A stretch of 42,514 nt of DNA, from NCBI GenBank assembly GCA_946408595.1, contig CAMJSX010000007.1:1-42514 (forward strand). The letters are read 5' to 3'. A program made the position numbers and the translations under genes. Source of the stretch: an uncultured Candidatus Saccharibacteria bacterium. GTDB taxonomy: Bacteria; Patescibacteriota; Saccharimonadia; Saccharimonadales; Saccharimonadaceae. The notes beneath the pieces were generated by a model. The model was not told where the DNA came from and did no database searches. It saw only the letters and a program-made list of their open reading frames with translations. This document shows positions 1 to 42,514 of the stretch, piece after piece (the first letter of the stretch is position 1; each line of letters begins with the position of its first letter).

Positions 1-288
1 ACTCAACCAGAATTTGGAGACACGAGAAGAGTGCAAGCCGTGGCAAAACTTCTCGATAATCTCGAACCTTGGCTTCGGGAAGCCGCACCAGGCGAGCCTT
101 TAAATATCTTCATCGGTCAAGAAAACCCAATCGGCCGAAATTCCGAAGTCTCTTTAATCATTTCAAAATTCCGCTCACCATTTTCTGATCGAAGCTACAT
201 CGGTGTGCTCGGGCCAACCCGGCAGAATTATTCTCGCGTGATGACCTTAGTACGACACGCTGGCGAAATGTTAGAGGAGATTTTATAA
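1..288 (+). CDS. hrcA: Heat-inducible transcription repressor HrcA (C-terminal part)
   Basis: HrcA represses heat-shock chaperone genes by binding CIRCE operators. Only the last 95 codons lie in the window; the reading frame is open from base 1. The visible residues match the family's C-terminal end: FIGQENP, then a stretch ending in RSYIGVLGPTRQNYSRV. The gene stops (TAA 286-288) directly against the grpE start at 289, so the two are co-transcribed and probably translationally coupled. No CIRCE-like inverted repeat is visible in this window; an operator would lie upstream of the hrcA start. Identity is secure from this conserved tail. Confidence 0.93.
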   Translation, partial: TQPEFGDTRRVQAVAKLLDNLEPWLREAAPGEPLNIFIGQENPIGRNSEVSLIISKFRSPFSDRSYIGVLGPTRQNYSRVMTLVRHAGEMLEEIL

Positions 289-729
289 ATGGAGGATAAA
301 ATGAAAATTAAGAAAAAAGAAGATGAAGCAGCCTTAAAGATTGCCGAACTAACTAACGACTTACAGCGCACGCGAGCGGATTTCGAGAACTTCCGCAAGC
401 AAGTTGAAATGCAAAAGGAAAATGAAAAAAAGTCTGCTCGTCTCGCGACGGTTTATAAAATTTTGCCACTTCTCGACGATTTAGACCGCGCAATCAATAG
501 CTATAAAGAGCTAGAGCCTCTAAAGAAATCTCTAGAAAAATCTTTGCACGAACTAAACTTAGTCAAAATTGACTCAAACGAAGGCGTCGAGTTTAATCCA
601 GACCTGCACAATGCTGTAATGGTTGAAGGCGACGGCGAAAAGGAAATCGTTGCCGAAACCATGCGCCCGGGCTACTACTACGATGGCGAAGTTTTACGCG
701 AAGCCATGGTTAAAGTGAAAAAAGTATAA
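289..729 (+). CDS. grpE: Nucleotide exchange factor GrpE
   Basis: GrpE promotes ADP release from DnaK. The 146-residue product has the expected layout: a charged N-terminal coiled coil (roughly residues 8-50, with RTRADFENFRKQVE), then the four-helix and beta-wing part ending in a block containing PDLHNAVM and RPGYYYDGEVLREAMVKV. Two starts are possible. ATG 289 has GAGGAG 8 nt upstream inside the hrcA end. ATG 301 has its own GGAGG at 291-295, 5 nt upstream. I give the longer form, but both could be used. Unlike the common hrcA-grpE-dnaK order, dnaK does not follow; an exported protein gene does. Function is well supported, the exact start less so. Confidence 0.93.
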   Translation: MEDKMKIKKKEDEAALKIAELTNDLQRTRADFENFRKQVEMQKENEKKSARLATVYKILPLLDDLDRAINSYKELEPLKKSLEKSLHELNLVKIDSNEGVEFNPDLHNAVMVEGDGEKEIVAETMRPGYYYDGEVLREAMVKVKKV

Positions 730-743
730 TTTTAAATCGCGAA

Positions 744-798
744 AGTATGTTTTTAAAACTTGTGAGTATGTTTTTGGAACTTAAAAGTATGTTATAAT
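744..798 (+). promoter_or_regulatory. Extended -10 promoter with three 21-bp-spaced direct repeats
   Basis: AGTATG occurs at 744, 765 and 786, exactly 21 bp apart. The first two copies continue TTTTT and then AAAACTT or GGAACTT. The third continues as AGTATGTTATAAT, which is an extended -10 element (TGTTATAAT, hexamer 793-798). This is the likely promoter of the gene starting near 826, with a leader of about 20 nt. No strong -35 is seen; TTTTTG at 771-776 is a weak candidate. The two upstream copies could be operator half-sites or decayed promoter copies. Confidence 0.6.
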
Positions 799-825
799 GG
801 TTATGTAATAAAAAGTAGAATAATT

Positions 826-2445
826 GTGGTGAAAACTAAAAAAACAGCATTTATCCGCATATCGCTATTTTTCATTCTTTTTTCTGGCCTCGTTCAATCT
901 ATTCCTGCTTCCGCTGACGAAAGTGTCATCACTACAGTTAAACTCAGTATCCCAGTCTCCTGTTCACTCTCTGGTACTGGTATGAATTCTCACACTGCTG
1001 AAATAGTTAATGGTAGGACCACAGAAAATATTGGTCTTACCACCATCAAAGCTTATTGCAACGATACTTCAGGTTTTGCTATTTATGCTATTGGCTATAC
1101 TGATAATACCTATGGCAAAACTGTTCTCGCTGATTCATTGCTAGGCAGTTCTCACGATATTGCTACATCTAGCACTGTCGTAGATGCTACATCATCATGG
1201 TCCATGAAACTTGCAGCTACGCCTGGAACCTATGTGCCAATCATTGCAGGTTCATCCGCAGATAACCTAAAACAAACCGGTGATCCAGACTTCTCATCTT
1301 ACCAAGCAGTACCTGCAAGCTATGCTAAAGTGGCTTATCGTACTTCATCTACCGACATAGGTTCTAGTGCAACAGGATCAATACTCACTACTACCTACAA
1401 AGTCCATATCTCTCCTACTCAAGCTGCTGGAAATTATGTTGGGCAAGTGAAATATACGTTGGTGCACCCACATACGTCTCCAGAACTACATGAATGCAAC
1501 TCAGCGGGCACTACCATTTCTACTATTTATTGTATGCAAGATATCACCAGCTCCAACAAATCTACCATCCTAGCTTCCATGACCGAAGGCCAAGCCTACA
1601 CTTTAAAAGACTCTCGTGATAAAGAAATGTATTACATAGCCAAACTTAAAGACGGCAACATTTGGATGCTAGACAATCTAAGACTAGATTTATCTAAAGC
1701 CGTCCCAAGCTATACTAGCAGCGACAAAATTACCTTAACAAGCAGTAACACCAATGCTTCAGAACAAGCCATTTCATGTCTTCTCACAGGTTCTTATAAT
1801 AGTAGCACCTGCACACTACCTTATGCCGCCACTGGACTCACAGCCGAAACGCCAAGTGGTGGCAGTTGGTCTAGCTCTGGTGACCAGCCATCCATCTCGA
1901 CCGGCGGTTCTTGTCATTACGATAATGGTTGCACCAATATTCCAGATCCTACTAGCTGGGACAAAGACACAGTAGTATCAAACACACTGGGGTCTGGTAG
2001 TGGTAAAATCGGCGTGTTGTATAACTATTGCGCCGCTAGTGCAGGCTCATATTGTTATATTGGTTATGGTGCTCAAATTACTGATCCAAATCCAAATTCA
2101 ATATTAGATGTAGAAGACGATGTTTGCCCAACCGGTTGGCGCATGCCGACAAGTTCAGCTAACGGTGAGTACCAAGATCTTTATAATGAATATGCCAGTG
2201 ACTCGCCCGATCAACTAACGGCCTTCCGCACCGCGCTTTCTGTAACCTACGCAGGATATAATATGGGCGGATATACTGGAGCCGGCGTAAGTGGCGCAGT
2301 CTGGTCTTCAACTTGGGGTAGTAATTACGAAATGTATTCGATGGTATTCGCCCTCAATAATGATTACGCAAGTATGTCGGCAATAAGTAGTGCACCACAT
2401 TCCCACCGTGTCAGTGGTCAATCCGTCCGCTGTATTGTTAAATAA
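826..2445 (+). CDS. Exported surface protein with C-terminal FISUMP domain (paralogue 1)
   Basis: This 539-residue protein starts with GTG 826 (or the adjacent GTG 829; no Shine-Dalgarno is visible). A signal peptide covers about residues 8-30 (hydrophobic run, then SIPASADES). Residues about 35-220 form a module shared with the genes at 2501 and 25861 (IPVSCSLSGTG, YAIGYTDNTYGKTVL, a segment ending VKYTLVHP). The C-terminal half is a Fib_succ_major (FISUMP, TIGR02145) domain: LKDGNIWMLDNL, DVCPTGWRMPT, AVWSSTW and the terminal RVSGQSVRCIVK. FISUMP domains have a C-type-lectin-like fold and are usually extracellular. No LPXTG-like end or C-terminal membrane helix is present, so the mode of surface attachment is unknown. 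An extracellular binding role is inference. Confidence 0.75.
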   Translation: MVKTKKTAFIRISLFFILFSGLVQSIPASADESVITTVKLSIPVSCSLSGTGMNSHTAEIVNGRTTENIGLTTIKAYCNDTSGFAIYAIGYTDNTYGKTVLADSLLGSSHDIATSSTVVDATSSWSMKLAATPGTYVPIIAGSSADNLKQTGDPDFSSYQAVPASYAKVAYRTSSTDIGSSATGSILTTTYKVHISPTQAAGNYVGQVKYTLVHPHTSPELHECNSAGTTISTIYCMQDITSSNKSTILASMTEGQAYTLKDSRDKEMYYIAKLKDGNIWMLDNLRLDLSKAVPSYTSSDKITLTSSNTNASEQAISCLLTGSYNSSTCTLPYAATGLTAETPSGGSWSSSGDQPSISTGGSCHYDNGCTNIPDPTSWDKDTVVSNTLGSGSGKIGVLYNYCAASAGSYCYIGYGAQITDPNPNSILDVEDDVCPTGWRMPTSSANGEYQDLYNEYASDSPDQLTAFRTALSVTYAGYNMGGYTGAGVSGAVWSSTWGSNYEMYSMVFALNNDYASMSAISSAPHSHRVSGQSVRCIVK

Positions 2446-2462
2446 CACCGTTAAAAAAGCTC

Positions 2463-2491
2463 TTGCATTTTCTTAAAAAATAAATTACAAT
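2463..2491 (+). promoter_or_regulatory. Promoter of FISUMP paralogue 2 (leaderless geometry)
   Basis: TTGCAT (2463-2468), a 17-bp spacer and TACAAT (2486-2491) are followed after 9 nt by ATG 2501. A start point near 2498-2501 leaves essentially no leader. The same -10, spacer length and 9-nt distance recur before the paralogue at 25861. Confidence 0.7.
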
Positions 2492-2500
2492 AAAACCATT

Positions 2501-4228
2501 ATGGTAATGCATAAAAAACGCAGTATTAGTGTATGCTTATCAGCTGTTTTGTTGTTTTTGACTTGCATGTCTGTAATAATTCTAACTACTTCTAAAGCAT
2601 CAGCCCAAGCTTCTAGTTCTGGTTCACTCCCAACTCCCACAACCGACATCATCGACGTAATCACCATCAACGTCCCAGTCTCCTGTTCTATGTCCGCTTC
2701 TGGTACAGATTCACATACAGCAAATGTAAACAATGGCCAAACCACAGGCAATATTGGTACTACTAACCTCAAAGTAATATGTAATGATAACTCAGGCTAT
2801 GCTATCTATGCCATAGGCTATACTGATGATACCTATGGAAAAACTGTACTTACTAGCTCAGCACTTGGTTCTACTCATGATATTACCACTGCAACAACTG
2901 TTAACACTGGTACTTCTTCCTGGGCCATGAAACTAGCAGCAGTATCAGGAACCTATGCTCCAATCATTGCTGGTTCAACTGGAGACTCATTAAAAGTAAC
3001 TGGTGATCCAGATTTCTCAGACTATACAGCTGTACCAGAAGAATATACTAAAGTAGCTTACTACATTTCTTCTACTGACACAGGCAATAATGCTACTGGT
3101 TCTAATCTCACTACTACCTATAGAGCTTACATTTCGCCAAGTCAACCTGCTGGAACCTACATAGGGCAAGTAAAATACACCCTAGTTCATCCATATACTG
3201 CACCAGAACCAGTAGTCTGTCATCCAGAAGGTACTACCATTGCTACTATTTCCTGTATGCAAGATGTCAGTTCATCTAATGTAGCTACTATTCTAGCCTC
3301 CATGACTGAAGGTCAACAATACACCTTAGCAGATTCTCGTGATAGTAAAGAATACAAAGTTGCAAAACTAAGAGACGGTAACCTTTGGATGACCCAGAAC
3401 CTAGACCATGACATTGTCTCTACTTCTGGCTTCTATACTAACGAAAACACTGACATTGGTTACAACACCACTACTGGCGAATATGACACTGCTACTTGGA
3501 CACCAAGCACAGCTACCTATCCGTCATACAACCACACTTGGAATATGTCAACTACCACTCCAGAATCTTATGACCCAGGCGACCTTTATTGGAATGGTAC
3601 CGAAAGCGACTTTACTGATTGGGATACCTACTATAATAGCTGCGACTACAGTAGCAGTGTTCCAGTCTGTGACGAATCCTTAAACCCAATCTCTACCTAC
3701 ACCTCCTCTACTGGCACTGCACAATATCATCTAGGAAACTATTATAACTGGACTGCCGCACTGGCTATGAACGATAGCTCATCATATACCGTTTCTGGTA
3801 CTCTCATAGAACAATCCATCTGCCCAGCCGGCTGGACTCTGCCAAGAATTGGTACTGGTGACGATACCTTCTATGCCCTATTTAATGAATATAGCTTTAC
3901 CGAAAGTAGTTACACAGACACTGATAATGATGGCGTACATGATGCAGGTGAGAATGCCCTATGGACTAGCCCGACTTTATTCACCGCTGGTGGCAGCTAC
4001 GGTGGCCTGCTAGACGATGTTGGGTACGACGGCGGCTTCTGGTCCCCTGTTGTCAACCGTTCGTACAACGCCAGGTACGCGTTCTTCGACGTGGGTGGCT
4101 ACGTCAACCCGTCCGACCGCGACGATCGTGTCAGCGGTAGCTCCGTGCGCTGTGTGGCTCGGCCTGTTTCCTCTACTACTTCAGAGTCTGGTGGCGGCGG
4201 TGGTGGCCCCGAGGGGCCTAGCGACTAG
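2501..4228 (+). CDS. Exported surface protein with FISUMP domain and DGR-like variable end (paralogue 2)
   Basis: A 575-residue exported protein. The N-terminus (MVMHKKRSISVCLS) and signal peptide nearly match the paralogue at 25861, followed by the shared module (about residues 45-240). The FISUMP part shows LRDGNLWMTQNLDHD, ICPAGWTLPR and VSGSSVRCVA. After it comes a short tail with six consecutive glycines and PEGPSD. From about base 4005 to 4172 the DNA switches from AT-rich, ACT/TCT-type codons to GC-rich NNC codons. This segment encodes the FISUMP ligand-facing end (GGFWSPVVNRSYNARYAFF, then VNPSDRDDRVSGSS), which is the part diversified in DGR target proteins. No reverse transcriptase or template repeat lies in this window. 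ATG 2507 is an alternative start. No Shine-Dalgarno is present; the promoter implies a leaderless mRNA. Confidence 0.75.
   Translation: MVMHKKRSISVCLSAVLLFLTCMSVIILTTSKASAQASSSGSLPTPTTDIIDVITINVPVSCSMSASGTDSHTANVNNGQTTGNIGTTNLKVICNDNSGYAIYAIGYTDDTYGKTVLTSSALGSTHDITTATTVNTGTSSWAMKLAAVSGTYAPIIAGSTGDSLKVTGDPDFSDYTAVPEEYTKVAYYISSTDTGNNATGSNLTTTYRAYISPSQPAGTYIGQVKYTLVHPYTAPEPVVCHPEGTTIATISCMQDVSSSNVATILASMTEGQQYTLADSRDSKEYKVAKLRDGNLWMTQNLDHDIVSTSGFYTNENTDIGYNTTTGEYDTATWTPSTATYPSYNHTWNMSTTTPESYDPGDLYWNGTESDFTDWDTYYNSCDYSSSVPVCDESLNPISTYTSSTGTAQYHLGNYYNWTAALAMNDSSSYTVSGTLIEQSICPAGWTLPRIGTGDDTFYALFNEYSFTESSYTDTDNDGVHDAGENALWTSPTLFTAGGSYGGLLDDVGYDGGFWSPVVNRSYNARYAFFDVGGYVNPSDRDDRVSGSSVRCVARPVSSTTSESGGGGGGPEGPSD
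4005..4172 (+). other. Candidate DGR variable region (VR) in the FISUMP domain
   Basis: GC-rich segment at the 3' end of an otherwise AT-rich gene, dominated by codons ending in C (GTC AAC, TAC AAC GCC, TTC TTC GAC, GAC CGC GAC, GTC AGC). Related FISUMP ends typically read like VNPSNNNNR-NG-SVRC. Here the Asn positions read D, R, D, D and S, each reachable from an AAC/AAT template by changing only A. A perfect inverted repeat, GGCCCC-GA-GGGGCC, lies 33 nt downstream (4205-4218). In the Bordetella phage DGR a hairpin just downstream of the VR is needed for homing. The boundaries are estimates. Confidence 0.5.
4205..4218. repeat. Perfect inverted repeat GGCCCCGAGGGGCC just 3' of the candidate VR
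   Basis: The 14-bp palindrome sits in the Gly-rich tail codons and can fold as a 5-bp stem with a CGAG loop. It stands out in an AT-rich neighbourhood and may be a homing hairpin or a transcription pause/termination element; it is not followed by a U-tract. Confidence 0.45.
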
Positions 4229-4286
4229 TCTCACTTTTTCCAGTATTTTCCCCTCCCGTTTTTCCGAAAGATTTAGCCTAGACTTA

Positions 4287-4314
4287 TTGCAAAATTCCCA
4301 AAAAGTGATAAAAT
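4287..4314 (+). promoter_or_regulatory. Promoter of the bL25 gene
   Basis: TTGCAA (4287-4292), a 16-bp spacer and TGA-TAAAAT (hexamer 4309-4314), then a leader with AAAAGGA before ATG 4342. Confidence 0.6.
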
Positions 4315-4341
4315 AGTAGAAATTAGTAGAAAAGGATTAAA

Positions 4342-5034
4342 ATGGCTGAATATAAGTTGAGCCTAGAAAAGCGTGAGCTGACAGGCAAAAAATTAAAGGT
4401 TTTAAGAGCTAGTGGGTTAATTCCATCAGTTATTTATGGTGGCAAGGAACCGGTCCTAGCAGCTTCTGAATATGTCGCAACTGAAAAAGTTTTGGGACAA
4501 GCTGGTTATCACTCACCAGTCGATCTTGATGTCGCTGGTAAAAAACATCTTGCTATTGTGAAGGATGTCCAAATCGATCCAGTCTCCCGCAGGATTGTAA
4601 ACATTGAATTCCAAGCAATTTCTGCAAACGAAGTCGTCGAAGCTACCACCCCAATCGTAATTGTCAATTTCGAAGCATCCGAAGCTTCCAAGATTTATCA
4701 CTTCGCTTTGACTCAATCAATGGAAGAAATTGATGTGAAAGCCAAACCAGCCGATCTTCCAAAAGAACTCACCATTGATGCCACGAATTTGAAAGAAGTT
4801 GATGATAAATTAACGATTAAAGACATCATCCTTCCAAACGGCGTTGAATTCGCCGACAAGGAAATGGATGCCGAGCAAGTTGTCGCTTCGCTCTATGATC
4901 CAGCCGCTGAAGCTGCTGCTCGTGAAGCCGAAGCTGCCGCTGCTGCTGCCGAAGCACCAGTTGATGCCGCCGATGTACCATCTGATAATGGCTCTAAGCC
5001 AGAAGAAGAAGCACCAGAAAAATCAGCTGAATAA
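4342..5034 (+). CDS. rplY: Large ribosomal subunit protein bL25 (long CTC/TL5 form)
   Basis: This 230-residue protein binds 5S rRNA in the large subunit. The N-terminal L25 domain (about residues 1-90) opens with LEKRELTGKKLKVLRASGLIPSVIYG and includes KDVQIDPVSRRIVNIEF. A C-terminal TL5 beta-domain follows (about 95-185, with ADLPKELTIDATNLKEVDDKLTIKDI split across it). The tail is rich in Ala and Glu and probably disordered. AAAAGGA lies upstream of ATG 4342. The stop (5032-5034) directly abuts the stop of the convergent aldolase gene, so the likely terminator (5061-5090) sits inside that gene's coding sequence. Confidence 0.93.
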   Translation: MAEYKLSLEKRELTGKKLKVLRASGLIPSVIYGGKEPVLAASEYVATEKVLGQAGYHSPVDLDVAGKKHLAIVKDVQIDPVSRRIVNIEFQAISANEVVEATTPIVIVNFEASEASKIYHFALTQSMEEIDVKAKPADLPKELTIDATNLKEVDDKLTIKDIILPNGVEFADKEMDAEQVVASLYDPAAEAAAREAEAAAAAAEAPVDAADVPSDNGSKPEEEAPEKSAE

Positions 5035-6810
5035 TTATAAGACTTCAGAATTTGCGATAAGCCTGCCAAGAAAAGCTTGGCGGGCTTTTTCACTGTTTTC
5101 ATTATTACCATTCCAAGCGTAAAGCGCCGGATCTTGCAAAGCGCGCGCGAACGAGAAAGTCACTGGCCAAGGGAATGGCCCGTTTTTCAAAACCTCCGCA
5201 AGGTTTAAAGTCGCCTGCTCAGGAGTTTGGCCACCAGACAAGAAAACTACGCCAGCTAGTTCTTCAGGCACATGATTTTTTAGCACTTCAGCAGTAAATT
5301 GGCCCACCTCTTCCGGCGTAGACTGGACTTCGTATTGTTTGCCAGCCAGAACCATATTCACCTTCAAAAGACAGGCCTTCAGATTCACATGGTGATTCTT
5401 TAGCTCTTCAAAGAGGCAATCTAGTATTTTACTGGTCGCGGCAATACTCTCCTCAACAGTATAATAACCATCATAAACCACTTCTGGCTCCACAATTGGC
5501 ACCAAACCCGCCGATTGACAATCCTTAGCGTATTCAGCGAGAATCCGGCAGTTTTCCGAAATCGCCATATCAGAAGGGTTAGCATTAAAAGCTGCCCGCC
5601 ACTTAGCAAACCGAAGCCCCATTTCGTAGTATTCGCGGAGACGTTTTTTCAAATCATCAAGACCTTTAGTGTAGGTTTCTTCAGAATTATTGAATTTTAG
5701 AAGACCTTGATCGACTTTTATCCCCGGAATAATACGACGAGAAATCAAATAATCTGGGATCGACTGCCCATCATCCGCAAAATCACGCGCGGTTTCATCG
5801 AAGAGAATCACACCACTGACGTATTTCTCAATATCTGGCGTCGAGAAGAAAATATTTCGGTAATCATGACGGTTTTTAAAATTATCCTCAATTTCGAGTT
5901 TCTCAAATTTCTTTTTGATTGAACCACCAGACTCATCGGCGGCGAGGATGCCTTTTTTCGGCGCCACAAGACTTGCCGCGATTAACTCAAGATCTTCCTC
6001 GGGCAGGGAAAGAAGAGATTTCAACTCTTCAAGGTTCAAAACGGAATCAAGATTGGCGTTTTCTACATTGGTGCGTGCCATTTTAAGCCCATCTTCCACC
6101 GTATTTCCAAGCAAGAAACTTCCCAGAATCGTGGCCGAGAGAATTGAATACGTAGAGAGATGAGTGAGTTTATCAACACGTTCAACCGTAATTTTCTCAG
6201 TGATGTCCTTAAACCGTAGTGTTTTTTCAGTCAAATAAATAGTTTTTTCAGGATCGAACTTTTCATCAGGTTGTTCTTCGGTAAAAACAAGGGTTGCACG
6301 ATGGCTCAAGTCATTTAAATACTGATTAGTGCTATCTTTGAGATAAACTACAAGCTTGGTATTCTGATGATTCTCAAGATACTCGGCAATCTTAGACGCC
6401 GCCACCTGATCAAGATGGGCTGAACGATCTATATAAATATAGTCGACAGGGTTTTCAGGAGCAACAAATGAGGTTTTCTCAAATTCGCTGGTCGTAAAAT
6501 AAGACACACTATCATCAGAAATCAATATATAACGGTAGATTTTAGTAAAAACCCCACTAGGCGCATCGTCATTTTGGAGTTTAAAATCAGAGCCAGAAAT
6601 AGAGGCGGAAAGCCCCATTTGCTCTAACACTTGCAAGGAAATCGCCGCCCCACCAAAACTACTATGGCGATTATAAAAGTGGTGCTCAGAAGCATTAAAA
6701 CCTAGATTCAGCCATTTAGTATGGTTTTTGTCAGTTTCGAAATCCTCAGTCCGGTTGTCTAAATTAAGATAAATGTCTTTTAAGACATTGCCCACTATCA
6801 AAATATTCAT
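5035..6810 (-). CDS. Class I fructose-bisphosphate aldolase fused to a degenerate PfkB-like domain
   Basis: A 591-residue fusion. Residues about 1-265 have a ribokinase/PfkB layout (MNILIVGNVLKDIYLN at the start, SSFGGAAISLQVLEQMG near 51-66). The catalytic motif near the end of that fold, normally TGAGD, reads THLST at 217-221, so the catalytic Asp is missing. Residues about 266-591 are a class I FBA: ILAADESGGS (288-297), GIKVDQG (363-369), KWRAAF (403-408), the Schiff-base lysine in ACLLKVN (K483) and LSGGQTP (524-530). The aldolase residues are intact, so fructose-1,6-bisphosphate cleavage to DHAP and GAP is expected, feeding the tpiA product upstream. The start ATG 6810 lies exactly 6 nt after an extended -10 that overlaps the stop of the preceding gene. 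Whether the N-terminal domain binds a sugar phosphate or ATP is unknown. Confidence 0.9.
   Translation of the reverse strand: MNILIVGNVLKDIYLNLDNRTEDFETDKNHTKWLNLGFNASEHHFYNRHSSFGGAAISLQVLEQMGLSASISGSDFKLQNDDAPSGVFTKIYRYILISDDSVSYFTTSEFEKTSFVAPENPVDYIYIDRSAHLDQVAASKIAEYLENHQNTKLVVYLKDSTNQYLNDLSHRATLVFTEEQPDEKFDPEKTIYLTEKTLRFKDITEKITVERVDKLTHLSTYSILSATILGSFLLGNTVEDGLKMARTNVENANLDSVLNLEELKSLLSLPEEDLELIAASLVAPKKGILAADESGGSIKKKFEKLEIEDNFKNRHDYRNIFFSTPDIEKYVSGVILFDETARDFADDGQSIPDYLISRRIIPGIKVDQGLLKFNNSEETYTKGLDDLKKRLREYYEMGLRFAKWRAAFNANPSDMAISENCRILAEYAKDCQSAGLVPIVEPEVVYDGYYTVEESIAATSKILDCLFEELKNHHVNLKACLLKVNMVLAGKQYEVQSTPEEVGQFTAEVLKNHVPEELAGVVFLSGGQTPEQATLNLAEVLKNGPFPWPVTFSFARALQDPALYAWNGNNENSEKARQAFLGRLIANSEVL
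5061..5090 (+). terminator. Intrinsic terminator of bL25, inside the 3' end of the aldolase gene
   Basis: GCCTGCCAAG / CTTGGCGGGC forms a 10-bp stem (one G-U pair) around 5061-5085, followed by TTTTT at 5086-5090. On the minus strand the same bases encode the end of the aldolase (around AFLGRL). Confidence 0.8.
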
Positions 6811-6816
6811 GCTTAT

Positions 6817-6822
6817 ATTATA
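6817..6822 (-). promoter_or_regulatory. Extended -10 promoter of the aldolase fusion gene
   Basis: On the minus strand TGA-TATAAT is followed by 6 nt and ATG 6810, placing the A of ATG at +1. The hexamer overlaps the TAA stop of the upstream PMM-like gene. TTGCGT 16 bp upstream (6839-6844) is a possible -35. Confidence 0.65.
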
Positions 6823-7582
6823 TCACGCCAAGAATGCCACGCAAGGCGTAGGCAGTATCTTCATGATTCCTAACCGTGATAGTATCAATCCCCATTTCCA
6901 CCACTGGATAATCGTTGCCACCCGGCTGTGTCATATCACCGAAATACAAAATATCAGACTTTTCTACGTGAAGTTCTTCTAAAAGATGCGTCATGCCAAA
7001 AACTTTGTTCATGCCAGGAATCATAGCGTTTATAGAGGTAGTTCCGCCAATCTCATAACCAAATTCTGGCGCCAGCTCCTTACAACGCGCAACGATTTTT
7101 TCACGTTTCTTGCAATCTGGGTCCCAGGCATACTTAGCCTCGGTACCAGCCTTTTGCCCAAGCGCCGAAAAAGTCACTTGAGAAAGCCGGTTCTCGATAA
7201 TCTCATCACCAGGCGCTAGTTTATCCTCCTCCCAGAATCCGAGCTCGCGAGCGGCCTTTTCCATAGTTTCACTGATTTTTGCCACCTGTTCATCGGTCAA
7301 AGGATAATTATAAACCTGTTCCCAATCGGTACCATTATGTCGGTAATACTGCGTTCCTTGTGCCACAAACAGATGTAAATGCTTCAAAGCCTCCTTCGTC
7401 ACGCCTCGGTCTTCCATACGGTTGACGATTTGCACCAAGAATTGGTCAAATTTCTGGCCAGAAATCGGGCAGATTTCGAAATGTTCAAGGCACTTAATCA
7501 AAAGATCCGCGATGTCGTCGGTAATCGGGGTTTTGGCCACATTTAATGTTTGATCTATATCGAATGCTAATACTTTTTTCAT
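6818..7582 (-). CDS. HAD-superfamily phosphomannomutase-like protein (eukaryotic PMM type)
   Basis: A 254-residue HAD-IIB protein. The nucleophile motif DIDQT is at residues 8-12. Later segments match the PMM2/PMM1 family: ENRLSQVTFSALGQKA, GGTTSINAMIPGMNK and FGDMTQPGGNDYPV. The expected reaction is mannose-6-P/mannose-1-P (or glucose phosphate) isomerisation by phosphotransfer, but a phosphatase role cannot be excluded. I start at ATG 7582 because MKKVLAFDIDQT is the natural HAD beginning and an extended -10 lies 9 nt upstream; a longer open frame to 7684 would cross the divergent tpiA start. It is followed after 7 nt by the aldolase fusion gene. Its promoter is back-to-back with that of tpiA. 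Confidence 0.82.
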   Translation of the reverse strand: MKKVLAFDIDQTLNVAKTPITDDIADLLIKCLEHFEICPISGQKFDQFLVQIVNRMEDRGVTKEALKHLHLFVAQGTQYYRHNGTDWEQVYNYPLTDEQVAKISETMEKAARELGFWEEDKLAPGDEIIENRLSQVTFSALGQKAGTEAKYAWDPDCKKREKIVARCKELAPEFGYEIGGTTSINAMIPGMNKVFGMTHLLEELHVEKSDILYFGDMTQPGGNDYPVVEMGIDTITVRNHEDTAYALRGILGVI

Positions 7583-7591
7583 AATACTTTT

Positions 7592-7609
7592 ATTATAGCA
7601 TGGTATAAT
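7592..7609. promoter_or_regulatory. Back-to-back divergent extended -10 promoters (PMM-like gene / tpiA)
   Basis: Minus strand: TGC-TATAAT with hexamer 7592-7597, 9 nt before ATG 7582. Plus strand: TGG-TATAAT with hexamer 7604-7609, 6 nt before ATG 7616. Only 6 bp separate the hexamers, so two polymerases could hardly occupy both at once. Confidence 0.7.
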
Positions 7610-7615
7610 GAGGTT

Positions 7616-8386
7616 ATGAAAACTTATATCGTGGGCAACTGGAAGCTTAATTTTACGGTCGGTGAGTCTTCCATCTATCTTCATAAACTACAAAAGAAAA
7701 TACCAAATTACCGAGATGTCGAAGTGGTCATCGCGCCATCGGCCTTGGCGCTGCAGTCTTTATCGTTGCAAATCGACCGTCACAAAATGAAATTAGCCGC
7801 CCAAAATGCCTTCTACCGAGATTATGGTGCTTTTACAGGGGAAATTTCCTTCGAACAACTCCGCAGCCTTGTGGACTATTGTATCGTTGGCCACTCTGAA
7901 AGACGTTATATCTTTGGCGAAGACGACAAAATGATTCAGAAGAAAGTCGAAGCGGCCATACGCAACAAGATTACCCCGATTCTATGCGTAGGAGAGACAG
8001 AATCCGAGCGTGCCTTTGGTGAAACAGCAGATGTGATTCGCGACCAGGTGCTAGGCGGTCTCGCTGATGTATCAGAAGAAGATATCGACAAAGTCATCAT
8101 CGCCTACGAGCCAGTCTGGGCTATTTCTTCAACCAAAGCTTCAAAACTCGCTGCACCAGATGAAATTGCCGAAGCCGTGAAACTCATCCGCGAAAGCCTC
8201 ACTAAGCTCTACGACAAAGAAACAGTAGAAAAAATCCCTATCCTCTTCGGTGGCAGCGTCAATCCATCCAACGCCGGTGCCTATCTCACCGTCCCAGGCG
8301 TAAATGGACTCTTAATTGGTGGCTCAAGCTTGATTTTAAGCGAGTTTACTGATATAATCGAAGTTGCTAAGAGAGTGAGAGCATGA
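7616..8386 (+). CDS. tpiA: Triosephosphate isomerase
   Basis: Interconverts dihydroxyacetone phosphate and glyceraldehyde-3-phosphate. The 256-residue protein carries N8 and K10 (GNWKLN), the electrophile H93 (VGHSERR) and the catalytic base E165 (AYEPVWAI). The phosphate loop is followed by GGSVNPSNAGAYL and GLLIGGSSL. The flexible loop reads EPVWAISSTKAS rather than the commoner AIGTG-type sequence, a modest variation. ATG 7616 is 6 nt after an extended -10 with no usable Shine-Dalgarno (GAGG is only 2 nt away), suggesting a leaderless mRNA. The stop overlaps the next start (ATGA, 8383-8386). Confidence 0.96.
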   Translation: MKTYIVGNWKLNFTVGESSIYLHKLQKKIPNYRDVEVVIAPSALALQSLSLQIDRHKMKLAAQNAFYRDYGAFTGEISFEQLRSLVDYCIVGHSERRYIFGEDDKMIQKKVEAAIRNKITPILCVGETESERAFGETADVIRDQVLGGLADVSEEDIDKVIIAYEPVWAISSTKASKLAAPDEIAEAVKLIRESLTKLYDKETVEKIPILFGGSVNPSNAGAYLTVPGVNGLLIGGSSLILSEFTDIIEVAKRVRA

Positions 8387-8784
8387 ATAAGAAATACATG
8401 GACTTCGTGCCGAAAAGCGCGCCCAGAAAAACTGAAAAACCATCCCCAAAGATAGCGCCTACAGAGGTGAAGTCTAAAGTGGAGCCAAAAAAAGAGCTTA
8501 AATCTGAGCCCAAAGTAGAACCGAAAAAAGAGTCAAAACCAGCTCTGATGGTTCCAGCTCGGCCAGCTTTTGTTAATACCGAAAAGATTCGCAAGCGCCC
8601 ACTTTCAAAGAGCACTGCTCCTAAAAAAGAGGTGATTCCAAAAGAAGAGACTCCTTCGGCCCCAGTGACGATTATTGATAAACCTGAAAAAGATTCCAAA
8701 GTTGGTCTCATTGTGACCATCATTATTACGATTATCCTTGGCGCCGCAGCCGGTACGGTAGCGTTTCTTCTCTTGCCAAAGTAG
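8383..8784 (+). CDS. Small Lys/Pro/Glu-rich protein with a C-terminal membrane helix
   Basis: The 133-residue product is not assigned to a known family. About 105 residues are charged and low in complexity (repeated EPKKE/EPKVEPKK blocks and IRKRPLSKSTAPKKE). One membrane helix lies at the C-terminus (GLIVTIIITIILGAAAGTVAFLLL) with only PK after it, so it looks like a tail-anchored, mainly cytoplasmic protein. The start overlaps the tpiA stop by 4 nt, which implies translational coupling; GAGAGTGAG upstream is a plausible ribosome site. tRNA-His begins 26 nt after the stop. Confidence 0.7.
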   Translation: MNKKYMDFVPKSAPRKTEKPSPKIAPTEVKSKVEPKKELKSEPKVEPKKESKPALMVPARPAFVNTEKIRKRPLSKSTAPKKEVIPKEETPSAPVTIIDKPEKDSKVGLIVTIIITIILGAAAGTVAFLLLPK

Positions 8785-8795
8785 CCTCACGAGTG

Positions 8796-8801
8796 TATAA
8801 T
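8796..8801 (+). promoter_or_regulatory. -10 element before tRNA-His
   Basis: TATAAT 8796-8801 lies 9 nt before the encoded G-1 of tRNA-His, so the primary transcript would have a 5' leader of only about 2-3 nt. Confidence 0.5.
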
Positions 8802-8810
8802 ATATTATAT

Positions 8811-8888
8811 GGCGAGATTAGCTCAGCTGGTTAGAGCGTCTGATTGTGGTCCAGAAGGTCACCAGTTCGATCCTGGTATCTCGCCCCA
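8811..8888 (+). tRNA. tRNA-His(GTG)
   Basis: A complete cloverleaf. The acceptor GCGAGAT pairs with ATCTCGC, the anticodon loop is TTGTGGT (GTG), the T arm is ACCAG-TTCGATC-CTGGT, and CCA is encoded (8886-8888). The extra 5' G (8811) facing C73 (8885) is the G-1:C73 pair diagnostic of tRNA-His. Confidence 0.95.
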
Positions 8889-8901
8889 TTAACAGATTGA
8901 T

Positions 8902-8976
8902 GCGGGTATAGTACAGCGGCTAGTATGCAAGTTTTCCAAACTTGAGATGAGAGTTCGACCCTCTCTACCCGCACCA
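8902..8976 (+). tRNA. tRNA-Gly(TCC)
   Basis: The acceptor GCGGGTA pairs with TACCCGC. The anticodon stem-loop is CAAGT-TTTCCAA-ACTTG with anticodon TCC, the T arm is GAGAG-TTCGACC-CTCTC, and CCA is encoded at 8974-8976. TTTTT follows directly, so the tRNA end itself may act as terminator. It probably shares the tRNA-His transcript. Confidence 0.95.
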
Positions 8977-9002
8977 TTTTTGTTGGTTTTATGTTATAAC
9001 TA

Positions 9003-9031
9003 TTGACAAAAATAAGCTTGTGTGGTATAAT
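9003..9031 (+). promoter_or_regulatory. Consensus promoter of the Lys/Pro-rich protein gene
   Basis: TTGACA (9003-9008), a 17-bp spacer and TGG-TATAAT (9026-9031): a perfect consensus with an extended -10. Predicted start point about 9038, giving a leader of about 90 nt before ATG 9130, unlike most genes here. Confidence 0.85.
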
Positions 9032-9129
9032 GGAAAATAGTAGTTTAACAATTCACAAATTTACGGATGTGTGGAATGTTGTAAGGACTCTTTTTGCCAA
9101 CAAAAATAACTGATAGGAGGGTAAAAACC

Positions 9130-9675
9130 ATGGCAAAAGACGGATACAAGAAGCCGGTCGTTACGACGACCGATCCCGAACCGACCCCGGTGTGGACGAA
9201 AGATCAGCTGGATCAGCTCCTGAATGCGCTGGAAGAGCGCGTCCGCGAGCGCAAAGCCGAGGCTGAGAAAGCCAAAGGCGAGAAGCCCAAAGCCGATCCC
9301 AACAAGGAAAAGCCCAAAGCCGATCCCAGCAAAGGCGAGAAGCCCAAGGCCGAGAAGCCCAAAGCTGAAAAGCCCAAGGCTGAGTCCGACCCCAAGGGCA
9401 CTAAGCCCGCTGATCCTGATCCCAACAAACCGACGCCCAAGGCCGAGAAGCCGAAGACGGTCGTCACCACCTGCTGCTCCAGCGGCATCGCGAATGGGCC
9501 CGGCAAGGCCTACCGCTACTGGGACTATCAGTCCCGCTGCTGGTTGCTCACTCCCGATATCTGGCGGGCCAATCAGGCCTCCAACGGGGAGTGGGACCCC
9601 ATCTGGGTCATGTATAAGGATGGAGAGATCCATCACATCCTGACCAATGACGAACTTCGGAAATACTGCCCGTAA
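9130..9675 (+). CDS. Lys/Pro/Ala-repeat protein with a Trp-rich C-terminal domain, unknown function
   Basis: Not recognised. I start at ATG 9130 because GATAGGAGGG sits 7 nt upstream. The 181-residue product has three parts. Residues about 1-40 form a short head (PVWTKDQLDQLLNALEERV). Residues about 41-108 are repeats of KPKAE/KPKAD. Residues about 109-181 are an aromatic, probably folded domain with a Cys pair (VTTCCSSG), YRYWDYQSRCWLL and WDPIWVMYKDGEIHHIL. No signal peptide or membrane helix is visible. Codon use (GCC, CCC, GAG, AAG) is much more GC-rich than in neighbouring genes. With a consensus promoter and strong ribosome site it is probably highly expressed, and its composition suggests transfer or an unusual expression class. 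Confidence 0.75.
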   Translation: MAKDGYKKPVVTTTDPEPTPVWTKDQLDQLLNALEERVRERKAEAEKAKGEKPKADPNKEKPKADPSKGEKPKAEKPKAEKPKAESDPKGTKPADPDPNKPTPKAEKPKTVVTTCCSSGIANGPGKAYRYWDYQSRCWLLTPDIWRANQASNGEWDPIWVMYKDGEIHHILTNDELRKYCP

Positions 9676-9705
9676 TTCCGGAGAAACTACTGAACCTTAA
9701 CGAAA

Positions 9706-9729
9706 AACCTGGCGAAAGCCGGGTTTTTT
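9706..9729 (+). terminator. Intrinsic terminator after the Lys/Pro-rich protein gene
   Basis: AACCTGGC-GAAA-GCCGGGTT forms an 8-bp stem (one G-U) with a GNRA loop, followed by a run of T. Confidence 0.9.
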
Positions 9730-9769
9730 CATGTAAAATAGACATAAGCGCAAAATAATGATAAAACTC

Positions 9770-9798
9770 TTGACAAATAAGCGGAAGTGTGATACAAT
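9770..9798 (+). promoter_or_regulatory. Consensus promoter of the 9970 membrane protein gene
   Basis: TTGACA (9770-9775), a 17-bp spacer and TACAAT (9793-9798). Predicted start point about 9805, giving a leader of about 165 nt. Confidence 0.85.
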
Positions 9799-9804
9799 GT
9801 AAGT

Positions 9805-9969
9805 AGTCTGAGTTTTCCATGTGTGTTAAACAAGAAGACCATTAACAACCGAATCATCCTAGGTTTCAAGACCTAGTGTTTATATATCTACTAACATCCT
9901 ACACACACCCCCACACTGGAGGCGTGTGAGCCTCCAAACAAAAAAAATACTTGAAAGGAGGCAACGGAT
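9805..9969 (+). promoter_or_regulatory. Structured 5' leader with a candidate ribosome-site switch
   Basis: Three elements are visible. (1) Hairpin CTAGGT-TTCAAG-ACCTAG at 9859-9876. (2) TGGAGGC-GTGTGA-GCCTCCA at 9917-9936, a 7-bp hairpin. (3) The ribosome-binding GGAGGC at 9957-9962, which is identical to the left arm of hairpin 2 and so can also pair with GCCTCC (9930-9935). CACAC (9912-9916) can alternatively pair with GTGTG (9924-9928), breaking hairpin 2. The leader could therefore adopt ribosome-site-free and ribosome-site-sequestered forms. No known riboswitch class is recognised. Confidence 0.5.
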
Positions 9970-11856
9970 ATGTTGCTGGCTATTATCCTCTTTGCAATGG
10001 TTACGTTCTTAATCGTAACCGAGGAGCGGATGTTCTGCAACGCTCAGGTCTCCGATGAGGGGACCACCGGTGTCCCGCTTAAAGAGCGGGCTAAGAACTT
10101 CTTCAATGACGATGGATCATGGGGCAAAGCACTGATTGTCGGTGCAGTTGTCGCCGTGATTAATTACGTCACGCCGAGACTCGGTCAGCAGTTCGCCGGA
10201 GTATCGATCCTCTTTATGTTGATCATGCTTGGACTTACTGTCTGTCTGATGCTTTGGTTCCACAAGGGAGGTAGCACTATTATGGAGGTCATTGTAATGA
10301 TCCTCATCGCATTGCTATTCTTCTGGGTAACCAAGAGTACTGCTGCGATGGCAACTTCTGTCATCAAAGACAAGACACTGCGTGCAATAGTGATGAAACT
10401 ACCGAACATTGCATTCTGCATTGCTTCTGGCTTCTTCATTGTGGACGCTCTGTTCTACAACTACGAAAAAAACAAGAAGTCGACTCTTCGCATTATTGCG
10501 TGGATTGTGATGATCTTGGTAACATTATCATGCATCATCTCACTTTCTTCCTGTTTTTTTAAGGATGCCCTCGGTTTGAATCAAACGACTGGGACTTCTC
10601 AGTCTAGCGCTTCTACCGAGGTGAAGAAATGGTGGGACAGCCTCTTTGTTGGAAACTGTGCCCCCAGAGGACCGGAATCGGCTGTGGCCGAAACGACACC
10701 TTACAAGGTGCCGGTGACGCCTCAGTCGCAATCTGCGTCTGGTTCGTCCGGTTCGTCTACCACTTCCACGCCGTCTACCAAACTTAGCTGGTATGGGTTT
10801 TACAACCTTGCCCTGCTAAAGGATGACGACAAGTCTAACGACTACAACTTTGGTTGGGATCCAACCAATGAGAAGTGGGAGGCGAAAGATTACGATGCCG
10901 AGTTTCGGAATCGTATCAAAGTCGACCCTGCGCTTGGCGCAGCCGATATGGCTTGGCTAGACGCAAACGTTGGCACCCGCTACATCGGAGTCTTCTATGA
11001 TGAAGTCTCTGGCAAATGGGATGCCGCAATCAACCTCGCTAAAGAGAGGTTCATGGCGGAAGACCCCACCAAACTCTACTATAAGACTTTGGATGGGTTC
11101 TTTGCCTTCTTGGATACGGCTGTGAAAGTCGAAGTCAAGAAGGGTGCCGATATCGAGGACCAGATGTATATGAATCCATATACTGTATCTGGTATCCCGG
11201 ACGTCATTGTCCTCAAAACACCTGACCATGAGGGTCTGTTCTTGGTTTATACTTTTAAAATCAAGGATCGCCTAGTGGAGGTGGCATACAGAATAGAATG
11301 CGGGTTCCAGCCTTGCAACGTCGAAAAGGTGATGGATATCCATCCTGAGCCTGAGCCGACGCCCAAGCCGACCCCCAAGCCGACAAAGACGCCCAAGCCG
11401 ACCGATGAGCCGACACCGACGCCCAAGCCGACCGATGAGCCGACACCGACGCCGACTCCTAAGCCGACACCGACGCCCAAGCCGACGCCGCAACCGACCA
11501 AGGATCCCACTCAAGGGACATCTCCCGATCCTGGGGACGATCCTGGTCCTGGTGAACCGACCTCTGGTGAGGTTGGAGGCACTCAGTCTACCGCAGAGGA
11601 ACCTGGCAGTTCTGATACCATGACTTACGATGAATATCGTGAGGAGATGGATGAACTCGAGGGCGAGACTGGTGGAGAACCTAGTTCTCCGACCACTACA
11701 ACTCCTCCGGGAGCCACGGTCGACGATCAGTCGGGCGATGACATTGATACTCCGACTCCGACTCAGGAGCCGGTCCACATAATTCTCCCCAGTGGAGAAA
11801 CAGAACCTATTTCTTCGGATCCTCCTGCGGGCGAGTGGGGTGGCCCTCCGGACTAA
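9970..11856 (+). CDS. Multi-pass membrane protein with an extracytoplasmic domain and Pro/Thr-rich tail, unknown function
   Basis: A 628-residue protein of no recognised family. Hydrophobic segments lie near residues 2-17, 53-67, 78-96, 104-121, 145-163 and 174-192. A Ser/Thr linker (about 205-265) leads to a globular domain of about 190 residues ([18 protein letters not shown] onward, with [13 protein letters not shown] and two Cys in CGFQPCN). From about residue 457 the protein is low in complexity ([11 protein letters not shown]), including an exact 30-bp tandem duplication at 11391-11450, and it ends acidic and Gly/Pro-rich. GGAGGC lies 7 nt before ATG 9970. Composition resembles the gene at 9130 more than the rest of the window. 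The domain order suggests a membrane-anchored stalk presenting a domain outside the cell; this is inference. Confidence 0.75.
11391..11450 (+). repeat. Exact 30-bp tandem duplication in the Pro/Thr stalk
   Basis: Bases 11391-11420 (beginning GCCCAAGCCGACCGATGAGC) are repeated identically at 11421-11450. Each copy encodes ten residues of the [10 protein letters not shown] type. Because the copies are identical, unequal recombination or slippage could change the stalk length. Confidence 0.9.
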
Positions 11857-11955
11857 GGTACGAAGAAAGGTATATAAACAGGTGCATTTGCACCAAACTA
11901 GTGGAGCTGGGAGCTCCAAGTACCTTAAATGGCCCGGCAACTTCGTGTTGCCGGG
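11855..11955 (+). ncRNA. Multi-helix structured RNA element after the 9970 gene
   Basis: AAGGTAC (11855-11861) pairs with GTACCTT (11920-11926) and encloses two hairpins: GGTGC-ATTT-GCACC (11881-11894) and TGGAGCT-GGG-AGCTCCA (11902-11918). A second domain, CCCGGCAAC-TTCGT-GTTGCCGGG (11933-11955, 9 bp), follows. The last two bases of the stop codon are part of the closing helix. No U-tract follows, so it is not a canonical terminator. It may protect the upstream mRNA end, serve as a processing site, or act as leader of the gene at 12075. Folding is by eye. Confidence 0.5.
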
Positions 11956-12074
11956 TCTAATCCAAGTTTGAAATTTAGGACGATTCGGTTGCAGACGAAT
12001 ATTAACAATTCGGCTAGCAAACAAAACAGTTTATTTTAATTTAATTAATTCATTTTTCATTAAAGGAGAATAAT
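11956..12074. other. AT-rich spacer before the DUF11 gene
   Basis: A weak hairpin ATTCG/CGAAT (11983-12000), then an AT-rich stretch leading to AAAGGAGAA before ATG 12075. I see no clear promoter in it. Confidence 0.4.
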
Positions 12075-13289
12075 ATGAATAAAGTTTATAAGACTATTTT
12101 AAGCGTAGCGGCCGCTGCAATCGTTGGTGGTGCTACTTTAGTCCCAGCTAACGTGTTAGCTTGGGGCGACTCTGCTGGTGGTCGTCAAGTTTACACCATT
12201 GAGCAGATTAATGAAGGCGCTCTTGGTGACAAGATTACCTTTAACTCAATTACTAACGGTAAAATTGGTGACGAACGTAATTTCGTCGGTGCCAAGATTT
12301 CAGGCACAACTAGTGTAAAAGATAATGAAATCAGCGTAGAAGATGGTAGGGCTTACACCATCCGTCTTTACGTTCACAACAACAGCCCATTTGGGGTTGA
12401 CAAAACTGCAGAAGATGTAACTGTTAGCTTTGCTCTTCCTACCACTGTTGGCAAAACCCACACTGTAGTTGGTTATATCAACTCTTCTAATGCAACGCCA
12501 GAACGTTACTGGGATGAGGTGAAACTTGTGTCCGATGACGATTTCTATATTGAATTTGTCGATGGTTCTGCAAGATATACCAACACTAAACTTGGTACCG
12601 TGCCTCTTTCTAACGAGGTGATCACTTCTGGTGCTAAGATTGGTTACTCAGGTTTGAATGGCAAGATTCCTGGTTGTTTCGCCTATGATGGTGAAGTAAC
12701 TATCGAAGTTATTGTCCACAAAGCTTCTTCTTCAAAACTTTCCAAGACTGTACGTATCAAAGGTACTAAGGAATGGAAAGAATCTGTAGATGCCAAGATC
12801 GGTGACGAAGTTGAGTACCAAATTGAGTACAAGAATTTAACTTCTGAAACCGTGAATAACGTCATGATTCGTGACATTTTGCCAAAGAACATGGAATACG
12901 TTAAGGATTCCACTTACCTTTACAATGCTAACCACCAAAGTGGTGTACAAGTTGTAGAAAATACTTTAACTACAACTGGTATCAACATTGGTAGCTATGC
13001 TACTAAGGGTAATGCCTACATTCGTTTCACCGCAAAGGTAGTTAATAATACTCTCGCTTGTGGTGACAACCAATTGGTCAACTGGGCAAATGTAACGGTG
13101 AACTCTGAAGTAACTGGTAAAGATGATGCTTCTGTAATGGTGAATAGAGTTTGTGAAACTCCTGAACCAGAACCAGAACCAGAACCAGATTTACCACCAA
13201 CTGGTGCAACCGATATTGTTGCCGGTGCCCTTGGTGCAGGTTCAATCGTGACCATGCTTGGTTACGCCATTGCTAGCCGTAAAAAATAA
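12075..13289 (+). CDS. DUF11-type cell-surface protein with LPPTG sorting end
   Basis: A 404-residue exported protein. The signal peptide ends near residue 29 (VPANVLA-WGDS). The mature N-terminus includes the segment ITFNSITNGKIGDERNFV, a feature I associate with Saccharibacteria surface proteins. An HNNSPFGV-containing beta domain follows. A DUF11-like domain (about residues 235-355) contains EYQIEYKNLT, VMIRDILPKNMEYV and NWANVTVNSEV. A PEPEPEPEP spacer leads to LPPTG (373-377), a hydrophobic helix and SRKK. This is a sortase-type sorting signal, so wall or membrane anchoring outside the cell is expected. Codon use is strongly biased (GGT, GCT, ACT, AAG), as in abundant proteins. AAAGGAGAA precedes ATG 12075, and a terminator follows. 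Confidence 0.85.
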   Translation: MNKVYKTILSVAAAAIVGGATLVPANVLAWGDSAGGRQVYTIEQINEGALGDKITFNSITNGKIGDERNFVGAKISGTTSVKDNEISVEDGRAYTIRLYVHNNSPFGVDKTAEDVTVSFALPTTVGKTHTVVGYINSSNATPERYWDEVKLVSDDDFYIEFVDGSARYTNTKLGTVPLSNEVITSGAKIGYSGLNGKIPGCFAYDGEVTIEVIVHKASSSKLSKTVRIKGTKEWKESVDAKIGDEVEYQIEYKNLTSETVNNVMIRDILPKNMEYVKDSTYLYNANHQSGVQVVENTLTTTGINIGSYATKGNAYIRFTAKVVNNTLACGDNQLVNWANVTVNSEVTGKDDASVMVNRVCETPEPEPEPEPDLPPTGATDIVAGALGAGSIVTMLGYAIASRKK

Positions 13290-13344
13290 TATTGGCCGCT
13301 TCGCGTCTGGTAAATAACTTGACGCATCGGGTGGTTTAAAAAAA

Positions 13345-13376
13345 CGAGCTGAGCTTTAAAACTTAGCTCGTTTTTT
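13345..13376. terminator. Intrinsic terminator after the DUF11 gene (possibly bidirectional)
   Basis: CGAGCTGAG (13345-13353) pairs with CTTAGCTCG (13362-13370). It is followed by TTTTTT and preceded by AAAA. Confidence 0.85.
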
Positions 13377-13398
13377 GTTGGTTTTAAAATGCTTATGG

Positions 13399-13404
13399 TA
13401 TAAT
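13399..13404 (+). promoter_or_regulatory. Extended -10 promoter of the 13413 gene
   Basis: TGG-TATAAT (13399-13404), then 8 nt to ATG 13413, with no Shine-Dalgarno. Near-leaderless. Confidence 0.6.
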
Positions 13405-13412
13405 CAATATGT

Positions 13413-14237
13413 ATGGATCAGACACAAAACGATTCTTTTGGTAGCTTTTCAAATAGTCAGGGTGGCTACACAGGCCAACCTGGCGTGTATTCTCCCGCAC
13501 CGATAATGCTGAATAATAGCGAGGAGAAGAAATCGAAGAAGTGGGTGTGGATTTTGGTGGTGTTACTGGTAGTTGGTTTAATTATAGCGGCAGTAACAAT
13601 ATTTATGATGTCCAACGAAAAAAAGCAGAAAAAAGCCGCTGCAGAAAAAGCTTTCTACGAAGTAGCTAATTATGTGATGGGCGGCGAGGATGAAGATGAT
13701 GATTCTGGTGATTTAGCCACAAGATATGATTCGTTAGTTGAGTCGTATACCGGCAATACGGATTATATATATGCCATAAGAATTAGACAAAAAGATTTTG
13801 GTACTATTAATGATTATTATGTGAAGCTAAACAATAAAAAGCAGGCATTATTAACAGCCGCCAAAGAAGCCGTCCAAGAAGAGACGCTGAATAATTATAT
13901 AGAATCATTAAGAGTACTAGAAAACGCCATAAACTATTATACGGTTAGGGATGGTTTGGTCAATGCTTATAAGACCGGTGGGGAATCTAATGCTCAAAAA
14001 TACCTCCGAAAGAATATCGAATGTGATGATTTGAATTGGGAACTAGCAGTGCAATGTAGTAGTGAAATGTATTATTATAAAGCACTTCTTAAGGACCATA
14101 TTAATGGCGATAACCCGAATGATAAAACATACCAACTCCTACAGGATAATATACTGAATAAAGAAAACCTAGTATACTTAAATCTAAGTGTTAGGGAAGT
14201 ACAAGATAAGCTTCTAAAGGAGCTAAACGATGAATAA
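13413..14237 (+). CDS. Single-pass membrane protein with an extracytoplasmic helical domain, partner of the VirB6-like protein
   Basis: A 274-residue protein, family not recognised. It has a Gln/Ser/Gly-rich cytoplasmic head (about 1-42), one membrane helix (about 43-66, WVWILVVLLVVGLIIAAVTI), an acidic stretch (GGEDEDDDSGD), and a helical domain of about 170 residues with two Cys (IECDD, VQCSS). No signal peptide cleavage is expected. The stop overlaps the start of the VirB6-like gene by 8 nt, so the two are translated from one mRNA and probably act together, possibly as parts of a type IV secretion-like apparatus. That role is inferred from position only. Confidence 0.7.
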   Translation: MDQTQNDSFGSFSNSQGGYTGQPGVYSPAPIMLNNSEEKKSKKWVWILVVLLVVGLIIAAVTIFMMSNEKKQKKAAAEKAFYEVANYVMGGEDEDDDSGDLATRYDSLVESYTGNTDYIYAIRIRQKDFGTINDYYVKLNNKKQALLTAAKEAVQEETLNNYIESLRVLENAINYYTVRDGLVNAYKTGGESNAQKYLRKNIECDDLNWELAVQCSSEMYYYKALLKDHINGDNPNDKTYQLLQDNILNKENLVYLNLSVREVQDKLLKELNDE

Positions 14238-17200
14238 AACAATAATCAATAATACTAAAATAGGTTTATTGTTGTTTCCATTATTATTCATTCTATCATT
14301 CTGCCAAAATGCTAATGCAGAAATGATATCAGCAGACAATCTTTATAAGATGTCACTACTGACGAGCCTAAGGACTTGCTTTGGAAACCACGCCAAAAGC
14401 CCAGTATCTTATTATGGCTTAAGTTCCTGGGAAAAATTTTTTGAAAAAAATGGGGAGGGCTACGACTTTTATAGTGATACTTCTGATGAAGTGTGGATTA
14501 CTACCCATGTAGGTAATACTTTAAAATCTACACATTCAGAAAGTCGGACAAGAGATAGTAACCTAAGCTGCGAGCAGCTATTTAAAGGATACGATGGTGA
14601 AGGGAAAGCTAAGGGGTTGCTAGATTTATTCCAGTTGCCAGCGATTAGCCCGACAACTATGAGTGCTTGGGGCTATAAGCCGGTTAATACCACCCCACCA
14701 TCTCCTTCCGATGATCCCACTACCGATGGAAGCAAAGTCAAAATAACGATAACTGATATCAAATCCTTGGATGGGAATCAGAATCCAATCACATCTGAAG
14801 GTAAAATAATATGTAGTGCAATCGAAGGCATGTCAACGGATCCGAGCAGAAATAAGTATAATTGGATACTAAATTGCGATGGCACAATAACCACAAAATA
14901 TCGTGGTGATCCATTATTCATAATAAAAGCCACTTATAATGGTCCTGGAACCGGACGTATATGGAGGGCTTCTGCTTTTGATGGCCATGTGACTCTTGAT
15001 GGAAAATACGATACTTATAAGCCTCCTTATGATTGCTATACTAAAGATGGAATAGATCAATGCAGGAAACTTAAATGGGATGAAACCTCAAATGATGCAG
15101 TGTCTAATATAATACAAGCTGCCCAAAATGTATACGCAAACGATTGGAGCTTAAAGAGTGCGCTAGAAATACTGAACGGTGATGCAGCTACTAATCAAGG
15201 CGCTGGGGGATCTCTTATTTACAGAATACGTATGATGGTGGAGAGCGTTTTCTTATCTGTATATAGTGAACCAAGTTTCAAAATTAAAGTCGAAGCCGTT
15301 ACTAATGACGCTAGTGGAGAAGAAAGTGGTGGTGACAGTGAAGTAGGCACGTTAAACTACGAGGTTATTAATGATAGGCAAACGGCTGGAGATATATTTG
15401 CTTACAATGTTAATTTCGATGAATCCCTACCGCATTTTGGTACCGAAGTAGGCGGAGTAAAATTTAAAAACTATTATTTTGATCATACCGCCAAGTATTC
15501 ACTATATTATAGATATTTACTCGAGGTAATCAATTTGTGGCCAGATGAAATAAACATTAACACTTGTAGCGAAACTAAGCCTGAAAATGGTTATTATTTT
15601 AAGAATAAGATAGACCAATGGTGCAATATTAATATCCCCGGCAAACTTACTGAAGACACATTGGGTACAAGTATACTCGATTACACATTTTCAACCGCAG
15701 AGGAAACTTCATATCAGCTTAGAAAGGGCACTTTTAAACAAGTTCTGGACTGGTTTAAGAATGAGGAATCCTATAAGGACATTCCTGAAGACGCATATGC
15801 CAATGGTCAAGTCGGAGACGACGGCGAACTAGATCCGGTAGATCCAGTAGATCCAGACCCAGATCCACAAATCACAAAGCCAACCTGCGTCAGCTCAGGT
15901 GGTGCAGGCTCGCTCGGTTGGATTATTTGTCCAGTGCTTGATTGGATGGGGAATGCTGCCGAAAGCCTATACAATAATTACGTAAAAGACGCATTGGCCG
16001 TCAAAGCAAGTTTATTTGAGGAAGAGTCTGGCATCAATAATGATGTTAAAGACGCTTGGGGGACATTCCAGAACTTTGCAAACCTAATCTTTATAATCTT
16101 GTTCCTCGTGGTGATTTTCTCGCAACTCACTGGCGTAGGAATTGATAATTATGGCATAAAAAAGATACTTCCGAAGCTAATCCTGGTGGCAGTGCTAATG
16201 AATCTTTCTTATTACATATGTTTGATATGTATAGACCTATCCAACATTGTTGGAAATGGAGTACAGTCGATATTCGATAGTTTAGGAAGCTCATTAACTA
16301 CTAAAATTACCAGCTCTAGTTCAATCGGCTCTGAGATTGGGACGACTGCACTTACCGCAGTACCAATTTTGATAGCTTTAGTAGGTGTAGGAGTAGCAAT
16401 TTGGGAGAACCCAGCGATACTTCTGACCTTGTTAGTTTCGGCGTTAGGCGTAGTTATTGCAATCTTCTTCCTCTTTATATTATTATCAGCAAGGCAAGCA
16501 GCAATCGTGGTACTTACAGTAATTTCTCCACTTGCCTTTGTATGTAACATCCTGCCAAACACTAAAAAAATGTTTGACAAATGGTTGAATGCTGGTAAAG
16601 GACTACTACTAGTTTATCCAATCTGCGGATTATTAGTGGGTGGTGGTGGCTATGTCTCAAAATTATTACTGACCGCAGGGATGGCTAAAGATCAAGGGTT
16701 TGTTAGTGCGTTTACTGCAATGTTAGTCAGCATCGTGCCACTATTCTTCTTCCCGTCAGTTCTCAAGGGTTCATTCGCAGCGCTAGGCAATATCGGTGCA
16801 AAGATTTCTGGATTTGGCGATAGGCTACGTGGCGGAGCGACAAGAGGACTTCGAAATATGGATAGATATAAACAGGCGCAGGAGCGAGGGATTGAGAGAA
16901 GAACGAGAATTAGGGCTGGTTATGATAAAAATGGCAATAAGAAGCAGGTTAATGGTCTCGGTAGGTTTATGAGGGGTGGTAGAAGACAAATGCAACGAGA
17001 GTCGCTAAAGTATCAGAAAATGATATCCGAAAGAGGTTCACTTGAGGCTACAGAAGGCGAAGACTTTATGTTGGCGACAGAAACGGCGAATGAGATGAAG
17101 AACATAGTAGCAAGTGGCGAAATAAATAATATGGGTACACTACAAACCCGATTACAAGATGCTTTAATATCTGGCAATCGCGCTAAAATTCGAGCTTATA

Positions 17201-17994
17201 CAGATGCCCTGACCGCAAAAGGTGAGGATGGGCGCGACGCAGTTAAAACTGCCTATAATAATGCCGTTAATTCTGGAAGGATGACTTCGGCATCGGCTAG
17301 AACCTTTGCAGATAATATTATGGCTAACCATGCTGCTGATTATAAAAATAATAATCGCAGTATGTTTGAGGTGGCAAGGAGTATTAATACTGGTGGGGCG
17401 TCTACGACTATAGATAGCTATATCGCATCACATGCTGCTGATTTAGCTGGGAAAGTTACATCTACCACTATCGGAAATATGGATGATAGTGCGTTCGAAG
17501 AGACCTTCGGGGGTTATCATAGTAAACCAATTATAAATGCGACCAAAGAGGTTGGTGCTGCTGCATATGCGGCGCTCCATGATCAAAACGCCAATATTAA
17601 GGCTGAGCGTAGACAGTATCTTGAGAAAATTGTTGCGGCTTCTGGCTATCGTCCTTCAGTACAAGAAGTAAACGTGGTGCAAGATTTTCAAGAAGGTAGA
17701 AGACAAGTTGAACCAGTTGATGTACGGATAGACCATGGTAGCACCTCAGATGGTAGTACTAGCGGTGGCGGTACTGGTGGAGAAGTTTCACAAGATGGTT
17801 TGATGGGAGTGCATGATAACTTTGCTGGAGAAACACATATTAACAGTGGGACTGGCAAAGTTCGTACTTATGGCCGTATGGATATGTATCCTAGAATGGA
17901 AGGCGAAAGTAGCGAAGCCTATGGCGCAAGATTAAGAATGATGAGAGAAAAGGAAGAAGAATATTTGAGAAGCCAGGGCGGTGGCCATAGTTAA
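14230..17994 (+). CDS. Large VirB6/TrbL-like type IV secretion membrane protein
   Basis: A 1254-residue protein. A signal peptide (cleavage near residue 31, QNANA-EM) is followed by an extracytoplasmic region of about 550 residues with several Cys. A polytopic core (about 615-860) holds roughly six to seven helices, starting NLIFIILFLVVIFSQLTG and including ARQAAIVVLTVISPLAFVCN and LLLVYPICGLLVGGGG. A cytoplasmic tail of about 390 residues (Arg-rich, then Gly/Ser-rich) ends the protein. The helical core and position of the SPLAF segment fit TrbL/VirB6 proteins of conjugation-type machines, which are known in Saccharibacteria. The large outer domain is unusual for VirB6. No ATPase (VirB4) or coupling protein lies in this window. 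Confidence 0.7.
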   Translation: MNKTIINNTKIGLLLFPLLFILSFCQNANAEMISADNLYKMSLLTSLRTCFGNHAKSPVSYYGLSSWEKFFEKNGEGYDFYSDTSDEVWITTHVGNTLKSTHSESRTRDSNLSCEQLFKGYDGEGKAKGLLDLFQLPAISPTTMSAWGYKPVNTTPPSPSDDPTTDGSKVKITITDIKSLDGNQNPITSEGKIICSAIEGMSTDPSRNKYNWILNCDGTITTKYRGDPLFIIKATYNGPGTGRIWRASAFDGHVTLDGKYDTYKPPYDCYTKDGIDQCRKLKWDETSNDAVSNIIQAAQNVYANDWSLKSALEILNGDAATNQGAGGSLIYRIRMMVESVFLSVYSEPSFKIKVEAVTNDASGEESGGDSEVGTLNYEVINDRQTAGDIFAYNVNFDESLPHFGTEVGGVKFKNYYFDHTAKYSLYYRYLLEVINLWPDEININTCSETKPENGYYFKNKIDQWCNINIPGKLTEDTLGTSILDYTFSTAEETSYQLRKGTFKQVLDWFKNEESYKDIPEDAYANGQVGDDGELDPVDPVDPDPDPQITKPTCVSSGGAGSLGWIICPVLDWMGNAAESLYNNYVKDALAVKASLFEEESGINNDVKDAWGTFQNFANLIFIILFLVVIFSQLTGVGIDNYGIKKILPKLILVAVLMNLSYYICLICIDLSNIVGNGVQSIFDSLGSSLTTKITSSSSIGSEIGTTALTAVPILIALVGVGVAIWENPAILLTLLVSALGVVIAIFFLFILLSARQAAIVVLTVISPLAFVCNILPNTKKMFDKWLNAGKGLLLVYPICGLLVGGGGYVSKLLLTAGMAKDQGFVSAFTAMLVSIVPLFFFPSVLKGSFAALGNIGAKISGFGDRLRGGATRGLRNMDRYKQAQERGIERRTRIRAGYDKNGNKKQVNGLGRFMRGGRRQMQRESLKYQKMISERGSLEATEGEDFMLATETANEMKNIVASGEINNMGTLQTRLQDALISGNRAKIRAYTDALTAKGEDGRDAVKTAYNNAVNSGRMTSASARTFADNIMANHAADYKNNNRSMFEVARSINTGGASTTIDSYIASHAADLAGKVTSTTIGNMDDSAFEETFGGYHSKPIINATKEVGAAAYAALHDQNANIKAERRQYLEKIVAASGYRPSVQEVNVVQDFQEGRRQVEPVDVRIDHGSTSDGSTSGGGTGGEVSQDGLMGVHDNFAGETHINSGTGKVRTYGRMDMYPRMEGESSEAYGARLRMMREKEEEYLRSQGGGHS

Positions 17995-17999
17995 AAGTA

Positions 18000-18782
18000 C
18001 TATTTAGCAGCCTGAATAACGTGTTCAAAAAGGCAGGTGACGGTGAGGGGACCGACACCTCCTTTTATTGGTGTAATAGCTTTTAAATCGGTGCGGGCAC
18101 GTACTTCATCAGAAGCATCGCCCTTCAAGACACCATCTTCAGAGGCAGTACCAGCATCAACAAGAGTGGCGCCGGGTTTTAACATAGAACTAGAAATCAA
18201 CCCCGGAACGCCCGTGGCAGTAATGATTATATCATACTGCTTAAGGTTTGTCAAGTCATCACCGCGATGAAAAAGGGAAACATCGAACCCAGAGTTAGAA
18301 AACATCTTAAAAAGCGGTGCACCAACTAGCTTGCCACGACCAACAATCGCAATCTTGCTACCTGCAAGTGGGATATCATAACCAGAGAGTAGCCAATTGA
18401 TTGCCGTCGCCGTCGCCGAATCAAAGTCACCCTGCGCAGACAACCCGTCCACATCCTTAGACGGAGCAATCAAATTAGTCAGCTCGTCAGTTTTCTCCTT
18501 TTCAATAATCGGTAATTGCAAAATCATTCCAGAAATCTCAGCGTCTTCATTGGCTTCGAGAATCTTGCTACGAATTTCGTCAGAATTCTGCGCCCGAAAA
18601 TCAATCACTTTCACGCCGATATCTTCGCCATATTTCATCTTGAGATTAACATACTTAGTAATCACCGGGTTGTCGCTATCACGAATAATCAGAAGCGTCG
18701 GCTTCTTTTTCATCGCCCTCACCACATGGGCCTGACGCTCTTTAATAAAACCAGCTAGTTCTTTGCCATCTAGTATTTTCAC
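18000..18782 (-). CDS. folD: Bifunctional methylenetetrahydrofolate dehydrogenase/cyclohydrolase FolD
   Basis: Interconverts methylene-, methenyl- and formyl-tetrahydrofolate. The 260-residue protein is slightly shorter than usual. It has the catalytic pair Y44/K48 (YVNLK), LQLP (88-91), KDVDG (109-113), a nucleotide-binding segment (VGRGKLVGAP) and KGGVGPLTV near the end. GTG 18782 is the start, with GGAG just upstream; it lies 7 nt after the murB stop, so murB-folD form one operon. The TAG stop at 18000 faces the VirB6-like gene tail-to-tail with only 5 nt between. Confidence 0.93.
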   Translation of the reverse strand: MKILDGKELAGFIKERQAHVVRAMKKKPTLLIIRDSDNPVITKYVNLKMKYGEDIGVKVIDFRAQNSDEIRSKILEANEDAEISGMILQLPIIEKEKTDELTNLIAPSKDVDGLSAQGDFDSATATAINWLLSGYDIPLAGSKIAIVGRGKLVGAPLFKMFSNSGFDVSLFHRGDDLTNLKQYDIIITATGVPGLISSSMLKPGATLVDAGTASEDGVLKGDASDEVRARTDLKAITPIKGGVGPLTVTCLFEHVIQAAK

Positions 18783-18789
18783 AAAACTC

Positions 18790-19827
18790 CTAACCGTTGC
18801 TTAAAAGATCAGCAATCTTTTGGCCTTGGTCGACAAGCTCAATTGGCTCTTGTTCAAGCCGATAACCAAATTTATTAAAAACAGTAGTGATGATAAAATC
18901 ACGCGTGGCGGCAAGGTCGCTAAAACTCTTTGCCGATTCATTAATCAACACTAGGGCAGCCTTATCACTGACACGAATTCCGTTATAAACTTGTCCAGCC
19001 AGACCAGCCTGTTCGATTAGCCAACCAGAATTAATCTTAATTCCATCATTGCCACGGTGAATAGGAATACCCTTTTGCGTTACAGCAAAAGTTTCCTCTT
19101 CCGTGATGTAAATATTCTTGAAAAATGAACCGGCGCTAGGAGTAGTTTTTGGATCTGGCAGCTTTTCAGCGCGAATAGCCGAGACCATTTTGCGAACATT
19201 CATCGGGGTAAAGACAGTTTCATTATGATCAAAAATGTATTTTTCGATAGAGTTATAAAACGGACGCTCCATACGGCCAGTCGTAAGTTTAAGTGAAATC
19301 GAAATTACAAAATAGCGATTTTTCTCGGTGGTATTCATCACTGATTTGCGATAAGAGAATTTAAAATCATCTTTACTCATAGTCTTGAACTCGCCAGTGG
19401 CCGAATCATACACTGAAGCCGAGACAAAAACCTTAGAAATATCTTGGCCATAAGCACCGATATTTTGAACCGGAGCGGCGCCAGCCAGACCAGGGATTTT
19501 GGAAAGAGCTTCGATGCCAGTATATTCATGCTTGCACGCGTACTCAACCACGGCATCCCATTCTGTGCCACCCATAGCAGTAATCACACCTTCTTCTTCG
19601 GTAATACCCTGCATGGCATTTTTGATAATAACGCCGTTAAAACCTTCATCATGAGCTAAAGTATTAGCCCCGCCACCAATTATAAAAGTCGGCAGTGCGC
19701 GGGATTTAGCAAAATTATAAGCGTATTCAATATCAGAATTGCTTTCCACTTCAATCACATAGCGCGCCGGACCGCCGAGCCGCATGGTAGTTAGAGTTGA
19801 TAGTGGTACATTTTCGCTAATTTTCAT
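18790..19827 (-). CDS. murB: UDP-N-acetylenolpyruvoylglucosamine reductase MurB
   Basis: Reduces UDP-GlcNAc-enolpyruvate to UDP-MurNAc in peptidoglycan synthesis, using FAD and NADPH. The 345-residue protein has the N-terminal NTLAHDEGFNG-type FAD segment with IIGGGAN, the central GLAGAAPVQNIGAYGQD, SYRKSVM with the catalytic arginine region, SAGSFFKN with the catalytic serine, and EQEPIEL with the terminal catalytic glutamate. This indicates that the organism makes its own wall precursors. ATG 19827 is preceded by TGG-TATAAT and exactly 6 nt, so the mRNA is predicted to be leaderless. Confidence 0.95.
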   Translation of the reverse strand: MKISENVPLSTLTTMRLGGPARYVIEVESNSDIEYAYNFAKSRALPTFIIGGGANTLAHDEGFNGVIIKNAMQGITEEEGVITAMGGTEWDAVVEYACKHEYTGIEALSKIPGLAGAAPVQNIGAYGQDISKVFVSASVYDSATGEFKTMSKDDFKFSYRKSVMNTTEKNRYFVISISLKLTTGRMERPFYNSIEKYIFDHNETVFTPMNVRKMVSAIRAEKLPDPKTTPSAGSFFKNIYITEEETFAVTQKGIPIHRGNDGIKINSGWLIEQAGLAGQVYNGIRVSDKAALVLINESAKSFSDLAATRDFIITTVFNKFGYRLEQEPIELVDQGQKIADLLSNG

Positions 19828-19833
19828 GGGATT

Positions 19834-19839
19834 ATTATA
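19834..19839 (-). promoter_or_regulatory. Extended -10 promoter of murB-folD
   Basis: Minus strand TGG-TATAAT, 6 nt, ATG 19827; the A of ATG falls at +1. Confidence 0.65.
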
Positions 19840-19923
19840 CCATTTTAGGTGGGGGGTTGTAAATGTGGTTGGTGTGTGCTACTAAAGGGGCGTAAAAAGG
19901 GTGAGATTTTATCAAAAATAATA

Positions 19924-19929
19924 TATAAT
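19924..19929 (+). promoter_or_regulatory. -10 element of recA
   Basis: TATAAT 19924-19929, followed by a leader with AAAGGTGA before ATG 19954. No LexA-type palindrome is visible. Confidence 0.5.
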
Positions 19930-19953
19930 AATATAAAAGAAAGGTGATACTTT

Positions 19954-20991
19954 ATGGCAAAAAAAGATGCGGTGGCAGAAAACGAGGGGGCAAAGAAAAA
20001 CGATGGGAAAAGCGAGGCTTTAAAGCTTGCAATTGCTCAAATTACCAAGCAATTCGGTGACGGCTCAATCATGAAACTGGGTGAGACGCCAAAGATGGAC
20101 GTGGAGCTTTTGCCTTCCGGGTCATTATCGCTCGATTTAGCGCTTGGCGGTGGTTATCCTAAGGGTCGTATTATTGAAATCTACGGTCCAGAATCTTCTG
20201 GCAAAACGACTTTAGCATTACATGCGATTGCTGAAATTCAAAAACAAGGCGGCCAGGCAGCCTTTATCGATGCCGAGCATGCCTTGGACCCTGCTTATGC
20301 CAAGAAAATTGGCGTGGACACGGCCAACTTACTCATTTCACAACCGGACAACGGCGAACAAGCTCTCGAAATCTGCGAAACTTTGGTTCGTTCTAACGCT
20401 GTAGATTTAATCGTGGTGGACTCCGTGGCCGCTCTTGTTCCACAAGCCGAAATTGATGGTGAAATGGGCGAAGCACAAATGGGTCTTCAAGCACGACTAA
20501 TGTCACAAGCCATGCGAAAACTCACTGGCATTATTTCTAAATCCAAAGCTACCGTGATTTTCATCAACCAAATTCGCATGAAGATTGGTGTGATGTTTGG
20601 CAACCCCGAGACTACAACTGGCGGTAATGCTTTGAAGTTCTATGCTTCGGTCCGCATTGACATTCGTCGCATTGGCCAAATCAAGGAAGGCGACAATATT
20701 TCCGGTAACCGCACAAAGATCAAAGTGGTGAAGAATAAAATCGCTGCACCATTTAGAACAGCCGAGTTTGACATCATGTACAACGAAGGTATTTCTAAAT
20801 CTGGTGACGTACTAGACCTTGGCGTACAATACGGCATTCTAGAAAAAGCTGGTGCCTTTATCAAGTATAATGGCGAAACCCTCGGTCAAGGCCGCGAAGC
20901 CGTGAAGAAACTATTCCGTGAAAAACCAGAATTGATGGCCGAAATCGAAGCTAAAATCCGCGAAAAGGCCGCCGCAGAAGATCGGGACTAA
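19954..20991 (+). CDS. recA: Recombinase RecA
   Basis: The DNA strand-exchange ATPase. The 345-residue length is typical. Walker A GPESSGKT lies at residues 78-85, with [11 protein letters not shown] (Walker B region), [30 protein letters not shown] (L2 loop region) and [14 protein letters not shown]. The N-terminal 18 residues are a charged extension. AAAGGTGA gives a good ribosome site. It is followed closely by a Nudix gene and recX, making a recA-nudix-recX cluster. Confidence 0.98.
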
Positions 20992-20993
20992 AA

Positions 20994-21551
20994 ATGCATC
21001 ACGATGAAATGTGGCAAACCTACGCACGAAACGGCGAACCAATTGAAGGCGCCGGCTGGGATTCGGCACTAGACAATCCAGAAAAATCTGGCTCTTCAGC
21101 TATCGTAGGCGTCGCCGTAGTGTTTCTGTATCGCCGACGAGAAGATGGCGGAATCGAACTTTTATGGCAAAAACGCTCGGACAAAGTTGACCGCTATCCT
21201 GGCGATTACGATATCTCGGCGGGTGGGCACATTAATCTTGGTGAAACGGTCGTCGAGGCTGCCATTCGTGAAGCACACGAAGAAATCGGCGCTGAGATTT
21301 CGGCGGACGACCTGCAATTTATGACCATGCGACCATTCAACAAGAATCGATTTGCCTGGGTCTACATGGTGGACTGGACGGGGAAGCCAGAAACCTTTCA
21401 TTTTGACGACGACGAAGTCTCGGAAGTCAAATGGGTGCCCTTTGAAGAGACCGAATCCTTCCGCATCAAATACGCCAAAGCCCCATTTAAAAAAGATCAA
21501 TTGACTTTTGACTGTCTGACCGAATGGTTTTCACAACATGGATACATTTAA
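20994..21551 (+). CDS. Nudix hydrolase, Idi/YfcD-like
   Basis: A 185-residue protein whose complete Nudix box spans about residues 78-100 (GHINLGE, seven residues, REAHEEIG). The preceding segment (YRRREDGGIELLWQKRSDK-V) resembles Idi/YfcD-type Nudix proteins, so the substrate could be an isoprenoid or nucleoside diphosphate; the sequence does not decide. ATG 20994 begins 2 nt after the recA stop, and the gene overlaps recX by 14 nt, so it is translated as part of the recA unit. A house-cleaning role beside recombination functions is plausible but inferred. Confidence 0.85.
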   Translation: MHHDEMWQTYARNGEPIEGAGWDSALDNPEKSGSSAIVGVAVVFLYRRREDGGIELLWQKRSDKVDRYPGDYDISAGGHINLGETVVEAAIREAHEEIGAEISADDLQFMTMRPFNKNRFAWVYMVDWTGKPETFHFDDDEVSEVKWVPFEETESFRIKYAKAPFKKDQLTFDCLTEWFSQHGYI

Positions 21552-22173
21552 AATTACCAACATCAAACAAGCGGTCAAAAATCCAGAGCGGGCGAATGTT
21601 TTTGTTGATGGTAAATATGAATTTTCGCTCGATGTTACGCAGCTTTTAGATTTGAAATTAAAAGTCGGGCAGGAAATCACTTCAGGGCAGTTATCAGAAT
21701 TTAAAAAACTGTCAGAATACGGCAAGTTGTATCAACGAACTTTGGAGTGGGTTCTCTCCCGGCCACGTTCAGAAAAAGAAACCTCGGATTATTTGTATAA
21801 AAAAATCTATGAAAAGAAACTAGACAAAGAATACATTAATCAAATCATAGAAAAATTAGAAAAAAAGAATTGTTTAAACGACGAAGCGTTCGCCAAGTGG
21901 TATGTCGAAAACCGTTTTGTCAAAAAAGGAATTTCAAAGAAACGCCTGAGCCTAGAACTCGCCAAAAAAGGTATCTCACGAGAAATAGTAGAGCGTGTTT
22001 TAAAAGATTCTGGTCGCGATGAAAAAGAGGAAATCTTAAAAATCATCGCCAAAAAACGCGCACGCTATGATGATGATAAACTTATTCAGTATCTTGGTCG
22101 GCAGGGGTTTTCGTACGAGCTGGCGAAAGATCTTGTTCTTGCGTCCGGAACGGATTCACGAAATTCGGAATAA
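21538..22173 (+). CDS. recX: RecA regulator RecX
   Basis: A 211-residue, highly charged helical protein with RecX-type triple-helix repeats (LEWVLSRPRSEKETSDYLYKK, LNDEAFAKWYVENR and KKRLSLELAKKGISREIVERV, partially overlapping this description). RecX limits RecA filament growth. The position after recA supports the call. An N-terminal beta region (residues 1-60) precedes the helices. It starts inside the Nudix gene. Its last 92 bp (22082-22173) are also coding on the opposite strand, the tail of the PRC-barrel gene. Confidence 0.88.
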   Translation: MDTFKITNIKQAVKNPERANVFVDGKYEFSLDVTQLLDLKLKVGQEITSGQLSEFKKLSEYGKLYQRTLEWVLSRPRSEKETSDYLYKKIYEKKLDKEYINQIIEKLEKKNCLNDEAFAKWYVENRFVKKGISKKRLSLELAKKGISREIVERVLKDSGRDEKEEILKIIAKKRARYDDDKLIQYLGRQGFSYELAKDLVLASGTDSRNSE

Positions 22174-22690
22174 AATCTTCATGTGCAGCTTTTTTCTTAA
22201 TCACTTTTTCTTCATCTTTTACAATCACTTTATAATCGTTCACTTCTACAATTTCTTTACGCGGGATTGTTAGTTCCGGATCAGAAAAACTTTTCATTAA
22301 AGGCCGCTTCACAATGATTTGTTGAATCATGAAATCTTCGCTTGTCACAGTGAAATCAATAATTTTCCCAAGGTGAGAACCCTTCTTAGTCTCAACTCTC
22401 AAATTAATAAGGTCGAAATTCAGACCAATAATCTTGCCAATTTTAACAACATCGTCTTTTCCAACTAATTCTTCAATAGAATCAACCACGCAACCATAGC
22501 GGGAATACTCGCGGATGGATTTGGTGTCTAAAATATTCGTGTCTTTATCAGCAAGAGGACTATCAATATAAAAAGCAATAATCTTAAAAGTATTCGGGTC
22601 AACAATTGGTGCAGCAATAGTACCAATAGAACTAGCTGATTGCATGCTAAGAATTGGCGCACCGATTAAACGATTTGCGGAAACTAACAT
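22082..22690 (-). CDS. PRC-barrel domain protein
   Basis: A 202-residue protein with two PRC-barrel-like units: GAPILSMQSASSIGTIAAPI onward (about 10-75) and KIGKIIGLNFDLINLRVETK onward (about 82-160). The polar tail has EDFIPNFVNPF and ends in acidic and Thr residues. PRC-barrels act in RNA processing or as small-molecule or membrane-associated modules; no specific role is assignable. ATG 22690 is preceded by TGC-TATAAT and exactly 6 nt, so it is predicted leaderless. The last 92 bp overlap the recX 3' end in antisense. Homologues would show whether this tail is conserved or a late extension. Confidence 0.8.
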   Translation of the reverse strand: MLVSANRLIGAPILSMQSASSIGTIAAPIVDPNTFKIIAFYIDSPLADKDTNILDTKSIREYSRYGCVVDSIEELVGKDDVVKIGKIIGLNFDLINLRVETKKGSHLGKIIDFTVTSEDFMIQQIIVKRPLMKSFSDPELTIPRKEIVEVNDYKVIVKDEEKVIKKKAAHEDFIPNFVNPFRTQEQDLSPARTKTPADQDTE

Positions 22691-22696
22691 AAGTTT

Positions 22697-22702
22697 ATTA
22701 TA
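22697..22702 (-). promoter_or_regulatory. Extended -10 promoter of the PRC-barrel gene
   Basis: Minus strand TATGC-TATAAT, 6 nt, ATG 22690. Confidence 0.65.
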
Positions 22703-22728
22703 GCATACAACCAGCTGTTTAGTAGTCT

Positions 22729-25050
22729 TTATCGCTTGAAGTTTACAGTCTTATGGAAGCGTACTTTGATGAACCAAGCAATTGGGGCGATTAGAGATAC
22801 GCTAGCGATGACAAAGAGCGTACTTAAAAGAATTGCGTTTTGGGAATCACCAGTAAACAAACCGGTATCAGGAACTTTGACATCATCAGATTCGTAGTTG
22901 TAAGTCAGTACCAACTCAAGAGTATCTTCGTTAGATAAAGCGCCTAACTTCTTCGTTTCAGTAGAAGTGTTGAATGTTTCAACTTCTGCCGGAGTAGTTG
23001 AACCTTTAACGAGAATTGATGCATCGACAGAGGCAAGCTCATAGCCAGAGAATTCTTGTTCGTATTTAGAAGAGTCGAAATCCTCACCAATGTAAAGAAT
23101 AGCTTCTTCAAGTGGTTCATCAAAGGTTTTTTCTTCCCCGTCTAGAATATACTTTCTGGTCACTCTAACTGGGTTGAAGTCAATGTCGAAGGAGTTAGTG
23201 TATTTGGTGCCACTGATGGTATATTCGTGGATAAGAGTGGCAGATGATAGCCCTTCGGCCACACAAGAAGCCTTCACAATAATGGAATTTGAAGTAGCAT
23301 TATAGGTGTAACAATCAGGATCTTTAGTCTTGAAAGTTTCATCTTCTATCTCACCCTCAATATTGGTATTGCTATTCTTGATAAATTTGAGATTTGAAAG
23401 ATTAAGCGAGAAAGTTTCTTCTGGCTCAGCATCAGCTACATCACTATCGCCACCACGACCAGGAGTTTTAATCAAACGAGCAGAAAGTGGAGGAACAATC
23501 TGAACAGTAGCAGAGGTGATACTTTCTTCTCCATTAGTACCAGTGATAAAGAAATCCTCAATACCATCAGTATTAGTCAAGTAGATAATTGCGTTGCTAG
23601 CACCAACGATAGTTAATTCATTGAGATATGGATTATTGGAAATATTAACTTCACTAAGGGTATCATTATCGGCCCATACTGTGAGTTTTTGCAGTTTAGG
23701 ATTTTTGGAAAAATCTAGAGTCTCTAAACCAAACGCTTGCCATAGATAAACATCTTTTAATTCAGGGTTCTTAGAAAAGTCGATAGTTTTTAACGATGTC
23801 GGAGTGCTAAAGAGATAAATCTTTTCAAGCTTAGGATTGTGCGTAATATCTATGTCTTCCGTTATCATGAGCTCGAAATTAATAGATTTAAGATTTGGCA
23901 TAGTTTCTAGACCGGTGCTGTCAGTTAAATACGGTGTTTTGCTGATAACTGGGGAACCATCGGTATTAGCTAAGTGTTCGATGGATGCTAGTTGCTCGTC
24001 GGTGAGAATTTCTTTACGATGTGCAGCTTTATCGTATTCAAGGGTAAAGAATATATCGTTTTCAAAAGGGTAATCACCTTGTTCACGATAATAACTATCT
24101 ACAACTGCCTTATAAAGCACACCGTCATTGAATTTTGGATGAACCGATGGATCGCCAGTTTGCGCTCTATCTTCTTCGCGCTCATCACGAATATCAAGAT
24201 ATTCGAGGTTAGTCAAATTATCAAATACAGGATTGTCACTAGAGATACCACTGTTGGCATCTAAAGCAAGATACTTAAGATTGGTCAAGCCAGAAATAGC
24301 TGAAAGATGTTCATCGTCAATTTTGTTGCCACGAAGGTCAAGAGTTTCTAGATTAGTAAGACCGCTCAGGAAGGAAATATCTGATATCTTGTGGTTGACG
24401 TCCGGTGAGTCATATACGTAGTAAAGAGAAAGTTTTTTAAGTTTAGAAAGGTTAGAAATATCCTGAATATTAGTTCCGACTCGGCCCTTAAAAGAAAGCT
24501 GTTCAAGATTAGTAAGATTAGCAATACCGATAACTGAAGGAACATATAAAGAAGAAGTATTAAACGTGTCGGCATATATATCAAGATATTTTAGGCTCAC
24601 AAGTGTAGAAATAGGTTGAAGATCTAATAATGGTTCTCTTAAAGATACACGGAGCGCTTCAAGATTCGTGAACTGCTCTAAACCGATTAAAAAATTAACT
24701 GTCGAAAAATCGTTTGCCGTAGCCTTGGTACTAGAATAACACTCGATCTTTTTAACATTCTTAAGCTTGTTAGCATCAAAGGTATGCCCTCCATCTGCAA
24801 TCCAGTCTTCGTAAGAAGAACCAATCACCTCATTGTCGCCAATTATATTATTAGCTTCTTTGTAGGCGTCAAGAGCGCAACGAAAGAGCATCTCGTCAGT
24901 AAAGCCAGAGTGCTCAAATAAATCTGAAACTTTAATATCTTTTGCGAAGGTATTTTGGCATATTGAAATCATTGGTATAATAGCTGCCGAAGTAGCCAAC
25001 GCGCCAATAGCCAATGTACGAATTCGCCCATTCTTTTTTATAGAGTTCAT
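22729..25050 (-). CDS. Internalin-like leucine-rich-repeat surface protein with VPDTG sorting end
   Basis: A 773-residue exported protein. The signal peptide ends near residue 36 (QNTFA-KD). LRRs occur in two blocks, about 125-285 (LTNLEQLSFKG, LTNLETLDLRGNKI, LTNLKYLALD) and about 370-490 (NPKLEKIYLF, NPELKDVYLW, NPKLQKLTVW). A beta-rich region and a MucBP-like segment (VTRKYILDGEEKTFDEPLEE onward) follow. The end is VPDTG (726-730), a membrane helix and a basic tail (VRFHKTVNFKR), which is a sortase-like sorting signal. LRR proteins of this architecture commonly bind host surfaces; adhesion to a bacterial host is inference. The ribosome site AAAGGAC precedes ATG 25050. Confidence 0.85.
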   Translation of the reverse strand: MNSIKKNGRIRTLAIGALATSAAIIPMISICQNTFAKDIKVSDLFEHSGFTDEMLFRCALDAYKEANNIIGDNEVIGSSYEDWIADGGHTFDANKLKNVKKIECYSSTKATANDFSTVNFLIGLEQFTNLEALRVSLREPLLDLQPISTLVSLKYLDIYADTFNTSSLYVPSVIGIANLTNLEQLSFKGRVGTNIQDISNLSKLKKLSLYYVYDSPDVNHKISDISFLSGLTNLETLDLRGNKIDDEHLSAISGLTNLKYLALDANSGISSDNPVFDNLTNLEYLDIRDEREEDRAQTGDPSVHPKFNDGVLYKAVVDSYYREQGDYPFENDIFFTLEYDKAAHRKEILTDEQLASIEHLANTDGSPVISKTPYLTDSTGLETMPNLKSINFELMITEDIDITHNPKLEKIYLFSTPTSLKTIDFSKNPELKDVYLWQAFGLETLDFSKNPKLQKLTVWADNDTLSEVNISNNPYLNELTIVGASNAIIYLTNTDGIEDFFITGTNGEESITSATVQIVPPLSARLIKTPGRGGDSDVADAEPEETFSLNLSNLKFIKNSNTNIEGEIEDETFKTKDPDCYTYNATSNSIIVKASCVAEGLSSATLIHEYTISGTKYTNSFDIDFNPVRVTRKYILDGEEKTFDEPLEEAILYIGEDFDSSKYEQEFSGYELASVDASILVKGSTTPAEVETFNTSTETKKLGALSNEDTLELVLTYNYESDDVKVPDTGLFTGDSQNAILLSTLFVIASVSLIAPIAWFIKVRFHKTVNFKR

Positions 25051-25093
25051 TTTGTGTCCTTTTTGTTTTTATTGGTATAACCTTTATGCTTAT

Positions 25094-25122
25094 ATTATAA
25101 TCCCCACTACCAAATTTGTCAA
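25094..25122 (-). promoter_or_regulatory. Consensus promoter of the LRR gene
   Basis: Minus strand TTGACA (25117-25122), a 17-bp spacer and TATAAT (25094-25099), with a leader of about 37 nt before ATG 25050. Confidence 0.8.
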
Positions 25123-25178
25123 GTAGCCACGCCCACATATTTGATTCCAAGAAGTTTTTGTGGTATTTTTAAGGGGAA

Positions 25179-25817
25179 ATGGAAGATAGAATTATTTTGA
25201 TAGACAAGCCGGCTGGTATTTCCAGCTTCGGAGTGGTCGCCAAAGTACGCGGTAGGTTGAAAACCGAGTTCGGCCACAAGGTGAAAGTTGGTCACACGGG
25301 GACTTTGGATCCGTTTGCGACGGGGCTTTTGATTCTTTTAAGCGGCAAAATGACTAAAAAATCTAATGAGTTTTTAAAGCAGGACAAAGAATACGAGGCG
25401 GAATTAAAGCTAGGTTTTAAGTCTAGCACCGGAGACCCAGAAGGCGAACTATCTTTAGTAAGCGATAGGATGCCAGAGCTTACCGAAGTCACTGAAGTAG
25501 TGAAAAGTTTCGAAGGCGAGATTTCGCAAACAGTACCAAAATTTAGCGCGGTGAAAATCAACGGTGAGCGCGCCTATCGACTAGCCCGGGCGGGGAAAGA
25601 TTTTGAAACGCCAACTAGGAAAGTCACGATTTATGAAATTGAGATTCTTGAATATAATTATCCGGTCTTAAAAATTCGCGCCAAAGTATCGTCGGGTACA
25701 TATATTCGCACCTTGGCGGAAGATATTGGTGCAAAACTAGGCGTCGGCGCCTACCTCACAGCGCTCCGGCGAACCAAAATTGCCGATTATGATGTGAAAG
25801 ACGCCGAAAAATTATAG
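25179..25817 (+). CDS. truB: tRNA pseudouridine(55) synthase TruB
   Basis: Makes pseudouridine 55 in the tRNA T loop. The 212-residue protein is short because the C-terminal PUA-type extension is absent. The catalytic core is intact: LIDKPAGISSF (7-17), GHTGTLDPFATGLL with catalytic D44, and the conserved YRLARAG and SSGTYIRTLAEDIG segments. AAGGGG lies upstream of ATG 25179. The promoter is unclear; the divergent LRR promoter lies about 60 bp away. The next gene's -35 lies only 5 nt after the stop. Confidence 0.95.
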   Translation: MEDRIILIDKPAGISSFGVVAKVRGRLKTEFGHKVKVGHTGTLDPFATGLLILLSGKMTKKSNEFLKQDKEYEAELKLGFKSSTGDPEGELSLVSDRMPELTEVTEVVKSFEGEISQTVPKFSAVKINGERAYRLARAGKDFETPTRKVTIYEIEILEYNYPVLKIRAKVSSGTYIRTLAEDIGAKLGVGAYLTALRRTKIADYDVKDAEKL

Positions 25818-25822
25818 AAAGC

Positions 25823-25851
25823 TTGACTAAACTCTACTAGTTGTTTACAAT
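25823..25851 (+). promoter_or_regulatory. Promoter of surface paralogue 3 (leaderless geometry)
   Basis: TTGACT (25823-25828), a 17-bp spacer and TACAAT (25846-25851), 9 nt before ATG 25861: the same arrangement as at 2463-2501. Confidence 0.75.
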
Positions 25852-25860
25852 TAAACTATT

Positions 25861-27237
25861 ATGGTTATACATAAAAAACGCAGTATTAGTGTATGCTTGT
25901 CAGCTATTTTATTGTTTTTGACCTGCGTTTCTATAGTAGTATTGGCTACGCCAACTGTTTTTGCATCATCATCACATGGCCCAACAACCCCTCGCTCCAC
26001 CGATATTGTCGACATCATCACCATCAATGTCCCCGTCTCCTGTTCTATGTCCGCTACTGGTAATACCTCACATAATGCCACTGTCCAGAATGGTGCTACA
26101 GTCAGTGATATCGGAACCACTAACATTAAAGTCATATGTAATGATAACTCAGGCTATGCTATCTATGCCATAGGCTATACTGATGATACCTATGGTAAAA
26201 CTGTACTCACAAGTTCAACACTCGGTTCTACTCATAATATCATTACATCATCTACTGTCACTACTGGTACCTCATCCTGGGCTATGAAACTAACATCACA
26301 AACAGGAACCTATGCCCCTACTATTGTTACTGACTTTGCATCCTATCATGCCGTACCAGCAGAATATACTAAAGTAGCCTATCTCACTTCTTCTACTGAC
26401 ACTGGCAACAATGCTACTGGCTCTAATCTCACTACTACTTATAGAACCTACATCTCACAAACACAGCCTGCGGGAACCTATGTTGGGCAAGTTAAATATA
26501 CACTTGTACATCCGAATGACAGACGGGCTCCAGGCATTCCATCCAATCGTCAAGTACAGGTGACCTACAATGCCGGAACCAATGGCTACTTCGATAATGA
26601 TACCACCGTCAAAACTAATGTAGTAGTTTACGATGTGAACTGCGAGACCGATGATAAGGAATATGAAGTAGTTAAGAGTCAAAACCTTGACGACAATGGC
26701 AATAAAATTTCTTCGTTTACTACTGGTAGCTTTAATGAAAAAGAAATCTCTATCCGAGGAGCCTCTAAACTAAAAATCGTTATGGATTATGATTTTGCTT
26801 TCAATGAGGGAAATACCGACGGCGACAATGGCTCATTTTATATTTGTGATTTTGATAATGGTTTTTGTAATCAATATTTTGGCACCAACACTCACACGCT
26901 CATCATTAATAATAACAGTGTAACCATATATTGGTATAAGATGAGCGACACTGCGGTAACCGTTGATTCTAACCATGATTATGGTTTCTATGCCAAGGTT
27001 TATCCACTTGATGAAAATGATGAAGAGTATACCTATAAAGAATACTTTAATTGTGTTTCTAGTAGGGTAAGTGGAACATACAAGGAACCTGAAAGCACTA
27101 ATCAAAACGATTGGTTTGACGGATGGGGTGCAGGCCCTGGGATAGACCCATGGTATGATGAGGATGAATTAATGCAGGATGTACTACCCAACGTTTTTAT
27201 AAATGAGATAACTGCAAATGCTTCTTGGTATCAATAA
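25861..27237 (+). CDS. Exported surface protein of the same family, without FISUMP domain (paralogue 3)
   Basis: A 458-residue exported protein. The signal peptide (MVIHKKRSISVCLSAILLFL) and the module to about residue 215 are close copies of the protein at 2501, including 62 identical consecutive bases (26134-26195 against 2777-2838). The C-terminal half differs. It begins VQVTYNAGTNGYFDNDTTV, which recalls the start of Listeria-Bacteroides (InlB B-type) repeats, then has Cys-containing beta-rich sequence (YICDFDNGFCNQYF) and ends ANASWYQ. There is no LPXTG-like end. The common N-terminal module therefore serves as an export/assembly platform for different C-terminal domains. Function unknown. 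Confidence 0.75.
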   Translation: MVIHKKRSISVCLSAILLFLTCVSIVVLATPTVFASSSHGPTTPRSTDIVDIITINVPVSCSMSATGNTSHNATVQNGATVSDIGTTNIKVICNDNSGYAIYAIGYTDDTYGKTVLTSSTLGSTHNIITSSTVTTGTSSWAMKLTSQTGTYAPTIVTDFASYHAVPAEYTKVAYLTSSTDTGNNATGSNLTTTYRTYISQTQPAGTYVGQVKYTLVHPNDRRAPGIPSNRQVQVTYNAGTNGYFDNDTTVKTNVVVYDVNCETDDKEYEVVKSQNLDDNGNKISSFTTGSFNEKEISIRGASKLKIVMDYDFAFNEGNTDGDNGSFYICDFDNGFCNQYFGTNTHTLIINNNSVTIYWYKMSDTAVTVDSNHDYGFYAKVYPLDENDEEYTYKEYFNCVSSRVSGTYKEPESTNQNDWFDGWGAGPGIDPWYDEDELMQDVLPNVFINEITANASWYQ

Positions 27238-27277
27238 TATAACACATATCTCTCTAGACTTTTTAGCCTAGCTGTGA

Positions 27278-27283
27278 TATAAT
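27278..27283 (+). promoter_or_regulatory. Extended -10 promoter of rpsO
   Basis: TAGACT (27255-27260), a 17-bp spacer, TGA-TATAAT (27278-27283), then 6 nt to ATG 27290. Confidence 0.65.
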
Positions 27284-27289
27284 GTGGCA

Positions 27290-27556
27290 ATGATAACAAA
27301 AGAGAATAAGGATAAAGCTATTGCCAAGGTCGCTCGGAATAAGAACGACGTCGGTTCTCCTGAAGTTCAAGTGGCTATTCTCACAGAGCGCATCAAAGAA
27401 GTGACTGAGCATGTGAAGAATAATAAACATGACTTTATGGCTAAAAGAGGTCTTATGCAGATGGTAGGGAAGCGCAAGAAACTTCTCAAATACCTTGAGA
27501 CCACCGATTTCGAGCTTTACAAAAAGACTGTGGCAAAGCTAGGTCTAAGAAAATAA
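27290..27556 (+). CDS. rpsO: Small ribosomal subunit protein uS15
   Basis: An 88-residue uS15, which binds 16S rRNA helix 22. Recognisable segments are NKNDVGSPEVQVAILTERI, then HVKNNKHDF, a KRGLMQMVGKRKKLLKYL helix, and YKKTVAKLGLRK at the end. I choose ATG 27290 rather than GTG 27284: the -10 hexamer ends at 27283, so a GTG there would lie upstream of any start point, while ATG 27290 falls at +1. No Shine-Dalgarno is present. A strong terminator follows. Confidence 0.95.
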   Translation: MITKENKDKAIAKVARNKNDVGSPEVQVAILTERIKEVTEHVKNNKHDFMAKRGLMQMVGKRKKLLKYLETTDFELYKKTVAKLGLRK

Positions 27557-27561
27557 GGAAA

Positions 27562-27586
27562 AACCCGCCGAAATTCGGCGGGTTTT
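27562..27586 (+). terminator. Intrinsic terminator of rpsO
   Basis: ACCCGCCGAA / TTCGGCGGGT stem around 27563-27583, flanked by A-rich sequence and TTTTT. The symmetry could also stop the convergent small gene. Confidence 0.9.
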
Positions 27587-27604
27587 TGGTAGTTAGAATA
27601 AAGA

Positions 27605-27928
27605 CTAGAAGAGGTTAGTTTCGTCAATAGCTTTTTGGAAAGCATCAAGGAAAAGGGCAACGTCTTTAAAAGACAGTTTATTATCCTTGAGGTCGATAAC
27701 CAGATCTACAATATTGTTCCGTTTGGGGTTAGGGATAGTTTTTAGTGATTTCCCTTCATCTGTCAGCAAAGTGGTCTTAAAAAAGGCCGAGGAAATGGTG
27801 GCAGCTAGGTAGTGCCCAGTCAGAACGTTGTCTTCGTCTTTATTTTTAAAGGACTTGAGCTTGATTTGCAAAGCGTTGATTTCACGCTGATCGTTGCAAC
27901 GGTACTCAACATGAACGATGTTAATCAT
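27605..27928 (-). CDS. Small cytoplasmic protein, unknown function
   Basis: A 107-residue acidic and basic protein of no recognised family (MINIVHVEYRCNDQREINAL, then KNKDEDNVLTGHYLAATISS and a C-terminal helix DVALFLDAFQKAIDETNLF). No signal peptide or membrane helix. It has a real promoter (TTGACT-17-TATAAT) and a strong ribosome site (AGGAGGG) before ATG 27928, which argues for a genuine gene. Promoter and leader style match those of the small gene at 37745-38035. It is convergent with rpsO and divergent from pnp. Confidence 0.7.
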   Translation of the reverse strand: MINIVHVEYRCNDQREINALQIKLKSFKNKDEDNVLTGHYLAATISSAFFKTTLLTDEGKSLKTIPNPKRNNIVDLVIDLKDNKLSFKDVALFLDAFQKAIDETNLF

Positions 27929-27963
27929 TATTTTTCACCCTCCTAAAATGGTTAACTCTTCTT

Positions 27964-28005
27964 ATTATAGCATACTTTGCCAAAAAAGTCAAGATTTGGT
28001 ATAAT
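27964..28005. promoter_or_regulatory. Overlapping divergent promoters (small gene / pnp)
   Basis: Minus strand: TTGACT (27987-27992), 17 bp, TGC-TATAAT (27964-27969). Plus strand: TTGCCA (27977-27982), 17 bp, TGG-TATAAT (28000-28005). The -35 of one lies in the spacer of the other, so initiation should be mutually exclusive. Confidence 0.75.
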
Positions 28006-28023
28006 TAAACTAACATTAACAAA

Positions 28024-28070
28024 GGGAAGACGGCAGATACCTGACAGGGGCAGATATCTGAGGTTTTCCC
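28024..28070 (+). promoter_or_regulatory. Hairpin in the pnp leader
   Basis: GGGAA (28024-28028) pairs with TTCCC (28066-28070), and inside it CAGATA (28034-28039) pairs with TATCTG (28055-28060). In E. coli the pnp leader hairpin is cut by RNase III and degraded by PNPase as autoregulation. A similar role here is inferred from position only. Confidence 0.5.
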
Positions 28071-28086
28071 GAGAAAGGACATTTTT

Positions 28087-30264
28087 ATGGATATTATAAA
28101 CCCTAATGGTAAGAAGACCATCCAGGTGTCTACTGATTGGCTGGGGCGAAAATTGACGCTCGAAGTCAACCGCGTAGGTTTTCGGACCACTTCTTCGGTG
28201 CTAGTAACTTACGGCGACACCGTAGTGCTCGGCTCTGTAGTCGTTGGCACCAAGCCAGTAGTGCAGGATTTCTTCCCACTCTCGATTGATTACGAAGAAA
28301 AATTCTACGCTGCAGGGAAAATCAGCGGTTCAAAATTCATCAAGCGTGAAGGTAAACCTGCTGACGAAGCTGTGCTCGTAGGGCGTCTAATTGACCGCCC
28401 AATTCGCCCGTTATTCCCTAAGGGCTATCGCCAGGAAATCCAGGTGGTTTGTACAGTCCTATCGATGGACCCAGCATTTAGGCCAGATTGTGTGGCAATG
28501 ATTGCCGCCTCCTCGGCCCTCATGAATGCCGGTGTACCATTTGACGGTCCAGTCGCCGGGGTCAGAATTGGCCAAATTAACGGGGAATTTAAAGCCTTTT
28601 TGTCACCAGAGGAGCGCGATGCTTCCCCTCTTGATCTCGTCGTAGCCTGTAAAGATGGCAAGGTGATGATGGTGGAAGCCGGCGCCAAGGAAGTACCAGA
28701 AGAGACCATTATCGAAGCGATGCGTTGGGCTGTGGAAAACGTTAAACCAGTGCTAGATTTACAGAGAGAGTTAGCCAAGCAAGTAGCCACTCCAGAGCAA
28801 GAATATGAATTAGTTTTGCCAGATGAAGCCGTCATGGAAGAGGTTCTTAAATGGACCGATGGAAAATTCGGTTCAAAAGTTCGTGGCAACGTGATGGAAA
28901 GAGCCCATATCTTAGATGATATTAAGTATGCCATGCATGACGAAATGGCCCTCCTCCATGGTGAAGGCGAAACCGACAACGAAAAAGTCGAATGGTACGA
29001 CGAAAACTTGCGCGATGTCTACGATCAGGCGTTTGAATTAGCCGTACATAAAGAAGTTAGACGTGGAATTTTGGAAGAAGGCGTGCGTCCAGATGGACGA
29101 AAACTCACGGAAGTAAGACCACTCAGTTCTCAAGTTGGCATTTTACCACGTACCCATGGTTCTTCCCTCTTTACACGTGGTGTTACTCAAGCGATGAACA
29201 TTGTGACTTTGGCCCCACTTTCCTATTCACAAGACGTGGACACGATGGAAGTAACCGACGGCAAGCGTCGCTATATGCACCACTATAATGCCCCATCTTA
29301 CACGGTAGGCGAGCCAGGCCGCATGGGTTCTCCTGGACGTCGTGAAATTGGTCACGGGTATTTGGCCGAAAGAGCTTTGATGCCGGTATTGCCTTCTGAA
29401 GAAGAGTTCCCTTATGCAATCCGCAGCGTCACCGAGATTATGTCGCAAAACGGTTCCACCTCTATGGCAGCCACCTGTTCCTCTTGTATGGCCCTCATGG
29501 ACGCTGGCGTGCCAATCAAGCGCCCAGTCTCTGGTGTGGCGATGGGTCTCATGGTAGATGTGCCAAAAGGTCAGCCGATTGAAGCTTCTGATATCGACAA
29601 AGCCTATGTCTTAACCGACCTCATGGATGCCGAAGATTTCGCCGGCGATATGGACTTCAAAGTAACCGGTACTACCGAAGGTGTTACTGCCCTTCAAATG
29701 GATATGAAGGTGCATGGTCTCCCAGTAGAAATCATGGAAAAAGCTTTGAAACAATCGCACGAAGGCCGCATGTTTATCTTGAAACACATTCTCGAAGTCA
29801 TCGACAAACCACGTGCCGAGATTTCACCATATGCCCCAAGAATTGAAAAATTGATGATTAATCCAGACAAAATCGGTGCCGTGATTGGTAAAGGTGGCGA
29901 GATGATTAACAAAATCACCACCGAAACAGGTGCTGAAGTAGATATCGAGGATTCTGGTCTTGTCACGATTTCTGGCAAAGATCCAGAGAGTATCGCAAAG
30001 GCTCTAGAATGGGTCAAATCTCTCACTGAAGAACCAGAAGTAGGTAAAATTTACAACGGTACCGTAGTGACGATTAAAGATTTCGGTGCGTTCGTGAATA
30101 TTATGCCAGGCATTGACGGCATGCTCCACATTTCTCAAATTGTAGAAGGCCGTAGACTTAAGAAAGTTGAAGAAGTCTTGCACGTTGGTGACAAGGTCCG
30201 CGTGCGCCTCGTTGCAATTGATAACGGCAAACTCAGCCTTTCAATGATTGGCGTAGATAAATAA
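28087..30264 (+). CDS. pnp: Polyribonucleotide nucleotidyltransferase (PNPase)
   Basis: A phosphorolytic 3'-to-5' exoribonuclease. The 725-residue protein has two RNase PH domains (first with GDTVVLGSVV; second starting RRGILEEGVRPDGRKLTEVR, with SFLFTRG-like GSSLFTRGVTQ and the phosphate-site region NGSTSMAATC), a KH domain (GAVIGKGGEMINKI, about residue 597) and an S1 domain (GKIYNGTVVTIKDFGAFVNI). It ends just after S1 (LSLSMIGVDK) without the acidic tail that binds RNase E in enterics. GAGAAAGGAC precedes ATG 28087. lepA begins 3 nt after the stop. Confidence 0.97.
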   Translation: MDIINPNGKKTIQVSTDWLGRKLTLEVNRVGFRTTSSVLVTYGDTVVLGSVVVGTKPVVQDFFPLSIDYEEKFYAAGKISGSKFIKREGKPADEAVLVGRLIDRPIRPLFPKGYRQEIQVVCTVLSMDPAFRPDCVAMIAASSALMNAGVPFDGPVAGVRIGQINGEFKAFLSPEERDASPLDLVVACKDGKVMMVEAGAKEVPEETIIEAMRWAVENVKPVLDLQRELAKQVATPEQEYELVLPDEAVMEEVLKWTDGKFGSKVRGNVMERAHILDDIKYAMHDEMALLHGEGETDNEKVEWYDENLRDVYDQAFELAVHKEVRRGILEEGVRPDGRKLTEVRPLSSQVGILPRTHGSSLFTRGVTQAMNIVTLAPLSYSQDVDTMEVTDGKRRYMHHYNAPSYTVGEPGRMGSPGRREIGHGYLAERALMPVLPSEEEFPYAIRSVTEIMSQNGSTSMAATCSSCMALMDAGVPIKRPVSGVAMGLMVDVPKGQPIEASDIDKAYVLTDLMDAEDFAGDMDFKVTGTTEGVTALQMDMKVHGLPVEIMEKALKQSHEGRMFILKHILEVIDKPRAEISPYAPRIEKLMINPDKIGAVIGKGGEMINKITTETGAEVDIEDSGLVTISGKDPESIAKALEWVKSLTEEPEVGKIYNGTVVTIKDFGAFVNIMPGIDGMLHISQIVEGRRLKKVEEVLHVGDKVRVRLVAIDNGKLSLSMIGVDK

Positions 30265-30267
30265 TCT

Positions 30268-32118
30268 ATGGATAAGATACGGAATTTTTGTATCATTGCG
30301 CATATTGACCACGGAAAATCGACGATTGCCGATCGGATGATGGAACTTACGGGCACAGTTGAAAAACGAGAAATGAAAGACCAATTGCTCGATTCAATGG
30401 AACTGGAGCGCGAAAAAGGCATTACGATTAAACTCACGCCAGTGACGATGCATTGGAAGGGTTATACTCTGAATTTGATTGACACGCCGGGACATGTAGA
30501 TTTTTCGTATGAAGTCAGCCGCTCATTACAGGCAGTCGAAACGGCAGTTCTAGTAGTGGATGCCACGCAAGGAATCCAAGCCCAGACACTAGCGAATGTG
30601 TACCTTGCTTTGGAGCAGGATTTAACAATTATTCCGGTAATTAACAAAGTAGATTTACCAGCCGCCGATGTCGAAGGCGTGGCTAAACAAATTATCAATT
30701 TACTCGGCTGTAAACGTGAAGAAATCATCGAAGCCTCCGGCAAAACCGGCTACAACGTGGATAAGATATTAGATGCTGTAATAGAAACAGCACCAATTGG
30801 TTTTCGGGCCGCGTCCGGCCGGCCCGTCGCCACGGGCGGCCGGCGCTCGTCCTCGCCTTGCCAGGCTCCGGATTCCCTCAAACCAACAGGTGCTGTTTCT
30901 ACACGAGCCCTAATATTTGATTCGTATTTCGACGATTATCGCGGCGTGGTTCTCTACGTTCGCGTAGTAGACGGAGAGATTTTAAAGAATGCTGAGATTC
31001 TAATGATGGCCGCCGGTACTAAGGGTCTAGCTCTCGAAGTTGGCATCCTCACCCCTAAAATGTCCCCGCGCGAAAAACTATCTGAAGGTGAAATTGGCTA
31101 CATTGTAACGAACCTAAAGACCACGCGCGAAGCTAAAGTCGGCGACACCGTAACACTCGTCAAAGCTCCAGCAGAAGAAGCTCTTCCCGGCTACAAAAAC
31201 GTTTTGCCATTTGTCTATGCCGGCTTTTTCCCAGTTTCAAACGACCAGTATAAAGAATTAAAAGAAGCCATCGAAAAACTAGCACTGTCGGATTCAGCAC
31301 TCAGATACGAACCGGAGAATTCCCCGGTCCTCGGCTTTGGACTTCGGATCGGCTTTTTAGGCCTTCTTCACATGGATATTATCAAAGAGCGTCTAGAACG
31401 TGAGTTTAATCTCGACCTTATTGTAACCAATCCGTCCACCAACTATGAAGTAGTGATGAATAACGGCGAGGTAAGAGAGATTAAATCAGCCGCCGATCTT
31501 CCCGACGCTTCCGAAATCAAAGAAATCCGCGAACCATGGGTTAAAGGTGAAATCATTTTGCCAAAGTCAATGATTGGCAATGTTTTAAATCTTATTAATG
31601 AAAAACGTGGCCATCAAACCAATGTTTCATACATTGAGGATCGAGCAGTGATTGATTTTGAGGCGCCGATGGCAAACTTACTTACTGATTTTTACGACCA
31701 ACTAAAATCCGCTACTTCTGGTTACGCATCATTTAACTACGAACTGGCCGGCTATCGCGCCGAAGATCTAGTTCGTGTTGATTTCCTGGTGGGCGGACAT
31801 AAGATGGATGCCCTTTCCGTGATGGCTCACCGTAGTGAAGCCGACGGTATAGGCCGCGAAGTGACGAAAAAACTCAAAGAAGTTATCCCGCGACAAAACT
31901 GGGAAGTAGCACTCCAAGCGGCAATTGGCGCGAGAGTGATTGCTCGCGAAACGATTGGCGCCTATCGTAAAGATGTGACAGTCAAAATCCACACTGGCGA
32001 CCGCGACCGCAAAGCCAAACTTCTCGAAAAGCAAAAACGTGGCAAAGCGCGGATGAAACGTTTTGGTAAAATTGATATTCCGTCAGAAGCTTTTACGGTC
32101 ATGCTGAAGCGAGATTAA
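30268..32118 (+). CDS. lepA: Elongation factor 4 (LepA) with an in-frame palindromic insertion
   Basis: A ribosomal back-translocase GTPase of 616 residues. The G domain has AHIDHGKST, DTPGHVDFSYEV and NKVDLP; domain II starts at TRALIFDSYFDDYRG; the C-terminus has RETIGAYRKDVTVK and KRGKARMKRFG. Between the G domain and domain II, where LepA usually has a short linker, residues about 173-211 include a foreign-looking Arg/Ser/Pro stretch (FRAASGRPVATGGRRSSSP). It is encoded by a GC-rich palindromic segment (30784-30899). The frame is preserved and all core motifs remain. It starts 3 nt after pnp without a strong Shine-Dalgarno, so coupling to pnp is likely. Confidence 0.96.
   Translation: MDKIRNFCIIAHIDHGKSTIADRMMELTGTVEKREMKDQLLDSMELEREKGITIKLTPVTMHWKGYTLNLIDTPGHVDFSYEVSRSLQAVETAVLVVDATQGIQAQTLANVYLALEQDLTIIPVINKVDLPAADVEGVAKQIINLLGCKREEIIEASGKTGYNVDKILDAVIETAPIGFRAASGRPVATGGRRSSSPCQAPDSLKPTGAVSTRALIFDSYFDDYRGVVLYVRVVDGEILKNAEILMMAAGTKGLALEVGILTPKMSPREKLSEGEIGYIVTNLKTTREAKVGDTVTLVKAPAEEALPGYKNVLPFVYAGFFPVSNDQYKELKEAIEKLALSDSALRYEPENSPVLGFGLRIGFLGLLHMDIIKERLEREFNLDLIVTNPSTNYEVVMNNGEVREIKSAADLPDASEIKEIREPWVKGEIILPKSMIGNVLNLINEKRGHQTNVSYIEDRAVIDFEAPMANLLTDFYDQLKSATSGYASFNYELAGYRAEDLVRVDFLVGGHKMDALSVMAHRSEADGIGREVTKKLKEVIPRQNWEVALQAAIGARVIARETIGAYRKDVTVKIHTGDRDRKAKLLEKQKRGKARMKRFGKIDIPSEAFTVMLKRD
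30784..30899 (+). mobile_element. GC-rich palindromic element inserted in frame in lepA
   Basis: The ends are 20-bp inverted repeats: GAAACAGCACCAATTGGTTT (30784-30803) and AAACCAACAGGTGCTGTTTC (30880-30899), 18 of 20 complementary. The core is very GC-rich and has a second palindrome, CCGGCCGGCCCGT (30815-30827), loop CGCC, ACGGGCGGCCGG (30832-30843), 12 bp with one bulged G. The organisation (about 100 bp, nested palindromes, open in frame, in a domain linker) resembles Rickettsia palindromic elements. Part of the outer repeats may be original lepA sequence. Confidence 0.7.
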
Positions 32119-32151
32119 TTACCTGCATCGCTCAATAGTTTCTTAATATGA

Positions 32152-32157
32152 TATAAT
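32152..32157 (+). promoter_or_regulatory. Extended -10 promoter of the 32164 gene
   Basis: ATATGA-TATAAT (hexamer 32152-32157), 6 nt, ATG 32164; the A of ATG is at +1. Confidence 0.65.
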
Positions 32158-32163
32158 AAAACC

Positions 32164-32661
32164 ATGAAGAAATCTTTCTGGTTTTTCGTGGCAATCATAG
32201 TAATAGTTGTTTTTGCTGCGCCGGTGAGTGCGATTTCAGATAGTCAAAAAAATAACATCATGGAAAATTGCGAAAGCATCAAGGACACTCTCAAAACAAT
32301 TCAACACCAAGATTCTAGAACGCGTGTCTACCTTGGCCGGTATTATGAAACGATTCTGTCAAAATACATCACGCCGCTCAACGTGCGCTTAGTCGAGAAC
32401 AACATACTAAACAATGATCTTATAGAAAATCAAGACAGCTTCTCCAAAATGCGCAACAGCTTTATTATTGATTTTATTGAATATCAAAGAAGGCTAGATG
32501 AACTAGTCGCGATGGATTGCAAATCATCACCAGAAAGCTTTTATAATAAACTGGTGAAAGTCAGGGAAAGACGAAAAGTAGTTGAAAGCGACACTTCGGT
32601 AATGAAGGAACTAATGAAGTCTCAGCTAACATTAGTAAAAGAATTGAAAGGTAAACTATGA
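32164..32661 (+). CDS. Exported helical protein, unknown function
   Basis: A 165-residue protein. The N-terminal signal peptide (KKSFWFFVAIIVIVVFAAPVSA) is cleaved near residue 23, or kept as an anchor. The rest is predicted helical, with a long amphipathic pattern (ESIKDTLKTIQHQDSRTRVY, then VKVRERRKVVESDTSVMKEL) and two Cys (C31 region ENCESI and MDCKSS). It overlaps the next gene by 4 nt (ATGA), and both have membrane-export features, so a two-protein envelope unit is likely. No family recognised. Confidence 0.7.
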   Translation: MKKSFWFFVAIIVIVVFAAPVSAISDSQKNNIMENCESIKDTLKTIQHQDSRTRVYLGRYYETILSKYITPLNVRLVENNILNNDLIENQDSFSKMRNSFIIDFIEYQRRLDELVAMDCKSSPESFYNKLVKVRERRKVVESDTSVMKELMKSQLTLVKELKGKL

Positions 32662-32984
32662 CTCCAGGTGGAAGAAAACTAGTTGTTTTAGGTATTGCAT
32701 CGGTCATTATTGCCCTGCTGACTACCAGCGTGTCATTGGCGCTGTACCATAACTCAGGAGATATTTATCTAGACCGTTCACGCCCAGGATATTTACCGGA
32801 CGAAGAAGAAATCGAACAAGATGACGATATTAAAGACGAGTATACATTTAACAAAAGTGGTTCAATTAATGGCGCGGTTCTAGACGAATACGTTGAGCAT
32901 TTAGAGCAAGAAATTGAAGCGGTTGAAGCATATAAAAATCCTTTTGGTGCTGATGTCCTTTCGGACGAAAATTTAGGCATATAA
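32658..32984 (+). CDS. Small membrane-anchored acidic protein, unknown function
   Basis: A 108-residue protein. One N-terminal membrane helix (about residues 8-29, VVLGIASVIIALLTTSVSLAL) is followed by an acidic extracytoplasmic region (EEEIEQDDDIKDE) and a helix (AVLDEYVEHLEQEIEAVEAY). The start overlaps the 32164 gene. The TAA stop at 32982-32984 is part of the A-run that, on the other strand, forms the U-tract behind tRNA-Pro(GGG). Family not recognised. Confidence 0.7.
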   Translation: MTPGGRKLVVLGIASVIIALLTTSVSLALYHNSGDIYLDRSRPGYLPDEEEIEQDDDIKDEYTFNKSGSINGAVLDEYVEHLEQEIEAVEAYKNPFGADVLSDENLGI

Positions 32985-32989
32985 AAAAA

Positions 32990-33064
32990 TGGTCGGGGGT
33001 ACCAGGATCGAACTGGCGACCTCACGCCCCCCAGACGTGCGCGCTACCGCTGCGCCAACCCCCG
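32990..33064 (-). tRNA. tRNA-Pro(GGG)
   Basis: The acceptor CGGGGGT pairs with ACCCCCG; the C1-G72 pair is typical of tRNA-Pro. The anticodon loop CTGGGGG gives GGG, the T arm is GCCAG-TTCGATC-CTGGT, and CCA is encoded (32990-32992). It is followed by seven T on the minus strand. Confidence 0.94.
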
Positions 33065-33073
33065 ACACAAAAA

Positions 33074-33149
33074 TGGTCTGGGTGACAGGACTTGAACCTG
33101 CGACCTCGACTTCCCAAAAGTCGCGCGCTACCAACTGTGCTACACCCAG
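33074..33149 (-). tRNA. tRNA-Pro(TGG)
   Basis: The acceptor CTGGGTG pairs with CACCCAG. The anticodon stem-loop is CGACT-TTTGGGA-AGTCG with anticodon TGG, the T arm is GCAGG-TTCAAGT-CCTGT, and CCA is encoded. It lies 9 nt upstream of tRNA-Pro(GGG) on the same transcript. Confidence 0.94.
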
Positions 33150-33159
33150 ACGCACTTTC

Positions 33160-33192
33160 ATTATAGCATACTTTGCTCGATTATGGTAGAAT
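33160..33192. promoter_or_regulatory. Divergent promoters: tRNA-Pro pair (-) and ftsH (+)
   Basis: Minus strand AGTATGC-TATAAT (hexamer 33160-33165) lies 10 nt before the tRNA-Pro(TGG) 5' end. Plus strand TGG-TAGAAT (hexamer 33187-33192) lies before ftsH. Confidence 0.6.
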
Positions 33193-33215
33193 AGATTTAA
33201 TAAGGAGATAAAAAA

Positions 33216-35141
33216 GTGGCGGAAAACATACCTAGAAAAAACATGGGTCGACCATCGAACAATAGCAAATCTAACACAATTAGAAGCATAGTTTTTACAT
33301 TTTTGATGATTTGTCTTGCAATGTTTTTAATTACTAATATGAATGGCAGCGCACCAACGAAGACAGAAGTGCCAATTTCTGATGTGATTGCAAGGGCCAA
33401 CGACCCAAAGGGAAATATTAAGAAAATTACAATCACTGGTAATGCACTTGAAATCACCTTAAAAGGCCAAGAAAAACCGACCGAAACCTCCATGAAAGAC
33501 CCATCCGGCACCTTATACGACCAAGGATTAATTAATTATTGTGATAGTTTGGAAGGTGATGAGTTATTAGAATGCCAAGAATCTTACCCAACGATTGAAT
33601 ATAAAGAAGACACCAATGTGTGGGGCATAGTGTTCGATGTCGCTCTCACGATATTGCCAATTATTGCCATCGTAGTTTTCTTCTCCTGGATGATGCGACA
33701 AGCCACCGCAGCAAACAGTCAATCAATGTCATTTGGCAAAGCCAGAGCTAAACTCTACGGCCCCGATAAGAAAAAAGTCACTTTCAAAGACGTGGCCGGC
33801 AATGAATCCGCCAAACAAGATTTAATGGAAATCGTAGACTTCCTAAAGAGCCCGAAAAAATACGAAAAGCTAGGTGCGAAAATTCCACGTGGCGTTCTCC
33901 TCGCCGGTGATCCAGGTACTGGTAAGACTTTAATGGCTCGTGCCGTGGCTGGTGAAGCCAACGTCCCATTCTTCTCTATCTCCGGTTCAGAATTTGCCGA
34001 AATGTTCGTCGGTGTCGGTGCCTCTCGTGTGCGCGATTTATTCTCCAAGGCCAAGAAAAATGCTCCGTCAATTATCTTTATTGATGAAATCGATGCCGTA
34101 GCACACAAACGTGACGCTCGTGGTGGTGCCGGCCGTGAAGACGAACAAACTTTGAATCAAATTCTAGTCGAGATGGATGGTTTTGACAATGATTCTGGCG
34201 TTATCGTAATGGCGGCGACCAACCGTGTGGACATGCTAGATAAAGCTTTACTTCGCCCAGGACGTTTTGATCGCCACGTCAACGTGACTTTGCCAGAAAG
34301 AAAAGACCGCTTAGAGATCTTGAAAGTCCATTTCAAGGGTAAACCAGTAGAATCGGATGTTGACCTAGAGTCACTCGCCAAGAAAACCGCTGGTTCATCT
34401 GGCGCCGACCTTGCCAACATTGCTAACGAAGCAGCCATCACTGCCGCTCGCGAGGGTCACAAAGCTATTTCCAATCATGATCTTACCGAAGCGTTTGAAC
34501 GCGTGGCGATTGGCCCAGAAAGAAAGTCCAAAGTCATGAACGACAAAGAACGCAAAATCACGGCCTATCATGAAGCTGGTCACGCCGTAGTAGGTCACGT
34601 TTTACCAGATTCTGATCCAGTGCACAAAGTGACGATTATCCCACGTGGACAAACTGGCGGGGTGACTTGGTTCTTACCACCAGAAGACAGAAGCTACAAA
34701 AATATCTATGAGCTAAAAGATATTCTCGCCCGTGCCATGGGTGGTCGCGTGGCCGAGAAACTAATCTTTGGTACCGATGCCGTAACAACTGGTGCGTCAT
34801 CGGATCTTAAGAACGTGGCCGAGCTTTCTAAATCTATGATTATTGAAGAAGGCATGGGTAAAAGTATTCGCAACATCGTTTTCCCTTCTGAAGCCACTGG
34901 CTACTACACAATCACCACCGGTAAACCATATTCAGAAAAAACCGCAGAGTTAATCGACCAAGAAGTAAAAGCTTTGTCAGACGAAGCAGCCAAACGCGCG
35001 GAAGACGTATTGAAGGCCAACAAGAAAGTCCTAGATAAACTAGCGGAAGCATTATTAGCACACGAAACCTTGGAAGAAGCTGAACTTGCGCCTATTCTAA
35101 AAGACGCCAAATTACCGGAAATTGCAAAACTACATAAATAA
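33216..35141 (+). CDS. ftsH: ATP-dependent zinc metalloprotease FtsH
   Basis: A membrane-bound AAA+ protease for protein quality control. The 641-residue protein has a first membrane helix (about 22-41), an extracytoplasmic domain with two Cys (109, 120), and a second helix (about 136-159). The AAA+ domain has Walker A GDPGTGKT at 231-238 (first residue pair GD instead of the usual GP), Walker [10 protein letters not shown] and the pore-loop region MFVG. The peptidase domain has HEAGH at 452-456. GTG 33216 is the start, with AAGGAG upstream. The M1 aminopeptidase gene follows after 18 nt, suggesting a protein-turnover operon. Confidence 0.97.
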
Positions 35142-35159
35142 AAAAGGAGGAAGGACAAA

Positions 35160-37517
35160 GTGGAAAGGTTACTTAATTATTTTGAGCCAGAAAAGTATGT
35201 TTTAAATCTCACAATAGATAAGCATCAAAAAACAATTGGCGGAAAAGTAACTATTTTTGGCAAAGCCCTTAACGAAGTCGTCAAACTCCATGCCGTAAGG
35301 CTAGACATTACCGAAGTGCTCGTCAACAATTACAAAGCTGAGTTTAAAGCAGACGGGGAAATACTAGAAATCTACAACATGCCACTTTCGAATGTGGAAA
35401 TTACCATCAACTACCACGGTCATTTGAATGAAAACATGGAAGGGGCTTATCTTTCAACCTACGAATATGAAGGCCACACCGAGACAATCGTTGCCACGCA
35501 ATTTGAATCGCATTATGCTAGAGAGGCGTTCCCTTGCGTTGACGAACCAGCCGCCAAAGCGGTATTTGAGCTTCATATTGAAGTGCCAGACAAAGATGAT
35601 TTAGTTTTGATGAACGTGCCAGAAGGTGAACCGACGCCAAGAATGAGCACCTATCTCCTTGCTTGGGTCATCGGCAAGTTTCACGGTAAAACCATCAAAA
35701 ATGCGCACGGAGTTTCAATCACGACCTACTGCGCTTTGAGCCACGACATTGATATGGTAGATTTTGCCAATGAAATCGCCGCAAGAAGCCTAGAATTTTT
35801 TGACGACAATTTTGGTGTGCCATACCCACTTCCTAAACTTGAACAAGTGGCATTACCAGACTTTGAAGCGGGAGCAATGGAAAACTGGGGGCTGGTCACC
35901 TATCGCGAATCAATGCTTCTTGCCAGTAAATCAGCCACACTCTCAACGAAAAAAGGTGTAGCACTTACCATCGCACACGAATTATCGCATCAATGGTTTG
36001 GCGACCTCGTTACCATGAAATGGTGGGACGATTTATGGCTTAACGAATCGTTCGCCAGCGTAATGGAATACTTTGCGGTAGATTTTATCCACCCAGAATA
36101 CAAAATTTTTGAAGGTTTCTTTACTGGCGACGCCTATTTAGCTCTATTAAGGGATGCATATAAAGACGTCCAATCTGTACACCAAGAAGTCAAAAGCCCA
36201 GCTGAAATTGCCACGCTATTTGATGGGGCAATCGTCTATTCCAAAGGTGCCAGACTGATGTTAATGGTTGTAAGGCTAATGGGTTGGGACAAATTCTGTG
36301 CCGGCATCAGGGAATACTTTGAAACGTACAAATACCAAAACACCGCCGGTGATGATTTATGGATGTGCCTCAACAAGCATGCAGGATTCGACGTGAGAGC
36401 AATGATACACGCCTTTATCGACCGACCAGGATATCCAGTGGTGACCAACCTAGAAGAGAATTTCAAAAAGTTTTCCCAAAAAAGATTTTTGCTAGACGGC
36501 GACATGGAAGCGTCAGACTGGCCGCTCTTCGAAATCCGAGAAGACATGACTGGCCACTATATTTTGAATCTAAGCGAAGCAGAATTCGAAGAAAGATTAC
36601 AAAAATTCGATGAACTAAATCTAGAAGAAAAAATTAGACTGCTCATCGACCGAAATCTTCTCTCACGAACCAACCTAGTGTCATCAGCGTCACTAGTTCC
36701 ATTACTCCTCAAATTCAAACACGAAAATTCGGCTGCAGTATGGGGGATTATCGTATCGATAATTGCAAATCTAAAAGTATTCTTTGAGCCAGATTCCGAA
36801 GAAGAAAAAGCCTTCAAAAACTTCGTGGGCGAGCTCATATCACCAAAACTGTCAGAAATTGGTCTAGTCACCCGCGAAAATGACGACGAAAACACCATTC
36901 GTTTGAGGGCAATTCTTCTCGGGTTAGATTTTTATGCCGAGACTGCGAATAATTTACAATCTCTAGCCAATATGTATGAATCCGACTTCAGTAAAATGGA
37001 CGCAGAAATACGAGAAGACATCATCGATGCAAAACTCTACTTAGAACCAGGTATTATCGACGAATACATCCAAAAATACCGCGAAACCACCGACCCAGAA
37101 ATCAGATTCGAACTATTATTCGCCGGCACCTTGTCCAAAAACCCAGCAGTTCTTGAAAAAATGCAAGGCTTACTCTTAAACACCGAAATTGTCAAACCTC
37201 AAGACCAAGAGTATCTGTTTGTCTATCTATATCGTAACCCACGCTGCCGTGAGGAAGTATTCAAATGGCTTACCATCAACTGGGACAAAATGCTCAGTTT
37301 GTCTGGTGAGAAATCACTCGACGACTATCCGAGATTGACTGCAAACGCTGTTCGCACCGAAAAAGAATCTGCGGCATGGCGAGAATTCTTCGAGCCAATG
37401 AAGGATAACCCAGCCATGGCCAGAGCCATCAAAATCGGCAAGAATGAAATTGAAACCAAGCTAAGATTAATTGCCACCGACAAAGAAGCTGTTATCAAAC
37501 AAATCACTAATTCATAA
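35160..37517 (+). CDS. M1-family metallo-aminopeptidase
   Basis: Removes N-terminal residues from peptides. The 785-residue protein has the substrate motif GAMEN at 238-242, the zinc site HELSH at 273-277 with the third ligand E296 (LNESFA), and a C-terminal helical ERAP1-type domain. No signal peptide is seen, so it is probably cytoplasmic. It may recycle peptides, including arginine-containing ones that could feed the arc pathway; this is inference. The start is GTG 35160 with AAGGAGG upstream. The TAA stop (37515-37517) runs into the A-tract that forms the U-tract of the convergent tRNA-Pro(CGG). Confidence 0.94.
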   Translation: MERLLNYFEPEKYVLNLTIDKHQKTIGGKVTIFGKALNEVVKLHAVRLDITEVLVNNYKAEFKADGEILEIYNMPLSNVEITINYHGHLNENMEGAYLSTYEYEGHTETIVATQFESHYAREAFPCVDEPAAKAVFELHIEVPDKDDLVLMNVPEGEPTPRMSTYLLAWVIGKFHGKTIKNAHGVSITTYCALSHDIDMVDFANEIAARSLEFFDDNFGVPYPLPKLEQVALPDFEAGAMENWGLVTYRESMLLASKSATLSTKKGVALTIAHELSHQWFGDLVTMKWWDDLWLNESFASVMEYFAVDFIHPEYKIFEGFFTGDAYLALLRDAYKDVQSVHQEVKSPAEIATLFDGAIVYSKGARLMLMVVRLMGWDKFCAGIREYFETYKYQNTAGDDLWMCLNKHAGFDVRAMIHAFIDRPGYPVVTNLEENFKKFSQKRFLLDGDMEASDWPLFEIREDMTGHYILNLSEAEFEERLQKFDELNLEEKIRLLIDRNLLSRTNLVSSASLVPLLLKFKHENSAAVWGIIVSIIANLKVFFEPDSEEEKAFKNFVGELISPKLSEIGLVTRENDDENTIRLRAILLGLDFYAETANNLQSLANMYESDFSKMDAEIREDIIDAKLYLEPGIIDEYIQKYRETTDPEIRFELLFAGTLSKNPAVLEKMQGLLLNTEIVKPQDQEYLFVYLYRNPRCREEVFKWLTINWDKMLSLSGEKSLDDYPRLTANAVRTEKESAAWREFFEPMKDNPAMARAIKIGKNEIETKLRLIATDKEAVIKQITNS

Positions 37518-37522
37518 AAAAA

Positions 37523-37598
37523 TGGTCAGGGTGATCGGACTTGAACCGACGACCTCAGCGTCCCGAACGCTGCGCGCTACCAACTGCGCTACACCCTG
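37523..37598 (-). tRNA. tRNA-Pro(CGG)
   Basis: The acceptor CAGGGTG pairs with CACCCTG. The anticodon stem-loop is CAGCG-TTCGGGA-CGCTG with anticodon CGG, and CCA is encoded (37523-37525). It is followed by seven T on the minus strand, and completes a set of three Pro isoacceptors in this window. Confidence 0.94.
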
Positions 37599-37600
37599 GC

Positions 37601-37687
37601 TGGTGCCCACTAAGAGATTTGAACTCTTACAACCTTGCGGTCACTAGCACCTGAAGCTAGCGCGTCTACCAATTCCGCCAAGCGGGC
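37601..37687 (-). tRNA. tRNA-Leu(CAG)
   Basis: A long-variable-arm (class II) tRNA. The acceptor GCCCGCT pairs with AGTGGGC, allowing one G-U. The anticodon stem-loop is CTAGC-TTCAGGT-GCTAG with anticodon CAG, and CCA is encoded. Only 2 nt separate its end from tRNA-Pro(CGG). Confidence 0.94.
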
Positions 37688-37695
37688 TTTAGATG

Positions 37696-37701
37696 ATTAT
37701 A
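37696..37701 (-). promoter_or_regulatory. Extended -10 promoter of the tRNA-Leu/tRNA-Pro pair
   Basis: Minus strand TGG-TATAAT lies 8 nt before the tRNA-Leu 5' end, leaving a 5' leader of about 1-2 nt. Confidence 0.6.
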
Positions 37702-37703
37702 CC

Positions 37704-37733
37704 ATAAAAATACCCCGAGAACTAGTCTCGGGG
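37704..37733 (-). terminator. Intrinsic terminator of the small gene 37745-38035
   Basis: CCCCGAGA-loop-TCTCGGGG (37713-37733) forms an 8-bp stem. On the minus strand it is followed by TATTTTTAT. It lies immediately upstream of the tRNA-Leu promoter. Confidence 0.85.
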
Positions 37734-37744
37734 CGGTGGGGGAA

Positions 37745-38035
37745 TTAATCGAAATTTGTTGGTTCTTCGGTGCAGAATGAAATATCAAAGTTTAGTATTC
37801 CAGGCTCTTCTATGATCCTCTTGAAGACTCTTTGCGAGGGGAATTTATCACCCTCATAAACGAAATAGATCAGGTAGCTGTCAGCAAAGGAATGAAGCAT
37901 GGAACTATTTTCTTCGTCGACATAGTCGCCGGTGATCTTACTCCGAATACTTGTCTCGAAGCCTTTCTTTTCCAGATACTCTCGGATTTCTTCGCTGTTT
38001 ACGTACTCTCGTACAACATAGACAGAACACGACAT
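37745..38035 (-). CDS. Small acidic protein, unknown function
   Basis: A 96-residue protein of no recognised family (MSCSVYVVREYVNSEEIREYL at the start, then ITGDYVDEENSSMLHSFADS and FVYEGDKFPSQRVFKRIIEE). It has an alpha/beta pattern and no export signal. Evidence for a real gene is the AGGAGGGT ribosome site before ATG 38035, an extended -10 promoter (AGTATGA-TATAAT, hexamer 38086-38091) and a good terminator. Promoter, leader and size recall the gene at 27605-27928, although the proteins do not look alike. Confidence 0.7.
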   Translation of the reverse strand: MSCSVYVVREYVNSEEIREYLEKKGFETSIRSKITGDYVDEENSSMLHSFADSYLIYFVYEGDKFPSQRVFKRIIEEPGILNFDISFCTEEPTNFD

Positions 38036-38085
38036 TTTTTAACCCTCCTAAAGTACTCGCGGTTTTGATTAAATCGCGTATTACA

Positions 38086-38144
38086 ATTATATCATACTTT
38101 TTTAGAAAAAGCAATAGTGGAAAGGACCAAAAATCTGATATAAT
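38086..38144. promoter_or_regulatory. Divergent promoters: small gene (-) and pgi (+)
   Basis: Minus strand TGA-TATAAT (hexamer 38086-38091), with TTGCTT 17 bp upstream. Plus strand TGA-TATAAT (hexamer 38139-38144), before GGAGGT and ATG 38163. Confidence 0.65.
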
Positions 38145-38162
38145 GGGGTAAATGGAGGTATT

Positions 38163-39293
38163 ATGATTACGGTAAATTTTAACCCGCAATTCGATGCAGC
38201 TAAGATGTCTAGCATTTTGCAGGAGCTAAAATCTGACCCGATGGGTGGGTGGATTGAGTTGCCAAAAAAGATTGATATGGACGAAGTGGCAAGGATCAAA
38301 GCCGCAGCCAAAAAAATCAATGAAGACTCTGAATATCTAGTATGTATTGGTATTGGTGGCTCATATCTTGGACACCGTGCAATCATCGAAGCCTTGCGCC
38401 CGGACTCTGGCCTGAAAATCATTTACGCCGGGAAATCATTATCACGAAGAGAGCTAGAATATACCCTAAACAAAGTTGGCGATCGGGATTTTTCAATTAA
38501 CGTGATTTCAAAATCTGGTACCACCCTCGAGACATCAATTGCTTTTGCGGCATTTAAAGACAAACTAATCAAAAAATACGGACCAGAAGAGGCAAAAGGT
38601 AGAATTTATGCTACGACAGATGCTCACCATGGTTCACTCCATGATGAGACCGTCAATAACGGCTACACGAGATTTGTCGTGCCAGACAATATCGGCGGAA
38701 GATATTCGGTTCTCACGGCTGTGGGCCTCCTACCAATGGCCGTAGCCGGTGTGGATATTGATGGATTTATTGCTGGCGCATTGGCGGCGACAACTGAAGC
38801 AGTTGAGCCAGCCATCAAGTATGCTTGGATGCGTTATACCATGGCAATGAACAAATACGATACTGAAGTTTTCGCAAGCTTCGAACCGTTTTCAGAATAC
38901 TTTAACGAATGGCTTAAACAACTATTTGGTGAATCAGAAGGAAAAAATGGTCAAGGCATTTGGCCGGCTTCAGTCGTCTATTCGACAGACTTACACTCCT
39001 TAGGCCAGTTTATGCAGGAAGGCCGTCGCAATCTTTGGGAGACAATTATTGATTATCCGACAGACGAAATGAACAAAAAAGTAGTCTGCGCAGTAATGAG
39101 AGCACATACGGCTGGTGGAATTCCAGTGTTATCAATCGGCGTGCCGTCATACGACGCAAGAGGATTTGGGGAATTAATCTACTTCTTCGAGCTTTCCTGC
39201 GCCATGAGTGCCAAATTACTCGGGGTTGATCCATTTACTCAACCTGGTGTTGAAGCATATAAGAACGAATTGAAAAAACTTATCCAGCAATAA
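38163..39293 (+). CDS. pgi: Glucose-6-phosphate isomerase
   Basis: Interconverts glucose-6-phosphate and fructose-6-phosphate. The 376-residue protein is short for the family (bacterial forms are usually about 430-550). It retains GIGGSYLGHRAIIEAL, the sugar-phosphate loop SKSGTTLETSIA, GGRYSVLTAVGLLP (with the catalytic region) and QFMQEGRRNLWET. GGAGGT precedes ATG 38163. The last 14 bp overlap the 3' end of the convergent arcC. No phosphofructokinase gene is seen in this window. Confidence 0.93.
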   Translation: MITVNFNPQFDAAKMSSILQELKSDPMGGWIELPKKIDMDEVARIKAAAKKINEDSEYLVCIGIGGSYLGHRAIIEALRPDSGLKIIYAGKSLSRRELEYTLNKVGDRDFSINVISKSGTTLETSIAFAAFKDKLIKKYGPEEAKGRIYATTDAHHGSLHDETVNNGYTRFVVPDNIGGRYSVLTAVGLLPMAVAGVDIDGFIAGALAATTEAVEPAIKYAWMRYTMAMNKYDTEVFASFEPFSEYFNEWLKQLFGESEGKNGQGIWPASVVYSTDLHSLGQFMQEGRRNLWETIIDYPTDEMNKKVVCAVMRAHTAGGIPVLSIGVPSYDARGFGELIYFFELSCAMSAKLLGVDPFTQPGVEAYKNELKKLIQQ

Positions 39294-40218
39294 CAGTGCC
39301 GGCTTTGCCTTTTAAGGCATCCTTCAAGTGGTCAATATCAGTAATGATGCCGGTGCCACCACGCTCAGCGAATTTTGTAGTCGCCTCAACTTTAGGAAGC
39401 ATAGAACCAGCTTTGAAATAACCGTATTTTTTGAGGTTGTTAGCTTCTTTTACTGTGAGATGATCAAGTTTTTGTTGGTTAGGCAAACCAAAATTAATAT
39501 AAACATTTGGCACCGCCGTCACAGAAACGAAAATATCGGCCTTCACCAACTCGGCGAGCTTCTCGGCCGCGTAATCCTTATCAATCACTGCATCAATTCC
39601 CTTCAAGCGTTTCAAAAGTTTCGTGCGAGTGACCGGAATACCACCGCCACCTGCCGCCACTACGATTACGCCGTCATTCAAAAGTTCGGTGATAGCTTGT
39701 TTTTCCACAATATCAATTGGTTTTGGGGAAGCCACCACACGGCGCCAACCACGACCGGCATCTTCCTTGACTACCCAACCTTTTTCTTTGGCCAGAGCCT
39801 TAGCTTCTTTTTCAGAATAGAATTGTCCAATCGGTTTAGTAGGATTTTTAAACGCCGGGTCATTACGGTCAACTACGACTTGGGAAATCACGGTAGCAAT
39901 TTTCTTACGTTGATTTTTTTTGGCAAAAGCATTGTGGATGGCCTGAGTTAGCCAATAACCAATCTGGCCCTGGCTCATCGCTACGGCAGTTTCGAGCGGC
40001 ATAGCAGGAGCTTTGTCAGTAGCAGCTTGTTCCTCGTGAATTAAAATATTGCCAACTTGTGGACCATTGCCATGGGCAATTACAATTTCATAATTATTGG
40101 CGAGGTCAGCGATTGCTTCTCCGACTGACTCGGCAATTTTTTTCTGAGCTTCGGCGGTAGCTTCACCATTCTTTTGAAGCGCATTACCACCGAGCGCTAA
40201 AACAATTCGTGGTTTCAT
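39280..40218 (-). CDS. arcC: Carbamate kinase ArcC
   Basis: Makes ATP from carbamoyl phosphate and ADP, the last step of the arginine deiminase pathway. The 312-residue protein has the typical start RIVLALGGNALQKNG, AHGNGPQVGN, MSQGQIGYWL, VVAAGGGGIPV (nucleotide region), a DKDYAAEKLAE helix and PKVEATTKFAERGG. ATG 40218 is 6 nt after TGT-TATAAT, so it is predicted leaderless. It is divergent from arcB-arcA and overlaps pgi by 14 bp tail-to-tail. Confidence 0.96.
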   Translation of the reverse strand: MKPRIVLALGGNALQKNGEATAEAQKKIAESVGEAIADLANNYEIVIAHGNGPQVGNILIHEEQAATDKAPAMPLETAVAMSQGQIGYWLTQAIHNAFAKKNQRKKIATVISQVVVDRNDPAFKNPTKPIGQFYSEKEAKALAKEKGWVVKEDAGRGWRRVVASPKPIDIVEKQAITELLNDGVIVVAAGGGGIPVTRTKLLKRLKGIDAVIDKDYAAEKLAELVKADIFVSVTAVPNVYINFGLPNQQKLDHLTVKEANNLKKYGYFKAGSMLPKVEATTKFAERGGTGIITDIDHLKDALKGKAGTVIAG

Positions 40219-40224
40219 ATTTCT

Positions 40225-40263
40225 ATTATAACACTTGTGTTTAAAATAAACTTCATATATAAT
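40225..40263. promoter_or_regulatory. Divergent promoters: arcC (-) and arcBA (+)
   Basis: Minus strand TGT-TATAAT (hexamer 40225-40230), 6 nt before ATG 40218. Plus strand TATAAT (40258-40263), about 25 nt before ATG 40289. No ArgR-type palindrome is evident. Confidence 0.6.
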
Positions 40264-40288
40264 ATATAGTAAGTAAGAAGGGCATCAA

Positions 40289-41284
40289 ATGAATTTTTCA
40301 GGAAAAGATTTCTTAAGAATTCTAGATTTTAGCGAGGACGAGCTTCGCTATATGCTAGATGTAGCAAAAAAATTTAAAGAAATGAAACACGCGGGGCAAA
40401 ATCACAAATACTTCCCCAACAAAAACATCGCCATCACCTTTGAAAAAACTTCCACCAGGACGCGGTGCGCATTTGAGGTGGCCGGGTATGATCTCGGTAT
40501 GAATGTGACGTACCTCGACCCGACCGGTTCGCAGATGGGACACAAAGAATCTATTGCAGATACGGCAAGAGTTCTAGCCAGATTTTATGACGGGATTGAA
40601 TTCCGTGGTTTTAAACAGGAAACTGTTAACGACCTAGCCAAATACGCTGACGTGCCAGTCTGGAATGGTTTAACTGATTCCTGTCATCCGACTCAAGCTC
40701 TCGCCGATTTCATGACTATGGAAGAAAAACTCGGTTCTCTACCGGGCAAAACTTTAGCTTTCGTAGGTGATACGCACAATAACGTATCGAACTCCCTGAT
40801 GGCGATGAGCGCCAAGATGGGAGTTAATTACATCGCCTGTGGTCCAGCAGCCCTTAAGCCATCAGACGAAATCATTGCAGAATGTCAACCAATTGCCGAA
40901 AAGAATGGTTGCACAATCACGATTACAGAAGATATCAACGCGCTTAAAGGTGTGGCCGATGCAGTTTACACCGACGTTTGGCTATCTCTTGGTGAAGATA
41001 AAGAAAAATGGGGCGAAAGGATTGAACAACTTCAATCTTATCGCGTCACAACAGAAATGATGCAAACCGCGAAGCCAGGTGCAATTTTCCTGCACTGCCT
41101 TCCTTCCTTCCACGATTTAAACACTTCTATTGCGAGGGACGTGAATGAAAAATTCGGTCTTACCGAAATGGAAGTTTCAAACGAAGTATTCGAATCTGAA
41201 CAATCAGTAGTCTTCGATGAAGCAGAGAACCGTATGCACACAATTAAAGCAGTAATGTATTTAACTTTATTGGATAACAAATAA
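40289..41284 (+). CDS. arcB: Catabolic ornithine carbamoyltransferase ArcB
   Basis: Converts citrulline and phosphate to ornithine and carbamoyl phosphate. The 331-residue protein has the carbamoyl-phosphate motif STRTR (55-59), DSCHPTQALADF, TDVWLSLGEDKE (the SMG-type loop region) and HCLPSFHD. GAAGGG provides a weak ribosome site before ATG 40289. arcA starts 8 nt after the stop. The neighbouring arcC and arcA favour the catabolic rather than biosynthetic direction. Confidence 0.96.
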   Translation: MNFSGKDFLRILDFSEDELRYMLDVAKKFKEMKHAGQNHKYFPNKNIAITFEKTSTRTRCAFEVAGYDLGMNVTYLDPTGSQMGHKESIADTARVLARFYDGIEFRGFKQETVNDLAKYADVPVWNGLTDSCHPTQALADFMTMEEKLGSLPGKTLAFVGDTHNNVSNSLMAMSAKMGVNYIACGPAALKPSDEIIAECQPIAEKNGCTITITEDINALKGVADAVYTDVWLSLGEDKEKWGERIEQLQSYRVTTEMMQTAKPGAIFLHCLPSFHDLNTSIARDVNEKFGLTEMEVSNEVFESEQSVVFDEAENRMHTIKAVMYLTLLDNK

Positions 41285-41292
41285 GGAGGAAA

Positions 41293-42514
41293 ATGAAAAA
41301 TAGTATTTGTAATTTTAGCGAAATCGCCCCGCTCAAGAAAGTGCTGATGCACCGACCGGGCGATGAGTTTCTGAATCTCACACCAAACACTTTGGAGAGA
41401 CTTCTCTTTGACGATATCCCATATCTCAAAGTTGCTAAAGAAGAACACGATGCCTACGCTAATGCTCTACGTGCAGAAGGGGTTGAAGTCGTCTATTTAG
41501 TTGATTTAGTCGCAGAAGCTCTTGAGGCTGGCGGTCGCACGGTACGTAAGAAATTCCTCGAACAATATATCAAAGAAGCTGGCGTGACCTCCCCAAAAGT
41601 CGCCAAGCATTGTTTTGACTTTCTAAATAGCATCAAAGACACCAAAGACATGGTGCGTAAATGTATTGCCGGTATTGATATCTCAGAACTCAAAAAACTT
41701 GGCAAAGTCTCAGGTTTTTATGCCACTCGCGATACTGGCAAAATGATCATGGATCCAATCCCAAACATTTTGTTCCAACGTGACCCAATGGCCACAATCG
41801 GTCATGGTGCTACGTTACATAAAATGTGGGCAGTCACCAGAACGCGTGAATCAATCTTTGCGGAATATATTTTCAAATATCATCCATTCTACGATGATGT
41901 GAAATTATACTACAACCGCGAAGAACCATACTCTATTGAAGGTGGTGATATCCAAGTATTGTCTGACGAAGTAGTGGCGATTGGTATTTCGCAACGTACC
42001 GAACCAGATGCCATTGCAAATTTTGCTAAGAATTTGTTTAAAGACAAAAACAACAAATTCAAGTATGTACTCGCCATTGATATTCCAGACGAACGTTCAT
42101 TTATGCACCTTGATACGGTGATGACACAAGTTGATGTGGATAAATTTGCTGTGCAAGACGCAATCATGGATATCTCGACCATTTACGAAATCACTGCCGG
42201 TCACGGTGGCGAAATTGAAATCGTGGAAATCCATCAGAATTTGCAAAAAGTCCTTGAAAAATATCTACATTTGAACAAGGTTGAACTCATCAAGTGCGGT
42301 AATGGCAAACGTATTGATGCTGAACGTGAGCAATGGAGTGATGGTGTGAACTTACTTTGCATTCGCCCTGGTGTGGTGATTGCCTATGACCGAAATTTTG
42401 TCACCAATCAAACTTTGAAAAAGCATGGTATTAAAGTGATCGAGATCCCAAGTTCAGAACTTTCGCGTGGTCGCGGCGGATCGCATTGTATGAGTATGGC
42501 ATTAGTCCGGGAGG
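41293..42514 (+). CDS. arcA: Arginine deiminase ArcA (3' end beyond the window)
   Basis: Hydrolyses arginine to citrulline and ammonia, the first step of the ADI pathway. The first 407 codons are visible and remain open to the window end. Segments seen are SEIAPLKKVLMHRPG, NILFQRDPMATIGHG, SIEGGDIQVLSDE (catalytic Glu region), RSFMHLDTV (catalytic His) and RGRGGSHCMSM with the nucleophile Cys at about residue 399. AAGGAGGA lies just before ATG 41293. Only a few residues are missing at the C-terminus, judged from the family. No arcD antiporter is present in the window. Confidence 0.96.
   Translation, partial: MKNSICNFSEIAPLKKVLMHRPGDEFLNLTPNTLERLLFDDIPYLKVAKEEHDAYANALRAEGVEVVYLVDLVAEALEAGGRTVRKKFLEQYIKEAGVTSPKVAKHCFDFLNSIKDTKDMVRKCIAGIDISELKKLGKVSGFYATRDTGKMIMDPIPNILFQRDPMATIGHGATLHKMWAVTRTRESIFAEYIFKYHPFYDDVKLYYNREEPYSIEGGDIQVLSDEVVAIGISQRTEPDAIANFAKNLFKDKNNKFKYVLAIDIPDERSFMHLDTVMTQVDVDKFAVQDAIMDISTIYEITAGHGGEIEIVEIHQNLQKVLEKYLHLNKVELIKCGNGKRIDAEREQWSDGVNLLCIRPGVVIAYDRNFVTNQTLKKHGIKVIEIPSSELSRGRGGSHCMSMALVRE

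Follow-up and report, generated by a model that had tools for sequence, protein, structure and literature searches.

The locus described here raises the question of what a leader of some 165 nt does ahead of a bacterial gene, and whether it acts only on the neighbouring ribosome site or as part of a structure that takes in the far side of the gene as well. The window (the whole 42,514-nt stretch of DNA that was analysed) is contig C7 of a 0.74-Mb Saccharibacteria genome. The leader lies on its + strand behind a promoter at 9770-9798 (TTGACA 9770-9775, 17 nt, then TACAAT 9793-9798, with an extended -10 TG) that scores 11/12, is the sole + strand promoter-like site found by a scan of 9650-13450, and is kept 5′ of nearly all homologous leaders read. 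The promoter position puts the start of transcription near 9805, bearing out the initial annotation, which had described a leader of about 165 nt behind a consensus promoter. Gene A (9970-11856, +), an ORF of 628 aa beginning at ATG 9970, encodes a protein with hydrophobic segments in its N-terminal half and a Pro/Thr-rich C-terminal part, for which family searches gave no confident Pfam family; matches to it occur in 111 of the 174 genomes of the genus, and certain of the weaker matches are confined to the repetitive C-terminal part. Gene B (12075-13289, +) encodes a 404-aa surface protein with a DUF11 repeat, an LPPTG tail and a sub-threshold match to an isopeptide fimbrial domain, and its family occurs in 47 of the 61 genera of the taxonomic family. 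A terminator follows it at 13339-13376 (+; a 15-pair stem, then a T-rich tail), the only one on the + strand in 9650-13450 apart from hairpin P2 (below), which the scan also flagged. With a single + strand promoter and a terminator after gene B, A and B are probably carried on one transcript. Several other features of the sequences were noted: a 193-aa ORF with many KPKAE-like unit repeats just 5′ of the locus (9094-9675), followed by a terminator-like hairpin and T run near 9710-9730; and a further copy of gene B, more distant, elsewhere in this genome (L254, G000:C1:142211-143365), 5′ of which a quick look found no TTAACAA element.

A covariance model built from 26 leaders located the leader in 146 of 174 same-genus genomes at E 0.01, the weakest of these matches being possibly due to chance, and usually as a single copy per genome. 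A second, weaker match lies within about 2 kb of the first in G098:C20, G120:C17 and G088:C4, suggesting a tandem copy of the unit. With some 80 further loci added, both halves of the element, i.e. the leader and the A-B intercistronic region, were readable in 97 same-genus loci (92 distinct); the start of the following gene lies 3′ of the 3′ half in 93 of these 97, and in the sampled sequences printed this gene is gene B. Used as an exact pattern, the leader core was found in GTDB genomes named Saccharibacteria or Nanosyncoccus, with one exception (‘uncultured bacterium’); many isolate names among them point to the ruminant gut, and one is Candidatus Nanosyncoccus alces. Rfam gave no match for the element at gathering or permissive thresholds, nor any described RNA family for the switch at the ribosome site, and we found no description of the element in the open-access papers searched on Saccharibacteria noncoding RNA and untranslated regions. 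The leader alone folds somewhat better than shuffled sequences (z -2.5); its 5′ end is predicted to form a local hairpin, P1 (9806-9839, +; GTCT 9806-9809 with AGAC 9836-9839, and GTTT/AAAC inside), which is kept across leaders as judged by eye. A short upstream ORF with its ATG at 9819 was rejected, being broken in several relatives (also by eye).

The initial annotation had proposed a translational switch immediately before gene A, in which GCCTCC could pair with either of two GGAGGC copies, one of them the Shine-Dalgarno (SD) sequence. The motifs are exactly where it placed them, as is the ATG: within the local SD switch (9912-9962, +) we distinguish segment 1 (CACAC, 9912-9916), segment 2 (GGAGGC, 9918-9923, with GTGTG, 9924-9928), segment 3 (GCCTCC, 9930-9935) and segment 4 (GGAGGC, the SD, 9957-9962). 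The CACAC/GTGTG pairing that it invoked, 9912-9916 with 9924-9928, is likewise recovered, the minimum-energy fold combining 1:2 with 3:4 and so hiding the SD. Such a triplet near an SD is in itself weak evidence, because any C-rich leader offers pairings of this kind, and computed SD accessibility was not below that obtained with dinucleotide-shuffled sequence upstream of the SD (0.34 vs 0.34, p = 0.52). Support for the motif being real is given by the leaders of relatives, many of which keep its segments, with flanks that vary together. Among 72 distinct leaders with a GGAGG SD (identical leaders counted once), the order GGRGG...CCYCC...SD is kept in 44, and in these 44, by permutations that ignore relatedness, the flanks pair more often than with partners permuted for 1:2 (0.614 vs 0.485 ± 0.030), 2:3 (0.667 vs 0.533 ± 0.027) and 3:4 (0.682 vs 0.565 ± 0.032). 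Variants of 1:2 include CACAC/GTGTG, CATAC/GTATG, CCAAC/GTTGG, CTAAC/GTTAG and ACAAC/GTTGT, and those of 3:4 include TTAGCCTCC/GGAGGCTAA and TGGCCTCC/GGAGGCCA. The covariation that the annotation had suggested looking for is thus present in part: judged from these comparisons, about 60% of leaders are likely to have the alternative pairings, whereas some 40% lack segments 2 and 3, and the hiding of the SD does not exceed that of shuffled sequence.

What this local reading misses is a larger structure, in which the partner of the leader lies 2 kb further 3′. The arms of the outer long-range helix, H1, are 24 nt long and about 2 kb apart, CAACCGAATCATCCTAGGTTTCAA (9846-9869, +) in the leader and TTGAAATTTAGGACGATTCGGTTG (11968-11991, +) between gene A and gene B; their reverse-complement identity is 21/24, two of the three differences becoming G-U pairs as RNA, and no match like this is expected by chance in the window. 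When complementarity between flanks was scored for 30 ORFs of the window, gene A was an outlier at 49 (others: mean 23.9, highest 33). Across the 97 loci H1 is 93.2% paired, against 89.4 ± 0.26% with partners permuted (maximum of 1000 permutations, 90.3%) and 28-48% with one side slid, and its covariation was the same after thinning to 84 loci. The loci had been chosen by loose patterns at both arms, which kept core positions similar and left position 6 free on both sides; at position 6 the pairs are G-C in 56 loci, A-U in 35 and G-U in one, with no mismatch, and changes on both sides occur at other positions too. On the gene B tree position 6 has changed 11 times on each side, and in eight independent comparisons the two sides changed in the same direction in 7-8 and in opposite directions in none (median p 0.008); at positions 1, 4 and 20 independent changes were too few for significance. 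The leader is therefore complementary to the region 3′ of gene A, and compensatory changes uphold this complementarity, as in a long-range 5′-3′ paired mRNA; that the leader and the A-B intercistronic half pair is, on this comparative evidence, almost certain.

Cells with G-U in H1 number 159 and those with A-C 57, an asymmetry that favours RNA of the + strand; on this ground we discarded the idea of an antisense RNA made from the opposite strand. The sequence of H1 is conserved more than pairing requires, so a protein or another RNA may bind it as well. At the base of its 5′ side lies a UUAACAA motif (9842-9848, +) that is nearly invariant in leaders, and a conserved tail, GACGAATATTAACAATTCGGCTAGC (11994-12018, +), contains a second UUAACAA at 12002-12008; TTAACAA is present in the tail of the 3′ half in 93 of the 97 loci. 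The motif flanks the base of H1 on both sides in this genus and in most other-genus loci, and could be a binding site. A further hairpin, CCCGGCAAC-TTCGT-GTTGCCGGG (11933-11955, +), is predicted in the stretch that separates the H2 3′ arm from that of H1, with a stem that differs among relatives.

Inside H1 a second helix, H2, joins TGTTTATATATCT (9877-9889, +), just 3′ of hairpin P2, to AGGTATATAAACA (11868-11880, +), about 2 kb away and 12 nt past the gene A stop codon. Its mean helix score over the 97 loci is 25.6, compared with 18.5 ± 0.31 (maximum 19.3) when partners are permuted, and after thinning it is 25.5 against a permuted maximum of 20.0. The sequence of H2 has been mostly replaced among loci (AGUCUAUGCA, GAAACCGUGC, UUGUACGCAA and GAAUCAUACUGUU) with complementarity retained; the helix is about 9-18 bp long and starts 3-14 nt after the gene A stop in most loci, being weak or located elsewhere in a minority (e.g. 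L023, L027, L094, L122 and L125). Taken together, covariation of the two helices supports the view that H1, with H2 inside it, would clasp the whole 1.9-kb gene A and join its start and stop regions. At some loci, L017 and L018 among them, gene A seems to be split into one ORF of about 200 aa and another of about 410 aa, and the H1/H2 loop contains the two of them. The local hairpin P2 (CTAGGT-TTCAAG-ACCTAG, 9859-9876, +) shares a strand with H1; since it also covaries (pairing score 20.5 vs 16.1 ± 0.23 with partners permuted), P2 and part of H1 are to be regarded as alternatives. The scan had flagged P2 in the window as a transcription terminator, a role that was rejected, the U-rich tail being absent in most relatives. 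Joint folding of the two halves yielded a mean gain of 26.1 kcal/mol for native pairs, about 16.7 with the 3′ half of another species and 6.0 with a shuffled 3′ half. Computed SD accessibility was 0.34 without and 0.36 with the 3′ half and is thus unchanged by it, so that folding energy predicts no coupling of H1 and H2 to the SD switch.

Outside the genus a sequence model (R1) found no leader at E 1e-4 (one of 61 genera positive), from which the element appeared to be restricted to the genus. This restriction was rejected when the same layout was found elsewhere by following gene B, R1 therefore measuring the sequence rather than the device. In 10 of 20 sampled other-genus loci, representing ten genera, an arm, a gene or genes, a second arm with a UUAACAA-type motif, and gene B follow one another, with a promoter in nearly all and UUAACAA before the 5′ arm in most; the other 10 loci lack this layout, contig ends or another gene B copy accounting for some of them only. 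The arms pair across 16-30 nt. They are similar in five of the ten genera (ACAAAUCAGAUCAUUA and variants), and in the other half clearly different yet still pairing, as with UGUGUCAAAUCAUGCUAUUUCAUAUA in g48 and UUAAAAAUUAGGUCAAUUGAGUUAUUGAAC in g10. Mean H1 scores are 45.9 for native and 23.8 for swapped halves, a difference that is partly selection, the loci having been recognised by complementarity; for H2, which was unselected, they are 29.5 and 21.7, the native value being greater than in all 20,000 permutations. One locus, L237, whose H1 is weak (it scores 30, less than the best shuffled value), was kept for context. In g10 (L246, about 4314-4345) the inner helix involves GGAGGAUUGAAACGA, the gene A SD, and UUGUUUCAAUCCUCC, about 9 nt past the gene A stop, with complementarity extending over 15 nt (GGAGGATTGAAACGA / TTGTTTCAATCCTCC); it is predicted from this complementarity to mask the gene A SD directly from the 3′ side, as in icaR.

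These observations bear differently on the explanations that may be offered. If the local switch alone governed gene A, with 2:3 competing against 3:4 helped by 1:2 in response to a ligand, a protein or temperature, the covarying flanks of all three helices in the 44 leaders with the segments, and an SD hidden in the window's minimum-energy fold, would be readily understood; we nevertheless consider this unlikely, since 28 of the 72 distinct leaders are without segments 2 and 3, computed SD accessibility equals that of the shuffled control, and H1 and H2 would be left unexplained although they are present in nearly all loci. We would give a modest chance to H1 being a processing stem at which RNase III severs the A message from the B message, with no part in translation of A. 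The near-perfect 24-nt duplex around the cistron in 97 loci is of the kind that such a stem calls for, the genome encodes RNase III, and the comparable pairing in icaR is an RNase III substrate (PMC3868564), but neither the position of H2 at the stop codon nor the masking of the SD by the g10 inner helix is explained in this way.

Complementarity alone fits pairing in trans as well as in cis, and the 3′ half has a conserved tail, as might be expected were the intercistronic region a separate small RNA, or were the gene B leader to act on gene A leaders belonging to other molecules. Both versions appear improbable, given that the A-B interval of the window is free of + strand promoter-like sites, that the helices are nested in the order of a single molecule, and that their adjacency is constant in the loci read; pairing in cis, within one molecule, would be the simplest reading of this constant adjacency. 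Arms lying in inverted arrangement about 2.1 kb apart could also be DNA elements, either recombination sites that flip gene A or the ends of a mobile element. Against this, gene A and its promoter always point the same way between the arms at the loci examined, the leader is usually single in a genome and beside gene B, the differences between arms fit G-U pairing (159 G-U against 57 A-C), and the arms of H2 are replaced among species with complementarity kept; no inverted or empty sites were seen among relatives, and we regard DNA inverted repeats as extremely improbable.

The best explanation, to which we would assign a probability of roughly 55%, is that the paired halves serve the A-B message as a closing device that acts in cis. 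During transcription of gene A the leader would form local hairpins only (P1 and P2, together with the SD switch); after synthesis of the 3′ half, H2 and H1 would form, H1 displacing P2, and the leader would close. Closing would signal to the leader that the whole cistron has been made and that its stop codon is clear of terminating ribosomes, the latter because in most genomes H2 starts 3-14 nt past the stop, where a ribosome would probably melt it; gene A initiation would thereby be adjusted alongside the SD switch. A second effect would be an extended duplex in the A-B interval, at which RNase III could cut and thereby release a gene B message with a short leader of its own. This order of events is offered tentatively and is doubtful in its details. 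The predicted inner helix over the gene A SD in g10 favours repression of A as the outcome, and there is perhaps an even chance that closing lowers expression of gene A, separates A from B, or does both. We consider it most likely that the structure closes the finished A cistron, limits translation of A and provides a point of cleavage between the two genes.

Few cases are known in which a bacterial 5′ leader pairs with the far side of the gene it precedes, and the comparative evidence here concerns a span of about 2 kb and is drawn from some 90 genomes of a single genus and from ten further genera, in a lineage (Patescibacteria/CPR) in which post-transcriptional regulation has been little studied. 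The clasp would govern an operon that encodes a conserved surface protein of host-dependent bacteria, and may thus bear on how such cells manage their surface with few regulators. The structures presented here also make it testable whether a bacterial leader can sense the full transcription and translation of its gene.

Precursors of ribosomal RNA contain RNase III processing stems formed by complementary flanks around 1.5-3 kb of RNA; the clasp described here differs in enclosing a protein-coding gene and in having a helix at the stop codon, and cleavage of it is putative. In attenuators of the trp type, four alternating complementary segments lie beside the regulated step, and the present leader similarly has four such segments next to the SD. 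Unlike those attenuators, however, its switch would act on the SD rather than on a terminator, the short upstream ORF is unconserved, and the segments are missing in about 40% of relatives. The nearest known mechanisms are those of hok/aapA and icaR. In hok/aapA type I toxin mRNAs the 3′ side of the full-length message folds onto the 5′ leader, and local metastable hairpins form before this long-distance interaction (PMC6733600). The RNA described here likewise pairs its 3′ side with its 5′ leader, and its local hairpins are proposed to form first; whereas the hok/aapA transcripts are short, encode toxins and involve an antisense RNA as well as 3′-end trimming, the present helices span a gene of about 1.9 kb in an operon, with an intercistronic 3′ arm and no toxin or antisense RNA identified. 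In the icaR mRNA of Staphylococcus aureus, the 3′-UTR pairs with the SD and the duplex is an RNase III substrate (PMC3868564); here, too, the 3′ side of gene A pairs with the leader, in g10 apparently with the SD itself. The icaR interaction uses a short UCCCCUG motif at the transcript end, unlike the clasp, which has a second gene downstream and two nested helices, of 24 and about 13 nt, that covary in many species. Span, the two nested helices, operon setting and depth of conservation thus set the present case apart from both. It may be, with a likelihood that we place somewhat short of even, that this is an old Saccharibacteria RNA that clasps a whole cistron, tying its leader to the region directly past its stop codon, and thereby makes translation of A depend both on the cistron having been completed and on the B message being released, with no described counterpart of such span and conservation.
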